A stretch of DNA of 64,000 nucleotides from positions 868,001 through 932,000 of the forward strand of contig NZ_FQVN01000001.1 in NCBI RefSeq assembly GCF_900129375.1. The letters are read 5' to 3'. The stretch comes from Streptoalloteichus hindustanus (lineage in GTDB: Bacteria > Actinomycetota > Actinomycetes > Mycobacteriales > Pseudonocardiaceae). Numbering within the stretch: the first letter of the stretch is position 1; the number at the start of each line of letters is the position of its first letter. Position numbers and translations under genes: made by a program. Positions 1 through 64,000 of the stretch are shown here, one piece after another. The notes under the pieces are model-generated. The model searched no databases, was not told the origin of the DNA, and saw nothing but the letters and a program-made list of their open reading frames with translations.

Positions 1-2
1 CG

Positions 3-479
3 GTGTTCGTGATCGCCAACCACTTCAACTCCAAGGGCGGCGACCAGCCGATCCACGGCCGGTTCCAGCCGCCGAACCGGGTCTCCGAGGTCCAGCGGCA
101 GCAGCAGGCCGCGGTCGTCCGCGGTTTCGTCGACCAGATCCAGCGCGTCGACCAGCGCTCGGCCGTGCTGGTGGTCGGCGACCTCAACGACTACGTGTTC
201 TCGCCGGCCGTGCGGACGCTGCTGCGGGACGGTGCGCTGCGGTCTCCGCTGGAGCGCCTGCCCGCCGGTGAGCGCTACAGCTACGTCTACGAGGGCAACT
301 CGCAGGTGCTGGACCACATCCTGGTGAGCGGGAACGTGTGCCGGTACGAGCTCGACGTGGTGCACCTGAACGCGGAGTTCCACGACCAGGCGAGCGACCA
401 CGACCCCCAGGTGCTGCGCTTCCGCCCGCCGGCCGGGCCGTGGTGGGAGCTCGGGCGCTCGACCGGGACCACGGGCTGA
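3..479 (+). CDS. Endonuclease/exonuclease/phosphatase-fold nuclease, C-terminal part
   Basis: The frame is already open at the window edge, so the first in-window GTG is probably internal and the true start lies upstream. The visible 158 residues carry the C-terminal signatures of the DNase I-like (EEP) fold: NHFNSKGGD near the start, the metal/phosphate motif GDLNDY about residue 60, DHILVS about residue 104 and ASDHDPQ about residue 129. The spacing and NHFNSKG wording resemble extracellular nucleases of the ExeM/NucH type, which are multidomain secreted DNases; this assignment is by inference because the N-terminus is missing. A small membrane protein follows 8 bp later on the same strand. 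Confidence 0.85.
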   Translation: MFVIANHFNSKGGDQPIHGRFQPPNRVSEVQRQQQAAVVRGFVDQIQRVDQRSAVLVVGDLNDYVFSPAVRTLLRDGALRSPLERLPAGERYSYVYEGNSQVLDHILVSGNVCRYELDVVHLNAEFHDQASDHDPQVLRFRPPAGPWWELGRSTGTTG

Positions 480-487
480 CGCGGACG

Positions 488-871
488 ATGCGGGTCCGGG
501 CGCAGCTCCTGACGGCCGCGGTGGCGGCCCTGACCGGGGTGGGGCTGGTGCTCTCCCCGGTCGGGGACGACACCCGGCTGCTGGAGCTCGCACCCGGACA
601 CGGGCCGTCGGCCGGCGACCTGCTGGGCCTGGCCCTGGTCGTGGTCGGGGTGGTCTGGCTGGAGGCGCTGGTCCTGCGGTACCTGCCCGCCGTCCGGCGG
701 CGGCTCGGCGACCGGCCCCTGTTCGCGATCGCCCTGCTCGGGGGGTTCGGGTTCGGGATCGCGGTGGTCTCGGCGGTCCAGGGCGGACCGTGGTGGACGA
801 CCGGCCTGTTGCTGGCCTCGCTCTCGTCGGTGGTCCTCGGTGGCGTGCTGGCGAGCGTCACTCCGGGGTAG
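488..871 (+). CDS. Small integral membrane protein, unknown function
   Basis: A 127-residue protein with about four hydrophobic segments (near residues 5-22, 42-62, 76-96 and 101-123) separated by short loops, one of them Arg-rich. I do not recognise a family. The ATG at 488 was chosen because it begins directly at the first membrane segment and lies 8 bp after the stop of the nuclease gene; longer readings overlap that gene and lose hydrophobic character. It may be co-transcribed with the nuclease. About 240 bp without an obvious gene follow before the tRNA terminator. Confidence 0.55.
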   Translation: MRVRAQLLTAAVAALTGVGLVLSPVGDDTRLLELAPGHGPSAGDLLGLALVVVGVVWLEALVLRYLPAVRRRLGDRPLFAIALLGGFGFGIAVVSAVQGGPWWTTGLLLASLSSVVLGGVLASVTPG

Positions 872-1072
872 CGCCGGTCCGTTCCGGGTTGGGACGTGCG
901 GCGCGGTCTGTCCATCGTGGACGCGGGCGGAGCTGGCGCTCTCGGCGGAGGCGCGGCCGGCGTCCCGCTCCTGGCCAGAGCCCTTGTCCGGCCGGCTCGA
1001 ACGGCTCGCACCGCCCGGATTCGCGTTGTGACGTACGCCATCCCGCGAGTCGAGCGCACGACCGGAAACGGC

Positions 1073-1108
1073 AGATGCCCCGGACGTGATCACACGTCCG
1101 GGGCATCT
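1073..1108 (-). terminator. Terminator hairpin of tRNA-Ser
   Basis: A perfect 16-bp inverted repeat (arms 1073-1088 and 1093-1108, 4-nt loop) lies 7 bp beyond the 3' end of tRNA-Ser on the minus strand. There is no long U tract, as is usual in GC-rich actinobacteria. Confidence 0.7.
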
Positions 1109-1115
1109 GTCCTGC

Positions 1116-1202
1116 GGAGGATGCGGGATTTGAACCCGCGAGGGGCTATCAACCCCAACACGATTTCCAATCGTGCGCCCTAGGCCACTAGGCGAATCCT
1201 CC
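1116..1202 (-). tRNA. tRNA-Ser(GGA)
   Basis: On the minus strand an 87-nt cloverleaf is readable: acceptor stem GGAGGAT paired with ATCCTCC at the 3' end, anticodon loop TTGGAAA giving anticodon GGA, a long class II variable arm (GTTGGGGTTGATAGCCCC) and T-loop GGTTCAAATCC. The long variable arm and anticodon identify serine. No CCA is encoded. A strong hairpin follows downstream. Confidence 0.95.
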
Positions 1203-1267
1203 GTCGGCGAGTGTACCGACTGTCCGAGAGCCGGCCAAAATCGGCCCCGGCGCGGTCGGCATCGTGA

Positions 1268-1900
1268 TCAGTAGCCACGGTAGGCGCCGCCGGCGCGCAT
1301 GGCCTTGACGCCGGGCACCTTGGCCAGCGAGCCGTACCGGGAGATCGAGTAGCGGACGCCGGCGATGATGTTGTGCACCGGGTTCCAGATGTTGCCGTAG
1401 CCCGGCAGCGCGTGCGTGCGGAACGTCGGGTCGATCACCTGGAGGACGCCCTTGGACGGGGTGCCCTTGACGGCGTTGGAGTCCCAGTTGTTGATCGCGT
1501 TCGGGTTGCCGCTGGACTCGTGCAGCGCCATCGTCCTGACCGCGACCGGGTCGAGGGAGCCGCGCTGGTAGCCGTGGGCGACCAGGACGTCGAACGCCTG
1601 GGCGATCCAGCCGTCGAGGGTGTTCGGGTACTGCGGCGGGGCGGGCGGGGGCGGGGGAGCGACCGGGGCCGGGGGAGGCGGGGGAGCGGGCGCCGGCGGC
1701 GGGGGGACTACCGGAGCGGGCTGCGGCACGACGGGGGGCTGCGCCGCGGCCTGGGCCAGGGCCGCCGCGGCCTCTGCCGCGTGCGGTCCGTAGTTGGGTC
1801 GGGGGTGGGGGAGGCCGGGGGAGGCTTCGGCGGCGAGGGCACTGCCGGCGCTGAGTGACGCCCAGAGGCCGACCGCCGAAATGATCGAGACGATTTTCAT
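1268..1900 (-). CDS. Secreted lytic transglycosylase-like (SLT fold) protein
   Basis: A 210-residue exported protein. Residues 1-22 (MKIVSIISAVG...LAA) form a signal peptide; about 60 residues of Pro/Ala-rich linker follow, then a C-terminal SLT domain. That domain shows the usual order of motifs: HESSGNPNAINNWDSNA with the presumptive catalytic Glu, SKGVLQVIDPTF, then NIWNPVHNIIAGVRY and the closing RYG. Such enzymes cleave peptidoglycan glycan strands without hydrolysis during wall growth or resuscitation. ATG 1900 was chosen because it starts exactly at the signal peptide; a longer GTG start at 1969 would put 23 polar residues in front of it. A possible response-regulator site lies about 90 bp upstream. 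Confidence 0.88.
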   Translation of the reverse strand: MKIVSIISAVGLWASLSAGSALAAEASPGLPHPRPNYGPHAAEAAAALAQAAAQPPVVPQPAPVVPPPPAPAPPPPPAPVAPPPPPAPPQYPNTLDGWIAQAFDVLVAHGYQRGSLDPVAVRTMALHESSGNPNAINNWDSNAVKGTPSKGVLQVIDPTFRTHALPGYGNIWNPVHNIIAGVRYSISRYGSLAKVPGVKAMRAGGAYRGY

Positions 1901-1987
1901 GACCCGACAACCGTGCGGGTCCCTGGATGATCGTTCAACAGTGAGTGCCCCATGCCACAATGCGATCACGCAGGTCAGACGGGGTGC

Positions 1988-2004
1988 TGTGATCCAAATG
2001 TGAT
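1988..2004 (-). promoter_or_regulatory. Candidate MtrA-type direct-repeat site
   Basis: The plus strand reads TGTGAT-CCAAA-TGTGAT: two identical hexamers with an 11-bp period, the geometry bound by OmpR-family response regulators. On the minus strand it reads ATCACATTTGGATCACA, close to the GTCACA-type repeats reported for mycobacterial MtrA, which controls wall hydrolase genes. It lies about 88 bp upstream of the transglycosylase start. The function is inferred. Confidence 0.4.
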
Positions 2005-2225
2005 TAATTTACGAGGCTGGGCAACATCATTAACGGTTTCGGCCCCCGGGTCGAAAGTCCTTGTCTGTCCAGGGAAAACGGGCCCGGGCTGCTGCACTGC
2101 CGAGTCTCGTTTTGACGGAGAGTGACCGAGTGGTGCTCACGTCCGCCGGTTGCGCTGAGTCACCCGGAGAAAACATCCCACCATCCCCCCGGGCGGGGGT
2201 GGTCCCGGCCACGCTCCCGGCCCGC

Positions 2226-2231
2226 TACACT
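2226..2231 (+). promoter_or_regulatory. -10 element of SRP RNA promoter
   Basis: TACACT ends 7 bp before position 2239, where the terminal stem of SRP RNA begins, so it is well placed as the -10 hexamer. No convincing -35 was found. Confidence 0.55.
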
Positions 2232-2238
2232 GGTCCAC

Positions 2239-2325
2239 GGACCCCGCGCGGCGTCCATCCCGTGAACCTCCCCAGGGCCGGAAGGCAGCAAGGATAAGCG
2301 GGCTCTGGCGGGTGCGCGGGGTCCC
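2239..2325 (+). ncRNA. ffs: Signal recognition particle RNA (4.5S type)
   Basis: The conserved SRP RNA core is present: GTGAACCTCCCCAGGGCCGG followed by AAGGCAGCAAGGATAAGC and GGGCTCTGGCGGGTG. This contains the GGAA-type tetraloop region and asymmetric bulge bound by Ffh. The ends pair as GGACCCCGCGC (2239-2249) with GCGCGGGGTCC (2314-2324), giving one long hairpin of about 87 nt, the size of the small bacterial SRP RNA. It lies directly in front of dnaX, as in many actinobacteria. The RNA pairs with Ffh to target nascent membrane proteins. Confidence 0.95.
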
Positions 2326-2366
2326 CTTTCGTTCGAGATGTCCTCCCCACCGCGTAGGGTCGTCCC

Positions 2367-4463
2367 GTGGCGCTCGCCCTCTACCGCAAGTACCGACCGG
2401 CGTCGTTCGCCGAGGTGGTCGGGCAGGAGCACGTCACCGAGCCGTTGCGCACCGCGCTCGCGGCCGGCCGGATCAACCACGCCTACCTCTTCTCCGGGCC
2501 CCGTGGCTGCGGCAAGACCTCCAGCGCGCGCATCCTCGCCCGCTCGCTGAACTGCGAGCGCGGGCCGACGCCCGACCCGTGCGGCGAGTGCTCCTCGTGC
2601 CACGCGCTGGCCCCGGAGGGGTCGGGCACCGTGGACGTGGTGGAGCTGGACGCGGCCAGCCACGGCGGCGTCGACGACGCCCGCGAGCTGCGCGACCGCG
2701 CCTTCTACGCGCCCGCGGAGTCGCGCTACCGGGTGTTCATCATCGACGAGGCCCACATGGTCACCACGCAGGGCTTCAACGCCCTGCTGAAGATCGTGGA
2801 GGAGCCCCCGGAGCACCTGATCTTCATCTTCGCCACCACCGAGCCGGACAAGGTGCTGCCGACCATCCGGTCCCGCACGCACCACTACCCCTTCCGGCTG
2901 ATCCCGCCGGTGGCGATGCGCGCGCTGCTGGAGCGGAACTGCGCCGCCGAGGGCGTCCCGGTCGAACCCGCGGTCTTCCCGTTGGTGATCAGGGCTGGCG
3001 GCGGCTCGGCCAGGGACACCCAGTCGGTGATGGACCAGCTCCTGGCCGGCGCCGGCCCCTCCGGGGTCACCTACGACCGGGCGATCGCCCTGCTCGGCGT
3101 CACCGACGTCGCGCTGATCGACGACATGGTCGACGCGCTCGCGGCCGGCGACGGCGCCACCGTGTTCGGCACGGTGAACAGCCTGGTCGACGCCGGGCAC
3201 GACCCGCGGCGGTTCGCCTCGGACCTGCTGGACCGCCTGCGCGATCTGGTGCTGCTCAGGGCGGTGCCCGACGCCGCCCAGCGGGGCCTGGTCGAGGTGC
3301 CGGACGACCAGCTCGCCCGGATGACCGCGCAGGCCGAGCGGCTCGGCCCGGCGACCCTGTCCCGCTTCGCCGAGATCCTGCACACTGGCCTCACCGAGAT
3401 GCGGGGCGCCACGGCTCCTCGGCTGCTGCTCGAACTGCTGTGCGCGCGCATGCTGCTCCCCGGCGCCTCCGACGCCGAGTCGGCCCTGCTCCAGCGCCTC
3501 GAACGGCTCGAACGGGACGGCGTCTCCCCGAGCGCCGCCGGCCCTGCTGTCGTGACCGCCCCCGCCGTCTCCGGCGTGGGCGTCCCGGCGGTCGCGCCCG
3601 TCGCGTCGCCGGCGGAGGACCGCCCGGGGCGGCGGTTCGAACGGCCCTCCGCGCGGTCCGCGACGCCCCCGCCGGCTCCGGCTCCGGCACCGGTCGAACA
3701 GCCGGTTGAGCCGCCGCCAGCGGAGTCGCGTCGTCCCGAGCCGGCCCGGCAGGAGCCCGTGCGGCAGGAGACCCCGGTCGCGCCCGCTCCGCCGCCCGCG
3801 CCCGTGGCGCCGCCTGAGCCCCAGGAGCCGGCGACTCCCGCCGCGAGCGAGGGCGGGATGGACGCGGCGGCGGTGCGCCGCGTCTGGCCCGAGGTGCTCA
3901 AGGTCGTCGCCACCCGCAACCGGCCGACCCAGGCCCTGCTGCTCAACGCCACGGTGCAGGCGATCGAGGGCAACACGCTCATCCTCGCCATGCCGACCGC
4001 CGGGCTGGCCCGTCAGCTCGCCCAGGAACGGCGGCTGGAGGTGTTGCGCGCCGCCCTGCGCGACGTCCTGAACGGCACGTGGGACGTGCAGTGCGTCCAC
4101 GGTGATCCGGCCCCTGCCGGAGGGGCGACGGGAGGCAACGGCGGTCGTCCCGCCGCGCCGGCGCGTCCCGCGCAGCCGCGCCCGGCGCCCCAGCGGCGCA
4201 GCGCCGCCCCGCCACCGCCCGAGCGCCGCCCCGAGCCGCCGCGCGCGGCCGACGAGGACGTCCCCCCGCCCCCGGAGCCGCCGGCGGACGACATCCCGCC
4301 GCCTCCGGAGCCGGAGCCCGAGCCGCCGATGGACGAGGAGGCGATGCTCGCCGAGGCGGACCGGTTCGCCAACGACCCCACCGCGGAACGGCAGGACCCG
4401 GAGGAAGCGGCCATCGCGCTGCTCCAGCAGCACCTCGGCGCGCAGAAGATCGAGCGCGGCTGA
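2367..4463 (+). CDS. dnaX: DNA polymerase III subunit gamma/tau
   Basis: A 698-residue clamp-loader ATPase subunit. The N-terminal AAA+ module has Walker A GPRGCGKT (residues 44-51), a zinc module with Cys63, Cys72, Cys75 and Cys78, Walker B VFIIDEAH (about 123-130) and the sensor region FATTEPDKV. After about residue 370 comes a long Pro/Ala/Glu-rich linker, then a tau-like C-terminal domain (about 500-570) and a second acidic, proline-rich tail. It loads the sliding clamp and tethers polymerase at the replication fork. GTG 2367 is preceded by TAGGGT-CGTCCC, a -10-like hexamer 6 bp from the start codon with no Shine-Dalgarno sequence, so the mRNA is probably leaderless. Confidence 0.97.
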   Translation: MALALYRKYRPASFAEVVGQEHVTEPLRTALAAGRINHAYLFSGPRGCGKTSSARILARSLNCERGPTPDPCGECSSCHALAPEGSGTVDVVELDAASHGGVDDARELRDRAFYAPAESRYRVFIIDEAHMVTTQGFNALLKIVEEPPEHLIFIFATTEPDKVLPTIRSRTHHYPFRLIPPVAMRALLERNCAAEGVPVEPAVFPLVIRAGGGSARDTQSVMDQLLAGAGPSGVTYDRAIALLGVTDVALIDDMVDALAAGDGATVFGTVNSLVDAGHDPRRFASDLLDRLRDLVLLRAVPDAAQRGLVEVPDDQLARMTAQAERLGPATLSRFAEILHTGLTEMRGATAPRLLLELLCARMLLPGASDAESALLQRLERLERDGVSPSAAGPAVVTAPAVSGVGVPAVAPVASPAEDRPGRRFERPSARSATPPPAPAPAPVEQPVEPPPAESRRPEPARQEPVRQETPVAPAPPPAPVAPPEPQEPATPAASEGGMDAAAVRRVWPEVLKVVATRNRPTQALLLNATVQAIEGNTLILAMPTAGLARQLAQERRLEVLRAALRDVLNGTWDVQCVHGDPAPAGGATGGNGGRPAAPARPAQPRPAPQRRSAAPPPPERRPEPPRAADEDVPPPPEPPADDIPPPPEPEPEPPMDEEAMLAEADRFANDPTAERQDPEEAAIALLQQHLGAQKIERG

Positions 4464-4473
4464 CGGCTCACGC

Positions 4474-4507
4474 GAGGGTGGCTCGGCGCACGCGTCGAAC
4501 CACCCTC
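4474..4507. terminator. Bidirectional terminator between dnaX and S9 peptidase
   Basis: GAGGGTGG (4474-4481) pairs with CCACCCTC (4500-4507) across an 18-nt loop in the 51-bp gap between two convergent genes. Confidence 0.55.
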
Positions 4508-4514
4508 GGGCCGG

Positions 4515-6350
4515 TCACGGCCGGGTGGAGAGGTACCGGGCCAGGAAGTCGAGGGCCCGGGGGTAGGCGTCGAGCCGGTTCGCCCGCTTCGCCAGTCCGT
4601 GTCCCTCGTCGGCGTAGACGCGGAGCTCGCACTCCACGCCCTTGTCCCGGAGCGCGGAGGTGATCTGCTCCGCCTCCGACAACGGCACCCTGGGGTCGTT
4701 CGCGCCGTGGATGACGAACAGCGGCGCGCGCATCCGGTCGACGTGCGTGATGGGCGAGGCGTCCACCAGGAAGTCGTGGTCGTGCTGGAGCGAGCCGTAC
4801 TCGCGCTCGCGGTGCGCCCTGCGGTAGTCGGCGGTGTTGCGCAGGAACGTCACCAGCGACGAGATGCCGACGATGTCCACGCCGGCGGCCCAGCGCTCCG
4901 GCTGGAACGCCAGACCGGCGAGGACCATGTAGCCGCCGTACGACCCGCCCCACAACGCGGCCCGCGCGGGGTCGACGCCGATGCTCGGCAGCCAGTCGTG
5001 GACGGCCGCGAGGTCGGCCACCGAGTCCAGCCGCTTCCGGACGTCGTCGGCGGAGTACCACCGCTTGCCGTACCCCACCGAGCCGCGGACGTTCGGAACG
5101 ACGACGGTGTGCCCCCTGGCGACCAGACCCTGGATGACCGGGTTGAAGACCCGGACCGACTGCCCCTCCGGGCCGCCGTGGACGAGCACCACCGCGGAGC
5201 CGGCGAGAGCGCCGTCGCCCGTGCCGACGGGCGCGTAGACGGCGCAGGGAACGGACTCGCCGTCCGGCGTGGGGACGCGGTGCGCGGTGGGCTCGACCAG
5301 GGGTTCGCCGCCGAGCTGCGCCGCGGAGTCGGTCAACGTCCTGACCTGCCCGGTGTGGGCGTCGAGGAGCAGGACGTCGCCCGGCGTGACCGGGGACGAG
5401 TAGGTGAGCGCGACGTAACGCGAGTCCGGCGACCAGATGGGCTCGGGCAGCGGGAAGCTTACCCAGCCGGCTCCGGGGAGGCGCACGTCGTGCCGCTTCG
5501 CGCCGGTGTCGGCGTCGTGCAACGACAGCCGGGCCACGCCGTCGTCGTTGGTCTCCACCAGGAGGAGACGCCCGTCCGGCGAGAGCCACCCGGTCAGCTC
5601 GTGCTGGTCCGAGGTGACCAGCCAGGACCAGGACTCGTCGGCCAGCTCGTACCGGGCGACGCCGAGCAGGTCGCGCCCGCGGTCGGTGGTCACGACGAGG
5701 CCGCGGTCGCCCGGGAGCCAGAAGAGGTGGTCGTGCCGGGCGTGCTCGTCGGCCTCGGTCACCGGGAGGACCTGCTCGTCCTCAATCTCCGGGATGGTGT
5801 CCACGAGGAGGAGCCGGTCGGACAGCGCGGGCGCGCCGGGCACGGTGACCGCGAGGTAGTGGCTGTCCGGGGCGATGGCGACCTCGTCGACGTACCCGCC
5901 GCGGTCGTAGACCGGCTCCTCCTCGCCGCTGAAGAGGTTGCGGATCAGCACGTCGAAGTCGGTGCCGTTGCGGCGGTTCGTCGCGTAGGCGACCCGGCCG
6001 GGCAGCACGTCGAGCAGTCGGTGCACGTGCCTCGGGTCCCGCACCAGGGGCTCCAGGTCGGCCAGCCCGGCGGGCAGCGGCGGCGCCGGGTCGAGCCGGA
6101 GCAGGGAGAGCTGGCCCCGTTCGTTGCCGCCGTCGTCGTGCTGGACGACCACGACGCGTTCGCCGGGGAGGTAGCGGCCCCGGCAGGCGCCCGGCAGGGC
6201 GGTCAGGGGGGTGACCTCGCCCTCCGGGGACAGCTCCACGAGCTGGGTCGACCCGGTCTCGTCCCACCCGGCGAGCACCCGTCCGTGCTCGTCCACGTCG
6301 AACGCGCGCCAGGTCCGCAGTTCCACCAGGTGTTCGATCCCGAGCCCCAT
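4515..6350 (-). CDS. S9 (prolyl oligopeptidase) family serine peptidase
   Basis: A 611-residue protein with an N-terminal beta-propeller-like half containing repeats such as SPDGRLLLVE and SPDSRYVALTY, and a C-terminal alpha/beta-hydrolase half. The catalytic triad is readable: Ser in WGGSYGGYM, Asp in IHGANDPRVP and His in DEGHGLA; the HGGPEGQ turn precedes them. No signal peptide is visible, so it is probably cytoplasmic and acts on short peptides. The ATG at 6350 follows GAGGG at 7-nt spacing; the GTG at 6356 would overlap that Shine-Dalgarno sequence. A paralogue of similar length lies at 31493-33331. Confidence 0.9.
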   Translation of the reverse strand: MGLGIEHLVELRTWRAFDVDEHGRVLAGWDETGSTQLVELSPEGEVTPLTALPGACRGRYLPGERVVVVQHDDGGNERGQLSLLRLDPAPPLPAGLADLEPLVRDPRHVHRLLDVLPGRVAYATNRRNGTDFDVLIRNLFSGEEEPVYDRGGYVDEVAIAPDSHYLAVTVPGAPALSDRLLLVDTIPEIEDEQVLPVTEADEHARHDHLFWLPGDRGLVVTTDRGRDLLGVARYELADESWSWLVTSDQHELTGWLSPDGRLLLVETNDDGVARLSLHDADTGAKRHDVRLPGAGWVSFPLPEPIWSPDSRYVALTYSSPVTPGDVLLLDAHTGQVRTLTDSAAQLGGEPLVEPTAHRVPTPDGESVPCAVYAPVGTGDGALAGSAVVLVHGGPEGQSVRVFNPVIQGLVARGHTVVVPNVRGSVGYGKRWYSADDVRKRLDSVADLAAVHDWLPSIGVDPARAALWGGSYGGYMVLAGLAFQPERWAAGVDIVGISSLVTFLRNTADYRRAHREREYGSLQHDHDFLVDASPITHVDRMRAPLFVIHGANDPRVPLSEAEQITSALRDKGVECELRVYADEGHGLAKRANRLDAYPRALDFLARYLSTRP

Positions 6351-6820
6351 GATCACACCCTCGCATACCCGTCCGAGGGATGCGGAAGGCGCTTTCCCTC
6401 GGCCACCATGGCGGGTGTCCTCGTGCCCTACCAGGCACTGGGGTCTCCTCCGCCACCACGCATGTCATCCGCGCGCTTCCGTCGCCGCACTCCACGCCGG
6501 GGAGGCGCGAGGTTCGGGCGCACGCGCCGGCACTGGCCGTCGGCCACTTCCGTCATCGCGCTGTCTTCCTGCCCTGCGGCAGTGTGCCGCTCGCGCGGAA
6601 CCGGGACGGGTTCTCCCCGTCGTCTGGTGAGGTGATCAGGCCGGGGCCTGTCGTCCGCTGTTCCAGGCCGGGTCACGACCAGGTCCGACGAGGGGCGCGC
6701 GTGGTGGGCGCCGCCGGTGACCGGCTGGTTCGGCTGTCACCGTCCGGCCGCGACTACGCTGGTCAGTGCGCCCACGAACGGCAGCGGAGCCAGGGCGTGT
6801 CGATGACGAGAGGAGCCGCG
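6351..6820. other. Intergenic region upstream of ybaB
   Basis: About 470 bp between divergent genes. Frames that stay open here show no family resemblance and composition alone explains them. A TACGCT hexamer at 6755-6760 is a possible -10 for ybaB, and CCGAGGGA/TCCCTCGG (6373-6402) forms a hairpin on the peptidase side. Nothing else was recognised. Confidence 0.4.
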
Positions 6821-7174
6821 GTGCGACCTGGTGGGCAGCCGAACATGCAGCAGATCGTGCAGCAGGCGCAGAAGATGCAGCAGCAGCTCATGGCCGCGCA
6901 GCAGGAGCTGGCCGAGGCCGAGGTGCGGGGCACCGCCGGCGGCGGTCTGGTGACGGCGGTCGTGTCCGGCACCGGCGAGCTGAAGGGGCTGAGCATCGAC
7001 CCGAAGGCGGTCGACCCCGAGGACACCGAGACCCTGGCCGACCTGGTGGTGGCCGCGGTGCGGGACGCCAACCACAGCGCCCAGGAGCTGGCGGCCAAGA
7101 AGATGGGCCCGCTGGCCGGTGGCCTCGGCGGCGGCATGGGCGACCTCGGCGGTCTCGGCCTGCCGGGCTTCTGA
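6821..7174 (+). CDS. ybaB: YbaB/EbfC nucleoid-associated protein
   Basis: A 117-residue protein with the family layout: Gln/Met-rich coiled-coil N-terminus ([16 protein letters not shown]), a Gly-rich turn ([10 protein letters not shown]), the core [22 protein letters not shown] and a Gly-rich C-terminal tail. Family members are dimers that bind DNA and lie next to recR and dnaX. GTG 6821 is preceded by AGGAG at 5-nt spacing; an upstream ATG at 6803 lacks such a site. The recR start is only 16 bp downstream, so the two are an operon. Confidence 0.93.
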
Positions 7175-7190
7175 CGGGACGGCAGACGGG

Positions 7191-7787
7191 GTGTACGAGG
7201 GACCTGTCCAGGACCTGATCGACGAGCTGGGCCGGCTGCCCGGCGTCGGGCCGAAGAGCGCCCAGCGGATCGCGTTCCACCTGCTGGCGGCGGATCCGGC
7301 CGACGTCACGCGCCTGCAGGAGGTCCTGCAGCGGGTCAAGGAGGGCGTCCGGTTCTGCGACGTCTGCGGCAACGTCTCCGAGGAGGAGCGGTGCCGGATC
7401 TGTCGGGACGCCCGGCGCGACCCGACGGTGGTGTGCGTGGTGGAGGAGCCGAAGGACGTCCTGGCCGTGGAGCGCACGCGGGAGTTCAAGGGTCGCTACC
7501 ACGTGCTGGGCGGTGCGCTGGACCCGTTGTCCGGCGTCGGCCCCGACCAGCTCCGCATCCGGGAGCTGCTCGCCAGGATCGGGACGGAGGACGTCAGGGA
7601 GGTCATCCTGGCCACCGACCCGAACACCGAGGGCGAGGCGACCGCGACCTACCTGGGGCGGATGCTGCGCGACTTCCCCGGGCTGAGCGTGACCCGGCTG
7701 GCCTCCGGTCTGCCGATGGGCGGTGACCTGGAGTTCGCCGACGAGCTCACGTTGGGGCGCGCGTTGTCCGGCCGTCGCGCCGTATGA
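7191..7787 (+). CDS. recR: Recombination mediator protein RecR
   Basis: A 198-residue protein of normal length. It has the helix-hairpin-helix [11 protein letters not shown] (about residues 16-26), a four-cysteine zinc finger (Cys56, Cys59, Cys68, Cys71), a Toprim domain starting at VCVVEEP (about residue 81) and the C-terminal [15 protein letters not shown]. With RecO/RecF it loads RecA onto SSB-coated single-stranded DNA. GTG 7191 sits after a purine-rich GACGGG, and the stop overlaps the start of the next gene by 4 bp. Confidence 0.96.
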
Positions 7788-8389
7788 CCGGTCCGCGACG
7801 TCCCGGGCCCGGCGCCGCCGACGGGCGGCCCCCGGCCCGGGACGTCGCCGACGCGGTGCTGGCCGCGCCGGCCCGGCTGGGCGCCGTGCGCCTGGTGGCG
7901 ATCGACGGCCCGTCCGGATCGGGCAAGTCCCGCCTGGCCGACGCGCTCGTGGCCGAGCTGGCCGGCCGGGGGAGGTCGGTCGAGCTCGTGCGCACCGACT
8001 ACTTCGCCACCTGGGACGACCCGGTCGACTGGTGGCCCCACCTGGTGGACGGCGTGCTGACGCCGCTGCGCCGCGGCGAGCGCGGGCGCTACCAGCGGGT
8101 CGTGTGGCACGGCGGAGAGCCGGCTCCGGGCCCGTTCGTCGAGGTCGAGGTGCCGGACGTGCTCGTCGTGGAGGGCGTCTCGGCCGCGCGGGCGGCGATC
8201 GTCCCGCTGTTGTCCTGCTCGGTCTGGGTGGAGCACCCGGACCCGGCCGAGCGACTCGAACGCGCGGTGCGTCGCGACGGTGAGCTCTCCCGTGCGCACC
8301 TGCTCGCCTGGCAGCGCTTCGAACAGGGTTGGTTCGCCACGGACGGGGCGCGGAGCCGGGCGGATCACCGAGTTTTCGTCACGGAGTGA
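7784..8389 (+). CDS. P-loop kinase, uridine kinase-like
   Basis: A 201-residue protein with Walker A GPSGSGKS (residues 42-49), a lid-type Asp motif ([15 protein letters not shown]) and VLVVEGVSA in the Walker B position. This matches the uridine kinase/phosphoribulokinase-like NTPases. The substrate cannot be told from sequence; nucleoside or small-molecule phosphorylation is an inference from the fold. ATG 7784 overlaps the recR stop in an ATGA arrangement, so translation is likely coupled. Confidence 0.75.
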
Positions 8390-8471
8390 AGTGACAGTGT
8401 CACCGAAACGAGTGACGACGTAGTGGGATCGTGACCTCGATCAGTACCCGCGCCTGCCTCGTATCCGACTA

Positions 8472-8503
8472 GTGTCGTCGACCACATGTGAGACAGACGA
8501 CAC
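8472..8503 (+). promoter_or_regulatory. Hairpin in the leader of the peptide transporter operon
   Basis: GTGTCGTC (8472-8479) is repeated in inverted orientation as GACGACAC (8496-8503). It ends directly before the Shine-Dalgarno GAGG (8504-8507) of the binding-protein gene, so it could act as an operator or as an mRNA structure near the ribosome site. Confidence 0.35.
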
Positions 8504-8513
8504 GAGGTGCGTG

Positions 8514-10211
8514 ATGGTCAACACCCGAACTGCCGCTTGGGGGCTGCGCAGGCTGGCGACGGTCGGTCTGGCCGGAGCGGTGGCGCTGAGCATGGCCGCC
8601 TGCGCCCAGTCCCAACGCGGTAACACCGACGGAGGCGCCGGCGGGAAGGTCGGCGGCACGCTCACCTTCGGCTCGGAGGGCGCGCCCAAGCTGTTCGACC
8701 CGTTCTACGCCACGGACGGACCCACGTTCCGGATCGCGCACCAGATGTTCGAGGGGCTGACCGGGTTCAAGCCCGGCACCGCCGAGATCGCGCCCGCCTT
8801 GGCCGAGAAGTGGGAGCACACCCCGGACGGCAGGACGTGGACGTTCCAGCTCCGCAAGGGCGTGCGGTTCCACGACGGCACCGAGTTCGACGCCGACGCG
8901 GTGTGCCGGAACTTCAAGCGGATGTCCGGCCAGACCGGCGCCGGCCAGAGCTCGGCGGTCTCGCAGTACTGGGTGGACAACTTCGGCGGTTTCGCCGACG
9001 GCGCGAAGCCGTCGCTGTTCAGGTCCTGCACGCCGAAGGACAAGAACACCGCCGTCATCGAGCTGACGCGCTCGACGTCCAAGTTCCCCGGTCTGCTCGG
9101 CCTGAAGCCGTTCGTGATGCAGAGCCCGACCGCGTTGGAGAAGTACGACGCGAACAACGTGCGGGCCCAGGGCGACAGCTTCAGCTTCCCGGAGTACGCG
9201 CTGCAGCACCCGACGGGCACCGGCGCCTTCAAGTTCGGCAAGTACGACAAGGCGAACAACACGATCGAGCTCGTCCGGTTCGACGACTACTGGGGCGGCA
9301 AGACCAAGCTGGACAAGCTCGTCTACAAGATCATCCCGGACGAGACGGCGCGCAAGCAGGAGCTCCAGTCCGGCGCGATCGACGGCTACGACTACCCGGC
9401 GCCCGCCGACTGGGCGCAGCTGGAGAAGGACGGCTTCCAGGTCCTGAAGCGGCCGGCCTTCAACATCATGTACCTCGGCTTCACGCAGAAGAACAACGAC
9501 AAGCTGCGCGACCTGAAGGTGCGGCAGGCCATCGCGCACGCCGTGAACCGCGAGCAGCTGGTGAAGACCCAGCTCCCGGACCGCGCGCAGGTCGCGTCCC
9601 AGTTCTTCCCCGACGCCGTCGACGGCTACAACAAGGACCTCAAGGCGATCCCGCACGACCCGGAGAAGGCCAGGCAGCTGCTGGCCGAGGCCGGGGCGAC
9701 CGGCCTGGCGGTCAACTTCTACTGGCCCAGCGAGGTCACCCGGCCGTACATGCCCAACCCGAAGGACATCTTCGGCGCGATCAAGGCGGACCTGGAGAAG
9801 GTCGGCCTGAAGGTCAACGCGGTGACCAAGCCGTGGAACGGCGGCTACCTGGAGGACGTCGACCAGGCCAAGGCCGACCTGTTCCTGCTGGGGTGGACCG
9901 GCGACCAGAACACGCCGGACAACTTCATCGGCACCTTCTTCGGCGACCCCACCAACCGGTTCCACACCGGGTCGGCGAGCTGGGGCCAGCAGCTGTCCGG
10001 CGAGCTGAAGGCCGCCGACGAGGAGCCGGACGCCGCCAAGCGGACCAGGATGTACCAGGACCTGAACAAGAAGCTGATCAACGAGTACCTGCCGGCGGTC
10101 CCGCTGTCGCACTCGCCGCCGGCCGTGGTCTTCCGCAAGGACGTCAAGGGCTTCACGGCGAGCCCGCTGACGTCGACCGGTGAGTCCTTCGCCCCGGTCA
10201 GCAAGGGCTGA
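8514..10211 (+). CDS. Peptide ABC transporter substrate-binding lipoprotein
   Basis: A 565-residue solute-binding protein of family 5 (DppA/OppA type). Residues 1-29 form a lipoprotein signal with lipobox SMAAC, Cys30 being the lipidated residue, followed by a Gly/Asp-rich linker. Family hallmarks include LAEKWEHTPDGRTWTFQLRK, GVRFHDGTEFDADAV and DLKVRQAIAHAVNREQLV. The protein would sit outside the membrane and deliver di- or oligopeptides to the permeases encoded next. ATG 8514 was chosen over GTG 8511 because GAGG lies 6 bp upstream. It is the first gene of a five-gene operon. Confidence 0.95.
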   Translation: MVNTRTAAWGLRRLATVGLAGAVALSMAACAQSQRGNTDGGAGGKVGGTLTFGSEGAPKLFDPFYATDGPTFRIAHQMFEGLTGFKPGTAEIAPALAEKWEHTPDGRTWTFQLRKGVRFHDGTEFDADAVCRNFKRMSGQTGAGQSSAVSQYWVDNFGGFADGAKPSLFRSCTPKDKNTAVIELTRSTSKFPGLLGLKPFVMQSPTALEKYDANNVRAQGDSFSFPEYALQHPTGTGAFKFGKYDKANNTIELVRFDDYWGGKTKLDKLVYKIIPDETARKQELQSGAIDGYDYPAPADWAQLEKDGFQVLKRPAFNIMYLGFTQKNNDKLRDLKVRQAIAHAVNREQLVKTQLPDRAQVASQFFPDAVDGYNKDLKAIPHDPEKARQLLAEAGATGLAVNFYWPSEVTRPYMPNPKDIFGAIKADLEKVGLKVNAVTKPWNGGYLEDVDQAKADLFLLGWTGDQNTPDNFIGTFFGDPTNRFHTGSASWGQQLSGELKAADEEPDAAKRTRMYQDLNKKLINEYLPAVPLSHSPPAVVFRKDVKGFTASPLTSTGESFAPVSKG

Positions 10212-10238
10212 CGGCGGGGACGGCGAGGGGGGACCGCG

Positions 10239-11249
10239 GTGCTCCGCTACACCCTGCGACGGTTGCTCCAGCTCGTGGGCGTGGTGCTCGTGCTCTCGAT
10301 GCTGATCTTCGGTTGGCTGCGCGCGCTCCCGGGAGGGCCGGTCTCGGCCCTCCTGGGGGAGCGGGGCACCGAGGAGGCGCGGCGCGAGCTCACCGCCCAG
10401 CTCGGGCTCGACCAACCGATCTTCGTGCAGTACGGGAAGTTCCTGGGCCGCGCCCTGTCCGGAGACTTCGGCGCGTCCACCGGCGTGCAGCCGGGCGACA
10501 GCGCGATCGAGATCTTCCTCCAGCGGTTCCCGGCCACCGTCGAGCTGAGCGTGGTCGCGATCGTGCTGGCGGTGCTGTTCGGCATCCCGCTCGGCTACCT
10601 GGCCGCGCGGCGCCGGGGCGGCTGGCTGGACAACCTCGGCGTCGTCGGCTCGCTGGTCGGCGTCGCCGTGCCGGTGTTCTTCCTGGCGTTCCTGCTCAAG
10701 TACCTGTTCGCGGTCCAGCTCGGGTGGCTGCCCGCCTCCGGTCGGCAGACCGGCGGGCTGGACGCCACCCGGGTGACCGGGTTCTTCGTGCTCGACGGGC
10801 TGCTCACCAGGGAGTGGGACGCCGCGGCCGACGCGTTGGCGCACCTGGTCCTGCCGGCGATGGCGCTGGCCACGATCCCGTTCGCGGTGATCTTCCGGAT
10901 CACCAGGGCCGCGGTGTTGGACGTGCTCGACGAGGACTACGTGCGCACCGCCGAGTCGAAGGGGCTGACCACCTCGGTCATCCGGCGGCGGCACGTGCTG
11001 CGCAACGCGATGCTCCCGGTGGTCACCACCATCGGCCTGCAGACCGGAGCGCTGCTGGCCGGGGCGGTGCTCACCGAGAAGGTGTTCGCCTTCCCCGGCC
11101 TCGGCGAGGCGCTGGCGCTCGGCTTCGAACGCAGGGACTACCCGGTGCTGCAACTGATGATCATCATGGCGGCGATGGTGTACGTGCTGGTCAACCTGGT
11201 CGTCGACCTGTCCTACGCGGTGATCGACCCGCGTGTGCGAACGCGGTGA
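10239..11249 (+). CDS. Peptide ABC transporter permease (DppB type)
   Basis: A 336-residue inner-membrane permease with six predicted membrane segments. It has the N-terminal DppB signature (YTLRRLLQLVGVVLVLSMLI) and a C-terminal GLGEALALGFERRDYPVLQ that corresponds to the ATPase-contact loop region. It pairs with the following DppC-type subunit to form the transmembrane pore. GTG 10239 follows a strong GAGGGGGGA ribosome site. The gene is 27 bp after the binding-protein gene. Confidence 0.95.
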   Translation: MLRYTLRRLLQLVGVVLVLSMLIFGWLRALPGGPVSALLGERGTEEARRELTAQLGLDQPIFVQYGKFLGRALSGDFGASTGVQPGDSAIEIFLQRFPATVELSVVAIVLAVLFGIPLGYLAARRRGGWLDNLGVVGSLVGVAVPVFFLAFLLKYLFAVQLGWLPASGRQTGGLDATRVTGFFVLDGLLTREWDAAADALAHLVLPAMALATIPFAVIFRITRAAVLDVLDEDYVRTAESKGLTTSVIRRRHVLRNAMLPVVTTIGLQTGALLAGAVLTEKVFAFPGLGEALALGFERRDYPVLQLMIIMAAMVYVLVNLVVDLSYAVIDPRVRTR

Positions 11250-11260
11250 AGGGGGGCGAC

Positions 11261-12238
11261 GTGTCTGGTTCCGTCTCACGCTCCGGGTCCCGCCCGCCCA
11301 CGCTGGGCGGGCGGAAGGAACGCCTCGACGCGCTCGCCGCGACCGCGGCCGACGGGCCGGGCGACGCCGGCGTCAGCCTGGCCGCGTCCGCGTGGCGGCG
11401 GCTGCGGCGCAACCCGGTGTTCCTCCTGGGCGCGGCGATCATCGTCCTGTTCGTCGTGGTCGCGTTGCTGTCGCCGTGGCTGGCGGCGCACGACCCGACC
11501 GCGCGGCTGCTGGAAGGCCAGGTGTCGCGGGCGCGCAACGAGATCCCCGCGGCGCAGGAGGGCTTCCCGCTGGGCGGCGACCAGGTCGGAAGGGACCTGC
11601 TGTCGCGGTTGCTGGTGGGTTCGCAGCAGACCCTCATGGTCGGCGTGTTCGCCACCGTGATCGGGCTGGCCGGCGGTCTGCTCCTGGGCACCGTGGCCGG
11701 CGCGCTCGGCGGGTGGGTCGACTCGCTGGTGATGCGGGTCGTGGACGTCATGCTGTCCATCCCCAGCCTGCTGCTGGCCTTCTCGATCGGCGCGCTGTTC
11801 CCGAGCCCGTCGCAGTTCACCGTGATCCTGGCGGTGGCGACCGTGCAGATCCCGATCTTCGCGCGGCTGTTGCGCGGCTCGATGCTCGCCCAGCGCGGCA
11901 GCGACCACGTCCTGGCCGCCAGGGCGTTGGGGGTGCGTCCGCGTGCCATCGTGTTCCGGCACATGCTGCCCAACTCGTTGGGGCCGGTGATCGTGCAGGC
12001 CACGCTGGTGCTCGCGGTGGCGATCATCGACGCGGCCGCGCTGTCGTTCCTCGGCCTCGGCAACCCGGACGACTCGATCCCGGAGTGGGGCCAGATGCTC
12101 GGCGGCGCCCAGAACGTGATCGACAGCCACCCGAACCTCGCGTTCTGGCCGGCCGGCTGCATCATCATCGTCGCGTTGGGGTTCACGCTCGTCGGCGAGT
12201 CCCTGCGGGACGCCCTCGACCCGAAGAACCGGCGCTGA
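11261..12238 (+). CDS. Peptide ABC transporter permease (DppC type)
   Basis: A 325-residue permease. The first 50 residues are hydrophilic and cytoplasmic; ASAWRRLRRNPVFLLG then leads into the first membrane segment, as in DppC proteins. The EAA-type loop region appears around ARALGVRPRAIVFRHMLPNS, and SFLGLGNPDDSIPEWG is the family's conserved late motif. GTG 11261 has AAGGGGGG about 5 bp upstream and lies 11 bp beyond the DppB-type stop, so co-translation is likely. Confidence 0.95.
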   Translation: MSGSVSRSGSRPPTLGGRKERLDALAATAADGPGDAGVSLAASAWRRLRRNPVFLLGAAIIVLFVVVALLSPWLAAHDPTARLLEGQVSRARNEIPAAQEGFPLGGDQVGRDLLSRLLVGSQQTLMVGVFATVIGLAGGLLLGTVAGALGGWVDSLVMRVVDVMLSIPSLLLAFSIGALFPSPSQFTVILAVATVQIPIFARLLRGSMLAQRGSDHVLAARALGVRPRAIVFRHMLPNSLGPVIVQATLVLAVAIIDAAALSFLGLGNPDDSIPEWGQMLGGAQNVIDSHPNLAFWPAGCIIIVALGFTLVGESLRDALDPKNRR

Positions 12239-12259
12239 CCGGCGTCGGCGGGAGAAGAC

Positions 12260-13246
12260 ATGGCGCTGCTCGACGTTTCCGACCTCTCCGTCGTCTTCCA
12301 ACGCAGGGGCGAGCCGCCCTTCACGGCGGTGGACGGGGTGAGTTTCTCGGTGGAGCCCGGCCAGACGGTCGGGCTGGTGGGGGAGTCCGGGTGTGGCAAG
12401 TCGGTCACCTCCCTCGCGATCATGGGCCTGCTGCCCCGGCGGGGGGCGGTGGTCACGGGCTCGGTGCGGTTCGAGGGCGCCGAGCTGCTGTCGCTGTCGG
12501 CGCGGCAGATGCGGGACCGCCGGGGGCGCGACCTCGGCATGGTGTTCCAGGACCCGCTGTCCTCGCTCAACCCGGTGATCGCCATCGGGCTGCAGGTCAC
12601 GGAGGTGCTGGAGCGCCACCGCGGGATGCCGCGCAGGCAGGCCATGGTGGAGGCCGCGGACCTGCTGGACAAGGTGGGCATCCCCGACCCGCGACGGCGG
12701 TTGGACGAGTACCCGCACCAGCTCTCCGGCGGGATGCGGCAACGCGCGCTCATCGCGATGGCGTTGGCCTGCCGGCCGCGGCTGCTCATCGCCGACGAGC
12801 CCACGACCGCGCTGGACGTGACCATCCAGGCCCAGATCCTGGCCCTGCTCGCCGAGCTGGTCCGGGACACCGGAACCGCGCTCATCATGATCACCCACGA
12901 CCTGGGTGTGGTCGCCGGGCTGTGCGACGAGGTGAACGTGCTCTACGGGGGGCGCGTGGTGGAGCGGGCGCGGCGGCACGAGCTGTTCCGCCGGCCGCGG
13001 CACCCGTACACCCACGGGCTGCTGGCCTCGATCCCCCGGCTCGACGCCCCGCGAGGTGAGCGGCTCGTCCCGATCCGCGGCTCGGTTGCCGACAACATCC
13101 CGTGGGACCACGGCTGCGCGTTCGCGCCCCGCTGCCCGAACGCGCTGGGGACCTGCGTCGAGGTCACGCCCCAGATGGACGAAGAGGACGGACGGCTGTT
13201 GCGGTGCCACAACCCGGTCCAGGAGAATCAGGAGGTACCGGCGTGA
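12260..13246 (+). CDS. Peptide ABC transporter ATPase (DppD type)
   Basis: A 328-residue ABC ATPase with Walker A GESGCGKS (residues 41-48), Q-loop [10 protein letters not shown], signature LSGGMRQR, Walker [13 protein letters not shown] and the switch His in ITHD. The C-terminal oligopeptide-transporter extension carries a Cys cluster ([14 protein letters not shown]), a feature of DppD/OppD proteins. It powers import together with the next ATPase. GGGAGAAG precedes ATG 12260; the stop overlaps the next start by 4 bp. Confidence 0.95.
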
Positions 13247-14388
13247 CCTCCGTATCGCCCGCCACCCAGAAGTCCGCCGCGGACACCGGCGTCCTGGTCG
13301 CCGTCGACGATCTCAAAGTTCATTTCCCGATCCGGCGCGGCCTCATCCTGGACCGCACGGTCGGCTACGTCTACGCGGTCGACGGGGTCGATCTCGACAT
13401 TCGTCGAGGGGAGACCTACGGCCTCGTGGGCGAGTCCGGGTGCGGCAAGTCCACCCTCGGGCGGGCCATGCTCCGGCTGGTCGAGCCGACGGGCGGCCGG
13501 GTGGTGTTCGACGGGGTCGACCTGTCCGCGACGCACGGCGAGGCGCTGCGGCGGATGCGCCGCCGGATGCAGATGGTCTTCCAGGACCCGCTGTCCTCGT
13601 TGGACCCCCGGCAGTCCGTGGAGTCCATCCTGGTCGAGGGGCTGCGGGCGCACGGTCTCGACCGGGGGCGGGAGGCCACCGGCCGCCGGTTGCGCGAGCT
13701 GCTGTCCGCGGTGGGCCTGCCGTCGACCGCGCTGCGGAAGTACCCGCACGAGTTCTCCGGCGGGCAGCGGCAGCGGATCGGCATCGCCCGCGCCCTCACC
13801 GTCGACCCGGACCTGGTCGTCGCCGACGAGCCGGTGTCCGCGCTCGACGTGTCGGTGCAGGCGCAGGTGATCAACCTGTTGGCCGACCTGCAGCAGGAGT
13901 TCGGGCTGACCTACCTGGTCATCGCGCACGACCTCGCCGTGGTCCGGCACATCTCGGACCGGGTCGGCGTGATGTACCTGGGCGGGATCGTGGAGGAGGC
14001 GGGGTCGGACGAGCTGTACGTGCAGCCGCTGCACCCCTACACGCGGGCGTTGCTCTCGGCGGTGCCCGTGCCCGACCCGGTGCTGGAGGACCGGCGGGAA
14101 CGCATCCTGCTGACCGGCGACCTGCCGTCCCCGGCGGCGCCGCCCGCCGGCTGCCGCTTCCACACTCGGTGTCCGTGGCGGCAGCCGAAGCGGTGCGACA
14201 CCGAGCGGCCCCGCCTGCGGGAGGTGGCGCCGGGACACCGCGTGGCCTGTCACTGGGCGGAGGACATCAGGGACGGCCGGATCAGCCCGCACGAGGTGCG
14301 GCCCGAGCTGGTCGAGGAGGAGAGCGCGCTCGTGCCGGACACCGCGTTGACCGGACCCGCCTCGGTCACCGAGGTCCTCGGGCCCTGA
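13243..14388 (+). CDS. Peptide ABC transporter ATPase (DppF type)
   Basis: A 381-residue ABC ATPase: Walker [11 protein letters not shown]-loop [11 protein letters not shown], signature FSGGQRQR, Walker [13 protein letters not shown], and the C-terminal Cys motif [15 protein letters not shown]. About 55 extra residues follow the conserved end and are rich in charged amino acids. GTG 13243 overlaps the DppD-type stop (GTGA) and has GGAGG nearby. It completes the importer: binding protein, two permeases and two ATPases in the canonical order. Confidence 0.95.
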
Positions 14389-14540
14389 CCGTCGCCCGTC
14401 GGCGGGTGGCAGCGACGCCCCACGCCGAGGCATGACCGGTGCCGCGTGGTTGCCGGGGCAGGGCCGGACCGGCGTGGTGGGGCTGTGGCCTGCGACGGTT
14501 CCACTGGGCGGGTTCGGCGTCGAGGAGGTAGAGAGGGGGA

Positions 14541-15182
14541 GTGCAGCTCTTCACCGAACGGGAAGCGATCGTGGTGGCCTGCCGCCGTCTGGTGCGGGAT
14601 CGGCTGGTGGTGGGCACCGCGGGCAACCTCAGCGTCCGGTCGGACGACCTGGTGGCGGTCACGCCGAGCGGGGTCGACTACGACCGGCTCACGCCGGAGC
14701 TGATCGGGGTCCACCGGCTCGACGGCGCCCCGGTCGACGCGCCGCTGGAGGCCACCAGCGAGTTGCCGCTGCACCTCGCGCTCTACGGGCGGACCGACGC
14801 CACGGCGGTCGTGCACACGCACTCGCCCGCCGCGACCGCGCTGTCCTGCCTGGTCGACGAGGTGCCACCGGTGCACTACTACCTCGCGTTGTTCGGTGGC
14901 AGGGTCCGAGTGGCCGAGTACGCGACGTACGGCACCCGGGAACTCGCCGAGTCGGTGCTCGCCGCGCTCGACGGCGCGTCGGCGTGCCTGCTGGCCAACC
15001 ACGGCGCGCTGGCCGTCGGCGCGACCCTCACCCAGGCCTACGAGCGCGCCTGCTACCTGGAATGGGTGTGCGACGTGGCGTTGCGCGTGCTCTCGGCGGG
15101 CGGAGCGCCCCGGTTGCTCAGCGAGGAGCAGTTGGCGGACGCCAGCAAGATCACGCGGTACGGGCAAGAACCGCCCCGCTGA
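14541..15182 (+). CDS. Class II aldolase/adducin family protein (FucA-like)
   Basis: A 213-residue protein matching L-fuculose-phosphate-type aldolases in length and metal ligands. Readable are GTAGNLSVR (26-34), the catalytic Glu74 in SELPLH, zinc ligands His92 and His94 in VHTHSPAATA, and His154 in ANHGALAVG. These positions nearly coincide with those of E. coli FucA. The sugar-phosphate substrate is unknown, and no other sugar gene lies nearby. GTG 14541 follows GAGAGGGGGA. It lies about 150 bp after the transporter operon and is probably transcribed separately. Confidence 0.88.
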   Translation: MQLFTEREAIVVACRRLVRDRLVVGTAGNLSVRSDDLVAVTPSGVDYDRLTPELIGVHRLDGAPVDAPLEATSELPLHLALYGRTDATAVVHTHSPAATALSCLVDEVPPVHYYLALFGGRVRVAEYATYGTRELAESVLAALDGASACLLANHGALAVGATLTQAYERACYLEWVCDVALRVLSAGGAPRLLSEEQLADASKITRYGQEPPR

Positions 15183-15212
15183 CCCCGCGGCGACCGGCCC
15201 GTCGCTGGTCGA

Positions 15213-16226
15213 TCAGCTCTGGTCGCGGAGCAGCCGGAGGACCGCCCGCTCCAGTCGGTCCCTGACCTCGGGCCTGGTCAGCTCCGCCGAGCCGAGGCGC
15301 GCCACCGTGGGGCGGATCGTCCGCCCCTCCTCGTAGGCCTCCAGCACCCGGGGGTCCACATAGGACTTCCGGCAGACGGCGGGGGTGTTCCCCAGCTCCT
15401 CGGCGACGTCGGCGAGGGCGTTGGCCACCGCGCGCCTGCGGCCCCGCTTGGTCTCCGGCCGGTCCTCGACTGCGAGGGCCACGGCGGCCAGCACGGTGGC
15501 GTTCCAGGTGCGGACGTCCTTGGCGGTGAACCCGTCGCCGGCCAGCTCGCGCAGGAACTCGTTGATGTCCTCCGCCCGGACGTTGTGCCAGCCCCGGTCC
15601 CAGTAGCCCAGCAACTCCGGGTTGGGGTCCGCGCGCCGGAGCAGGGCGCGGACCACGACCCGGAGGTCGGGGTCGTCCAGGACGGTGCGCCGCTCGATCC
15701 CGCCCTTGGCGGTGTAGGCGACGTGGATCCGACCCCGGTTCAGCTCCACGTGCTTCCGCAGGAGGGTGGACAGGCCGTAGCTGCCGTGCTCCTGGGCGTA
15801 CTCGTGCCCGCCGACCCGGAAGACACCCAGCTCCAGCATGCGGACCGCCGCCGCGAGCACCCGCTCCCTGCCCAGTCCCCGGACCCCGACCAGCTCGGCC
15901 ACCCTCGCCCTGACCCGGGGCATCCGGGCGCCGAGCGCGAGCACCCGCTCGAACTTCTCGGCGTCCCGCTTCGCGACCCAGTCCTCGTGGTAGAGGTACT
16001 GCCGCCGCCCGGCGTCGTCCGTCCCGGTCGCCTGGATGTGCCCCCGGGAGTCCGGGCAGATCCAGACGTCCCGCCACGCCGGCGGGATCGCGAGGTGCCC
16101 CACGCGCTCCAACTCGTCGGCTTCGGTCACCGGTCGGCCGTCCGCGTGGAGGTAGCTGAAGCCGCGCCCGCGGCGCCGCCGCGTCAGGCCCGGTTCGCTG
16201 GGATCACTGCGACGGAGCCGACCCAT
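15213..16226 (-). CDS. DNA topoisomerase IB (poxvirus type)
   Basis: A 337-residue eukaryote/poxvirus-like topoisomerase. The N-terminal domain holds GFSYLHADGRPVT and IPPAWRDVWICPDSRGHIQATG. The catalytic domain has RVGGHEYAQEHGSYGLSTL, containing an active-site Arg region, and the C-terminal KSYVDPRVLEAYEEG with the presumed nucleophilic Tyr. It relaxes supercoils through a 3'-phosphotyrosyl intermediate. ATG 16226 was selected because it begins the conserved domain; no clear Shine-Dalgarno precedes it, so the start is less certain than the identity. It is convergent with the aldolase gene. Confidence 0.92.
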   Translation of the reverse strand: MGRLRRSDPSEPGLTRRRRGRGFSYLHADGRPVTEADELERVGHLAIPPAWRDVWICPDSRGHIQATGTDDAGRRQYLYHEDWVAKRDAEKFERVLALGARMPRVRARVAELVGVRGLGRERVLAAAVRMLELGVFRVGGHEYAQEHGSYGLSTLLRKHVELNRGRIHVAYTAKGGIERRTVLDDPDLRVVVRALLRRADPNPELLGYWDRGWHNVRAEDINEFLRELAGDGFTAKDVRTWNATVLAAVALAVEDRPETKRGRRRAVANALADVAEELGNTPAVCRKSYVDPRVLEAYEEGRTIRPTVARLGSAELTRPEVRDRLERAVLRLLRDQS

Positions 16227-16306
16227 GGCACGGGAGTACCCACAACGCGTGGTGAGCCCTCCCACCAGCGCGTTGTGGGCACCGGTCCGCCCGACCCGGC
16301 AGCGGG

Positions 16307-18487
<2,181 letters not shown>

Positions 18488-19102
18488 TCAGAAGGCGGAC
18501 TGGCCCCACTCGCCGGTGAACACCAGCTCGTTCAGCGGATGACGGCTCCGGGGCCGGGTGTCGCGTTCGGCCAGGTCGGCCGGCGCGGTGCCCGGGGCGG
18601 CCAGTCGGCCCACCGCGATCACGATGACGGGCTCCACGGTGGCGGGCAGGTCGAGCACGCTCCGGGCGGCCTCCTTGTCGAACCCGCTCATCTGGTGGGC
18701 CGCCAGTCCCTCGGCCACGGCCTGGAGGGCGAGGTTCTGCGCGGCCAGGGCCACCCCGTACTCGGCGTACGGCACGAGCTCGCCCTTGTCGTCGCGGGCC
18801 ACCGCGGCGCCCAGCACCAGCGCCCCGGCCGCGCCCGCCCACCCCTGGTTGCCCCGGGACAGGACGCCCAGCAGGCGCCCGAAGGTGTCGTCGCCCCGCC
18901 GGCCGACGAGGAACCGCGCCGGCTGGGAGTTGCCCCACGACGGCGCCCACCGGGCCGCCTCGAACAGCGCGCGCAGCGCGTCGTCGCTGATCGTCGCCGC
19001 GGGGTCCAACGCGCGGGGACTCCACCGCTGGGCGATCAGCGGGTGCAGCGGCGCGCTCGACGTGGCCAGGCGGTCGGACTGGGGGACGGCGTCGACGATC
19101 AC
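18488..19102 (-). CDS. Nitroreductase family protein
   Basis: A 204-residue FMN-binding reductase. The N-terminal RWSPRALDPAATISDDALRAL corresponds to the FMN phosphate-binding RxSxR region, ARWAPSWGNSQPARFLVG is the family's core motif, and NLALQAVAEGLAAHQMSGFD is the conserved dimer helix. Likely an NAD(P)H-dependent reductase of nitro or quinone compounds; the substrate is unknown. GTG 19102 has TAACGT 8 bp upstream and no Shine-Dalgarno, so a leaderless message is possible. It lies between leuA and a membrane glycosyltransferase-like gene on the same strand. Confidence 0.88.
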   Translation of the reverse strand: MIVDAVPQSDRLATSSAPLHPLIAQRWSPRALDPAATISDDALRALFEAARWAPSWGNSQPARFLVGRRGDDTFGRLLGVLSRGNQGWAGAAGALVLGAAVARDDKGELVPYAEYGVALAAQNLALQAVAEGLAAHQMSGFDKEAARSVLDLPATVEPVIVIAVGRLAAPGTAPADLAERDTRPRSRHPLNELVFTGEWGQSAF

Positions 19103-19124
19103 GTCACCGCACGTTACCCGCGAC

Positions 19125-20372
19125 CTAGATCGCGTAGCCCCACGAGGTGATGGAGTACGCGCCGAACCACGCGCTGAACACCGCCACCGCGGTGCACACC
19201 GCGACGACCGTGCTCGTGCGCCGCCGAGCCAGACCGATCGCGATCGGCAGCATCAGGGTGAACGCCGGGACCAGCAGCCGGGCCTTGGAGTTCATCAGGC
19301 CGTTCGAGCCGATGACCATCAACAGCGCGCAGATCGAGAAGACGAGCACCGGCCACGGCAGCCGCATCCGGAACCCGACCAGCACCAGCACCACGGCGGC
19401 CACGAGGAACCCGACGGTGGCCACCTCCAGCACGGAGCGGGCCGAGGCCAGCGCGTCGAGACCGAACTTCCAGGTCGCCGCGCCCCCGTCGAACCGCGAC
19501 GCCCAGCCCCGCTCCTGCAACCCGAAGTAGCCGTTCCAGTGACCGGTGCGCCAACCGACCCACGCGAGGTAGCCCACCAGGCCGGCCGGCGCGAGCAGCC
19601 CGGCCACCCACGGTCGCCAGCCGTCCCGCCGCCGGATCACGGCCACCAGGGCGGCCAGGCCGACGGCGACGACCAGCGCGCCCGCGGTCGGTCGGACCAA
19701 CCCGGCGAACGCGCAGCACACCCCCGCGAGCAGCCACCGCCGCTCCAGCGTCGCGACCAGCCCCCAGACGGCGAACGCGCAGAACAGGGCCTCCGAGTAC
19801 GCCATCGACAGCACGATGGCCATCGGGGAGGCGGCGAACAGCACGACCAGGACCAGCCCGGCCCGCCGGCCGCCGCCCGCGAGCTCGCCCAGCCGGGTCA
19901 GGCCGTAGGCGGCCGCCACCCCCGCCACCACGCTCACCGCGAAGGCCCCGGACACCAGCCCGAGCCCCGGCAGCGCGGACGCCATGCGGACCAGGGCCGG
20001 GTACCCGGGGAAGAAGGCCAGCGGCGTCTCGGCGCTGCGGTGCCCGAAGGCGTCCACCAGCCGGGGCGACACCCCGTCGTAGCCGCCGGCCGCGATGCCG
20101 AGGTACCAGAGGCCGTCCCACGACGTGAGCGTCGAGCTGACCGCCACCCGGTTGCGGGCGGCCATCCACTCCAGCACCAGCAGGCCCAGCTCCCGGACCG
20201 CGAGGTAGAGCACCGCGGGGGCGACCAGGGTCAGCACCCGGCGCCGGGTCCAGTAGGCGTGCGTCCACCACGCCGGTCGGCGCCGGCCCGCCTCCTCCGC
20301 CGGCCCGCCCGCGTCGTCGCCCGGGGTGACCGGCTCGTTGTCCACCTGGGTCGCCGACACACGATCCTCCAC
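19125..20372 (-). CDS. Multi-spanning membrane protein, GT-C/PIG-V mannosyltransferase-like
   Basis: A 415-residue integral membrane protein with about 10 hydrophobic segments. After the first segment comes SSTLTSWDGLWYLGIAAGGY and then FFPGYPALVR; the SWDG...WY and FFPGYP motifs on an extracytoplasmic loop are typical of PIG-V-like and other GT-C lipid-linked mannosyltransferases. The N-terminal 35 residues are polar and disordered-looking. The function, transfer of a sugar from a polyprenyl-phosphate donor to a wall or lipid acceptor, is inferred from the fold only. It is divergent from lysC. Confidence 0.7.
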   Translation of the reverse strand: MEDRVSATQVDNEPVTPGDDAGGPAEEAGRRRPAWWTHAYWTRRRVLTLVAPAVLYLAVRELGLLVLEWMAARNRVAVSSTLTSWDGLWYLGIAAGGYDGVSPRLVDAFGHRSAETPLAFFPGYPALVRMASALPGLGLVSGAFAVSVVAGVAAAYGLTRLGELAGGGRRAGLVLVVLFAASPMAIVLSMAYSEALFCAFAVWGLVATLERRWLLAGVCCAFAGLVRPTAGALVVAVGLAALVAVIRRRDGWRPWVAGLLAPAGLVGYLAWVGWRTGHWNGYFGLQERGWASRFDGGAATWKFGLDALASARSVLEVATVGFLVAAVVLVLVGFRMRLPWPVLVFSICALLMVIGSNGLMNSKARLLVPAFTLMLPIAIGLARRRTSTVVAVCTAVAVFSAWFGAYSITSWGYAI

Positions 20373-20551
20373 ACCAGCCGGCCGTTTCTTCCGGTCAGGC
20401 TAGTGTCCGCTGACCACGGTGAGCTTGCACACAACGCCACCGATCGGCCTGCGGGTACGCTCCCGGGTCAGCGGGACGACGCTGTCCTCGACGTTTCCAG
20501 CCGCCCGCGTGCCCGCGGGAGGTCCGCCCTGCCCGAGGGAGGTTTGATCAC

Positions 20552-21817
<1,266 letters not shown>

Positions 21818-21823
21818 AGCACG

Positions 21824-22897
21824 ATGTCGCGTAAGCCGGTGTTGGCGCTGGTCGGGGCGACCGGCGCGGTGGGTGGCGTCATGATCGACATCATGAACGC
21901 CCGCCAGGACTGGCCCTGGGGGGAGGTGCGACTGGTCGCCTCGCCGCGTTCCGCTGGCAAGAAGATGACAGTGCGCGGCGAGGAGCTGACAGTCCTCGCG
22001 TTGGCGCCCGAGGTGTTCGACGGCGTCGACATCGCGATGTTCGACGTGCCCGACGAGGTCTCCGCCCGGTGGGCCCCGATCGCGGCCGAGCGCGGCGCGG
22101 TCGCGGTGGACAACTCCGGGGCGTTCCGCATGGACCCGGACGTGCCGCTGGTCGTGCCGGAGGTGAACGCCGACCAGATCGCGAGCCGTCCCCGGGGCAT
22201 CATCGCGAACCCGAACTGCACGACGCTGTCCATGATGGCCGCGCTCGGCGCGCTGCACCACGAGTACGGGCTGCGCGAGCTGGTCGTGGCCTCCTACCAG
22301 GCGGTCTCCGGCGCCGGGCAGGTCGGCATCGACCGGCTGCACGCCGAGCTGGCCGCGGTGGCCGGCAAGCAGGTGGGCGCGCGGGCCGGCGACGTCCGGG
22401 AGGCGCTCGCCGCCGCCGGGCTGTCGCAGGAGGACTCGCCGTTCTCCGGGCCCGTGGTGCTGAACGTGGTGCCGTGGGCCGGCTCGCTCAAGGACGACGG
22501 CTGGTCCAGCGAGGAGCTGAAGGTCCGCAACGAGTCGCGGAAGATCCTCGGCATCCCGGACCTGAAGGTCTCGGCGACCTGCGTCCGGGTCCCCGTGGTC
22601 ACCACCCACGCGCTCGCGGTGCACGCGACCTTCGAGCGGCCGGTCACCGTGGCGGAGGCCCACAAGATCTTCGACGCGCAGCCGACCGTCGTGCTCGTCG
22701 ACGACGCGTCCGACGGCCGGTACCCGATGCCGGCGGACGTGGTCGGCGAGGACCCGACCTACGTCGGCCGCGTCCGCCAGGCGCTGGACTTCCCGAACAC
22801 GCTGGACTTCTTCGTGTGCGGGGACAACCTGCGCAAGGGCGCGGCCCTGAACACCTACGAGATCGCGGAGAAGCTGGCCGACGAGCTGGCCGGCTGA
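21824..22897 (+). CDS. asd: Aspartate-semialdehyde dehydrogenase
   Basis: A 357-residue NADPH-dependent dehydrogenase. GATGAVGGV (residues 11-19) is the nucleotide-binding loop, [21 protein letters not shown] the substrate/phosphate region, and Cys132 in NPNCTT the catalytic nucleophile. [19 protein letters not shown] and the C-terminal dimerisation region match the family. It converts aspartyl phosphate to the semialdehyde, the second step after LysC. ATG 21824 has GGGAAGG upstream and lies 6 bp beyond lysC, so the two form an operon. A strong terminator follows. Confidence 0.97.
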
Positions 22898-22916
22898 CCG
22901 GGCTCGACGACGGGAC

Positions 22917-22964
22917 GGGCGGGGCGGTCCGCGCGGCGAGACGCCGTGCCGGGCCGCCCCGCCC
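22917..22964. terminator. Terminator between asd and a convergent gene
   Basis: GGGCGGGGCGG (22917-22927) and CCGCCCCGCCC (22954-22964) form a perfect 11-bp stem, placed 20 bp beyond the asd stop and 17 bp before the end of the convergent DUF2993-like gene. Confidence 0.65.
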
Positions 22965-22980
22965 CCCTGTCGGCGGCCCT

Positions 22981-23565
22981 CTACCGGCCGCCCAGCTCGT
23001 CGGCCCGGAGCTCCACGGAGGTCTCCCGCTCGGTCGCCCGCAGGATCTGCGGCGTGGCGCCGCGGAAGCTCGGTGGCACGACCGCGACGACGGTCGCGAG
23101 GCCGCTGTCGGGGTCCTCGGGGCCGACGCGCACGACGTTCCCGTCCACCGAGGTCACGAGGCGCCACCGACGCCCGCCGTGCTCCACCGTGTCGTGCGCC
23201 TGCCCCGCGTCGGTCCTCGGCTCCCGCAGGTCGCTCCCCATGGGCGCGAGTCTGATGACGAGCAGCGCGGACCTGGCGTGCCCGGAGGACACGTCGAACT
23301 CGCTCAGAACCAGGTGACCGGGCCGGCCGTCGCTGGTGGTGACGGAGGTGTCGGCCTGGGTGACCACTCCGTCGAGGGCAGTGAGCAGGAGCGGGAAGCC
23401 CCGCACGGTGACCGGGGAGACGCTGGCGGCGGGCAGCAGGGCGCGCACCTGCCGGGACGCCTCCGCCCGGAGCTGGGACGTGCGGGCGGCCTCCCCGCCG
23501 ACCACACCGACCAGGAGGACCCCGACCAGCCCGACCACGAACGACGATCCCCGCACTTCGTCCAC
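22981..23565 (-). CDS. DUF2993 (LmeA)-like exported lipid-binding protein
   Basis: About 194 residues. The N-terminus has one long hydrophobic stretch (GSSFVVGLVGVLLVGVVGG), a membrane anchor or signal. The body includes VSPVTVRGFPLLLTALDGVVTQADTSVTT, which closely resembles the hallmark of the DUF2993/LmeA family of periplasmic phospholipid-binding proteins involved in mannan/lipoglycan maturation. The start is uncertain: GTG 23565 lies 3 bp after GGAGG, and GTG 23556 is also possible with longer spacing. The assignment rests on the GFP motif and layout; a different lipid-binding role is possible. Confidence 0.6.
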   Translation of the reverse strand: MDEVRGSSFVVGLVGVLLVGVVGGEAARTSQLRAEASRQVRALLPAASVSPVTVRGFPLLLTALDGVVTQADTSVTTSDGRPGHLVLSEFDVSSGHARSALLVIRLAPMGSDLREPRTDAGQAHDTVEHGGRRWRLVTSVDGNVVRVGPEDPDSGLATVVAVVPPSFRGATPQILRATERETSVELRADELGGR

Positions 23566-23723
23566 TCCCCTCCGTGTCGCCGCCGCCGACACCGCGCCTG
23601 GGAGCGCGTCCACCCGAGAATGGTCCGCCGCAGCGGCCCTGGCCTCGGTCATTGGGGCGGAACCCGGTCAACCGCTCGGCTGGTCTTCCCTCCGGCCGGC
23701 CCGGTTCTCGGTAGCGTGCGGCC

Positions 23724-25247
23724 ATGGCCGGTGCGCCCAACGGCGGGGAAGCGGTCGTGCTCGGCGTCGATCTCGGGACGACGGCGGCGAGGGTGGTCGC
23801 CACCACGCGAGACGCCCGGGTGCTCGCCAGAGCGGAGCGCGGGTACGCGCTGCGTGCCGAGCGGGTCGGCGAGGTGGTGCACGACCCCGAGCAGGTGCTG
23901 ATCGCCGGGCTGTCCGCGCTGCGGGACTGCGTCCGGCTGTGCGCGGACCTCGACCGTTCGGTCGTCGGGCTCGCGGTGACCGGCTCCCTGCACACGGTGG
24001 TTGGCCTGGACGACGCGCTGCGGCCGCTCACACCGTCGCTGAGCTGGGCTGACAGCCGGGCGTTCGAGCAGGCCGAGCGACTGCGCGGCGGGTCCCGGGG
24101 CCGGGCCCTGCACCAGGAGACCGGTACGCCGGTCCATCCGATGGCGCCCAGGGCGAAGCTCGCCTGGTACGCCGAGCGGGAGCCCGAGTTGGCTGGACAG
24201 GTGCGGGTCTGGTGCGGCCTCAAGGACCTCGCGGTGCTCCGGCTGACCGGACGGTTGGTCACCGACCACTCGACCGCCTCCTCCACCGGGCTGCTCGACA
24301 TCCGGAACCTGTCGTGGCACCCCGACGCGCTCGACGTGGCGGGGGTTCGCACCGACCAGCTGCCCGACCTGGTGGAGCCGACCGCTGTGCTGTCGCTGAG
24401 CACGCCCGCGGGGCGGGCTGCGGGACTGCCACCGGGACTGCCCGTGGTGGTTGGCGGCGGCAACGGCCCGATGACCAACGTCGGCGTGGGCGCGGTGTCG
24501 CCGGGGATGGCGTCACTCAGCCTTGGCGTGGGCGGCGCCTTCCGGGTGTTGTGTGACCGGCCGTGGGTGGGAGAGCGCTGCGAGGTGTTCTGCTACGCGG
24601 TCGTCGACGGGTTGTGGGTGGTCGGTGGTGCGACCAGCAACGGCGGCGTGGTCGGCGACTGGGCGGCCGAGATCTTCGGCGAGGAGGAGTTCGCGGACCT
24701 GCTCGACGAGGCCGCGCTGGTGCCGGGTGGGGCGAACGGGCTGCTGGCCCTGCCCTACCTCTTCGGTGAGCGCGCGCCCTGGTGGGACCCGGTGCCGCGG
24801 GGCACGGTGCTCGGGCTCCGCAGAGAGCACGGACGGGCCGAGCTGACCAGGGCGCTCGTGGAGGGCGCCGCGCAGCAGCTCGCGCTCGTGCGCGATGCCG
24901 TGCTCGCCAGCGGGCTGACCGTGGGCGTGGTGCGGGCCTCGGGGGAGCCGTTCCGCGGCCGGCTGTGGGTCGACGTGGTCTCCGCGGCGTTGGGCACGGC
25001 ACTGGAGATCAGCGAGGAACGCGACCCGGCGGCGCTGGGGGTGGCGCTCGTGGGGTGGCGGGCACTGGGGGAGATCGAATCCCTGAGGGCGGTGGCCGAC
25101 GAGCTCCGGCCGGATCGGACGGCGGAGCCCGACCCCGCCCTCGCCGGACGACTCGCGGCGGCCCGCCCGCTCGTGCGGCGTGCCTACGACGCTCTCCGGG
25201 AACTGTCGGTGGAGCTCGGCCGGCTGGCGGTCGAACAGCAGGCGTGA
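23724..25247 (+). CDS. FGGY-family carbohydrate kinase with altered catalytic residue
   Basis: A 507-residue sugar kinase closest in appearance to gluconokinases. The N-terminal phosphate loop GVDLGTTAARVV is intact (residues 14-25), followed by TGSLHTVVGLD and SWADSRAF. The second domain has GGATSNGGVVGDWAAEIFG and the LPYLFGERAPWWDP motif typical of gluconate/xylulose kinases. In the ATP/catalytic motif, normally GxxDG, the Asp that acts as general base is Asn247 (GGGNGPMTNVG; codon AAC at 24462-24464). Activity may therefore be reduced or altered. TAGCGT lies 6 bp before ATG 23724 with no Shine-Dalgarno, suggesting a leaderless mRNA. Confidence 0.85.
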   Translation: MAGAPNGGEAVVLGVDLGTTAARVVATTRDARVLARAERGYALRAERVGEVVHDPEQVLIAGLSALRDCVRLCADLDRSVVGLAVTGSLHTVVGLDDALRPLTPSLSWADSRAFEQAERLRGGSRGRALHQETGTPVHPMAPRAKLAWYAEREPELAGQVRVWCGLKDLAVLRLTGRLVTDHSTASSTGLLDIRNLSWHPDALDVAGVRTDQLPDLVEPTAVLSLSTPAGRAAGLPPGLPVVVGGGNGPMTNVGVGAVSPGMASLSLGVGGAFRVLCDRPWVGERCEVFCYAVVDGLWVVGGATSNGGVVGDWAAEIFGEEEFADLLDEAALVPGGANGLLALPYLFGERAPWWDPVPRGTVLGLRREHGRAELTRALVEGAAQQLALVRDAVLASGLTVGVVRASGEPFRGRLWVDVVSAALGTALEISEERDPAALGVALVGWRALGEIESLRAVADELRPDRTAEPDPALAGRLAAARPLVRRAYDALRELSVELGRLAVEQQA

Positions 25248-25388
25248 CCTGACCGACTACGACCTGAGAAAGTTCGGCGACAGCGGGTGTCGAGAGGCTG
25301 TCCTTTCCGTTCGGCGTGGGCATTGACCTCCTCGGCGGTCCCGGCGCACGATCGGCCGTGCGAGGGGGGCGACGTCAGGGAGGCAGCC

Positions 25389-25685
25389 ATGGCCTTCGTG
25401 CAACTCGTCGACTGCCACACCGACCGGCTCGACGAGATGAACGACCTGATGGACAAGTGGTTGGAGCGGACGCAGGGCAAGCGCACCGCCACCCACTCCG
25501 TCGTAGGGCAGGACCGCGCCGACCCCCACCACTTCGTGGAGATCGTGGAGTTTCCGTCCTACGACGACGCGTTGCGGAACTCGAACCTGCCGGAGACCCA
25601 CGAGATCTACCAGCAGATGGCCGCGCTCTGCGACGAACCGCCGCGGTTCGTGGACCTCGACGTGGTCCGGGACGAGCGGTGGTGA
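25389..25685 (+). CDS. Small conserved-looking protein, ferredoxin-like (ABM) fold possible
   Basis: A 98-residue soluble protein starting MAFVQLVDCHTDRLDEMNDLMDKW. The alternation of a beta-strand, a long amphipathic helix, HHFVEIVEFPSYDDALRNSNLPETHEIYQQM and a final strand resembles dimeric alpha-beta barrel (ABM-like) proteins, but no catalytic residue is identifiable, so no function is assigned. ATG 25389 has GGGAGG at 5-nt spacing, a strong ribosome site, and TTGACC at 25323-25328 could be a -35. It is a single-gene unit between the sugar kinase and a convergent MFS gene. Confidence 0.65.
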   Translation: MAFVQLVDCHTDRLDEMNDLMDKWLERTQGKRTATHSVVGQDRADPHHFVEIVEFPSYDDALRNSNLPETHEIYQQMAALCDEPPRFVDLDVVRDERW

Positions 25686-25719
25686 TCGGGAGGCTTTGAC
25701 CCCCACCGCTCGACTGTCC

Positions 25720-26943
25720 TCAGTAGACGGTTTGCTGGGCGGTGGTGGCTACTTCGCGCGGCACAGCGGGTGCGCCGCGGTCTCGGCCGAAGAACCACAC
25801 CAGTAGTCCGACGAGGCCGATCACCAGTCCGCCGACGCCTGCGGCGACGAATCCCCAACCGGGGTGCGGAGCCCGGTCAACGACGAACCCGACCAGCGGC
25901 GCGCCCATGGCGGAACCGATCGTGAGCGCGGAGCCGTGCAACCCCATGGCCTCACCCCGCGCCGACGGGGGCGCCAGGCGGCTCACGTGGTCACTGCTCG
26001 CGGCGAGGGTCGGCGCACAGGCCAGGCCCGCGGGAAGGAGCGCGAGCGCCAGCAGCCACCAGTGCTCGGCCATCCCGACCGGGACGGTCGCGACGCAGAG
26101 CACAGCGAGAAGCGCGGCCAACGGCAGCGGCCGGCGCACCGCGCCGTGCACGAAGCCGCCAAGCAGTGACCACAGGCACCACATCGCGATGACGAGGCCC
26201 GCCCAACTGACCTCGCCCCGGGGTTGCAGCAGGGCGACGATCGCCACGTCCGTTCCGGAGAGGACGACGGTCGCCCCGGTGCTCGCGCACAGAACCACGA
26301 TGAGCCGCGGAGTGAGCCAGCTTCGCCGGGAGACCACCTCGGGGGCGCCCGCGAGCTCCGCCGCGCTCCGCACCGGAGGGTTCAGCAGGTACAGCAGCAG
26401 GCCGGCGAGCAGCATCGCGCCCGCGATGGCGAGCATGGACAGGCGGCTGGAGATCTGCGTGCTCAGGAGCACGCCGAGGGCGGGGCCGACCGCGAACGAC
26501 AGCTCCACCGACATGGAGTCGAGCGAGTACGCGGCTCGGCGCTGCTCCTCCGGGACCATGGCCGCCAGCGACTGCCGCACGACCCCGAAGACCGGGAGGG
26601 CCAGGAGCCCGGCGAAGAGCCCCAGGACCAGGAGCGCGCCGTAGGGCAGCCACGGGGCGACCAGCCAGGTCACGCACTGGGCGGTCGTCGTGAGCGCCAG
26701 CACCGGGCGGACGCCGTAGCGGTCGGTGAGCCGGCCCATGAGCGGGTTGCCCAGGGCCGCCCCCACCGTGCTGGCCGCCGCCACCGCACCCGCCGCGCCG
26801 TAGCCGCGGTCGAGGGTCAGCGCGACGTGCATGGTCAGCGTGACGCCGACCGCGCTCACCGGGAGCCGGGCGAGGATCGCGACGAGCAGCAACGCCCGCA
26901 GGCCGGGCAGGGACAGTACCTCGCGGTAGCGCGCGACGATCAC
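25720..26943 (-). CDS. MFS transporter
   Basis: A 407-residue protein with about 12 membrane segments and the MFS A-like motif GNPLMGRLTDRYGVRPV in the loop after segment 2. It resembles drug or small-molecule exporters; the substrate is unknown. GTG 26943 was chosen because GAGG lies 8 bp upstream; GTG 26961 is a possible longer start without such a site. It is transcribed divergently from the Fur-family/catalase operon, sharing a 133-bp intergenic region, so it could respond to the same signal. Confidence 0.82.
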   Translation of the reverse strand: MIVARYREVLSLPGLRALLLVAILARLPVSAVGVTLTMHVALTLDRGYGAAGAVAAASTVGAALGNPLMGRLTDRYGVRPVLALTTTAQCVTWLVAPWLPYGALLVLGLFAGLLALPVFGVVRQSLAAMVPEEQRRAAYSLDSMSVELSFAVGPALGVLLSTQISSRLSMLAIAGAMLLAGLLLYLLNPPVRSAAELAGAPEVVSRRSWLTPRLIVVLCASTGATVVLSGTDVAIVALLQPRGEVSWAGLVIAMWCLWSLLGGFVHGAVRRPLPLAALLAVLCVATVPVGMAEHWWLLALALLPAGLACAPTLAASSDHVSRLAPPSARGEAMGLHGSALTIGSAMGAPLVGFVVDRAPHPGWGFVAAGVGGLVIGLVGLLVWFFGRDRGAPAVPREVATTAQQTVY

Positions 26944-27036
26944 CGGTTCATCCTCGGTCACACCACCAGCGGGTTTCGACCGAGTTCTCTGGTTACCCTC
27001 GGCCGACGGCAGTGACAGAAACTTACACGATCGTTT

Positions 27037-27058
27037 TCTTGACTTACTCCAGATTAGG
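27037..27058 (+). promoter_or_regulatory. Putative FurA/CatR operator with -35 element
   Basis: An A/T-rich block starting TCTTGACT and continuing TACTCCAGATTAGG lies 18 bp before the Fur-family start. It contains a TTGACT -35 hexamer. It closely resembles, from memory, the sequence in front of mycobacterial furA-katG where FurA autoregulates. Binding is inferred. Confidence 0.55.
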
Positions 27059-27076
27059 TGGTGAGCTGGTCTCGTC

Positions 27077-27577
27077 ATGGCCCCCACGACCTCCACACGC
27101 GACAACGCCGACCGCAGGCCCGACGCACGGCGTCAGCTGCGGGCGGCCGGACTGCGCGTGACCGCACCCCGGCTGGCCGTCCTGGACTGGCTGGCCGGGC
27201 ATCCGCACGCCACCGCAGACGAGGTGGCCACCGCCGTCCGGGAACGGCTCGGCACGGTGTCCACCCAGGCCGTCTACGACGTCCTGAATGCCTGCACCCG
27301 CGTCGGGCTGCTGCGGCGCATCGAGCCGGCCGGTCACCCGGCCCGGTTCGAGACCCGTGCCGGTGACAACCACCACCACCTGGTGTGCCGGCAGTGCGGA
27401 CGAACCGAGGACGTCGACTGCGTGGTCGGCGCCCGACCCTGCCTCGACCCGTCGGACACGGCGGGGTTCGAGGTGGAAGAGGCGGAGGTCCTGTTCTGGG
27501 GGCTGTGCCCCGACTGCCGGAGCACCGGTGCCGCACCGAGCTCCCACGCCCACCACGAGGAGGAGGGACGAGCGTGA
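27077..27577 (+). CDS. furA: Fur-family peroxide-responsive repressor (FurA/CatR type)
   Basis: A 166-residue regulator with an N-terminal winged helix ([28 protein letters not shown], then [22 protein letters not shown]) and a C-terminal metal domain with [17 protein letters not shown] and CPDC; the two CxxC pairs form the structural zinc site. FurA in mycobacteria and CatR in streptomycetes repress the adjacent catalase gene and are inactivated by peroxide oxidation. Here the gene overlaps a catalase start by 4 bp (GTGA), so the two are co-transcribed and probably autoregulated through the A/T-rich operator upstream. Confidence 0.92.
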
Positions 27578-29019
27578 CCCCAGCGCCGTACACCACGACC
27601 AACGCGGGCATCCCGGTCGCCAGCGACGAGCACTCGCTCACCGTCGGCCCGAACGGGCCGATCCTGCTGCAGGACCACTACCTCATCGAGAAGATGGCGC
27701 AGTTCAACCGCGAGCGCGTGCCCGAGCGCGTGGTGCACGCCAAGGGCGGCGGTGCGTTCGGCTTCTTCGAGACGACCGAGGACGTCAGCCAGTACACCAA
27801 GGCCGCGCTGTTCCAGCCCGGCGTGCGGTCCGACGTCCTGCTGCGGTTCTCCACCGTGGCCGGTGAGCTGGGCTCGCCGGACACCTGGCGCGACCCGCGC
27901 GGGTTCGCGGTGAAGTTCTACACCTCCGAGGGCAACTACGACCTCGTCGGCAACAACACGCCGGTCTTCTTCCTCCGCGACCCGATCAAGTTCCAGGACT
28001 TCATCCGGTCCCAGAAGCGTCGTGCCGACAACGGCCGCCGCGACCACAACATGCAGTGGGACTTCTGGACCCTGTCGCCGGAGACGGCGCACCAGGTGAC
28101 GTGGCTCATGGGTGACCGGGGCATCCCCGCCACCTGGCGGCACATGGACGGCTTCGGCTCGCACACCTACCTGTGGGTCAACGCCTCCGGCGAGCGGTTC
28201 TGGGTCAAGTACCACTTCAAGACCGACCAGGGCATCAGGACGCTCACCGCGGACGAGGCCGCCCGGATCGCCGGGGAGGACGCCGACCACCACATCGCCG
28301 ACCTCTGGAACGCGATCGAGCGCGGCGAGCACCCGAGCTGGACGCTGCACGTGCAGGTGATGCCGTTCGAGGACGCCGCCACCTACCGGTTCAACCCGTT
28401 CGACCTGACCAAGGTGTGGCCGCACGCCGACTACCCCCTGATCAAGGTCGGCCGGCTGGTGCTCGACCGCAACCCCGCGAACTACTTCGCGGAGATCGAG
28501 CAGGCCGCGTTCGAGCCCTCGAACCTGGTTCCGGGCATCGGGCCCTCCCCGGACAAGATGCTGCTCGGCCGGCTGTTCTCCTATGCGGACGCCCACCGCT
28601 ACCGCATCGGCACGAACTACGCCCAGCTCCCGGTCAACCGACCGAAGTCCCCGGTGTACACGTACTCCAAGGACGGCGCGATGCGGTACGAGAACGTCGC
28701 CGACCCGGTGTACGCGCCGAACTCCTACGGTGGTCCGCACGCCGACACCCAGCGCTACGGCGACGTGGCGGGCTGGCACGCGAGCGGCGAGATGGTGCGC
28801 GCCGCCTACGAGAAGCACGCCGAGGACGACGACTTCGTCCAGGCCCGCGCCCTCGTCCGTGAGGTGATGGACGAGACCCAGCGCGAGCAGCTGGTCAAGA
28901 ACGTCGTCGGGCACCTGTCCAACGGCGTCTCGCAGCCGGTCCTGGAGCGGGCGTTCGAGTACTGGCGGAACATCGACAAGGAGGTCGGCGACCGGATCGC
29001 CGAGGCCTTCCAGCGCTGA
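27574..29019 (+). CDS. katA: Monofunctional haem catalase
   Basis: A 481-residue small-subunit catalase. The distal His lies in [16 protein letters not shown], the conserved Asn in [16 protein letters not shown], and the proximal Tyr haem ligand in [37 protein letters not shown] is the family's other hallmark. It decomposes hydrogen peroxide in the cytoplasm. GTG 27574 overlaps the regulator stop and has GAGGAGGGA upstream. Pairing with a Fur-type repressor resembles the Streptomyces catR-catA unit rather than furA-katG, because this is not a catalase-peroxidase. Confidence 0.97.
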
Positions 29020-29122
29020 CCGCCCCGGTCGCTCGTCGCTCGCGGCGGCCGACGCGCTCCCACCACACCGCGCCCTCGGGGCTCGGGTCGTGAGGACACC
29101 GACGTCCTCGCGCCCCGGCCCC

Positions 29123-29160
29123 GGGGGCGTTCCCCGTTCCCGGGTTCAGGAAACGCCCCC
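29123..29160 (+). terminator. Terminator downstream of catalase
   Basis: GGGGGCGTT (29123-29131) pairs with AACGCCCCC (29152-29160), about 100 bp beyond the catalase stop. Confidence 0.5.
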
Positions 29161-29316
29161 GGACTCGCCCGCCACCACGGGCGACCGGTTGAGCCGTGGT
29201 CGTCGGTTGCTGTCGATCTACCCACCTCCTTTCCGCTGGGCGGCGACGGATGCCGCCTCGTCGCCGAGGGTGTCCCGACCGGTCGGGCAGGGGTTTCCGG
29301 GGGCGGCGACCGACGT

Positions 29317-29329
29317 GTCCACTGTGGAC
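29317..29329. repeat. GTCCAC-T-GTGGAC palindrome, intergenic copy
   Basis: Perfect 13-bp palindrome, extended to TGTCCACTGTGGACA at 29316-29330. One of several copies in the window. Confidence 0.6.
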
Positions 29330-29521
29330 AGCAGGGGAAGAACGTCCAACTCCGCGGCGCTGGAAAGGAAGTGCCTGCCCGGGCAGGGTGCGAATCCCTC
29401 GGCATGCGGTGGTCGGCTTCTGCGATGTCCGATACCGTCGACCGATCCGACTGGTGATTCCCCTGACTCCGGGCGCCTGACTCCATCCCCGGCGAACCCT
29501 GTGCCCGATGTTGCCAGAGAG

Positions 29522-29537
29522 TCGAACCCACGTTCGA
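29522..29537. promoter_or_regulatory. LexA (SOS) box 1
   Basis: TCGAAC-CCAC-GTTCGA is an exact match to the actinobacterial SOS box TCGAAC-N4-GTTCGA. No DNA-repair gene is adjacent. Confidence 0.7.
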
Positions 29538-29574
29538 CCTCTCGCCACCGAGTTCATACGGTCAGGCGATCTAG

Positions 29575-29590
29575 TCGAACGTATGTTCGA
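29575..29590. promoter_or_regulatory. LexA (SOS) box 2
   Basis: TCGAAC-GTAT-GTTCGA, again a perfect SOS box, 53 bp from box 1. TATGTT inside it could be a plus-strand -10, but no recognisable gene follows. Confidence 0.75.
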
Positions 29591-29747
29591 ACACTGCCCG
29601 GAGTGGGGTGCTGTTTCCGTGCGGCAGCCGAGGGCTGGGAAGGATCACGAACTGGCTCTGCGGACAGGCCCGGAACCGCGCGGGGGGTGGCGCCTGTCGC
29701 ACGGGCTTGACCTCTAGCCAGCTTGAACTCTTAGCGTGCGCTGGTGC

Positions 29748-30131
29748 TCAACCGCACTCAGCAGCGCCTCGCTGACACCAGGGGGTCGTGCCAGGAAACC
29801 GGAAACGGTTGTTGGCGACCCAGCGGTACGCGGCCTCCTGGAGCCGACGCATGCCGGGAAGGCGGTAGACGCGCAGCGGCAGCGATGTCCCCAACGCGGC
29901 CGACAACGCGTAGTTCACCGCTTCTGCCGCAGAGGCACGAGGCATCCCGTTCTCGTCGATCCACCACACAGAGGACGCCAGTTGCTCAGTGGTCAGCCCG
30001 TAGCGCTCCGCCGTCCCGGGTAGCTGGTACGCGACCGTCTCCACACGCCCGTGGCGGTCCAGGCGCTCCAACCAGTTCCGGCACCGTGTGCAGAACCCGC
30101 AGTGGCCGTCGAACAGCAGCTTTCCGTGCAT
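29748..30131 (-). CDS. DUF393 (DCC1-like) thiol-disulfide oxidoreductase family protein
   Basis: A 127-residue protein starting MHGKLLFDGHCGFCTRCRNWLERLD. The DGxCGFC motif near the N-terminus defines the DUF393/DCC family, named for its Asp-Cys-Cys pattern and predicted to have a thioredoxin-like fold. The middle (SSVWWIDENGMPRASAAEAVNYAL) and the C-terminal VANNRFRFPGTTPWCQ are also typical. Its redox substrate is unknown. ATG 30131 is preceded by GGAAG. It is divergent from the FMN reductase gene with only 36 bp between starts. Confidence 0.85.
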   Translation of the reverse strand: MHGKLLFDGHCGFCTRCRNWLERLDRHGRVETVAYQLPGTAERYGLTTEQLASSVWWIDENGMPRASAAEAVNYALSAALGTSLPLRVYRLPGMRRLQEAAYRWVANNRFRFPGTTPWCQRGAAECG

Positions 30132-30167
30132 CTTCCCAGCTTCCTCGGTGATGGAAGGATCCTCCAT

Positions 30168-30749
30168 ATGAGCTTGACCGTAGTGGGCATCGGCGGCTCG
30201 ATCCGCTCCGACTCGACGTCCGAGCGGGCCCTGCGGATCGCGCTGGCCGGGGCCGAGGAGGCCGGAGCGCGGACCTCTCTGATCACCGGCGGCGAGCTCG
30301 TGTTGCCGTTCTACGACCCCGCGGTGCCCGACCGGACCGAGGCGGCCAGGCACCTGGTGGAGACGCTGCGGGGCGCGGACGGCGTCGTGCTCGTCTCGCC
30401 CGGCTACCACGGAACGGTGTCCGGCCTGGTCAAGAACGCGCTCGACTACGTGGAGGACCTGCGGTCGGAGGACCGCCCGTACCTGGACGGCCGGGCGGTG
30501 GGCTGCGTCGCGACCGCGCAGGGCTGGCAGGCGGCGGTCACCACGCTCACCGCCTTGCGGTCGATCGTGCACGCCCTGCGCGGTTGGCCCACTCCGTTGG
30601 GGGTGGCCCTCAACTCCAACGAGGTGAAGATCGGGCCAGAGGGTGACGCCTCCGACGAGCAGGTAGTGCGCAACCTGCGCACTATTGGCCGTCAGGTGGT
30701 GGAGTTCGCGTTGGCCCAACGGGGTGAGAAGGCGCACAACGACGCATAA
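30168..30749 (+). CDS. NADPH-dependent FMN reductase family protein
   Basis: A 193-residue flavodoxin-like reductase. VGIGGSIRSDSTSERALRIAL is the FMN phosphate-binding loop, SPGYHGTVSGLVKNALDYVEDL the conserved isoalloxazine/dimer motif. Proteins of this family reduce FMN, quinones or chromate using NAD(P)H. ATG 30168 has GGAAGGA about 9 bp upstream. The context of a thiol-redox protein, Dps and catalase fits an oxidative-stress role, but this is inference. Confidence 0.9.
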   Translation: MSLTVVGIGGSIRSDSTSERALRIALAGAEEAGARTSLITGGELVLPFYDPAVPDRTEAARHLVETLRGADGVVLVSPGYHGTVSGLVKNALDYVEDLRSEDRPYLDGRAVGCVATAQGWQAAVTTLTALRSIVHALRGWPTPLGVALNSNEVKIGPEGDASDEQVVRNLRTIGRQVVEFALAQRGEKAHNDA

Positions 30750-30869
30750 CCGGAGGTAGCGGCCCCTCGACGCGGGTGGAAGGGCCGGCTCGGGCTGCGG
30801 GAACGCCGGGAGCGAGCCACGCTCGAACTGGACCTGTCGTGAGTCGCTACCGCCGAGGAGTGACACCGC

Positions 30870-31358
30870 ATGACCACTATGAGTCACCCGATCACCAGCA
30901 CCCTGGGGCAGTCCGAGCGGGAGGCCACCGGCGCCCTGCTCCAGGCGGCCCTTCTCGACCTCATCGATCTCTCGCTCGTGGCCAAGCAGGCGCACTGGAA
31001 CGTCGTCGGCCGCCACTTCCGCGACGTCCACTTCCACCTGGACGAACTGGTCGCGCTCGCCAGGAAGTACACCGACGAGGTGGCCGAGCGGTCCTCCGCG
31101 ATCGGCGTCTCGCCGGACGGGCGGGTGCGCACCGTCGCCGCAGGCTCGCGCGTCCCGGAGTTCCCGGACGGCTGGCAGACGGACAAGAACGTGGTGCGGG
31201 CGATCGTCGAGGCGCTCGACGTCGTCGCGCTGCGGATGCGCACCCGGGTCGAGGAGTCGGAGCAGCCCGACCCGGTGACCCAGGACCTGTTCATCGAGAT
31301 CACGCAGGCGTTGGAGAAGACCCGCTGGATGTGGCAGGCCAAGCTCGTCGAGAGCTGA
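30870..31358 (+). CDS. dps: Dps family DNA-binding ferritin-like protein
   Basis: A 162-residue protein with the intersubunit ferroxidase motif: KQAHWNVVGRHFRDVHFHLDELV supplies the His and Asp/Glu ligands. The four-helix pattern and the C-terminal ITQALEKTRWMWQAKL match Dps. Dps forms 12-subunit shells that oxidise iron with peroxide and protect DNA. ATG 30870 has GAGGAG at 9-nt spacing. It is followed by a very strong terminator. Confidence 0.94.
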   Translation: MTTMSHPITSTLGQSEREATGALLQAALLDLIDLSLVAKQAHWNVVGRHFRDVHFHLDELVALARKYTDEVAERSSAIGVSPDGRVRTVAAGSRVPEFPDGWQTDKNVVRAIVEALDVVALRMRTRVEESEQPDPVTQDLFIEITQALEKTRWMWQAKLVES

Positions 31359-31405
31359 AGCCCCGTCGGCCCGCGAGTTCCTCCCGGAGGCGGCGGATCG
31401 AGACG

Positions 31406-31452
31406 GAAGAGGGGTTCCGGAGAGCGTGTGGTGCTCTCCGGAACCCCTCTTC
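31406..31452. terminator. Strong bidirectional terminator
   Basis: A perfect 20-bp stem (31406-31425 with 31433-31452, 7-nt loop) between convergent dps and the S9 peptidase gene, 48 bp beyond the dps stop. Confidence 0.85.
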
Positions 31453-31492
31453 GAGTTAATCGCTGGTTGTCTCCCAGCCGACGTCGGGGAGG

Positions 31493-33331
31493 TCAGGCAG
31501 ACTCGAGCGCACGGCGGGCGAAGGCCACCTCGGCCACGGTCTGCCGGATCGTCTCCGCCACCACCAGTGAGCCGTGACCCGCGTCGTACCGGTACACCTC
31601 GTACCGCGCACCTCGTTCGGCGAGCCTGCCCAGGTAGTTCTCGATCTGCCGGATCGGGCACCGGGGGTCGTTCTCACCAGCCAGCACGAGGACCGGTGCG
31701 CGCACCGCGTCGACGTAGGTGATCGGCGAGGACGCCCGGTAGCTCTCCGGAAGGTCGTCGGGCGAACCGCCGAACAACGCGCGGTCGTAGGCCCGCAGGG
31801 GCTCCATCTCGTCGGCGTAGGCGGACACGTAGTCGGCCACGGGCACACCGGCCACTCCGGCTGCCCACCGTTCCGGCTGGGTGCCCAAGGCCAGCAGGGT
31901 GAGGTAGCCGCCCCAGGAGGCACCGGAGACCACACAGCGCGCGGGGTCGGCCAGGCCCGTGCGCACCGCCCACTCGTGCACGGCGGCGACGTCCTCCAGC
32001 TCGGTCAGCCCGGGGCGTCCCTCGATCGCGTCCCGCCACGCCGAGCCGTACCCGGTCGAGCCGCGGTAGTTCACGTGCACGACGGCGAAGCCGGCGTCGA
32101 GCCACACGGCGCGGTAGGCGGAGAAGCGGTCCTCGTCGGCGGCGTGCGGCCCACCGTGCAGGCTGAACACCGTCGGCAGCGGGCCGTCGCCGGCGTTGGC
32201 CGGCCGGGCCACCAGAGCGTGCACGTCACCGCCGTGCGAGGGCACGAACGCGTCAACGAGCGGCTGCGAGGAGGCGGCTCGGGCCCCCGCGGGTTCCAAC
32301 AGCACCCGGTCGCTGCCGTCCGTGTGCCGAGCCCGCACGACCGGCGGGTGTTCCCCAGAGGACCACGAGTACTCGATCACGCCGTCCGGCCGGACACTCG
32401 CCGAGCCGATCGTGCCCGCGGGGATGTCGAGCGCGGTGAGCTCCCCGCTCGCCAGGTCGTAGTGGTGCAGGGTGGAGCGCGCCCGGTGGGTGTGCACCAC
32501 CAGCAGGGCGCTGCCGTCCGGGTACCAGTCGGCGGCCACCTCGCCGGGCAGGTCGAGCTCGATCTCGACCTCGGAGTCCCCGGCGACGTCCCAGATCAGG
32601 AGCTCCTCGCGGCCACGCCGCTCGTGGAGCGCGAGCAAACGCTGGTCACCCGGGACGGGGCTGAAGGCGAGCGCCTCCAGGCCCTTGCCCGGCCCGTCCC
32701 ACTTCTCCGCCACAACACCACCGTCGGCCGTACGGAGAACGCGCAGCGCGGGGTGGCGGCTGTCGCCGTGCTCCGAGTGCGAGATCGCCAACAACGACTC
32801 GTCGCGGGACAACGCCGACACCCCGGCGTCCTGTTCGTGCTGGTAGACGACTCGGGTGTCGCCACCGTCGCCCGAGACCCAGATCGTGGTGCCGTCGTCG
32901 GTCGACGTGCCGACCGCGACGAGGGAGCGGCCGACCTCGACGCCGGCCGGATAGCCCGCGTGGACTCCGGGGACCGAACGCGGCGCGACGCCCTCGGCCG
33001 TGACGTCGAAGCTCTCGATCCGCCAGGTGCCGAACTCGTCGCCGTCGGTGTCGTCGAACCACCAGATCGACCTGCCGTCCGGGCTGAGGAGGCCGTGGTA
33101 GGTCCCGTTGGGTCGGTTGGTGACCCGGCGGTGGGTGTCGCTGGCCCGGTCCCACGCGTAGATCTCCCACACGCCACTGACGTTGGAGAGGTACAGGGAG
33201 TGGTCCGGCTCGTCACGAGCCCAGTCGGGCAGGGACGTTCGGGGTGCGGTGAAGCGGGTCCGCCAGCGGGCCTCGGCCTCGGGGTCGTCGAACAGGCGCT
33301 CGGGGACCTCGGCAACGGGGTGGTCGGTCAC
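31493..33331 (-). CDS. S9 family serine peptidase (second copy)
   Basis: A 612-residue prolyl-oligopeptidase-type enzyme. The N-terminal half contains propeller-like repeats (LSPDGRSIWWFDD, LSRDESLLAISHS, WYPDGSALLVVH). The catalytic half has SLHGGPHAADEDRFS, the nucleophile in GASWGGYLTLLA, Asp in AGENDPRCPI and His in DAGHGSLV. It is similar in architecture to the peptidase at 4515-6350 but clearly divergent. No signal peptide is seen. GTG 33331 is the first start that precedes the conserved sequence; CAGGAT 7 bp upstream may be a -10 for a leaderless mRNA. Confidence 0.9.
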   Translation of the reverse strand: MTDHPVAEVPERLFDDPEAEARWRTRFTAPRTSLPDWARDEPDHSLYLSNVSGVWEIYAWDRASDTHRRVTNRPNGTYHGLLSPDGRSIWWFDDTDGDEFGTWRIESFDVTAEGVAPRSVPGVHAGYPAGVEVGRSLVAVGTSTDDGTTIWVSGDGGDTRVVYQHEQDAGVSALSRDESLLAISHSEHGDSRHPALRVLRTADGGVVAEKWDGPGKGLEALAFSPVPGDQRLLALHERRGREELLIWDVAGDSEVEIELDLPGEVAADWYPDGSALLVVHTHRARSTLHHYDLASGELTALDIPAGTIGSASVRPDGVIEYSWSSGEHPPVVRARHTDGSDRVLLEPAGARAASSQPLVDAFVPSHGGDVHALVARPANAGDGPLPTVFSLHGGPHAADEDRFSAYRAVWLDAGFAVVHVNYRGSTGYGSAWRDAIEGRPGLTELEDVAAVHEWAVRTGLADPARCVVSGASWGGYLTLLALGTQPERWAAGVAGVPVADYVSAYADEMEPLRAYDRALFGGSPDDLPESYRASSPITYVDAVRAPVLVLAGENDPRCPIRQIENYLGRLAERGARYEVYRYDAGHGSLVVAETIRQTVAEVAFARRALESA

Positions 33332-33390
33332 GGCCCCGATCCTGCCACCGGCGCGCGCGGGTGGGAGGAGTCGCCCAGCCGGCCGCGCGC

Positions 33391-34194
33391 TCAGGCGGTT
33401 CGCTGGGCCACCAGGACGTAGTAGTCGAGCAACCCGAGGCGGTAGGCGGTGAGCCAGTTCCGCGTCCAGTTGGTGGCCGCCTCGGTCTGCGCCAGCCACC
33501 GGTCCCAACCCGGCCAGACGTGCTCGCCGATGCTGCGGGAGCTGACCTCGGAGAACCCGGCCGCCGCCAGTTCGCGGGCGACGAGCCCGACGCTCCGGGC
33601 GTGGTCGACCCCCGTGTCCATGGTGTGGATCAGGCTCGCGAGTTCCGTCGCGTGGGCCTCTCCGGTGGCGAAGAACGTCGTGACGAGCAGCCGCCCGCCG
33701 GGAACGAGCACCCGGTATACCTCACGGGCGAATCCGGGAATGTCGTCGAAGTGTTGGGCCGCCTCCACGGACAGCACGCGTTCGAAGGAGGCGTCCGGGA
33801 ACGGGAGCGCGTTGGCCGCCCCCTGGTGGTAGGCGAGCCGGCCACCGGACGAGGCGATGGCGGCGGCGTTCGTCCGACGGGCCCTGGCCACCTGGTCGGG
33901 GTGGATGTCGACACCGTCGGCAGAGCGGGCGCGGTAGGCGCTGGCGGCCAGCGCGGTGCCCAGCCCCCGCCCGCACCCGACCTCCAGCAACCTGGTGGTC
34001 GGGGAGATCCCGAGCGCGTCCAGCGCCACCTCGTAGAGCCGGCGCTGACTGGTGATCCGCTGGCCGACGCTGATCGGACCGTCCAGCGGAATGCTGGCCC
34101 AGTAACCGAAGTTGATGAAACCGCCCGCGAACAGGTCCCGGGTGGCGAGGTCCTCCGGCCCGTACATCCGGTCCCGGAGCTCCGTGGGGTCCAC
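33391..34194 (-). CDS. SAM-dependent methyltransferase
   Basis: A 267-residue class I methyltransferase: motif I LLEVGCGRGLGTALAA binds SAM, GVDIHPDQVARAR is motif II, ALPFPDASFERVLSVEAAQHFDD motif III/IV, and LVPGGRLLVTTFF the following strand. The N-terminal MYGPEDLATRDLFAGGFINFGYW resembles small-molecule O- or C-methyltransferases of natural-product pathways, but no cluster is nearby and the substrate is unknown. GTG 34194 follows AGGAAG; longer frames read into the tRNA gene upstream. Confidence 0.85.
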   Translation of the reverse strand: MDPTELRDRMYGPEDLATRDLFAGGFINFGYWASIPLDGPISVGQRITSQRRLYEVALDALGISPTTRLLEVGCGRGLGTALAASAYRARSADGVDIHPDQVARARRTNAAAIASSGGRLAYHQGAANALPFPDASFERVLSVEAAQHFDDIPGFAREVYRVLVPGGRLLVTTFFATGEAHATELASLIHTMDTGVDHARSVGLVARELAAAGFSEVSSRSIGEHVWPGWDRWLAQTEAATNWTRNWLTAYRLGLLDYYVLVAQRTA

Positions 34195-34241
34195 GGTGAT
34201 CTTCCTACCGCAGGCTGACCGCGCCGAACGGGTGAAAAGCA

Positions 34242-34277
34242 GCAGGGCCGCGGTGCCTTTCGGCTCCGCGGCCCTGC
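34242..34277 (-). terminator. Terminator of tRNA-Pro
   Basis: GCAGGGCCGCGG (34242-34253) and CCGCGGCCCTGC (34266-34277) form a perfect 12-bp stem just beyond the 3' end of tRNA-Pro. On the minus strand it is followed by TGCTTTTC. Confidence 0.8.
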
Positions 34278-34283
34278 GTCCTG

Positions 34284-34357
34284 TCGGGGTGGCGGGATTT
34301 GAACCCACGACCTCTTCGACCCGAACGAAGCGCGCTCCCAAGCTGCGCCACACCCCG
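34284..34357 (-). tRNA. tRNA-Pro(CGG)
   Basis: A 74-nt cloverleaf on the minus strand: acceptor CGGGGTG paired with CACCCCG, discriminator A, anticodon loop TTCGGGT giving anticodon CGG, and T-loop GGTTCAAATCC. No CCA is encoded. Confidence 0.95.
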
Positions 34358-34373
34358 TTGGACGGGACTTAGC

Positions 34374-35336
34374 TTACAGGTAGTCCGCCCCAGCACCGAA
34401 TCGGGCCCCCGTAGCCTCCGTCACACCGGCCTGACCAGGATCTTCGGCGCGCGGGGTCAGCGTGAGGAGAGTGGCCTCGGGCGGGCAGGCGAACCGGACG
34501 GGGGCGTAGGGCGAGGTGCCCAGCCCCGCCGAGACGTGCAGCCACGTGTGGGCTCCCCAGCGGGACGCCCCGCGGGCCCGGGTCCGGTCGAGCTCGCAGT
34601 TGGTCACGATCGCCCCGTAACCCGGCAGTCGGAGCTGACCGCCGTGCGTGTGCCCGGCCAGGACGAGGTCGTAGCCGTCCCCGGCGAACCCGTCCAGCAC
34701 GCGGGGCTCGGGCGAGTGCGTCACTCCCAGTCGCAGCGCGGCCTTCGGGTCGGGTCGGCCGGCGATCTGCTCGTAGCGGTCCCGCTTGAGGTGCGGGTCG
34801 TCGAGTCCTGCGGCGACCACGGCCTGGCCGGCGATGGTGAGCCGCCGCCGCACGTGGGTGAGGTCCAGCCATCCCCGCTCGGCCATGGCCGCGCGGAGGT
34901 CCTTCCAGGGCAGCGGGGTGCCGTGCACGCGCTTGGTCTTGCTCGACGGCAGCAGGTAGCGCGCCGGGTTCTTCGGCTTGGGCGCGTAGTAGTCGTTGCT
35001 GCCCCAGACGAACACCCCCGGGAACTCCAGCAGGGGGCCCAACGCGCGCAGCACGGCCGGCACGGCCTGCGGGTGCGCCAGGTTGTCGCCGGTGTTCACG
35101 ACGAGGTCGGGCCGCAGGTCGGCGAGCGCGGCCACCCACCGCTGCTTCGACTCCTGCCCGGGAGTCATGTGCAGGTCGGAGACGTGCAGGACGCGCATGG
35201 GCCGCGCGTCGGGCGCGAGCACCGGCAGCGTGGCCTGGCGAAGTGTCCACCGTCGGCGCTCGTAGCCGGCGGAGTAGGCGAGCGTCCCGACGCCGAGTGC
35301 GGCGGTGCCGAGCAGGATCCGACCGAAGGTGTTCAC
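34374..35336 (-). CDS. Metallophosphoesterase, membrane-anchored
   Basis: A 320-residue protein. Residues 5-22 (GRILLGTAALGVGTLAYSA) form an N-terminal membrane anchor. The calcineurin-like metal motifs follow in order: HVSDLHM, VNTGDNLA, a GSNDY replacing the usual GNHD, and LAGHTHGGQ. The equivalent gene precedes ponA2 in mycobacteria (Rv3683 by memory). The substrate is unknown; wall or lipid phosphates are plausible. GTG 35336 lacks a Shine-Dalgarno but has TAGTCT 7 bp upstream (35349-35344), consistent with leaderless translation. Confidence 0.9.
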   Translation of the reverse strand: MNTFGRILLGTAALGVGTLAYSAGYERRRWTLRQATLPVLAPDARPMRVLHVSDLHMTPGQESKQRWVAALADLRPDLVVNTGDNLAHPQAVPAVLRALGPLLEFPGVFVWGSNDYYAPKPKNPARYLLPSSKTKRVHGTPLPWKDLRAAMAERGWLDLTHVRRRLTIAGQAVVAAGLDDPHLKRDRYEQIAGRPDPKAALRLGVTHSPEPRVLDGFAGDGYDLVLAGHTHGGQLRLPGYGAIVTNCELDRTRARGASRWGAHTWLHVSAGLGTSPYAPVRFACPPEATLLTLTPRAEDPGQAGVTEATGARFGAGADYL

Positions 35337-35894
35337 GGCTTCGAGACTACGGCGACCGCTGTGACCGCCCGACGTAGGCTGCCGGCCCGGCGTGCTCGGG
35401 TGAACTCGGGGGCAGGTCGGTGCCCATGTTCCGTTGCTGCCACACGGATCTGACGCACCTGTGTCACCTGAAAGTGGGCTCTGTGGTGTCACTCGGAGGT
35501 GAAGTGATATTGCCTTCGATGTCGGAATTCTTCGTGTGGCCGACGCATGGTGTTCCCGTGATAGGTGATAAGCGTGTTGAGGTGAGATGGAGGAAATTGG
35601 GATCGCCATAACTATGGTCAATGGCCATGAGCTGGCGCTGGGTATGTGCGGCGTGGCGTGGTGAGCTGGCGTGGTGAGGTGCTGTCTCGCGCGGAGAGTG
35701 GAGATGCCCAGCTCTTCGGGGTGGTGGTTTGCCCTCTGTCCCGTCGTGGCTTTCATGTTCGGTCGCGCAAGGGTGTCGGATTTCGCCAGTCGGTGCGAGA
35801 GGGGTCATGTTACCTCTCGCGCGCAATGTGGATTCCACTTCCGTGGCGTCAAAAGAGCGAGCGGACGAGGGGCGGAATCGAGTAGGGTCCGATC
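35337..35894. other. Low-GC intergenic island
   Basis: About 560 bp upstream of yqeY, markedly richer in A/T than either neighbour between roughly 35465 and 35870. Several short frames exist on both strands; only the one at 35504-35611 has a strong ribosome site. Short G/T-rich direct repeats (GCGTGGTGAG twice near 35651-35678) occur. The origin and function are not apparent. Confidence 0.45.
35504..35611 (+). CDS. Possible 35-residue peptide, unknown
   Basis: GTG 35504 lies 4 bp after GGAGG (35495-35499) and opens a 36-codon frame ending TAA, encoding MILPSMSEFFVWPTHG... and a basic C-terminus (KRVEVRWRKLGSP). The TAA stop, low GC and non-actinobacterial codon choice are unlike the neighbours. 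It may be a chance frame; an alternative ATG at 35519 would shorten it. No family is recognised. Confidence 0.25.
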   Translation: MILPSMSEFFVWPTHGVPVIGDKRVEVRWRKLGSP

Positions 35895-36365
35895 ATGGCG
35901 GAGTTGAAGGCGCGGTTGCAGGCCGATCTGGCCGCGGCGATCAAGGAGCGGAACACCACCGTGGTGGACACGCTGCGGATGGCGCTGGCCGCGATCACGA
36001 CGGAGGAGGTGGCCGGCTCGGTCGCCCGTGAGCTCTCCGACGACGAGGTGCTCAAGGTGCTCGCCAGGGAGGCCAAGAAGCGGCGGGAGGCCGCTGAGGC
36101 GTTCGCCGGAGCGGGTCGGGACGAGCTGGCGGCAAAGGAGCGCGCGGAGGGCGAGGTGCTGGCCCGCTACCTGCCGGCGCAGCTCGACGACGCTGCCCTG
36201 GACGAGCTCGTGCGGGAGGCCGTGGACGAGATCGCCCGGATCATCGGCGAACGTCCGGGCCAGCGTCAGATGGGGCAGGTCATGAAGGCTGCCAACGCCA
36301 GGGTCGCTGGCCGGGCCGAGGGCTCCCGGGTCGCGGCGGCGGTGCGCTCCCACCTGCAGGGCTGA
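35895..36365 (+). CDS. yqeY: GatB/YqeY domain protein
   Basis: A 156-residue helical protein typical of YqeY: LKARLQADLAAAIKERNTTVVDTLRMALAAI at the N-terminus, a central basic helix (LAREAKKRREAAEAF), then EVLARYLPAQLDDAALDELV and the tail MGQVMKAANARVAGRAEGSRVAAAV. It is homologous to the tRNA-binding tail domain of the GatB amidotransferase subunit; its stand-alone role is not established. TAGGGT lies 6 bp before ATG 35895, again suggesting a leaderless transcript. Confidence 0.93.
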   Translation: MAELKARLQADLAAAIKERNTTVVDTLRMALAAITTEEVAGSVARELSDDEVLKVLAREAKKRREAAEAFAGAGRDELAAKERAEGEVLARYLPAQLDDAALDELVREAVDEIARIIGERPGQRQMGQVMKAANARVAGRAEGSRVAAAVRSHLQG

Positions 36366-36397
36366 CCGCACGCTCGCATCAATTCGAGACGGAAAGG

Positions 36398-36440
36398 CGC
36401 CACCCCTTGTCTGTCCAACATGGACAGACAAGGGGTGGCG
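36398..36440. terminator. Very strong bidirectional terminator
   Basis: A perfect 20-bp stem (36398-36417 with 36421-36440) around a 3-nt loop, between convergent yqeY and the penicillin-binding protein gene. Its apex reads TGTCCAACATGGACA, a variant of the recurrent GTCCA...TGGAC palindrome. Confidence 0.85.
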
Positions 36441-36485
36441 TCGTCCTGGCCGCGCCCGTTTCTCGCCCTGGGGGACGTGCGGGAA

Positions 36486-39011
36486 TCAACCCCTGCGCGG
36501 TGACAGCGTGGGGATGCGGTGCGGGGGCGGGTCACCCGGAAGGGGATCGCTGAAACGTGGATTGCTCGGCTGCCCGCCGTCGTTCTGCGTCGTCGGCGCG
36601 GGCGCCTGGCTGGAAGGCGGGACGGAACCCTGGTCGGAGGGGGTGCGGCCCGGGTTGTCCGGGCGGCTCGGCGCCGACGAACTCTGGCTGGGCGCCGGCT
36701 GCGGGACGAACCCGCTGCTCACCCAGATCGTCACCGTCTCGCCGGGCAGCGCGACACCCCGAGGGCTCTGACTGGCGACCACGCCCTTCGGGAAGGAGCT
36801 GTTGATCGAGCGGCGTTCGACCTTGTAGCCGGCCTGTTCCAGGAGCGTGCGGGCGTCGTTCTCCGCCCTGCCCACGACGTCGGGCACCCGGACCTCGTCG
36901 CCGCCGTGCAGGTACCGGGGATCGACCGGGGGCAACGGCTCGGCGGGGAGGCCGGCGTGGATCTCCTTCATGGCGGCGAACCAGGTGCGCGCCGGCACCA
37001 TGCCGCCGAACATGTGCCCCCCGTTCCCGCACAGCTTCGGCGGCCTGCCGTCGCAGATGCCCTGCGGGCGGACGCCGTCGGTGAAGATCAGCGCGGCGCC
37101 GGCGAACTGCGGGGTCGAACCGGTGAAGCCGGCCGAGTGGTAGTTCTCCGTCGTGCCGGTCTTGCCGATCATCGGCCGGTTCCAGTCGACCTCCTTGGCC
37201 GCCGTGAAGGCGGTGCCGCCCTGCTGGTCGTCCTTGCTCAACCCCACGGCCAGGGTGTTCGCCAGCCCGCCGGCCACGACCTGCTCGCAGGGCGCCTCGG
37301 TGAGCGACACCGGGCGGCCGTTGCGGTCGAGCACCTCCTCGATCGGGCTCGGTGGGCACCACATGCCGCCGCTCATCAGCGTCGCGCTGACGTTGGCCAG
37401 CTCCAGAACGCTGGTCGGACCGAAGCCGAGGGTGAACGGGCCGATCTTGTTGTCCTTGATGAACTGGGCCTGGGACGGCCCGTTCGACCCGTCCCTGGCC
37501 AGCGGGTCGCCGCTCCGGTTGACGCCCTGCATGCCCTCGCGCAGCCCCAACCGGACCGCCATGTCCACCGCGGCGTCCAGCCCCACGCGTTCCTGCAGCT
37601 TCACGAACGTGGTGTTCGGCGACTGCGCGAGAGCGTCCTGGAGGGTCAGTGAGCTGCGGTACGTGGCGGTCGGCGCGTTGTGCACCGTGTAGGGGCCGAG
37701 GTTGTTCAGGTAGACGCGCGACGTGTAGCTCGACGGCACGTCCACGACGTTGTGGATGCCCATGCCCTTCTCCAGGGCGGCGGCGGCCACGAAGATCTTG
37801 TAAATAGAGCCCGCGCCGAACTTGGTGACCCCGCTGGGCAGGTCGTACTGCGTCTGGCCCTTCTCGACGTCCAGCCCGTAGTCGCGGTTGGCGACCAGCG
37901 CGCGGACCCGGTGCCGGTCCCTGCCGGGTTGGACGACGGCCACCGTGTTCGCGATGCCCGTGGTCTGCTTGGGGACCTGGGCCTCCGCCGCCTGCTTCGC
38001 GGCCTTGGTGACCAGCGGGTCGAGCGTGGTCTTGATGGTGTAGCCACCACGCCTGATCTGGTCGAGGGAGAACCCGGCGCGTTCGAGGTACTGCAGGACG
38101 TACGAGCAGAAGAAGCCGTCGGACGGGCCGGCGCCGATGCACCCGTTCTGCAGCATGTTCAGCGGCTGCACCAGACCCAGCGGCTGCTGCTTGGCGTCCT
38201 CGCCCATCTCCCGGGTGATGCTGCCGTAGTCGACCATCTTGTCGATCACGGTGTTGCGCCGCCGGATCGCGCCGTCCGGGTTCGTCACCGGGTTGAGGTA
38301 GCCCGGCTGGTTCACCAGGCCGGCGAGCGTCGCGGCCTGCGGGATCGTCAACTGGTCCGGGGTGGTGTCGAAGTAGGTCCTGGCGGCGGCGGCCACGCCG
38401 TAGGTCTGGTTCCCGAACGGCACGACGTTCAGGTAGCGGCTGAGGATCTCGTCCTTGCCGAGCCGCTTCTCCAGCTGCAGCGCCACCCGGATCTCCCTGA
38501 GCTTGCGGGCCGGTGTCTGCTCGGTGGCGCGGGCCCGCTCGGTCGGCGTCTTCGCGACCACGTGGACCAGGTAGTTCTTGATGTACTGCTGGGTCAGCGA
38601 GGAGCCGCCCTGGGCGATCTCGCCGTGCAGCTGGTTGGTGACGAAGGCGCGCATCGTGCCGCGCCAGTCGACCCCGTCGTGCTCGTAGAACCGCTTGTCC
38701 TCCATGGCGACGATCGCCGCCTTCATCGTGTCGGCGATCCTGTCGGGCGGGGTGAGCACGCGGTACTGGTCGTAGAGGTACGCGATCGCGTTGCCGGTGA
38801 CGTCGGTGATCGTCGTGACCAGGGGCGGGTCGACGCTGACCAGGTCGGCCGAGATGTTGTCGACGGTGTCGCTGGCGCGGTTCGAGACGACGCCGATCGA
38901 GCCCACGACCGGGAACAGCATCCCCGCGACGAGGACGCCGGCCAGGACGCAGAGCCCGAGGAGCTGGAGCAGGCCGTCCCTGACTCGCACGGGAGCCAGG
39001 GTAACTGTCAC
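36486..39011 (-). CDS. ponA2: Bifunctional class A penicillin-binding protein with PASTA domain
   Basis: An 841-residue wall synthase. One N-terminal membrane helix (about residues 13-40) is followed by the glycosyltransferase domain with EDKRFYEHDGVDWRG and GGSSLTQQYIKN. The transpeptidase domain has SxxK in GAGSIYKIF, SxN in QSPNTT and KTG in IGKTGTT. After it come a PASTA domain (VRVPDVVGRAENDARTLLEQ to VTIWVSSG) and a Pro/Ser-rich tail. This matches mycobacterial PonA2, also next to whiB4. The protein polymerises and cross-links peptidoglycan outside the membrane. GTG 39011 is the likely start; the ribosome site is weak. Confidence 0.95.
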   Translation of the reverse strand: MTVTLAPVRVRDGLLQLLGLCVLAGVLVAGMLFPVVGSIGVVSNRASDTVDNISADLVSVDPPLVTTITDVTGNAIAYLYDQYRVLTPPDRIADTMKAAIVAMEDKRFYEHDGVDWRGTMRAFVTNQLHGEIAQGGSSLTQQYIKNYLVHVVAKTPTERARATEQTPARKLREIRVALQLEKRLGKDEILSRYLNVVPFGNQTYGVAAAARTYFDTTPDQLTIPQAATLAGLVNQPGYLNPVTNPDGAIRRRNTVIDKMVDYGSITREMGEDAKQQPLGLVQPLNMLQNGCIGAGPSDGFFCSYVLQYLERAGFSLDQIRRGGYTIKTTLDPLVTKAAKQAAEAQVPKQTTGIANTVAVVQPGRDRHRVRALVANRDYGLDVEKGQTQYDLPSGVTKFGAGSIYKIFVAAAALEKGMGIHNVVDVPSSYTSRVYLNNLGPYTVHNAPTATYRSSLTLQDALAQSPNTTFVKLQERVGLDAAVDMAVRLGLREGMQGVNRSGDPLARDGSNGPSQAQFIKDNKIGPFTLGFGPTSVLELANVSATLMSGGMWCPPSPIEEVLDRNGRPVSLTEAPCEQVVAGGLANTLAVGLSKDDQQGGTAFTAAKEVDWNRPMIGKTGTTENYHSAGFTGSTPQFAGAALIFTDGVRPQGICDGRPPKLCGNGGHMFGGMVPARTWFAAMKEIHAGLPAEPLPPVDPRYLHGGDEVRVPDVVGRAENDARTLLEQAGYKVERRSINSSFPKGVVASQSPRGVALPGETVTIWVSSGFVPQPAPSQSSSAPSRPDNPGRTPSDQGSVPPSSQAPAPTTQNDGGQPSNPRFSDPLPGDPPPHRIPTLSPRRG

Positions 39012-39215
39012 CTCTGTCGGTGACCTCTCGTCTTGCCCAAAGCGGTGACTTCACGTAACGGGTGAGCAACCCGGTGTTGGACGGGGAACCAGATGCCTCT
39101 ACAGTCCGTCAACGTCTTCACGACCACACGCGTCAGCGCACTCCCCGAAAGTGTGCTGTCGACCCGGTGCCGGGGGGTGCCGGGTTCGTCGCGACGACGA
39201 CAGGAGCTGGGGGAC

Positions 39216-39515
39216 ATGGTGTTCGACCAGGGGGACTGGCGCACCCGCGCCGCTTGCCGAGACGAGGACCCCGACAAGTTGTTCGTCCGCGGCGCCGAGC
39301 AGCGCAAGGCGAAGCTCGTCTGCCTCGCGTGCCCGGTGCGGACGGAGTGCCTGGCCGAAGCCCTGGACAACCGGATCGAGTTCGGTGTCTGGGGCGGTAT
39401 GACCGAGCGTGAACGGCGGGCGTTGTTGCGCCGCCGGCCCGACGTCGCGTCGTGGCACGAGCTGCTCGACGAGGCCCGGCGCAACCACGACGACACGGAG
39501 GCCAAGGTCAGCTAG
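39216..39515 (+). CDS. whiB4: WhiB-family iron-sulfur transcription factor (WhiB4-like)
   Basis: A 99-residue WhiB protein with the four invariant cysteines at 14, 36, 39 and 45 that hold a [4Fe-4S] cluster, followed by the G(V/I)WGG turn and a basic DNA-binding tail (ERRALLRRRP). WhiB4 of M. tuberculosis is encoded at the same place beside ponA2 and the Get3-like pair and acts as a redox-responsive regulator of antioxidant genes. ATG 39216 has AGGAG at 9 bp. Orthology is inferred from position and size. Confidence 0.9.
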   Translation: MVFDQGDWRTRAACRDEDPDKLFVRGAEQRKAKLVCLACPVRTECLAEALDNRIEFGVWGGMTERERRALLRRRPDVASWHELLDEARRNHDDTEAKVS

Positions 39516-39533
39516 CTGGCGCCCGGCTGTCTC

Positions 39534-39571
39534 GCGGCTGGCCGGCGCCCCGTCGGGCGCTGGCCGGCCGC
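39534..39571 (+). terminator. Terminator of the whiB gene
   Basis: A 17-bp stem with two G-U pairs (39534-39550 with 39555-39571, 4-nt loop) lies 18 bp beyond the whiB stop. Confidence 0.75.
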
Positions 39572-39713
39572 GGGTCCAGGCGTGTTCCGCACACGCCACG
39601 CTGTCGAGTGATTCGCTCTCTTTCGAGTGCAATCACGCGCCTCGGCTGGCCCGGCGGGTCGGGACACGCCGAACCGTGCTGCCGCTCGGCCGTTCTCCGC
39701 TGTCGTCGCGGCG

Positions 39714-39746
39714 GAGTTGTCCACAGGTGCCCGAGTTGTCCACAGG
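39714..39746 (+). repeat. Tandem GAGTTGTCCACAGG repeats (DnaA-box-like)
   Basis: Two exact 14-bp copies at 39714-39727 and 39733-39746, period 19 bp. Each contains TTGTCCACA, the preferred DnaA box of high-GC actinobacteria. They end 15 bp before a -35 element. Confidence 0.6.
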
Positions 39747-39760
39747 CTCGGGTTTCGCCG

Positions 39761-39789
39761 TTGGCGCGGTGGTCGCCGCTGGATAGGCT
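39761..39789 (+). promoter_or_regulatory. Orphan sigma-A-type promoter
   Basis: TTGGCG (39761-39766), 17-bp spacer, TAGGCT (39784-39789): one of the best housekeeping promoters in the window, with no identified product downstream. Confidence 0.5.
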
Positions 39790-39918
39790 GGAGCAGGGCT
39801 CGCCCCCCAGGGCGGGTGGGGGCTGACCAGGGGTGAGGGCGGTGTGGCGCCCGACGGCCCGGGGTCCGCGGCGAACGTGGCGGTGCGGCTGGCAGCGCCG
39901 GGAAGTGGTTGCCCCGCC

Positions 39919-41061
39919 TCAGGTTCCGGCCAGGCGATGGCCGATCTCGCGCAGACCCTCCATGTCGTGCACGTCGGTCGGCAGCGCGGGAACGCCGATC
40001 AACGCCACCTCGGGATGGGCCGCGGCGAACCGCCCGAGGAGCCTCTTCTCCCGTTCCGCCATGGCGACCCGGTCCGCGTGCAGCCGGAGGACGGCCTCGA
40101 CCACCGGGTCGGTTCCGGCCCGATCGATCTCGTCCGCGGCCGCCGCCGCCCTCGCCGCGTCCAGGTCCGCCAGGACCGGGTGCGTGCGGTTCAGCACCAG
40201 GCCGGCCAACGGCATGGTCTCCGCCGCCAGCCGCTCCACGAAGTAGGCGGCCTCCCGCAGGGCGTCCGGCTCGGGCGCGGCGACCACGAGGAACGCCGTG
40301 CCGGGTGAGCGCAGGAGCCGGTAGGTGGCCTTGGCCCGTTCCCGGAACCCGCCGAACATGCTGTCGAACGCCTGGACGAACGCGGACGCGTCCGCGAGCA
40401 GCTGGCCGCCGACGACGGTCGACACGGCCTTGGCGAACAACCCGAACCCCGCGCCGACCAGCCGGGCGATGCCCCGGCCACCCGCCCTGGCCGGTGCCGA
40501 CAGCAACCGGATGACCCTGCCGTCGAGCACCGAGGACAGCCGCTGGGGCGCGTCCAGGAAGTCCAGCGCCGACCGGCTGGGCGGGGTGTCCACCACGATC
40601 AGGTCCCAGTCGCCGGTCGCGGCGAGCTGCCCCAGCTTCTCCATCGCCATGTACTCCTGCGTGCCGGAGAACGACGTGGAAATGGTCTGGTAGAAGGGAT
40701 TCGCCAGGATCTGCTCGGCGCGCTCCCGACCGGCGTGCGTCATCACCATCTCGTCGAAGGTGCGCCGCATGTCGAGCATCATCGCGCTGAGCTCGCCGGG
40801 TACGTCGCCGTCGAGCGTGACCCGTCGGGGGTGGTTCCCGAGCTGGCGCAGCCCGAGCGACTGGGCGAGCCGCCGCGCCGGGTCGATGGTCAGCACCACG
40901 ACCCGCCGCCCCCGCTCGGCCGCGCGGAGCGCGAGCGCCGCCGCCGTGGTCGTCTTGCCGACCCCGCCGGAGCCGCAGCAGACGAGGACGCGGGTGCCGG
41001 GGTCGTCCAACAACCCGTCGACGTCCAGCATCGGCGGACGTCCCGGTCCGGGCGAGCTCAT
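39919..41061 (-). CDS. bagB: Get3/ArsA-like ATPase, second subunit
   Basis: A 380-residue deviant-Walker ATPase: [17 protein letters not shown] in the P-loop, [18 protein letters not shown] as the A-loop/switch I region, and [19 protein letters not shown]. In the P-loop the signature Lys of the KGGxGKT pattern is Ser, unlike its partner gene. Relatives are the M. tuberculosis Get3 homologues Rv3679/Rv3680 (BagA/BagB by memory), which work as a pair. ATG 41061 overlaps the stop of the upstream ATPase by 4 bp, ensuring coupled expression. Its role in handling membrane proteins or stress tolerance is inferred from relatives. Confidence 0.88.
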
Positions 41062-42062
41062 CTGACCCCCTGCTCGATCAGCAGCTCGGCCAACTCGTGC
41101 AGCACGCCGACGTCGACGCCGTCGGGCCGGTCGGGCAGCTCCAGCACCGGCAGGGCGGCCTCGGCGAGCTGCGCCATCGCCGCGCGCTCGGCCCGGACCC
41201 GCAACGCGTGTTCGACGGTCTGGTCGACCAGCCCGGTGATGACTGCCCGCGCGGGGTCCAGTCCCGCGGCCCGCAGCCCGGCGGCGACCCGCTCGGCGTC
41301 CACCGCCCCGTGGGCGGCCGTCTCCACCGCCGACGCCGGCAACCGCACCGGCCGCACCCGGTTGACCAGCACCGCACCCGGCCGCAGGTCCACGCTGTCC
41401 AGCTCCTCCACGGCCTCCAGCGTCTCCTGCACCGGAAGCTCCTCCAGCAGGGCGACGAGGTGCACCGCGGTCTCACCGGAGTGCAGCAACCGCACGACGC
41501 CGTCGCTCTGCTCCCGGATCGGGCCGACCTTGGCGAGGTCGGCCATCGCCCGGGTGACGTCCAGGAACTTCGCCACCCGTCCCGTGGGCGGGGCGTCCAG
41601 CACCACGGCGTCGTAGGCGTGCCGCCCGCGCGAGTCCGTGCGGGTGACGCACTCCTTGACCTTGCCGGTGAGCAGCACGTCGCGGAGGCCGGGGGCCAGG
41701 GTGGTGGCGAACTCGATCGCGCCCATCTTGCGCAGTGTCCGCCCGGCGAAGCCGAGGTTGTAGAACATCGACAGGTATTCGAGCAGCGCGGCCTCGGCGT
41801 CCACGGCCAGCGCGCGCACCTCGCCGCCGCCGCGCACCCAGGTGAGGTGCTCCTCGGCGTAGGGCAGCGGAGACCGCCCGAAGAGCTGGGCGATGCCCTG
41901 CCGCCCCTCCACCTCGACCAGGAGCACGCGACGACCGCCGTGGGCCAGGGCCAGCGCGAGCGCCGCCGCGCCCGTGGTCTTGCCTGTTCCGCCCTTGCCG
42001 GTCACCACGTGCAGCCGGACGCGGGCCAGCTCGTCGGTCCAGCCGGGGGGCGGGGTGGTCAC
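41058..42062 (-). CDS. bagA: Get3/ArsA-like ATPase, first subunit
   Basis: A 334-residue ATPase with a complete deviant Walker [20 protein letters not shown], the Asp-rich [17 protein letters not shown] loop, and [18 protein letters not shown]. It forms a two-gene operon with the following paralogue. GTG 42062 has no Shine-Dalgarno; TACGCT lies exactly 6 bp upstream (42074-42069), so translation is probably leaderless. The tail-anchored-protein or arsenite chemistry of eukaryotic Get3 and plasmid ArsA should not be assumed here. Confidence 0.9.
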
Positions 42063-42137
42063 GCGATCAGCGTAGGCGTCCCGTCTCCCGCATGCCTGAC
42101 GCGGGCGACACCTCGCGGGCGGGGAGCGACCGGATCC

Positions 42138-42389
42138 TCAGTCGGCGAGGGTGACCACCGCGATGAGGATCCACTCCGCGGCCACGATTCCCCACGCGAC
42201 GGTGGACGGCAGGACCGTGGCGACCAACGCGTCGGCCACCGCGAGCACGCCGAGCGAGATCAGCGCGGACCGGGCGACGTCGCCCCGCGTGCGGCCCCTG
42301 CGGTCGCGGGCCTGGGCCATCGCGACCAGCACCAGCACCAGCCCACCCAGTGTGAGCAGGCAGGTCGCGACGATCCGCCAGGTCTCCAC
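42138..42389 (-). CDS. Small membrane protein, unknown
   Basis: An 83-residue protein with three hydrophobic segments (LLTLGGLVLVLVAMA, ALISLGVLAVADALVATVL and AWGIVAAEWILIAVV) and a basic loop RDRRGRTRGDV between the first two. No family is recognised. GTG 42389 was chosen because TACGGT ends 7 bp upstream, the spacing seen at other leaderless genes here; GTG 42398 would overlap that hexamer. It is divergent from the DUF4177 gene and precedes the ATPase operon on the same strand. Confidence 0.6.
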   Translation of the reverse strand: METWRIVATCLLTLGGLVLVLVAMAQARDRRGRTRGDVARSALISLGVLAVADALVATVLPSTVAWGIVAAEWILIAVVTLAD

Positions 42390-42494
42390 GCCGATCACCG
42401 TAGCGTCGTGTCGCGGCGTCCGGGAGACCGCGAACGGGCCGCCGTTCGGCCGGTGGTCCCCCGGACGGTCGCGCGGGCGGCTACGCTCCGCGCC

Positions 42495-42653
42495 ATGAGC
42501 AAGTGGGAGTACGCCACCGTCCCGCTGTTGATCCACGCCACCAAGCAGATCCTCGACCAGTGGGGCGAGGACGGCTGGGAGCTGGTCACGGTGTTGCCGA
42601 ACCCGACCGGCGAGCAGCACGTGGCCTACCTGAAGCGGCCGAAGGGGAACTGA
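42495..42653 (+). CDS. DUF4177 family protein
   Basis: A 52-residue protein, MSKWEYATVPLLIHATKQIL then DQWGEDGWELVTVLPNP. The WEY...LN.WG..GWELV pattern defines DUF4177, a tiny domain of unknown role. In mycobacteria a gene of this type (Rv3678A) also sits between the Get3-like pair and RidA. TACGCT lies 7 bp before ATG 42495 and there is no Shine-Dalgarno. The RidA gene starts 1 bp after its stop. Confidence 0.85.
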   Translation: MSKWEYATVPLLIHATKQILDQWGEDGWELVTVLPNPTGEQHVAYLKRPKGN

Positions 42654-42654
42654 C

Positions 42655-43113
42655 GTGGCCGGCTGGAAGCAGCGCCTGGCCGAGCTGGGCGTCGAACTGC
42701 CGAAGGTCGCCGCGCCGGTCGCCGCCTACGTGCCCGCGACGCGCAGCGGTTCACTCGTGTTCACCTCGGGCCAGCTGCCGTTCGTGGACGGGACGCTGGC
42801 CGCGACCGGCAAGGTCGGAGCGGAGGTGAGCCCGGAGGAGGCCAAGGAGCACGCGCGGCTGTGCGCGCTCAACGCGCTGGCCGCCGTCGACGCGCTGGTC
42901 GGCCTGGACTCGGTGACCAGGGTCGTCAAGGTCGTCGGGTTCGTGGCCTCCGCCGAGGGCTTCACCGGGCAGCCGGCCGTCGTCAACGGCGCCTCCGAGC
43001 TGTTCGGCGAGGTGTTCGGGGACGCCGGGCAGCACGCCCGGTCCGCGGTCGGGGTCGCCGAGCTGCCGTTGGGCGCGCCGGTCGAGGTCGAACTCGTGGT
43101 CGAGGTCGGCTGA
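42655..43113 (+). CDS. RidA family enamine/imine deaminase-like protein
   Basis: A 152-residue RidA-family protein. GSLVFTSGQLPFVDGTLAATGKVG, the central ARLCALNALAAVDALVGLDSVTRVVKVVGFV and the C-terminal HARSAVGVAELPLGAPVEVELVVEV are the family's blocks; the Arg in HARSAVG corresponds to the substrate-binding Arg of active RidA proteins. These enzymes hydrolyse reactive enamine intermediates of amino-acid metabolism. GTG 42655 follows the DUF4177 stop almost immediately, so expression is coupled. Confidence 0.92.
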   Translation: MAGWKQRLAELGVELPKVAAPVAAYVPATRSGSLVFTSGQLPFVDGTLAATGKVGAEVSPEEAKEHARLCALNALAAVDALVGLDSVTRVVKVVGFVASAEGFTGQPAVVNGASELFGEVFGDAGQHARSAVGVAELPLGAPVEVELVVEVG

Positions 43114-43117
43114 GTCC

Positions 43118-43717
43118 GTGCGGGCCGCACGGGACTGTCACGAGCTGCTGCTCCGGCTCGCCGGCCGCCTGCCGGACGAGTTGTTGTGGCGGTACCGGGA
43201 CTGGTTGGCCGGCGGGGCGCTGGACGTGCTCGTCCGCGCCCTGCCGCGCACCCTGTTGCACGACCGGGTCGGTCTGACCGCGCACGAACACCGGTTGCTG
43301 ACGGCTCTCTCTGGGGAGGGCGCGGACCCGGCGATGCTGGCCGCGGTGCCGGTGGTCGCCGAGGCTCCTGCGCCCGACTGCGTCTTCGGCGCCGAGCCTC
43401 CGGACGGGGCCGGGCAGGCCGACCAGACGCTCGTCGTGCTCGCCGCGGCCCTGCGCGGCCGGCCCGCTGTCCGCGAGCTGCGGTGCGGCTGGCGCACCGG
43501 GCGGGACGGCGCCGTCCGCAGGGTTCTGCTCGTCACCGCGACCGCGGCCCACGCGGAGCTCGCCGCCGAACTGCAGCGGGTGCTGCGCGCGCTCGGCGAG
43601 CACGACCCGTGCGTGGAGGTCCTCCCGACCGACCTGCTCGACCTCCCCGACTACCACCGCGCCGCGTTGGCGACGTCCGAGTTGGTGGGTGTGGGCGCCG
43701 CGGTCGTCCACGCCTAG
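43118..43717 (+). CDS. Unknown protein, paralogue A of an LPDYHR pair
   Basis: A 199-residue soluble protein I cannot assign. The N-terminal helices (CHELLLRLAGRLPDELLWRY, LVRALPRTLLHDRVGL) and the C-terminal block RRVLLVTATAAHAELAAELQ...VEVLPTDLLDLPDYHRAALA align by eye with the next gene, so the two arose by duplication. There is no signal peptide, membrane segment or nucleotide-binding motif. GTG 43118 lies 4 bp after the RidA stop; the pair may be expressed with it. Confidence 0.7.
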   Translation: MRAARDCHELLLRLAGRLPDELLWRYRDWLAGGALDVLVRALPRTLLHDRVGLTAHEHRLLTALSGEGADPAMLAAVPVVAEAPAPDCVFGAEPPDGAGQADQTLVVLAAALRGRPAVRELRCGWRTGRDGAVRRVLLVTATAAHAELAAELQRVLRALGEHDPCVEVLPTDLLDLPDYHRAALATSELVGVGAAVVHA

Positions 43718-43785
43718 CCGTCGTATTCCCGCCGCCCCTCGATTCCGAGATCGGCTCGTGCGCACGGGCCGGAAGGAGGCCCGCC

Positions 43786-44898
43786 GTGGACGGACAGGCG
43801 TTGACGGACCGGCTGCACCACCTGCTGCTCGCCCTGGCCGGAAGGATCGACGACGACGCGTCGGCCGCGGCGCGCGAGCTGGTCGCGGTGGCCGAACCGG
43901 AGCGCGCGGTCGAGCTGCTGGTCGGTTGTCTGCTCGCCGGCCGGATTCCGGTGACGTCCGGTGAGAAGTACCAGCTTCGCCAGCTCCTCGACGCCACGCG
44001 GTCCGCCGCGGCGCTCGCCGACCGGCTCACCGTGATCGACGAGCTGCCCGCCGATCCGCACCGGTTCCACGACCGGGACGAGCCGGCGAACGGGCTCCAC
44101 GAGGCCCTGGCACTCGTCGTCGACCGACTCGCCGGAGTGCGGTCCGTCCGCGCCACCTGGAGGGTGACGCCCGCCGGCGCGACGCCGGGTGCGGTGCCCC
44201 GTCGGGTCGTCCTCGTGGAACTGGACCGGAACGCCCACCCGGCGGCGGTGGGTTACCAGGTGGCCAGCGCGTTGCGCGCGGGGGAAACGCGGGCGGCGGT
44301 GGAGGTTTACCGCACCGGGGACGAACTGCCCGACTACCACCGCAAGGCGCTCGCCGCCGCGATGCCTGTCCGTCTGGAGACGGCTCCGGCCGAGGAAGCG
44401 CCCAAGCCGACGCGGTTCCGTTCGCTGGTTCCGGTGGGGGAGGCTCCGAAGTCCGTCGTCGAGGAGGCCGCCGCGATTGAGGTCTCGCCGGAGCCAGCGG
44501 ACGACCAGCGGGCTGAGGCGCCGGACGGGCCCCAGGACGAGGCGGTGGAGCCACCGACCGACGACGAAGCCGCCGTCGACGTTTCTCCGGTGGTGGCCGA
44601 AGGGGGCTCGGCGACCACCGGGGACAACCCGGTGCGCCTACCCGCGGCGGTCGACGCGAAGCTCACTGACCGGGAACGGAACCTGTTGGCCCGTCTGCAC
44701 GAGGAGTTGGCCCAGCGGGAGCGGGGCGGCCGGCGGGAGAGCGGGAAGTGGCAGCTGGCGAGACCGGCGGGGGAGGCGCTGACGGCCGCCGACCCAGCGC
44801 CGGGGGTGACCACCTGGAGCGCCGGTCCTCCCGTCCCGGCACCCAACGGCTACCCGCACCTGTCCGGTGGGACCTCGGCGTTTCCGCCCAACGGGTGA
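43786..44898 (+). CDS. Unknown protein, paralogue B of an LPDYHR pair
   Basis: A 370-residue protein. Residues 1-200 repeat the plan of paralogue A: helical start (LTDRLHHLLLALAGRIDD), EKYQLRQLLDATR, then PRRVVLVELDRNAHPAAVGYQ and VEVYRTGDELPDYHRKALAA. Residues about 205-305 are an acidic, Pro-rich linker, followed by a short helix LTDRERNLLARLHEELAQRE and a Gly/Pro tail. This suggests a folded domain tethered to a short interaction helix. GTG 43786 has GGAGG about 8 bp upstream, a strong site. The function is unknown. Confidence 0.72.
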   Translation: MDGQALTDRLHHLLLALAGRIDDDASAAARELVAVAEPERAVELLVGCLLAGRIPVTSGEKYQLRQLLDATRSAAALADRLTVIDELPADPHRFHDRDEPANGLHEALALVVDRLAGVRSVRATWRVTPAGATPGAVPRRVVLVELDRNAHPAAVGYQVASALRAGETRAAVEVYRTGDELPDYHRKALAAAMPVRLETAPAEEAPKPTRFRSLVPVGEAPKSVVEEAAAIEVSPEPADDQRAEAPDGPQDEAVEPPTDDEAAVDVSPVVAEGGSATTGDNPVRLPAAVDAKLTDRERNLLARLHEELAQRERGGRRESGKWQLARPAGEALTAADPAPGVTTWSAGPPVPAPNGYPHLSGGTSAFPPNG

Positions 44899-44943
44899 GG
44901 CAGGGCTCGCCGTCCGGCCACGGGGGCCGGGACCACGTCCCGC

Positions 44944-46230
44944 TCAGGCCGGCAGGGCGCGCAGCGCCTCGGTGAGCGTCACCCGCTGCTCCACGTCGAG
45001 CGGGCGGAACAACCGGGAGGCGATGCGTCCGGTCGCCGCGTCGATCCGGCGCCGCACCGGGTCGTCCGGCAGCAACGCTCTGAGCTGGGCCGTCGTGAGA
45101 CCCTCCGCGACGAGCACGTGCGAGCGCGCGTCGGAGCGGTGGACAGCCAGGGCGCACAACCGGTCGAAGAGCCGACCGGCCACTCCGGTCGCGGGGCTCG
45201 CGGCGGTCCAGGCGTCGAAGGCGGGGCCGGGCGAGGTGCCGGTCGCGCAGCACACCAGTTCGTCCAATGTGGACGCCAGATCGACGGGCTCGCCCCAGAC
45301 GGCTCGCGCCGTGCCGTCCACCAGGTCCAACAGGGCGCGGGACACGACGCGGGCGGCGTCGCTCGCCTCCAGGTGATCACCGCTGGTGCGCAGGAACCCG
45401 TCGGCGGCCAACTCGGCGAGCGCGATGTCGAGGCCGTCGTGCTCCTGGAGGAGCGCGGCGACCAGGTCCGTGTGCACCGGTCCCACGAGTAACAACGTCC
45501 GCAGGCCGAACAGGACGGCGCTGTGCCGGCGGACTCCGTGTTCCCGGTACAGCGCGTCGCGCTCCGCGTCGAGGCGCGCGTCGATTCCCCGCACCAGTCG
45601 GTGGACCTCCCGGTCGACGTCGGCCGCCGTGCCGCAGGAGTCCGCGCTGTCCAGCGCCACCCGGGCCGTCTCGACCTGGTCGTCGGCCGGTTCCCCTGTC
45701 GGGTCCGGCGTTCCCCTGTCCGCGAGGTCGAGCCGCATGCGCAGCGCCACGGCCAGCAGCTCGCGCGAGTGGTCCCAGTTCCCCGCCTCGAAGTGGGCCC
45801 TGCCGGCCTGGTCGAAGACGAGGGGGAAGTGGTCGGCCAGCTCCGGCAGCCGCCGGACGTCCTCGACGCACCGGTCGAACTCGGTGATCGCCTCGTCCAG
45901 CCGGCCCCGCCACTGCAGGGCGCGGGCCAGCCGGCACCGGGCCAGGACTGTGGACGGCTCGGGGCCGTGCCGCTCCGCCAGGCGCATCGCGATGCGCAGG
46001 TGCTCCTCGGCGACGTCCAGTCGCCGAAGCACCCGGGCGGCCTCGCCGATTCTCGTGTGGTGGGCTCTGGCCGCGGCCGGCTCGACGGGTTCCGGGCTGC
46101 GCAGGGCCTCCTCCAGCCACGCCGCCACGCGGTCCGGGCGCTGCAGTCGCTCCTGGAGGGTCTCCGGATCGAGGGTGTGGGCGAGGAGGTCGGTTTGCTG
46201 TGGGGTCACCAGGTGTCCTCGGGCGGTCAC
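44944..46230 (-). CDS. TPR-repeat protein
   Basis: A 428-residue all-helical protein. Residues about 50-170 hold tetratricopeptide-like repeats (RIGEAARVLRRLDVAEEHLRIAMRLAE, CRLARALQWRGRLDEAITEFDRCVED, FDQAGRAHFEAGNWDHSRELLAVAL). The remainder is helical and unassigned. It is probably a protein-interaction scaffold. The start is ambiguous: GTG 46230 follows TAGGGT by 8 bp (leaderless type), while GTG 46209 has GAGG at 7 bp. A rare-codon copy of the GTCCA...TGGAC palindrome lies at 45262-45274. It is convergent with the LPDYHR pair. Confidence 0.68.
   Translation of the reverse strand: MTARGHLVTPQQTDLLAHTLDPETLQERLQRPDRVAAWLEEALRSPEPVEPAAARAHHTRIGEAARVLRRLDVAEEHLRIAMRLAERHGPEPSTVLARCRLARALQWRGRLDEAITEFDRCVEDVRRLPELADHFPLVFDQAGRAHFEAGNWDHSRELLAVALRMRLDLADRGTPDPTGEPADDQVETARVALDSADSCGTAADVDREVHRLVRGIDARLDAERDALYREHGVRRHSAVLFGLRTLLLVGPVHTDLVAALLQEHDGLDIALAELAADGFLRTSGDHLEASDAARVVSRALLDLVDGTARAVWGEPVDLASTLDELVCCATGTSPGPAFDAWTAASPATGVAGRLFDRLCALAVHRSDARSHVLVAEGLTTAQLRALLPDDPVRRRIDAATGRIASRLFRPLDVEQRVTLTEALRALPA
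45262..45274. repeat. GTCCA-ATG-TGGAC palindrome variant
   Basis: Inside the TPR gene; encodes S-T-L-D using TCC-ACA-TTG-GAC, with ACA and TTG both rare choices here. Confidence 0.45.
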
Positions 46231-46262
46231 GGGCGGATACCCTAGTGATCGACCGAGAAGCG

Positions 46263-46278
46263 TTCGCGTTAACGCGAA
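46263..46278. promoter_or_regulatory. 16-bp palindrome TTCGCGTTAACGCGAA
   Basis: A perfect, A/T-centred palindrome between the Gfo/Idh gene and the TPR gene, 33 bp upstream of GTG 46230. The form suits a dimeric repressor (for example LacI- or TetR-type). No cognate regulator is adjacent. Confidence 0.5.
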
Positions 46279-46291
46279 TACCTCGGATGTC

Positions 46292-47179
46292 CTAACCGGC
46301 GGCTCGTCGCGCGGCGGCCAGGACGCGCTGGAGGTGCAGCCCGCGGCGGACGTCGCAGGGGTGCTCGGCGGTGCCGCTGTGCACCATGGCGACGAAGTCG
46401 TCGAGCAGGTTCGTGTAGCACTCCTGGGGAGGCGTGGACCGCCCGCTGAGCGTCCGGTCGCCCTGGTCCCCGTAGACCGAGAAGTCCACGATGGTGGGTT
46501 GCACCGGTAGGTGCAGCGACATGGTCAGGGTGCTCGTCGCGCCACCGTCGTGGCCGAGCATGAGTTGCCAGAGGTCGCCACGGGAACGGTGCGCGGCGAG
46601 GACGTCGGTCACCTCGCCGAGCGCGGCGTCCATGAGATCGATCGCGTGCGGGCCGATGTCCGCCAGCGCCCCCTCGGCGTGCCGCCACTCCGAGGTGGCG
46701 TGCGTCTCGGACAGCAGGGCGCCCGACAGCCAGCGCGCCGTTCCGCCCACCCAGCCGCCGACCCGGCCGAGCTCGGCCAGCCAGGACTGGGTCTCGGGCG
46801 CGAACCGGCGGGTGAGCATGACCAGGGAGGCCACCCCGGTGTCGGCCACCGCGTCCGCCAGCCGCCCCACACTGTCCACTGTGGACCCTACAGGCTTTTC
46901 CAGGATCACGTGCTTGCCCTGCTGTGCCGCCGTGAGCGCGAGCTCGGCCTGTACGGACGGCGGAACGGCGAAGGCCACTGCGTCCACAGTGGACAGTAGT
47001 TCCGCCGGGTCGTCGCAGACCTGGGCGCCGTAGCCGCCGGCCAACTCCTCGGCGGCGGCCCGCCGACGTGCCCACACGGCCGCCAGCCTGGTTCCCGGGT
47101 GGTCCGCGATGCCCGGCGCGTGCACCCGCCTGGCCCACGGCCCGGCTCCCACCAGCCCAACCCGAAGCTGCTCGTCCAC
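46292..47179 (-). CDS. Gfo/Idh/MocA family oxidoreductase
   Basis: A 295-residue NAD(P)-dependent oxidoreductase. The Rossmann start is LRVGLVGAGPWARRVHAPGI, and EKPVG (in HVILEKPVGSTVDS) supplies the family Lys; EWRHAEGALADIGPHAIDLMDAAL contains the conserved GxHxxD of the second domain. The substrate, a sugar or inositol derivative, cannot be predicted. Two copies of the GTCCAC-GTGGAC palindrome occur within it. GTG 47179 starts at the Rossmann fold; CAGGAT 6 bp upstream may be a -10. Confidence 0.88.
   Translation of the reverse strand: MDEQLRVGLVGAGPWARRVHAPGIADHPGTRLAAVWARRRAAAEELAGGYGAQVCDDPAELLSTVDAVAFAVPPSVQAELALTAAQQGKHVILEKPVGSTVDSVGRLADAVADTGVASLVMLTRRFAPETQSWLAELGRVGGWVGGTARWLSGALLSETHATSEWRHAEGALADIGPHAIDLMDAALGEVTDVLAAHRSRGDLWQLMLGHDGGATSTLTMSLHLPVQPTIVDFSVYGDQGDRTLSGRSTPPQECYTNLLDDFVAMVHSGTAEHPCDVRRGLHLQRVLAAARRAAG
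46874..46886. repeat. GTCCAC-T-GTGGAC palindrome
   Basis: Within the Gfo/Idh gene; encodes S-T-V-D as TCC-ACA-GTG-GAC with the rare Thr codon ACA. Confidence 0.6.
46982..46994. repeat. GTCCAC-A-GTGGAC palindrome
   Basis: Second copy in the Gfo/Idh gene, 108 bp away and inverted at the centre base; encodes S-T-V-D as TCC-ACT-GTG-GAC with the rare Thr codon ACT. Confidence 0.6.
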
Positions 47180-47330
47180 GCGCCCATCCTGCCCCGGCGT
47201 CGGGAGCCCGTCCCGACGGCCACCACCCTGACCGCGCGAACCGCGACCGCGAACCACGTGTCCGGACGCCGTTCAGGTCAGGCTTTCCGTTCTGTCGCCA
47301 ACAGGTGGGTGACCTGTCTAGGGTCGGGGC

Positions 47331-48215
47331 GTGCCCCAGTTGCCCGAGGACCTGACCCTGCCGGAAGGCCTGATCCCGGACGAGCCGCCCGTGCGTCCCG
47401 CCCAGCCGAGGGACGCGGCCACGGTGGCGCTGGTCCGCGAGGGTGGCGCCGGCATGGAGGTGTTCCTCCTGCGCCGCGTGGTCGGCATGGCCTTCGCCGG
47501 TGGCATGAGCGTGTTCCCCGGCGGTGGCGTCGACCGGCGGGACGCCGACACCTCGGTGGCGTGGGCCGGCCCGGAACCCGCCTGGTGGGCCCGGCGGTTC
47601 GGGTGCGCGCCCGAGCTGGCCACGGCGCTGGTGTGCGCCGCGGTCCGGGAGACCTTCGAGGAGGCCGGTGTGTTGCTGGCCGGCCCCGACGCGACGTCGG
47701 TGGTGGCCGACACCACCGGGTACGCCGACGCCCGCCAGGCCCTGGTGTCCCGGGACGTGTCGCTGGCCCAGTTCCTGGCCGAGGCCGGCCTCGTGCTGCG
47801 CTCGGACCTGCTGCGCCCGTGGGCGAACTGGGTGACGCCAGCGGAGGAGATCCGTCGCTACGACACCCGGTTCTTCCTCGCGGCCCTGCCCGCTGGCCAG
47901 CACGCCGACGGGGCGACGACCGAGGCGGTGGACGCCGCGTGGCAACGACCTGTCGAGGCGCTGGAGGACTGGCGTGCGGGTCGCCGGGCACTGCTGCCGC
48001 CCACCTGGATGACCCTGGCGGAGCTGGCCGAGTGCGGCTCGGTGGCGGTGGCGTTGTCCACGGCTCTGACGGGCGAGCGGACGATCGAGAAAATCGTGCC
48101 ACGGGTGGTGCGCCGGGGCGACTCCCTGCGCGTCGTGCTTCCGGGTGATCCGGCGTACGACACGGCCGCCGGCCACCTGGACGCGCGGCCCGGCGACCGG
48201 CTGGAGCACCGGTGA
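47331..48215 (+). CDS. NUDIX hydrolase, NUDT19-like
   Basis: A 294-residue NUDIX protein. The conserved strand AATVALVREGGAGMEVFLLRR leads to FPGGGVD, a long insertion, and RETFEEAGVLL, so the NUDIX box is split by about 35 residues as in NUDT19-type acyl-CoA diphosphatases. The exact substrate is unknown. TAGGGT lies 6 bp before GTG 47331 and there is no Shine-Dalgarno, so it is probably leaderless. Its stop overlaps the metallo-hydrolase start (GTGA). Confidence 0.85.
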   Translation: MPQLPEDLTLPEGLIPDEPPVRPAQPRDAATVALVREGGAGMEVFLLRRVVGMAFAGGMSVFPGGGVDRRDADTSVAWAGPEPAWWARRFGCAPELATALVCAAVRETFEEAGVLLAGPDATSVVADTTGYADARQALVSRDVSLAQFLAEAGLVLRSDLLRPWANWVTPAEEIRRYDTRFFLAALPAGQHADGATTEAVDAAWQRPVEALEDWRAGRRALLPPTWMTLAELAECGSVAVALSTALTGERTIEKIVPRVVRRGDSLRVVLPGDPAYDTAAGHLDARPGDRLEHR

Positions 48216-49030
48216 GCGGGTTCGTCGAGGGGGTGCGGGCCGAGCACCCGGCGTACGGCGTCCTGCGGCCGGTCACCTCGTGCGCCTCGGTGCTGCTCGC
48301 CGAGAACCCGTCCCCCATGACCCTGGACGGGACCAACACCTGGGTGCTGCGGGCCCCCGACGCCGCCGCGTGCGTCGTCGTGGACCCGGGCCCGGACGAC
48401 GAGGTCCACCTGCGCCGGCTCGCCGAGCACGGCCCGGTGGCGCAGGTGCTGCTCACCCACGGGCACGCCGACCACTCGGCCGGCGCACGTCGGTTCGCCG
48501 AGCTGGTCGGCGCTCCGGTCCGGGCGCTCGACCCCGCTCTGCGCCTGGGCTCCGAAGGACTGGCCGACGGGGACGTCGTCGAGGCCGCGGGCGTGGTCGT
48601 CCGTGTCCTCGGCACGCCGGGGCACACCTCCGACTCGTTGTGCTTCCTCCTCGAGGGCGAGGGCGACCCGGGCTCCGTCCTGACCGGCGACACGGTGCTG
48701 GGCAGGGGAAGCACGATGGTCGCGCACCCGGACGGTCGGCTCGCCGACTACCTGGAGTCCCTGCGCCGGTTGGCCGACCTCCCGCCGGGGACCGCGGTCC
48801 TGCCCGGGCACGGCCCGGAGCTGGCCGACGCCGGTCAGGCCGCCCTGGCCTACCTCGCGCACCGGGAACAGCGGCTGGGACAGGTGCGCCAGGCCCTGGC
48901 CACCCTCGGCCCGGAAGCCACCGCCCGCCAGGTGGTCGAGCTGGTCTACGCCGAGGTCGACGTCGCGTTGTGGCCGGCGGCGGAGCTGTCCGTCCGAGCC
49001 CAGCTGGAGTACCTCCGCGAGCACCGGTGA
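48212..49030 (+). CDS. Metallo-beta-lactamase-fold hydrolase (LACTB2-like)
   Basis: A 272-residue hydrolase with MTLDGTNTWVL at the first strand, the dizinc motif LLTHGHADHSAGA, GTPGHTSDS with the next His ligand, LTGDTVLG with the bridging Asp, and VLPGHGPE with the last His. The C-terminal helical region (REQRLGQVRQAL) matches LACTB2/ribonuclease-like members. In M. tuberculosis the equivalent (Rv3677c by memory) also precedes crp. The substrate is unknown, RNA or a thioester being options. The start overlaps the NUDIX gene by 4 bp. Confidence 0.9.
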   Translation: MSGFVEGVRAEHPAYGVLRPVTSCASVLLAENPSPMTLDGTNTWVLRAPDAAACVVVDPGPDDEVHLRRLAEHGPVAQVLLTHGHADHSAGARRFAELVGAPVRALDPALRLGSEGLADGDVVEAAGVVVRVLGTPGHTSDSLCFLLEGEGDPGSVLTGDTVLGRGSTMVAHPDGRLADYLESLRRLADLPPGTAVLPGHGPELADAGQAALAYLAHREQRLGQVRQALATLGPEATARQVVELVYAEVDVALWPAAELSVRAQLEYLREHR

Positions 49031-49058
49031 GCACGCCGGCGAGACGCCGCCCGTCCGC

Positions 49059-49250
49059 TCAGTCGTGCGCCTTCCGGGCCCGGTAGGCCCTCACCTTGGT
49101 GATGCTGCCGCACGCCCTGCCCCCGGGGCCGACTCCGCGTACATCGAGCACCAGGTCCGGCTGGCGTTGCGGGAGTGGTCGTAGAACACCCACTGGCGGT
49201 CCTGGGCTGCGCGGGGTTGGCCCTGGTGGTCACCGTGCTGGCCGCGGGCT
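49059..49250 (-). pseudogene. Degenerate CGNR zinc-finger regulator, 3' remnant
   Basis: On the minus strand one frame reads QWVFYDHSRNASRTWCSMYA and, after a shift, another reads CGSITKVRAYRARKAHD then stop at 49059. Together they match the end of CGNR zinc-finger proteins (WVFYDHSRNxSRRWCSMxxCGNRxKVRAYRAR). The first Cys pair and the CGNR tetrad are damaged, and no upstream ABATE-like domain remains before the sliding-clamp gene. The remnant is clearly non-functional. Confidence 0.7.
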
Positions 49251-49280
49251 GGGAGTTGCGCCGGCCCTCGGCGAAGGCGG

Positions 49281-50414
49281 TCACCGTGGGCGGATCGGCA
49301 TGACCACGTAGCGCAGGTCCACGCCGTCGGGCGCGGGCTCCACCGCCGTCAGCCGCGTCGACTGGTGGGCGCCGCGGATGCCGAGGCGCACGGTGGTGCC
49401 CGCGAACGCTTTGAGCGCCTCGCCCAGGTACTGGGCCCGGTAGACGCGGGTCAGCGGCTCGCCGTCCACCCTGGCCACCAGGGTCTCCTCGGCCTCGCCC
49501 GAGGCGGGGTCCGAACCCTGGACGCGCAGCTCGTCCCCGCCGACCGCCAGCCGCACGGAGGAGAACGGGCCCGCGTAGGGCGCGACCCGTCGGACCGCGG
49601 CCGCGAGCGCGTCGGCCGCCACCAGGACCTCGCAGTCCACTGTGGACGTCAGATACCTGGCCTCGTCCGGGAACGGGCTGGCGAGGACGCCGCACCCGAC
49701 CGCGGCGCCGGGCCAGGACAGGGCGGCGCGGTGCGGGTTGGCCGGATCGCAGCGCAGTTCGACCTCGGCGGCCCCGGCGGCCTGGCGCGCCACCTCCGCG
49801 AGCAGCGCGGCGGGGAGCAGCACGTCGAGTCCCGCGCACCGGGGTTCCCAGGGCAGCGAGGCGACCGCCATGCGGTAGCGGTCGGTCGCGACGAGGACGA
49901 GGCGCTCTCCCTCGGAACGAACGCGCACTCCGGTGAACAGCGGGATGGTGTCGTCCCGGGACGCTGCGCCGGCGACGGGGACCAGGGCCGCGGCGAGGGC
50001 GGAGCCCACCAGGCGCCCCGCGACCGTTGGTGGCTCGGGCACACCGGGGTGCGTGTCGACATCGAGCAGGGGCAGGGCGAAACGCGCCGACGGCGTGCGG
50101 ATCGCGAGCCGGGAACCCTCCACGACGAGCCGCACGTCCGGGGAGTCCAGCGCGCGCAGGGTCTCCGCGAGTGGGCGCGCGGGGACGAGCACCTGGCCCG
50201 CCACCCGGGTGGTGGCACCGCGCCGGAGGCGAACCGCGCGGTCCCGGTCCGTCCCCGCCAACTCGACGCCGTCCGGGTCGGCGCGCACCAACAGCCCCGA
50301 GAGGACGGGGTCGAGGAGTCGCGCGGGCAGGAGCCGAACCAGGTTTCCCGCCGCTTCCGCCAGGTCAGCGGTTCGCGCGGTGACGTCCATGGCGGCGCCC
50401 GTGACGGCGTTCAT
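49281..50414 (-). CDS. DNA polymerase III beta subunit-like protein (second sliding clamp)
   Basis: A 377-residue protein with the three-fold repeated clamp architecture of DnaN: VLSGLLVRADPDGVELAGTDRDRAVRL in domain I, DDTIPLFTGVRVRSEGERLVLVATDRYRMAV in domain II, and the C-terminal VDLRYVVMPIRPR corresponding to the MPxR end that lines the polymerase-binding pocket. The canonical dnaN normally lies next to dnaA, which is not here, so this is an accessory clamp paralogue. ATG 50414 has TACCGT 7 bp upstream, a leaderless layout; ATG 50390 is an alternative. It carries one GTCCAC-GTGGAC palindrome. Confidence 0.85.
   Translation of the reverse strand: MNAVTGAAMDVTARTADLAEAAGNLVRLLPARLLDPVLSGLLVRADPDGVELAGTDRDRAVRLRRGATTRVAGQVLVPARPLAETLRALDSPDVRLVVEGSRLAIRTPSARFALPLLDVDTHPGVPEPPTVAGRLVGSALAAALVPVAGAASRDDTIPLFTGVRVRSEGERLVLVATDRYRMAVASLPWEPRCAGLDVLLPAALLAEVARQAAGAAEVELRCDPANPHRAALSWPGAAVGCGVLASPFPDEARYLTSTVDCEVLVAADALAAAVRRVAPYAGPFSSVRLAVGGDELRVQGSDPASGEAEETLVARVDGEPLTRVYRAQYLGEALKAFAGTTVRLGIRGAHQSTRLTAVEPAPDGVDLRYVVMPIRPR
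49635..49647. repeat. GTCCAC-T-GTGGAC palindrome
   Basis: Within the sliding-clamp-like gene; encodes S-T-V-D as TCC-ACA-GTG-GAC with the rare Thr codon ACA. Confidence 0.6.
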
Positions 50415-50520
50415 GGCCCGGACGGTAGGCGTCGGCCCCGACATTCCCCGTTCACCGAATGGAGGTTTCCCCGGTGGGGAGGGGGCCGTAGCTTCGCGGT
50501 GAGGGGGCGAGGAGGCGGTC

Positions 50521-52008
50521 ATGTGCGAACGGCACGGCGGCCAACTGAGCCGACGGACGTTCATCGCCGCGGGCGGCGCGGCTCTGGTCGGGACGGCGTT
50601 CCCGGCGGCGGCGGACGCCGCGGCCGAGGAGACCCGAACGATCACCGGCAGGTTCGAGCCGGGGGCCGCCGACTGGTACTACCTTCCGGTGAAGGTGCCG
50701 GCCGGAGTGCGGGAGATCGAGGTCCGGTACCGCTACGATCGGCCGGACCCGCCACCCGGAGTTCCCGGCAACGCCCTCGACATCGGCTGTTTCGACCCGT
50801 CCGGCCACGATCTGGGCGACCGCTACGGTTTTCGCGGTTGGTCCGGCGGTTTCCGCGACGGGTTCGTGATCAGTCCGACCGACGCGACGCCGGGGTACCT
50901 GCCGGGGCCGATCGAACCCGGCACCTGGCACGTGATCCTCGGCCCGTACACGGTCGCGCCGCAGGGGCTGAACTACGCGGTCGACATCACGCTCCGGTAC
51001 GGCACACCGGGTCCGCCGCACATCCCGGTCCCGGCGCCGGAACGGGCGCGGGGCCGTGGGCGGACGTGGTACCGCGGCGACTGCCACCTGCACACCGTGC
51101 ACTCCGACGGGCACCGAACGCCGGCCGAGCTGGCCGCGGCGGCCAGGGCCGCCCGGTTGGACTTCGTCGTCTCGACGGAGCACAACACCTCGTCGGCCGG
51201 GTCGCGGTGGGGCGAGCACGCCGGCGAGGACCTGTTGATCATCAACGGGGAGGAGGTCACGACGCGGTCCGGCCACTGGCTCGCGCTCGGGCTGCCCGCC
51301 GGCCACTGGATCGACTGGCGGTACCGGGCCGAGGAGTCCGACCGGTTCCGGCGGTTCCGGGACGAGGTCCACGCCGTCGGCGGACTGGCGGTCGCGGCGC
51401 ACCCCTACTGCCCGTACGTCGGCTGCTCCTGGGGTTTCGGGTACCGCGAGGTGGACCTGGTCGAGGTGTGGAACGGCCCGTGGACGGCCGACGACGAGCA
51501 CGCGGTGCGGACCTGGGACGGCCTGCTGCGGGCCGGCGAGTGGGTGCCCGCGATGGGCAACAGCGACGCGCACAGCCACTCCGACGTGGTGGGTCTGCCC
51601 CAGACGGTGGTGCTGGCCGACTGCCTGTCCACCCGCGCGGTGCTCGCCGGGCTCCGACGTGGGCAGGCGTGGCTGGCGGAGTCGGCCCAGGTCGAGCTGG
51701 CGATGCGGGCCACGAGCCCGCTCGGCCGCGCGGTGGGCATCGGCCGCCGGCTGCGGGTCGCGCCCGGCGTCCCGGTCGAGGTGGCGCTGGACCTGGGCGG
51801 GGTCCCGGGCTGTGAGGTCCGGCTGGTCACTCCGGACGGCGTGACGCACGCCGACGTGGTGCCCGCGTCCGGATCGACCTCGGTGCGCTGGACCACGAGG
51901 GCGCGGGACACGGCGTGGGTGCGGGCCGAGGTGCGGCGGCCGACCCCGACCGACACGACCCCGGACACGATGGTCGCCCTGACCAACCCGATCTTCCTCG
52001 GGGTCTGA
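50521..52008 (+). CDS. Tat-exported CehA/McbA-like PHP-fold metallohydrolase
   Basis: A 495-residue secreted protein. The N-terminus SRRTFIAAGGAALVG is a twin-arginine signal. Residues about 40-170 form a beta-rich domain; the PHP hydrolase domain starts with GDCHLHTVHSDGHRTPAE and includes STEHNTSS, AAHPYCPY and GNSDAHS, the metal-binding His/Asp set. The last 100 residues are a beta-rich tail. CehA/McbA relatives hydrolyse carbaryl-type esters or phosphoesters; the substrate here is unknown. ATG 50521 has GAGGAGG at 5-nt spacing. Confidence 0.88.
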   Translation: MCERHGGQLSRRTFIAAGGAALVGTAFPAAADAAAEETRTITGRFEPGAADWYYLPVKVPAGVREIEVRYRYDRPDPPPGVPGNALDIGCFDPSGHDLGDRYGFRGWSGGFRDGFVISPTDATPGYLPGPIEPGTWHVILGPYTVAPQGLNYAVDITLRYGTPGPPHIPVPAPERARGRGRTWYRGDCHLHTVHSDGHRTPAELAAAARAARLDFVVSTEHNTSSAGSRWGEHAGEDLLIINGEEVTTRSGHWLALGLPAGHWIDWRYRAEESDRFRRFRDEVHAVGGLAVAAHPYCPYVGCSWGFGYREVDLVEVWNGPWTADDEHAVRTWDGLLRAGEWVPAMGNSDAHSHSDVVGLPQTVVLADCLSTRAVLAGLRRGQAWLAESAQVELAMRATSPLGRAVGIGRRLRVAPGVPVEVALDLGGVPGCEVRLVTPDGVTHADVVPASGSTSVRWTTRARDTAWVRAEVRRPTPTDTTPDTMVALTNPIFLGV

Positions 52009-52060
52009 GGGGCGCCGAAGAGCTGACGACCGGGGCCGTCTCCGGCCCGAAGACGCTCCA

Positions 52061-52099
52061 GCGCCGGAGCGCCTCCGCTCGGGAGGGCGGCTCCGGCGC
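52061..52099. terminator. Terminator between convergent genes
   Basis: GCGCCGGAGC (52061-52070) pairs with GCTCCGGCGC (52090-52099), with an inner CCTCC/GGAGG pairing, between the PHP hydrolase and MFS genes. Confidence 0.55.
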
Positions 52100-52120
52100 C
52101 GGAAACCGGACGCGTTGGGG

Positions 52121-53383
52121 CTAGTGGGCGGCCAGGGACAGCTCGTCCCGGGACGCGGACGACTCCTCGGTCGCCTGCGCGCTGCGCCGGATGGTGTGGC
52201 GGAACAGCCAGACGACCAGCGCCAGCACCAGGCCGGAGCCGGCGGCCGCCAGGAACGCCTCCGCCGGGCCGTAGGCCTCGACGAGCTGCCCGCTCAACGA
52301 CTGGCCCACCGCCAGGCCCAGGGTCACCGAGGTGACCACCCAGCCGAACGCCTCGGCCGCCATCGACGGCGGCGCCACCTGCTCGATGGTGGCGGAGTGG
52401 GCGGTCGACTGCGGCGTGATCAGCACGCCCACGGCCAGCAGCGCCAGGGCGAGGCCGAACAGCGTGGACGGCACCGCGGGCAGCAACAGCAGCAGCGAGA
52501 ACCCGGCGAGCAGCGCCGGCAGGCGCAGGTGCATCGGTCGCGGCCAGGGGCGCATGCCGTACAGCACCCCGAAGAGCACCGAACTCAGCGACCACAGGCT
52601 GAGCAGCAGGCCACCCGCGGTCGGGTGACCGGCGTTGCGGGCGGCCGCCGGCACGGCGACCTCGACGAAGCCGATCGTGACGCCGAACCCGAGGGCCGCC
52701 ACGGCGAGCGTGCGCATGCCGGGGTTGGTCAGCGGACCCAGCAACCTGCCCTGGGGCCGCTCGTGGCGCTCCGGCCGCCAGGCGCGGACCGTGGCCGTCC
52801 TGGCGAACCCGAGACCGCCGAGGGCCATCAGCGAGGCGGCGACGACCAGGCTGGTGCCCGGCCAGGGCGCGGCCATGAGCACACCGGCCAGGCCGGGGCC
52901 GAGGATGAAGAACACCTCCATGCTGATCGCCTCGTAGGCGTAGGCCGCGTGCCGCGCCCGCCCCGGCGGGAGCAGCCGGGACCACATCGCCCGGGAGGCC
53001 GGGCTGACCATCGGCTCGGTCAGGCCGGTCAGCGCGGCGAGCACCACCAGCAGGGGCACCGGCGCGCGCAGCTCGATGGCGGTCACCTCGACGGCCACCA
53101 CCAGCGCGAACACCGCGATGGTGAGGGTGAGGGGGCGGGTGGGCCCGAACCGGTCGTACAACCGGCCCTGCGCCACGGAGCCGACCGCGACGCCGACCAG
53201 CGCCCCGGCGGCGACCACGCCGGCGGCGGCGAACGACCCGGTGACCTTCTCGACGTAGAGCAGCAGGGAGAGCCCCACCATCGCCACCGGGAGGCGGGCC
53301 AGCAGGGACGCGAGGACGGGGCCGCGCGCGCCCGGCGTGGTCAGCGCGGCGCGGTAGTCCGCGAGGGAGGCAGAGTGGGACAT
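52121..53383 (-). CDS. MFS transporter (second)
   Basis: A 420-residue protein with about 12 membrane segments and the loop motif GSVAQGRLYDRFGPTRPLTL between segments 2 and 3. Its start, DYRAALTTPGARGPVLASLLARLPVAMVGLSLLLYV, resembles the MFS protein at 25720-26943 (SLPGLRALLLVAILARLPVSAVG), so the two are related. The substrate is unknown. ATG 53383 has no Shine-Dalgarno and lies 1 bp from a GTACC-type repeat array, suggesting tight repression and possibly leaderless translation. Confidence 0.83.
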   Translation of the reverse strand: MSHSASLADYRAALTTPGARGPVLASLLARLPVAMVGLSLLLYVEKVTGSFAAAGVVAAGALVGVAVGSVAQGRLYDRFGPTRPLTLTIAVFALVVAVEVTAIELRAPVPLLVVLAALTGLTEPMVSPASRAMWSRLLPPGRARHAAYAYEAISMEVFFILGPGLAGVLMAAPWPGTSLVVAASLMALGGLGFARTATVRAWRPERHERPQGRLLGPLTNPGMRTLAVAALGFGVTIGFVEVAVPAAARNAGHPTAGGLLLSLWSLSSVLFGVLYGMRPWPRPMHLRLPALLAGFSLLLLLPAVPSTLFGLALALLAVGVLITPQSTAHSATIEQVAPPSMAAEAFGWVVTSVTLGLAVGQSLSGQLVEAYGPAEAFLAAAGSGLVLALVVWLFRHTIRRSAQATEESSASRDELSLAAH

Positions 53384-53384
53384 G

Positions 53385-53424
53385 CGTACCAGTCTGCCAA
53401 AGAGTGGTACGACCGTACCAGTCT
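53385..53424 (-). promoter_or_regulatory. Operator array in front of MFS gene
   Basis: TGGTACG-AC-CGTACCA is a perfect inverted repeat (53405-53420). CGTACCAGTCT occurs twice as a direct repeat (53385-53395 and 53414-53424). On the minus strand TAGACT at 53429-53424 is a possible -10 directly abutting the operator. A TetR-like repressor is likely; none is encoded in the window. Confidence 0.6.
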
Positions 53425-53937
53425 ATGGCGGTGGGTTTCGTCACCCCCCTCCACCCGACGACGCCGCAGGTCGCCGAGCTGGGCGGGGTGACTGGTCGGC
53501 AGGGGCTGCCCCTGGAGAACGGCAGCCGTCCGCCGCGCTCCGTAGGGCAGAACGGGTGGTTCCGAGCGGACGTTCCGCTGGCCGGCAGATGCTGCGGCGC
53601 CCCGCCGCGGTTGGTCCGTCAGGGTGCGAACGTCCTTCGGGTCATCGCGGTACCCCGCTCACAGGACGTGACATTTGTTGCGGCCAGGTCACGCGGTGCG
53701 AGTTTCTGGGTGAATCCGGGCAACGAACGTTGGCTTTTTGCCGTCCTGGAGGGTGACAACGCTTGAGTGGGCGGGTCCGGCGCCGCCATGGTGGCGGTGT
53801 CGGTCGTGTCTTCAGCGGGTACCCGCACCACAGCGAGCTCGCGGAAACCCAGCCATCGCTTCCTCCGGCGCAACGGGTCGGGGCCGAGAGCGCCGGAGGC
53901 GGGGGAGCGTGGTCGGTCGGGGGACGGACCACGCCAC

Positions 53938-53987
53938 ACACGGGGGGTCGGTGCGCCGCGTCGGGGGCGGCGCCCGGCCCCCCGTGT
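53938..53987. terminator. Large GC-rich hairpin
   Basis: ACACGGGGGG (53938-53947) pairs with CCCCCCGTGT (53978-53987), extended inward by four more pairs including one G-U. Which transcript it ends is unclear. Confidence 0.45.
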
Positions 53988-54210
53988 CTTCGCCCACCCA
54001 CCGGTTCCGTACGGACGTGATCCGGCCGGTCCGACAGAGAGATCAGGTCGACGCGTGATCCGAACGGCGAGGGAGGCCCGCCTCCCGGGAACGGCGGCGC
54101 CGCCCCTGACGTCCTGTGCCGTCCACCGGTGTCACCCACCCGAGCGAGTGAACGGACTCTCCTGTGCCCGCCACCGAGCCCACAACGCTCGCGGCGGTGG
54201 CGAGCCGACA

Positions 54211-54251
54211 CACGTGAAGGCCCCGCGCCAGAAGCACGGGGCCTTCACGTG
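54211..54251 (-). terminator. Terminator downstream of crp
   Basis: A perfect 15-bp stem (54211-54225 with 54237-54251, 11-nt loop) about 110 bp beyond the crp stop. Confidence 0.7.
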
Positions 54252-54363
54252 GCTGGTGATGTGGAGCCGTGGGGCGGCGACGAAGCCGACCCGCACGGCC
54301 CGCGCGGGCATCCCCGGCGTGGACCGCCGACGGAACCCGCGTGACGCGCTCGGTGCCTCCCGG

Positions 54364-55038
54364 TCAGCGGGCCCGGCGGGCCAGCCGCTCCGGATCGAGG
54401 ATGAGCACGCTCTTGCCCTCCAGCCGGAGCCAACCGCGATGCGCGAAGTCGGCGAGCGCCTTATTCACGGTCTCCCGCGAGGCGCCGACGAACTGCGCGA
54501 TCTCCTCCTGCGTCAGGTCGTGGGTGACCCGCAGCAGGCCGGCCTCCTGGCTGCCGAACCGCTGCGCGAGCTGGAGCAGCGCCTTCGCTACCCGGCCCGG
54601 CACGTCCGTGAAGATCAGGTCAGCCAGCATGTTGTTGGTCCGCCGCAGCCGACGGGCCAGCACCCGCAGCAGCTGCTCGGCGATCTCCGGCCGCTTGCCG
54701 ATCCACTCCCGCAGGGCGGGACGGTCCATCGTGTAGGCCCGCACCTCGGTGACCGCGGTCGCGGTCGAGGTGCGCGGGCCCGGATCGAAGATCGACAGCT
54801 CGCCGAACATGTCGGCCGGCCCGAAGATGCCCAGCAGGTTCTCCCTGCCGTCCGGCGACTTCCGCCCGACCTTCACCTTGCCCGACTGGATGATGTAGAG
54901 CCGGTCGCCGGGCTCGCCCTCCGAGAAGATCACGTGGCCCCGCGGGAACTCCACGGGCTCCAGCGACTGCCCGAGAGCCTCCGCGGCTGCCGGCTCCACA
55001 CCCTGGAAAATGCCCGCCCGGGCCAGGGTCTCGTCCAC
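54364..55038 (-). CDS. crp: cAMP-responsive global regulator, Crp/GlxR type
   Basis: A 224-residue protein, the same length as M. tuberculosis Crp. The cyclic-nucleotide domain shows [16 protein letters not shown] and the phosphate-binding cassette [19 protein letters not shown]; the helix-turn-helix is [30 protein letters not shown]. GlxR/Crp controls hundreds of carbon, respiration and development genes in actinobacteria. GTG 55038 has AGGAGGG at 7-nt spacing. TAGACT around 55131-55136 on the minus strand may be its -10. It is divergent from the DNA-repair/MarP operon. Confidence 0.96.
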
Positions 55039-55211
55039 CTCGTCCCTCCTATGAGACGCGGCGGCCGTCTGTACAGTGCCGGCCCTCTCCTGCGCAGGAG
55101 CCGGCGAGGTGCCGCCGATCACTCAGAGCAGTCTATGCCCTGTCCGCGCGATCCACGCCACGGCACCGTCCGGGTCCCGCCCTGGGGCGGGGTCGCCCGG
55201 ACGGGTGAGCG

Positions 55212-55460
55212 CTAGCCGCGCGGTCCCCGCGGCTTGCGAGCCGCCCGGCCACCGACGCGGCGCAGGCGGAACAGTTCGAGGGCTCGGCCGATGCCGAACC
55301 GGAACAACGCGCGGACCTCGTCCGGGCGGGCGTTGTCCAACAGCTCTCCGACCTCGTCCTCGCGAACCGCGACGTGTCGGAGGCGGGCCTCGACGCGCTC
55401 CATGAAGAGCGCGAAGAACATCACCACGAGGGGAACGACGACGACGAGCCAAGCAGTCAT
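55212..55460 (-). CDS. Small single-span membrane protein
   Basis: An 82-residue protein with one N-terminal membrane helix ([18 protein letters not shown]), then a charged region [37 protein letters not shown] and a basic tail. A small membrane protein occupies the same position beside crp in mycobacteria (Rv3675), but I cannot confirm homology. ATG 55460 has AAGGAT some 10 bp upstream. The function is unknown. Confidence 0.6.
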
Positions 55461-55620
55461 GGTGCCGCCGATCCTTGCGCATCCCCGGCGCGGGCGCACC
55501 CCCGGGTCGGGTGGGACCCGCGTCACACCTTCGATCACGGGTCCGGGCCCGCGGACCCCTCGTCCGCCGGGTCGTCGCGCTCCGACCGCCCCGTCGTCCC
55601 CGACCCGTAGGCTGGTCGTC

Positions 55621-56412
55621 GTGCCCCCCACGACCCGCGGAGCAGGACAGCGCGGCGGAGACCGCCCGGTCGCGGAGAGCCGCGTGGCGCTCGTCCGCAG
55701 GGTGCGCCGGATGGTGCGGGCGCTGGCCGGCGGATATCCGGACGCGCACTGCGAGCTGGACTTCACCAACCCGCTCGAGCTGACCGTCGCCGTGATCCTG
55801 TCGGCGCAGTGCACCGACAAGCGGGTGAACGAGGTCACGCCCGCCCTGTTCGCCAGGTACCGCAGCGCCGCCGACTACGCCGGAGCCGACCGGACCGAGC
55901 TGGAGGAGATGATCCGGCCGACGGGCTTCTTCCGGAACAAGGCCGCCTCCCTCATGGGGCTCGGCGCGTCGCTCCTGGAGAAGCACGGTGGCGAGGTTCC
56001 CCGGCGCCTGGAGGACCTGGTGGCCCTGCCCGGCGTGGGCCGCAAGACCGCCAACGTGGTCCTGGGCAACGCCTTCGACGTGCCCGGGATCACCGTGGAC
56101 ACGCACTTCGGCCGTCTGGTGCGCCGGTGGGGGTGGACCGGGGAGACCGACCCGGTCAAGGTCGAGCACGCCGTCGCGGAGCTGGTCCCCCGCAAGGAGT
56201 GGACCCTGCTGTCGCACCGGGTGATCTTCCACGGCCGGCGGGTCTGCCACGCGCGCAAACCGGCCTGCGGCGCCTGCTTCCTCGCCAGGGACTGCCCGTC
56301 GTTCGGCACCGGTCCGACCGACCCGGCTGAGGCGGCGAAACTGGTCAGGGGCGCGGAGGCGGAACACCTGCTCGGGCTGGCCGCGACCGTCAACGGCGGG
56401 GCGGCCCGGTGA
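55621..56412 (+). CDS. nth: Endonuclease III (base-excision DNA glycosylase/AP lyase)
   Basis: A 263-residue DNA glycosylase. The helix-hairpin-helix [17 protein letters not shown] contains catalytic Lys142, and [11 protein letters not shown] provides Asp160. The [4Fe-4S] cluster ligands are Cys209, Cys216, Cys219 and Cys225 with the expected C-x6-C-x2-C-x5-C spacing. It removes oxidised pyrimidines. TAGGCT precedes GTG 55621 by 7 bp and there is no Shine-Dalgarno, indicating a leaderless mRNA. It heads a five-gene block with overlapping starts (nth, thioredoxin-like, NUDIX, marP). Confidence 0.96.
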
Positions 56413-57056
56413 GCGAGCCCTCGGCGCCATCCGGTCGCACCACCCTGCGCTGGGCCCTGGTCGCGTTGGTGCTCGTCGTCGCGGCGGCGGTGGCACTGTG
56501 GCCCAGGGACGGCGACACCGCGGCGGCGCCGCGCGACGCCACCGCGAGTGAGCGGCCCGAGCCCGACCTGGCGCCGCTCCGGCAGCGGGCCGCGTTGCCG
56601 CCCTGCCCGTCGGGGCAGCCGGGCGCGCCCGCTCCCGCCGAGCTGGCGGGGAAACGGGTCCGGTGCCTCGGCGACGGCGGCTCGGTCGACCTGGGCGCGG
56701 CGCTGGCCGGACGGGCCACCCTGGTCAACGTGTGGGCGTCGTGGTGCCAGCCGTGCCGGGCCGAGTTGCCCGCGCTCGCCGCGTACGCCGCCCAGCCGAA
56801 CGCGGTGCCGGTGCTGGGCCTGCAGGTGCAGAGCCCGGCGGCCGACGGGTTGTCGCTGCTCGCCGACCTCGGTGTGCGCCTGCCCTCGGTCCACGACGCC
56901 GACGACGTGGTCAAGGCCGCCCTGAAGTTCACCACCCTGCCCTCGTCGTACCTGGTCACGGTGAAGGGCGAGGTGAAGCGCCTCAGGCCGACGGTGTTCA
57001 GGAGCCCTGACGAGGTGCGTCAGGAGGTCGACCGGGTGCTGGGGGAGGGCGGCTGA
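56409..57056 (+). CDS. Membrane-anchored thioredoxin-like (TlpA/ResA type) protein
   Basis: A 215-residue protein with one N-terminal membrane helix (residues 13-31) and an extracytoplasmic thioredoxin fold. [21 protein letters not shown] carries the CxxC redox pair (Cys113, Cys116), and [16 protein letters not shown] the cis-Pro loop region. Two further cysteines (Cys66, Cys86) may form an extra disulfide. It likely reduces or maintains exported thiol proteins, perhaps the disulfide-bearing MarP encoded two genes on. GTG 56409 overlaps the nth stop by 4 bp. Confidence 0.9.
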
Positions 57057-57754
57057 TGCGAGCGGGACCCCTGGTGGACCCCGACGACGTGCCGGAGTGG
57101 ATGCGGAGGCTGGTCGCGGCGACCGACGGCCTCGACGCGCGGGCGCTGACCAAGGTGACGCCGCCGTCCGGCGGCGGTCGGCTGGCCGCGGTGCTCGTGT
57201 TGTTCGGCGAGGACGGGATGGGCCCGGGCACCGGCCCGGACGTGCTGCTGCTGCGGAGAGCCGACCACCTCAACTCGCACCCCGGCCAGGTGGCCTTCCC
57301 CGGGGGCGCGCTCGACCCGACCGACGACGGCCCGATCGCCGGCGCGTTGCGCGAGGCCGAGGAGGAGGTCGGCGTGCTGCCGGTCGGTGTGCGGCCGGTG
57401 GCGGTGCTGCCCGAGCTCTACGTCACCCCGTCCCGGTTCCTGGTCACCCCGGTGCTCGGCCACTGGCGGGAGCCGTGCCCGGTGCGCCCGGTCGACCCCG
57501 CCGAGACCGCGGCGGTCGCCAGGGTGCCGGTCTCGCACCTGGCCGACCCGGCCAACCGGTTCCGCGTCCGGCACTCCTCGGGCTACGTCGGGCCGGCCTT
57601 CCACGTGCCGGGGATGCTGGTGTGGGGGTTCACCGGCGGGGTTCTGTCCAGCCTGCTCGCTCTCGGCGGCTGGGAGCGGGAGTGGGACACCGGTGACGTG
57701 CGCGACCTGGACGCCGCGTGGCGGGCGGCGCGCAGTCCCGAGGAGGTCCGGTGA
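57056..57754 (+). CDS. NUDIX hydrolase, CoA pyrophosphatase-like
   Basis: A 232-residue NUDIX protein. LNSHPGQVAFPGGALDPTDD followed by REAEEEVGVL contains the NUDIX box preceded by the HxGQVAFPGG extension characteristic of CoA diphosphatases (NUDT7/NUDT8, UPF0035 signature). It would cleave CoA or its oxidised forms to phosphopantetheine and ADP. ATG 57056 overlaps the preceding stop by one base (TGATG) and its own stop overlaps marP. Confidence 0.9.
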   Translation: MRAGPLVDPDDVPEWMRRLVAATDGLDARALTKVTPPSGGGRLAAVLVLFGEDGMGPGTGPDVLLLRRADHLNSHPGQVAFPGGALDPTDDGPIAGALREAEEEVGVLPVGVRPVAVLPELYVTPSRFLVTPVLGHWREPCPVRPVDPAETAAVARVPVSHLADPANRFRVRHSSGYVGPAFHVPGMLVWGFTGGVLSSLLALGGWEREWDTGDVRDLDAAWRAARSPEEVR

Positions 57755-58935
57755 ACTGGATCGACCTGGTCGTGGTGCTGCTCGCCCTGCTCGCCGCGAT
57801 CTCCGGGGCCCGGCAGGGCGTGCTCATCGCGTTGCCCGCGTTCGTGGGCGTGATCGGTGGCGTCGTGCTGGGCCTGTGGCTCGCGCCGCAGATCGTGTCG
57901 CACTTCGAGAACGTGGTCACCCGGGTCGCCCTCGGCGTCGCGGTGCTGGTGCTGCTGATCGCCCTCGGCGAGACGCTCGGCGTGTGGCTCGGCCGCACGC
58001 TGCGGGACCGGATCACGTCCAGGAAGTTGGCCGGCGTCGACAACGTGCTCGGCGCGGTCGTGCAGGGCATGGTCGTGTTCGTGGTGGCGTGGCTGGTCGC
58101 GCTGCCGCTCACCAACGCCCCCGGCCTGCCCGGGCTGACCTCGGCGCTGAAGGGCTCGCGGGTGCTGGGCACCGTGGACTCGGCGATGCCCTCCGCCGCC
58201 CGCCAGCTCCCCGACGACCTCCGCAAGCTGCTCGACGTCTCCGGCTTCCCCGCCGCGCTCGCGCCGTTCGCGAACACACCGGTGCAGGAGGTCCAGCCGC
58301 CCAACCCCGAGCTGCAGCGGAGCCCGACGGTGCAGCGGGTCCGGGCCAGCGTGGTGAAGGTGCGCGGTAAGGCGCCGTCCTGCTCCCGGGCGTTGGAGGG
58401 CACCGGGTTCGTGGTCTCGCCGGAGCGCGTGATGACCAACGCGCACGTGGTGGCCGGCACCGACGAGGTCTCGGTCGAGATCGGCCGGGGCAAGCTGCCG
58501 GCCAAGGTCGTGCACTACGACGCCGGCAAGGACGTCGCCGTGCTGGCCGTGCCGGACCTGACGGCCCGGCCGATGGAGTGGGCGCCCGGCGAGGCCCGGT
58601 CGGGGCAGGACGGCATCGTCCTCGGCTACCCGCTCGACGGCCCCTACACGGCGAGCGAGGCGCGGGTCCGCGAGAAGATCAACCTCAAGGGCCCGGACAT
58701 CTACGAGGCGCGCACCGTCCAGCGCGAGGTCTACACGGTGCGGGCGACCGTCCGCAGCGGCAACTCCGGCGGGCCGCTGGTGGACGCCGAGGGCCGGGTC
58801 CTCGGTGTGGTCTTCGGCGCGGCCGTGGACAACCGGGAGACCGGCTTCGTCCTCACCGCCGCCGAGGTGGCGCAGGAGGTGCGGATGGCGCCGCAGCTCG
58901 CCACCCGCCAGTCGACCGGGTCCTGCGCGGCCTGA
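57751..58935 (+). CDS. marP: MarP-type membrane serine protease
   Basis: A 394-residue protease nearly equal in length to M. tuberculosis MarP (397). Four membrane helices occupy residues 1-125 (CvpA-like), then a periplasmic chymotrypsin-like domain. The triad is His232 (TNAHVV), Asp261 (KDVAVL) and Ser339 (SGNSGGPL). Cys211 and Cys392 match the pair that forms the activating disulfide in MarP. In mycobacteria this protease protects against acid and oxidative stress. GTG 57751 overlaps the NUDIX stop (GTGA) and has GAGG upstream. Confidence 0.96.
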
Positions 58936-58957
58936 GCCCGGCCGGGGCGCTCCCCGG

Positions 58958-59890
58958 TCAGGACGTGGAGGCCGTGAGGAACTCCGCGAGGATGCGGCTC
59001 GTGGTGTGCGGCGCCTCCTGGTGCGGGAAGTGCCCGACCTCGGGCAGCACGCGGTAGTCCGAGCGCGGCCCGGTCCAGATCGCCGAGGCGCGCGTCGTGG
59101 GTTCGAGCATGGTCGGGTCCAGGGCGCCGTGCAGCCGGAGCACCGGCACGCCCAGGCGGCGGTCCACGACCTCCGCGAACCGGCGACCCTCACCGCGCAG
59201 CTGGGCCCGCACCGCCCAGCGGAAGTACTCCAGCGAGCAGTGCGCGACCCCGGGGACGAGCATGGCCTCGCGGTTGCGCCGCACCGCCTCGTCGAACTCG
59301 GGCGCGACCGTCCACTTGGGCCCCGACCAGGCGCGCATCATGCGTTCCACCGCCGCGGCCCCGTTCCGGGTGAGCCGGCGTTCGGGCACGATCGGGAACT
59401 GGGCGGTGAACACGTGCCGCGCCGCGCGCCCCTGGCTCCGGGGGCCGCGCCAGATCGCGCGACGCAGCGCCAGCGGGTGCGGCGCGGCGAGGACGGCCAC
59501 GTCGCGCACCAGCCGCGAGTGCATCGCGGCCACCGTCCACGCCAGCAGACCGCCCCAGCCGTGTCCGACCAGCGAGGCGCGTCGTTCGCCGAGCGCGCGG
59601 ACCAGCCCGGCGACGTCGCCGGCCAGCGTCCAGCCGTCGTAGCCGCGCGGGGGCTTGTCCGAGTCGCCGTAGCCCCGCAGGTCCACGGCCACCGCCCGGA
59701 ACCCCGCGTCGGCCAGGCCGATCAACTGGTGCCGCCACGACCACCAGAACTCGGGAAAGCCGTGCAGGAGCAGCACCAGCGGGCCGTCACCGGCCTCGGC
59801 GACGTGCAGCCGGATGCCGTTGGCGGAGACGTCGCGGTGCGTCCACGGCCCGCTGATCCGAACCGTGGCCGGGTCCGGTGGCGTCGGCAC
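58958..59890 (-). CDS. Alpha/beta hydrolase, epoxide-hydrolase-like, nucleophile missing
   Basis: A 310-residue alpha/beta hydrolase in the place of mycobacterial ephE (Rv3670 by memory). The oxyanion motif HGFPEFWWSWRHQ and the DLRGYGDSDKP strand are classical for epoxide hydrolases, as are the late Asp (HGALDPTML) and catalytic His (VGHFPHQ). The nucleophile elbow reads LVGHGWGG: the Asp of GHDWGG is Gly111 (codon at 59558-59560, minus strand). A normal epoxide hydrolysis cycle should be impossible. GTG 59890 is 15 bp after the upstream stop. It is convergent with marP. Confidence 0.85.
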   Translation of the reverse strand: MPTPPDPATVRISGPWTHRDVSANGIRLHVAEAGDGPLVLLLHGFPEFWWSWRHQLIGLADAGFRAVAVDLRGYGDSDKPPRGYDGWTLAGDVAGLVRALGERRASLVGHGWGGLLAWTVAAMHSRLVRDVAVLAAPHPLALRRAIWRGPRSQGRAARHVFTAQFPIVPERRLTRNGAAAVERMMRAWSGPKWTVAPEFDEAVRRNREAMLVPGVAHCSLEYFRWAVRAQLRGEGRRFAEVVDRRLGVPVLRLHGALDPTMLEPTTRASAIWTGPRSDYRVLPEVGHFPHQEAPHTTSRILAEFLTASTS

Positions 59891-59905
59891 GGCGGGTCGG
59901 GCGGG

Positions 59906-60439
59906 TCAGGCGGTCGGCGCCGACGGGCGTCGCTCCGCCTCGGCGGCGTGCTGGTCGCCGAGGCTGGACAGCCGTTCCGCGGTCTCCCGCACCGTGCTGA
60001 TCGTGCGCTCCGGCTTGCGGATGCTGCGGACCCGGCGGTAGCCGAGGAAGCCGAGGAAGCCGGCGGTCGCCAGCATGACGGCGAACACGATGCCGAACGA
60101 CGCCGAGCGGTAGAGGCCGAGGTCGGCCAGCAGCTCGGCGACCGCGAAGAACAGGAAGAACGACGCGAAGACGAGCACCGCGAGCGCGAGGATGAAGTAG
60201 ACGCTGCCGCGGACACCCTTCTTGACCTCGGCGGCGATCTCCATCTTGGCCAGCTCGACCTCGGACCTGACCAGGGTGGACAGGTGCGCTGTCGCGTCGC
60301 GGACCAGGCTGCCGAGGGACTGGTCTCCGGGCGCGTCGCCCACCCGTTCCTCGGTCAGCGGGATGGACGGGACGGGCGGCAGCCCGCCGTCGGCCCGGCT
60401 GCCGTTGTGTGGGTACTGGCCGCTGGTCACGTCGGTCAT
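59906..60439 (-). CDS. DUF1469/phage-holin-like membrane protein
   Basis: About 177 residues. The N-terminal 45 residues are polar; then SLGSLVRDATAHLSTLVRSEVELAKMEIAAEVKKGVRG, the amphipathic helix typical of this family, precedes two membrane helices (residues about 78-103 and 114-137) and a charged tail. The family's role is not established. The equivalent gene (Rv3669) adjoins ephE in mycobacteria. The start is uncertain: ATG 60439 begins a normal N-terminus, and GTG 60457 has GGGG 4 bp upstream. Confidence 0.8.
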   Translation of the reverse strand: MTDVTSGQYPHNGSRADGGLPPVPSIPLTEERVGDAPGDQSLGSLVRDATAHLSTLVRSEVELAKMEIAAEVKKGVRGSVYFILALAVLVFASFFLFFAVAELLADLGLYRSASFGIVFAVMLATAGFLGFLGYRRVRSIRKPERTISTVRETAERLSSLGDQHAAEAERRPSAPTA

Positions 60440-60502
60440 CGTGCCATGTGTCCTCACGTCGCCCCGCCTGACCGCGCCGCACGGTGGCGGGAAAGCGTTT
60501 CC

Positions 60503-61828
60503 CTAGTCGTCCGTGTCGTCGCTGTCGTCGGCGTCAGCACCGTTGTCGCCGTTGTTGCGGTGCACCCGGCTGCGTCGGACCAGCATCGCGGCGGCGAGCA
60601 GCGAGGCCACCGCGGAGGCCAGCAGCACGGCGGCCTTGGCGCGTTCCGCCGCGGCGCTGTCCAACGACAGCTCGGCGATGAGCAGGCTCACCGTGAAGCC
60701 GACCCCGCCGAGCATCGCGACCGCGGCCATGTCCCGCCAGCCCAGGTCGTCCGGTTTGCTCGCCACCCCGAGCCGGACCGCGACCAGCGACGACCCGAAG
60801 ATCCCGACCAGCTTGCCGACGACGAGCCCGACGATGACCGCGATCGCGACCCGGTCCGCGGTGAGCTCCCGCAACGCGGCGCCGTTGACCGGCACGCCCG
60901 CGGCGAAGAACGCGAACACCGGCACCGCCACCCCGGCGGACCAGGGCTGGAGGCGGTGCTCCAGCCGGACCGCCGGCGCCTCCTTCTCGTACGGGTCGCG
61001 CCGGACCCTGGTGAGCAGGCCGAGCGCCACCCCGGCGATCGTGGCGTGGATGCCGGAGAACTCGACGGCCAGCCAGGTGCCCAGCGCGATCGGGACGTAC
61101 AGCCACGGTGTGGTGACGCGGCGGCGCTGGAGGTAGGCGTACAGCGCGCAGAGGACGATCGCGGCGGCGAAGGCGAGCAGGTTGAACGAGCTGGTGAACA
61201 GGATCGCGATCAGCAGGATGGCGCCCAGGTCGTCCACCACGGCGAGGCTCAGCAGGAAGACCCGCGCGCTGCTCGGCATCCCGGACGCGGTGATGGCGAG
61301 GACGCCCAGCGCGAACGCGATGTCGGTGGCCACCGGGATGGCCCACGCCTCCGCGCCGCCGGGCGCGCCCCAGGCGATGCTGAGCGCGAGCGCGGCAGGT
61401 ACCGCCATTCCGCCGACGGCGGCGATCACGGGGAGTAGCGCGGAGCGCAGGTCGGAGAGCTCCCCGACGACCAGCTCGCGCTTGAGCTCCAGCCCGGCGA
61501 CGAAGAAGAACAGGGCGAGCAGACCGTTCTTGGCCCACTCGGCGAGGCTGAGGTCCATGTGGAGCGCCGCCGGGCCGACGCGCAGGTCCCTGATCGCGTC
61601 GTACTCGCCGCCCCACGGGGAGTTCGCCCAGATCAGCGCCAGGGCCGTCGCGGCGAGCAGGACCATGCCGCCGACCGTCTCGGTGCGCAGGTAGCGGGCG
61701 AACTCGGCCATGGCCTGGGTGGTGCGGGGCGTGCGCGTCAAGATCCACTCCGGGGGGTCTGCTAGCAGTTGTCCATCACTGCCGACCAGGCTTCCCGGCG
61801 CACCTTCACGCAATCCTAACGACTCCAT
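60503..61828 (-). CDS. nhaA: Na+/H+ antiporter NhaA
   Basis: A 441-residue antiporter with about 12 membrane segments. VATDIAFALGVL and LAVVDDLGAILLIAILFT carry the NhaA Asp residues (the DD pair binds Na+ and H+), ELKRELVVGELSD is the family's early loop, and MAAVAMLGGVGFTVSLLI the conserved late helix region. The C-terminal tail ends in an Asp-rich stretch (ADADDSDDTDD). It exports Na+ in exchange for protons at alkaline pH. ATG 61828 is used; ATG 61710 is a shorter option closer to the usual family start. Confidence 0.93.
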   Translation of the reverse strand: MESLGLREGAPGSLVGSDGQLLADPPEWILTRTPRTTQAMAEFARYLRTETVGGMVLLAATALALIWANSPWGGEYDAIRDLRVGPAALHMDLSLAEWAKNGLLALFFFVAGLELKRELVVGELSDLRSALLPVIAAVGGMAVPAALALSIAWGAPGGAEAWAIPVATDIAFALGVLAITASGMPSSARVFLLSLAVVDDLGAILLIAILFTSSFNLLAFAAAIVLCALYAYLQRRRVTTPWLYVPIALGTWLAVEFSGIHATIAGVALGLLTRVRRDPYEKEAPAVRLEHRLQPWSAGVAVPVFAFFAAGVPVNGAALRELTADRVAIAVIVGLVVGKLVGIFGSSLVAVRLGVASKPDDLGWRDMAAVAMLGGVGFTVSLLIAELSLDSAAAERAKAAVLLASAVASLLAAAMLVRRSRVHRNNGDNGADADDSDDTDD

Positions 61829-61904
61829 CGAGTGATCAGAAGATGCTTAGACGAGCTAATCATCACGGTTCTGACCACGGCCGGGAGGGAATAGGCTGCT
61901 CTCC

Positions 61905-62711
61905 GTGATCGCACCGCGATGGAAGCTCGCACTGATCGGGTTGGTCGCCGGCGCGATGTCGGGGCTTTTTGGCATCGGCGGCGGCGTGGTGATCGTTCCG
62001 GCGCTGGTGGCGTGGTGTCGTCGCGACCAGAGACAGGCGGTGGCGACCTCGTTCCTCGCGCTCGGCCCGCTGGCGCTGTTCGGCGTCGTCGGTTACGCGC
62101 TGCACGGACAGGTCGACGTCCTCATCGCCGTTCCGCTCGCCGTGGGCTCGATGGTGGGCGCCTGGATCGGCGCCGCGCTGCTCACCAGGGCGCCGCTGGC
62201 GTTCCTGCGCTGGCTGTTCGCGATCGTCGCGCTGGCCACGGCCGGCAAGCTCGCGCTGGACCCCGGCATGCCCCTCGGCGAGATCAGCCACGAGTGGTGG
62301 CGGCTGGCCCTCCTGCTGCCGATCGGCACGCTGATCGGCGTGCTCGCGGCGCTGACCGGGATCGGCGGCGGCGCGGTCATGGTCCCGGTGATGCAGCTCG
62401 GGTTCCACGTGCCGGCCGCGTTGGCCAAGGGCACGTCACTGCTGGTCATCCTGCCCACGTCGGTGCTGGGCGGCTGGCGGAACCTGCGCAACGGCAACGG
62501 GTCGCTGCGGGACGCGGTCTGGATCGGCGGCTCCGGCATCGTGGCCACCGTCGCCACCAGCCAGTGGGCGGTGGTCATGGACCAGTCGCTGTCCGACGTG
62601 CTGTTCGGCTGCCTGCTCGTCTTCGTCGCGGTCCGCACCGTGTGGGGCGACCTGCGTCGTCTCCTGGGCCGCCGCAAGGCCGAGGCCGAGGTCGAGGTCG
62701 ACGAGTCCTGA
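61905..62711 (+). CDS. TauE/SafE family anion transporter
   Basis: A 268-residue membrane protein with two homologous halves, each opening with the Gly-rich motif: LVAGAMSGLFGIGGGVVIVPAL (residues 13-34) and IGVLAALTGIGGGAVMVPVMQLGFH (about 145-169). About eight membrane segments are present. The family exports sulfite, sulfonates or organic anions. The C-terminus is acidic. TAGGCT lies 7 bp before GTG 61905, an obvious -10, so the mRNA is leaderless. It is divergent from nhaA. Confidence 0.9.
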   Translation: MIAPRWKLALIGLVAGAMSGLFGIGGGVVIVPALVAWCRRDQRQAVATSFLALGPLALFGVVGYALHGQVDVLIAVPLAVGSMVGAWIGAALLTRAPLAFLRWLFAIVALATAGKLALDPGMPLGEISHEWWRLALLLPIGTLIGVLAALTGIGGGAVMVPVMQLGFHVPAALAKGTSLLVILPTSVLGGWRNLRNGNGSLRDAVWIGGSGIVATVATSQWAVVMDQSLSDVLFGCLLVFVAVRTVWGDLRRLLGRRKAEAEVEVDES

Positions 62712-62727
62712 CGTCCGCGGAGCGGAG

Positions 62728-62763
62728 CGGGGGGCTGGCCGGATCGCTCCGGCCAGCCCCCCG
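62728..62763. terminator. Bidirectional terminator
   Basis: A perfect 16-bp stem (62728-62743 with 62748-62763, 4-nt loop) between the convergent TauE/SafE and acs genes. Confidence 0.85.
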
Positions 62764-62777
62764 CGTCGTCCGGTCGG

Positions 62778-64000
62778 TCAGTCCTCGGACGAGGAGGGCC
62801 CGCGCAGACCGGCGCTGATCAGGTCCATCACGGCGGAGTCCTGCAACGTGGTCACGTCGCCCAGCGCCCGGTTCTCGGCGACGTCCCGCAGCAGCCGTCG
62901 CATGATCTTCCCGGAGCGCGTCTTCGGCAGCTCGGGCACGACCATGATCTGCCGGGGCTTGGCGATCGGGCCGATCTCGTGCGCGACGTGCTCCCGCAGC
63001 TCGGCCAGCACGTCGTCGCCGCCCTCGCTGCCGCCGCGCAGGATCACGAAGGCCACGATGCCCTGGCCGGTCGTCGGGTCGGACGCGCCCACGACCGCCG
63101 CCTCGGCCACCTTCGGGTGGGAGACCAGCGCGGACTCCACCTCGGTGGTCGAGATGCGGTGGCCGGACACGTTCATCACGTCGTCCACCCGGCCGAGCAG
63201 CCAGATGGCGCCGTCGGGGTCGTACTTGGCGCCGTCCCCCGCGAAGTACCGGCCCTCGAACCGGGACCAGTAGGTGTCGCGGTAGCGCTGCTCGTCGCCC
63301 CAGACGCCCCGCAGCATCGACGGCCACGGCTGGTCGAGCACGAGGTACCCGCCGCCGCCCCTGCCCACCTCGGCGCCGGTGTCGTCCACGACCCTGGCCG
63401 AGATGCCGGGCAGCGGCGCCATCGCCGAGCCCGGCTTGGTCGCGGTGACCCCGGGCAGCGGGGAGATCATGATCGCCCCGGTCTCGGTCTGCCACCAGGT
63501 GTCCACGATCGGGCAGCGCTCGCCGCCGACGTGCTCCCGGTACCACATCCACGCCTCGGGGTTGATCGGCTCGCCGACGCTGCCCAGCACCCGCAGCGAG
63601 GACAGGTCGTACTTCGCCGGGATCTCCGCGCCCCACTTCATGAAGGTGCGGATGAGCGTGGGGGCCGTGTAGTAGATCGAGACGCCGTACTTCTGGACGA
63701 TCTCCCAGTGCCGGCCCTCGTGCGGAGTGTTCGGCGTGCCCTCGTAGACGACCTGCGTCGCCCGGTTCGCCAGCGGCCCGTAGACGATGTAGGAGTGGCC
63801 GGTCACCCAGCCGATGTCGGCGGTGCACCAGTAGACGTCGCTGTCCGGCTTGAGGTCGAACACCGCGTGGTGCGTGTAGGCGGCCTGGGTGAGGTAGCCG
63901 CCCGAGGTGTGCAGGATGCCCTTGGGGTTCCCGGTCGTGCCCGACGTGTAGAGGATGAACAGCGGGTGCTCGCTGTCGAACGCCTCGGGCGTGTGCTCCT
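62778..64000 (-). CDS. acs: Acetyl-CoA synthetase, C-terminal part
   Basis: The gene runs off the right edge; about 407 residues are visible. The upstream part reads [13 protein letters not shown], the AMP-binding P-loop. Then come [42 protein letters not shown] (substrate recognition), [31 protein letters not shown] and the C-terminal [13 protein letters not shown] containing the regulatory, acetylatable Lys. It activates acetate to acetyl-CoA. The position matches mycobacterial acs (Rv3667) at the end of the marP block. A terminator lies 15 bp beyond the stop. Confidence 0.97.

Follow-up and report, generated by a model that had tools for sequence, protein, structure and literature searches.

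A LexA box kept in two genera in the convergent gap behind a catalase gene of Streptoalloteichus hindustanus, possibly the operator of a short transcript

SOS regulons are usually assigned from LexA boxes adjacent to genes, and a box with no recognisable gene beside it raises the question of what LexA might control there. The window (the whole stretch of Streptoalloteichus hindustanus DNA that was analysed, 64 kb) contains two such boxes: box 1, TCGAAC-CCAC-GTTCGA, at positions 29522-29537, and box 2, TCGAAC-GTAT-GTTCGA, at 29575-29590, neither of which is assigned to a strand. Both match the 16-bp palindrome of a LexA operator, TCGAAC-N4-GTTCGA, without mismatch. A pattern scan confirmed both boxes where an earlier note on this DNA had placed them, 53 bp apart from start to start (about five helical turns), and detected no further perfect match in the window. 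The SOS box of mycobacteria, reportedly described by Davis and colleagues in 2002, is said to be the same palindrome. Its typical targets are repair genes, unlike the surroundings of the boxes described here.

The gap holding the boxes extends over 728 bp (29020-29747), rather than the 590 bp given earlier, from the stop of a catalase gene (27574-29019, plus strand; Pfam PF00199) to the end of a gene for a DCC1-like thiol-disulfide oxidoreductase (29748-30131, minus strand), whose 3' end faces the boxes. The two genes flanking the gap are convergent, and both end here, a correction to the earlier description of the nearest genes as running the wrong way or ending here. The catalase gene follows a gene for a Fur-family regulator (27077-27577, plus strand; PF01475), and beyond the DCC1-like gene lie genes for an NADPH-dependent FMN reductase (30168-30749, plus strand; PF03358) and a ferritin-like protein (30870-31358, plus strand; PF00210), which we take to be of the Dps type. 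We compared this locus with that of one congener (G001), which constitutes the within-genus comparison, and with that of a member of another genus (G010), whose catalase is 86% identical. The DCC1-like gene is intact in S. hindustanus and, by translation, in G010 (L189), although no tblastn match to it was found in the G001 locus (L046). An inverted repeat behind the catalase gene (29121-29162, plus strand) is the most conserved block of the gap and is presumably a terminator, albeit absent from the list of the terminator scan. At the other end of the gap, a promoter-like element presumably of the MerR/SoxR type (TTGACC-19 nt-TAGCGT; 29707-29737, plus strand) is also present in G001 and G010, and with TAGTCT upstream of the FMN reductase gene in a further genome, G115. 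In S. hindustanus, the opposing DCC1-like gene sits between this element and the FMN reductase gene.

The earlier view that the boxes are unlikely to have arisen by chance was borne out. With up to two mismatches, the window contained 14 matches against 2.39 expected, a number that none of 100 shuffles reached. The complete genome of S. hindustanus (G000; 7.28 Mb) carries 10 perfect boxes, including the two described here, whereas the composition of the window predicts 0.35 (first-order) to 1.29 (third-order), and the reversed-pattern control gave none. With up to one mismatch, 61 boxes were found in this genome compared with 12 for the control, and perfect boxes numbered 9 in G001 and 14 in G010 (control: 0 in each). 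The lexA gene of S. hindustanus has a perfect box upstream, with two one-mismatch boxes at distances of 16 and 81 bp from the perfect one, and a protein with LexA_DNA_bind and Peptidase_S24 domains is encoded downstream of a perfect box in both S. hindustanus and G001 (L033 and L037). We infer that the LexA of this genome uses the TCGAAC-N4-GTTCGA motif. The other boxes were assigned by ORF position and Pfam: in addition to lexA, boxes precede a radical-SAM gene that contains an intein-like insert, an MFS transporter gene, a divergent HEPN/tRNA-edit pair, a gene with a SUFU domain, and an ORF of 271 codons that has no Pfam match, and one box lies inside the start of a 112-codon ORF (L029:2090-2428), whose GTG start falls within it. 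The radical-SAM gene (L028:2096-4099) matches LAGLIDADG and, below threshold, an intein-splicing domain, and its ATG lies 8 nt past the box.

The two boxes of the gap differ sharply in conservation. G001 and G010 are the two relatives found to share this neighbourhood closely. The distance from the catalase stop to a perfect box is 502 bp in S. hindustanus, 508 bp in G001, and 503 bp in G010, with a changed N4 in the relatives. Three genomes in two genera are thus known to carry box 1 at this locus, whereas box 2 is absent from both relatives. Of the 675 columns in the alignment of all three genomes, 210 were invariant. The windows beginning at box 1 had 19 of 25 invariant columns against a mean of 8, making the box 1 block the second-best conserved block of the gap after the catalase hairpin (22 of 25). 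Identity around this block was 63% between S. hindustanus and G001 (203/322) and 47% between S. hindustanus and G010 (136/287). All 12 core columns of the box were invariant, which at the rate outside the block has a probability of about 4e-7, with a block size set by hand and columns treated as independent. The conservation extends to both flanks, and on the minus strand all three genomes have the order CGCYYGWCCGNHTGAA, 15 nt, box, 0 or 1 nt, TCTCTGnCAnnAT. The right flank, TTCANNCGGWCRRGCGA (29553-29569), is 15 nt from box 1 in each of them, and the left flank (29508-29521, minus strand) consists of TCTCTG followed by a weak -10-like CAACAT (29513-29508), which is CACCAT in G001 and CATGAT in G010. 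On these grounds, the assignment of box 1 to the SOS system is well supported, and it is very probably a real LexA operator; box 2, found in neither relative, appears private to this species among the genomes compared.

As a test of the boxes, the earlier note had proposed to ask whether relatives with the same flanking genes conserve them. Box 1 passed it in G001 and G010, where box 2 failed, and more distant catalase loci lacked a box. We inspected the best 30 catalase loci, with 1.5-kb flanks, of those from 201 of the 297 family genomes. Besides S. hindustanus and G001, an FMN reductase gene lay within the flank at 16 of these 30 loci, in the same order and orientation at 15, and none of the 16 had a box even with up to one mismatch, which suggests that the operator is specific to this lineage. 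Likewise, 27 of the 30 loci, all but those of S. hindustanus, G001, and G010, had no box behind the catalase gene. Among at least 80 named catalase loci listed (none of this genus by their titles), no perfect box was found; three also had an FMN reductase gene, and one of these three had a one-mismatch box inside the catalase gene. Since a perfect box behind the catalase gene was found in S. hindustanus, G001, and G010 and at no other of these loci, box 1 would have arisen or arrived between the older Fur-catalase and FMN reductase genes in the common ancestor of the genus and G010 and retained thereafter, and we read this retention as selection on an operator. The pattern GCCAGAGAGTCGAAC-N4-GTTCGA with up to three mismatches matched 183 of 297 family genomes and was therefore too unspecific for use. 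A composite pattern (box, 14-16 nt, TTCANNCGG) matched 6 of 390 family genomes (control: 0), namely S. hindustanus, G001, and G010, plus G115, G300, and G359 at other loci; as about one chance match was expected by hand estimate, the latter three were not counted as support.

We then considered what the gap itself might encode. Differences between S. hindustanus and G001 were spread evenly over codon positions (40/109, 38/106, and 41/107), indicating that the gap is not evolving as a gene would. Some ORFs in the gap can be aligned between the two genomes. The longest of them is on the minus strand and shows 39.5% identity over 220 aa (E 1e-20), and several shorter ones lie in other frames; the long alignment is explained by plain similarity of the DNA, which is 63% identical there. 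In G010, stop codons close the three minus-strand frames 30, 8, and 60 codons past the box. The gap ORFs were rejected as genes on these three counts, and three of them had no Pfam match. A AAGGAGGTG motif resembling a Shine-Dalgarno sequence (29223-29231, minus strand), about 290 nt beyond box 1 on that strand, is present in the three genomes by eye, with no conserved start codon after it.

Searches for RNA features in the gap were similarly negative. The tRNA scan gave none in the gap, and Rfam gave no match above threshold in the window, with four matches far under the gathering score (best E 0.023) and one tRNA outside the window. Predicted folding was no better than that of shuffled sequences (z 0.55 for minus 29170-29505, -0.15 for plus 29540-29745, and -0.47 for minus 29364-29505), so that neither a known RNA family nor an unusual structure marks a LexA-controlled small RNA here. 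The promoter scan of 28900-30300 revealed no sigma-70-like site, and a strict TANNNT 3-12 nt from box 1 was absent from either strand in S. hindustanus and G001. The minus strand of all three genomes carries a weak -10-like CANNAT 7-8 nt past box 1. It may be a -10 element, in which case box 1 would sit between -35 and -10. A five-pair terminator-like stem (29374-29387) lies on the minus strand, some 135 nt downstream of box 1. It was the single one found against 0.5 expected, which is chance level, and was not visible by eye in G001 or G010. On the plus strand, the right flank of box 1 is conserved and the sequence beyond it diverges completely. An unrecognised small gene or RNA, as the earlier note suggested, may be present, but the gap shows no coding signal between S. 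hindustanus and G001, no Rfam family, and no unusual fold. A short transcript without conserved coding content may be the target of box 1, with chances about equal for and against.

The alternative that the earlier note had offered, a deleted DUF222/HNH gene that left its promoter behind, is not supported. DUF222 (PF02720) was found in none of the three genomes at E 0.001, with a positive control in Corynebacterium glutamicum, and a leftover promoter would hardly be retained across two genera. Loss or decay of some other LexA-controlled gene to the right of box 1 could account for the divergence of that stretch, which measures 169 bp from box 1 to the MerR-type element in S. hindustanus, 304 bp in G001, and 607 bp in G010 and does not align among them; between S. 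hindustanus and G001, the catalase-to-box 1 stretch aligns and the DNA right of box 1 is unalignable until 29685-29750 (66 bp, 91% identical). The variable stretch of G010 (L189:4520-4865) moreover holds open fragments in shifting frames without a known family, including a 12-codon frame (MMFSR...) beginning 9 nt past the box and, in different frames, two pieces of 38 and 76 aa. Neither of the two pieces had an NCBIfam match, and Pfam gave a single match far below cut-off. The 76-aa piece matched itself and one weak sequence in 200 family genomes, three weak sequences in 2 of 394 class genomes, and none in plasmids, and its GC content by codon position (0.84/0.42/0.67) is unlike that of a normal GC-rich gene. 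Together with the conservation of box and flanks across two genera, which a dead promoter should not show, this makes a lost gene other than DUF222 unlikely. The weak family match lies antisense to an ORF that we take to be whiB-like; a whiB-like identity of the G010 stretch was rejected, as the sense comparison was weak. An origin from mobile DNA was also rejected: plasmid records matched the catalase end only, with no match elsewhere at the locus, the G010 fragment included.

Three further explanations assign the boxes a different role, or none, and each is less likely still. A candidate 44-codon ORF (29583-29717, plus strand) has its ATG inside box 2 and might be a tiny leaderless gene under the control of the boxes, by analogy with the 112-codon ORF (L029), whose GTG has the identical offset inside its box, and with the radical-SAM ORF, which begins 8 nt behind its box. 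This is very unlikely, given that box 2 is missing from G001 and G010, that tblastn of the ORF against these two genomes gave only short weak matches, that its GC content by codon position (0.76/0.53/0.76) reveals no clear coding bias, and that box 1, the conserved box, would be left without a role. There is also a slim chance that box 1 controls a long transcript on the plus strand that extends into the genes for the FMN reductase and the Dps-like protein, linking SOS to oxidative defence, as the presence of both genes downstream in all three genomes and the conserved right flank would allow; in S. hindustanus, however, 630 bp and an opposing gene separate box 1 from the reductase gene, which seems to have its own MerR/SoxR-type element, found also in G115, where the reductase gene is at the catalase locus and there is no LexA box. 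Finally, LexA might bind here and regulate nothing. According to the available excerpts of a Streptomyces venezuelae study, dnaE2 alone changed expression after damage among the genes with an intragenic LexA site (PMC9380542), but at box 1 conservation reaches into the flanks beyond the box itself, and we consider a silent site highly doubtful.

The explanation that we prefer, and hold to be about evenly balanced between right and wrong, is that box 1 serves as the LexA operator for a transcript that is short and probably non-coding, with box 2 a recent second operator. LexA bound at box 1 would repress a promoter in the conserved block, and DNA damage, through RecA-driven cleavage of LexA, would release it, as in the known SOS mechanism. 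We slightly prefer the minus strand as the direction of transcription, and such a transcript would end before or at the hairpin behind the catalase gene. Box 2, on about the same face of the helix, may tighten repression in this species only. A bolder version, in which an SOS-induced RNA specific to this lineage extends from box 1 along the minus strand in the direction of the catalase 3' end and ties DNA damage to the surrounding oxidative-stress genes (Fur, catalase, FMN reductase, and Dps-like), seems to us improbable.

LexA sites away from gene starts have been reported in other actinobacteria, one of them at a small-RNA locus, so that gene-less sites are already a known kind, as far as the excerpts available to us describe them. 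In S. venezuelae, 498 LexA ChIP peaks included 270 sites near start codons and 208 intragenic sites, with the consensus tCGAAC-N4-GNNCGa (PMC9380542). That regulon resembles the situation here in its motif and in its many sites off gene starts, whereas its off-promoter sites are intragenic and the present site lies in a convergent gap and is kept in two genera; the excerpted text of that paper contains no mention of small RNA, noncoding, intergenic, or catalase. In Mycobacterium tuberculosis, LexA was located at MTS2823, a homologue of the small RNA Ms1, according to excerpts of a later paper (PMC4191392, citing Smollett et al. 2012). The likeness is that of LexA at a non-coding locus of an actinobacterium; however, the small RNA to which MTS2823 is homologous has been characterised, whereas the candidate transcript described here has no Rfam match and no unusual fold. 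A gene-less box kept in two genera marks a place where annotation probably misses an SOS-controlled product.

The convergent gap between a RIO1 kinase gene and a GH6 gene also contains a LexA box (L032:2065, L038:1501) with no recognisable gene start next to it, and this box is retained in G001. The only ORFs that start nearby are 50 and 63 codons long, and CACCAT follows 7 nt behind the box in both genomes. With the two boxes described here, 3 of the 10 boxes of the genome have no recognisable gene, and, if the bolder version given above were true, its RNA would belong, with that of the RIO1/GH6 box, to a group of non-coding transcripts under LexA control in convergent gaps. At the SUFU site (L035, L043, L211), a TANNAT lies 8 nt behind the box in S. 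hindustanus, G001, and G010, directed away from the SUFU gene, and by eye it faces an opposite-strand frame that would encode a short acidic peptide. As the remaining boxes of S. hindustanus and G001 have no strict TANNNT at that place, we attach little weight to this promoter geometry. Pairs of perfect boxes 39-66 bp apart from start to start were found in 4 of 297 family genomes, S. hindustanus included (control: 0). The other three pairs were located behind an IMPCHase/AICARFT gene in one case, before a DnaX-like gene in another, and approximately 0.7 kb from a BP74-domain gene in the third. Perfect LexA boxes approximately 140-220 bp behind the 3' end of an IMPCHase/AICARFT gene occur in two genera (G010 L207:1501; G013 L216:1501-1577).
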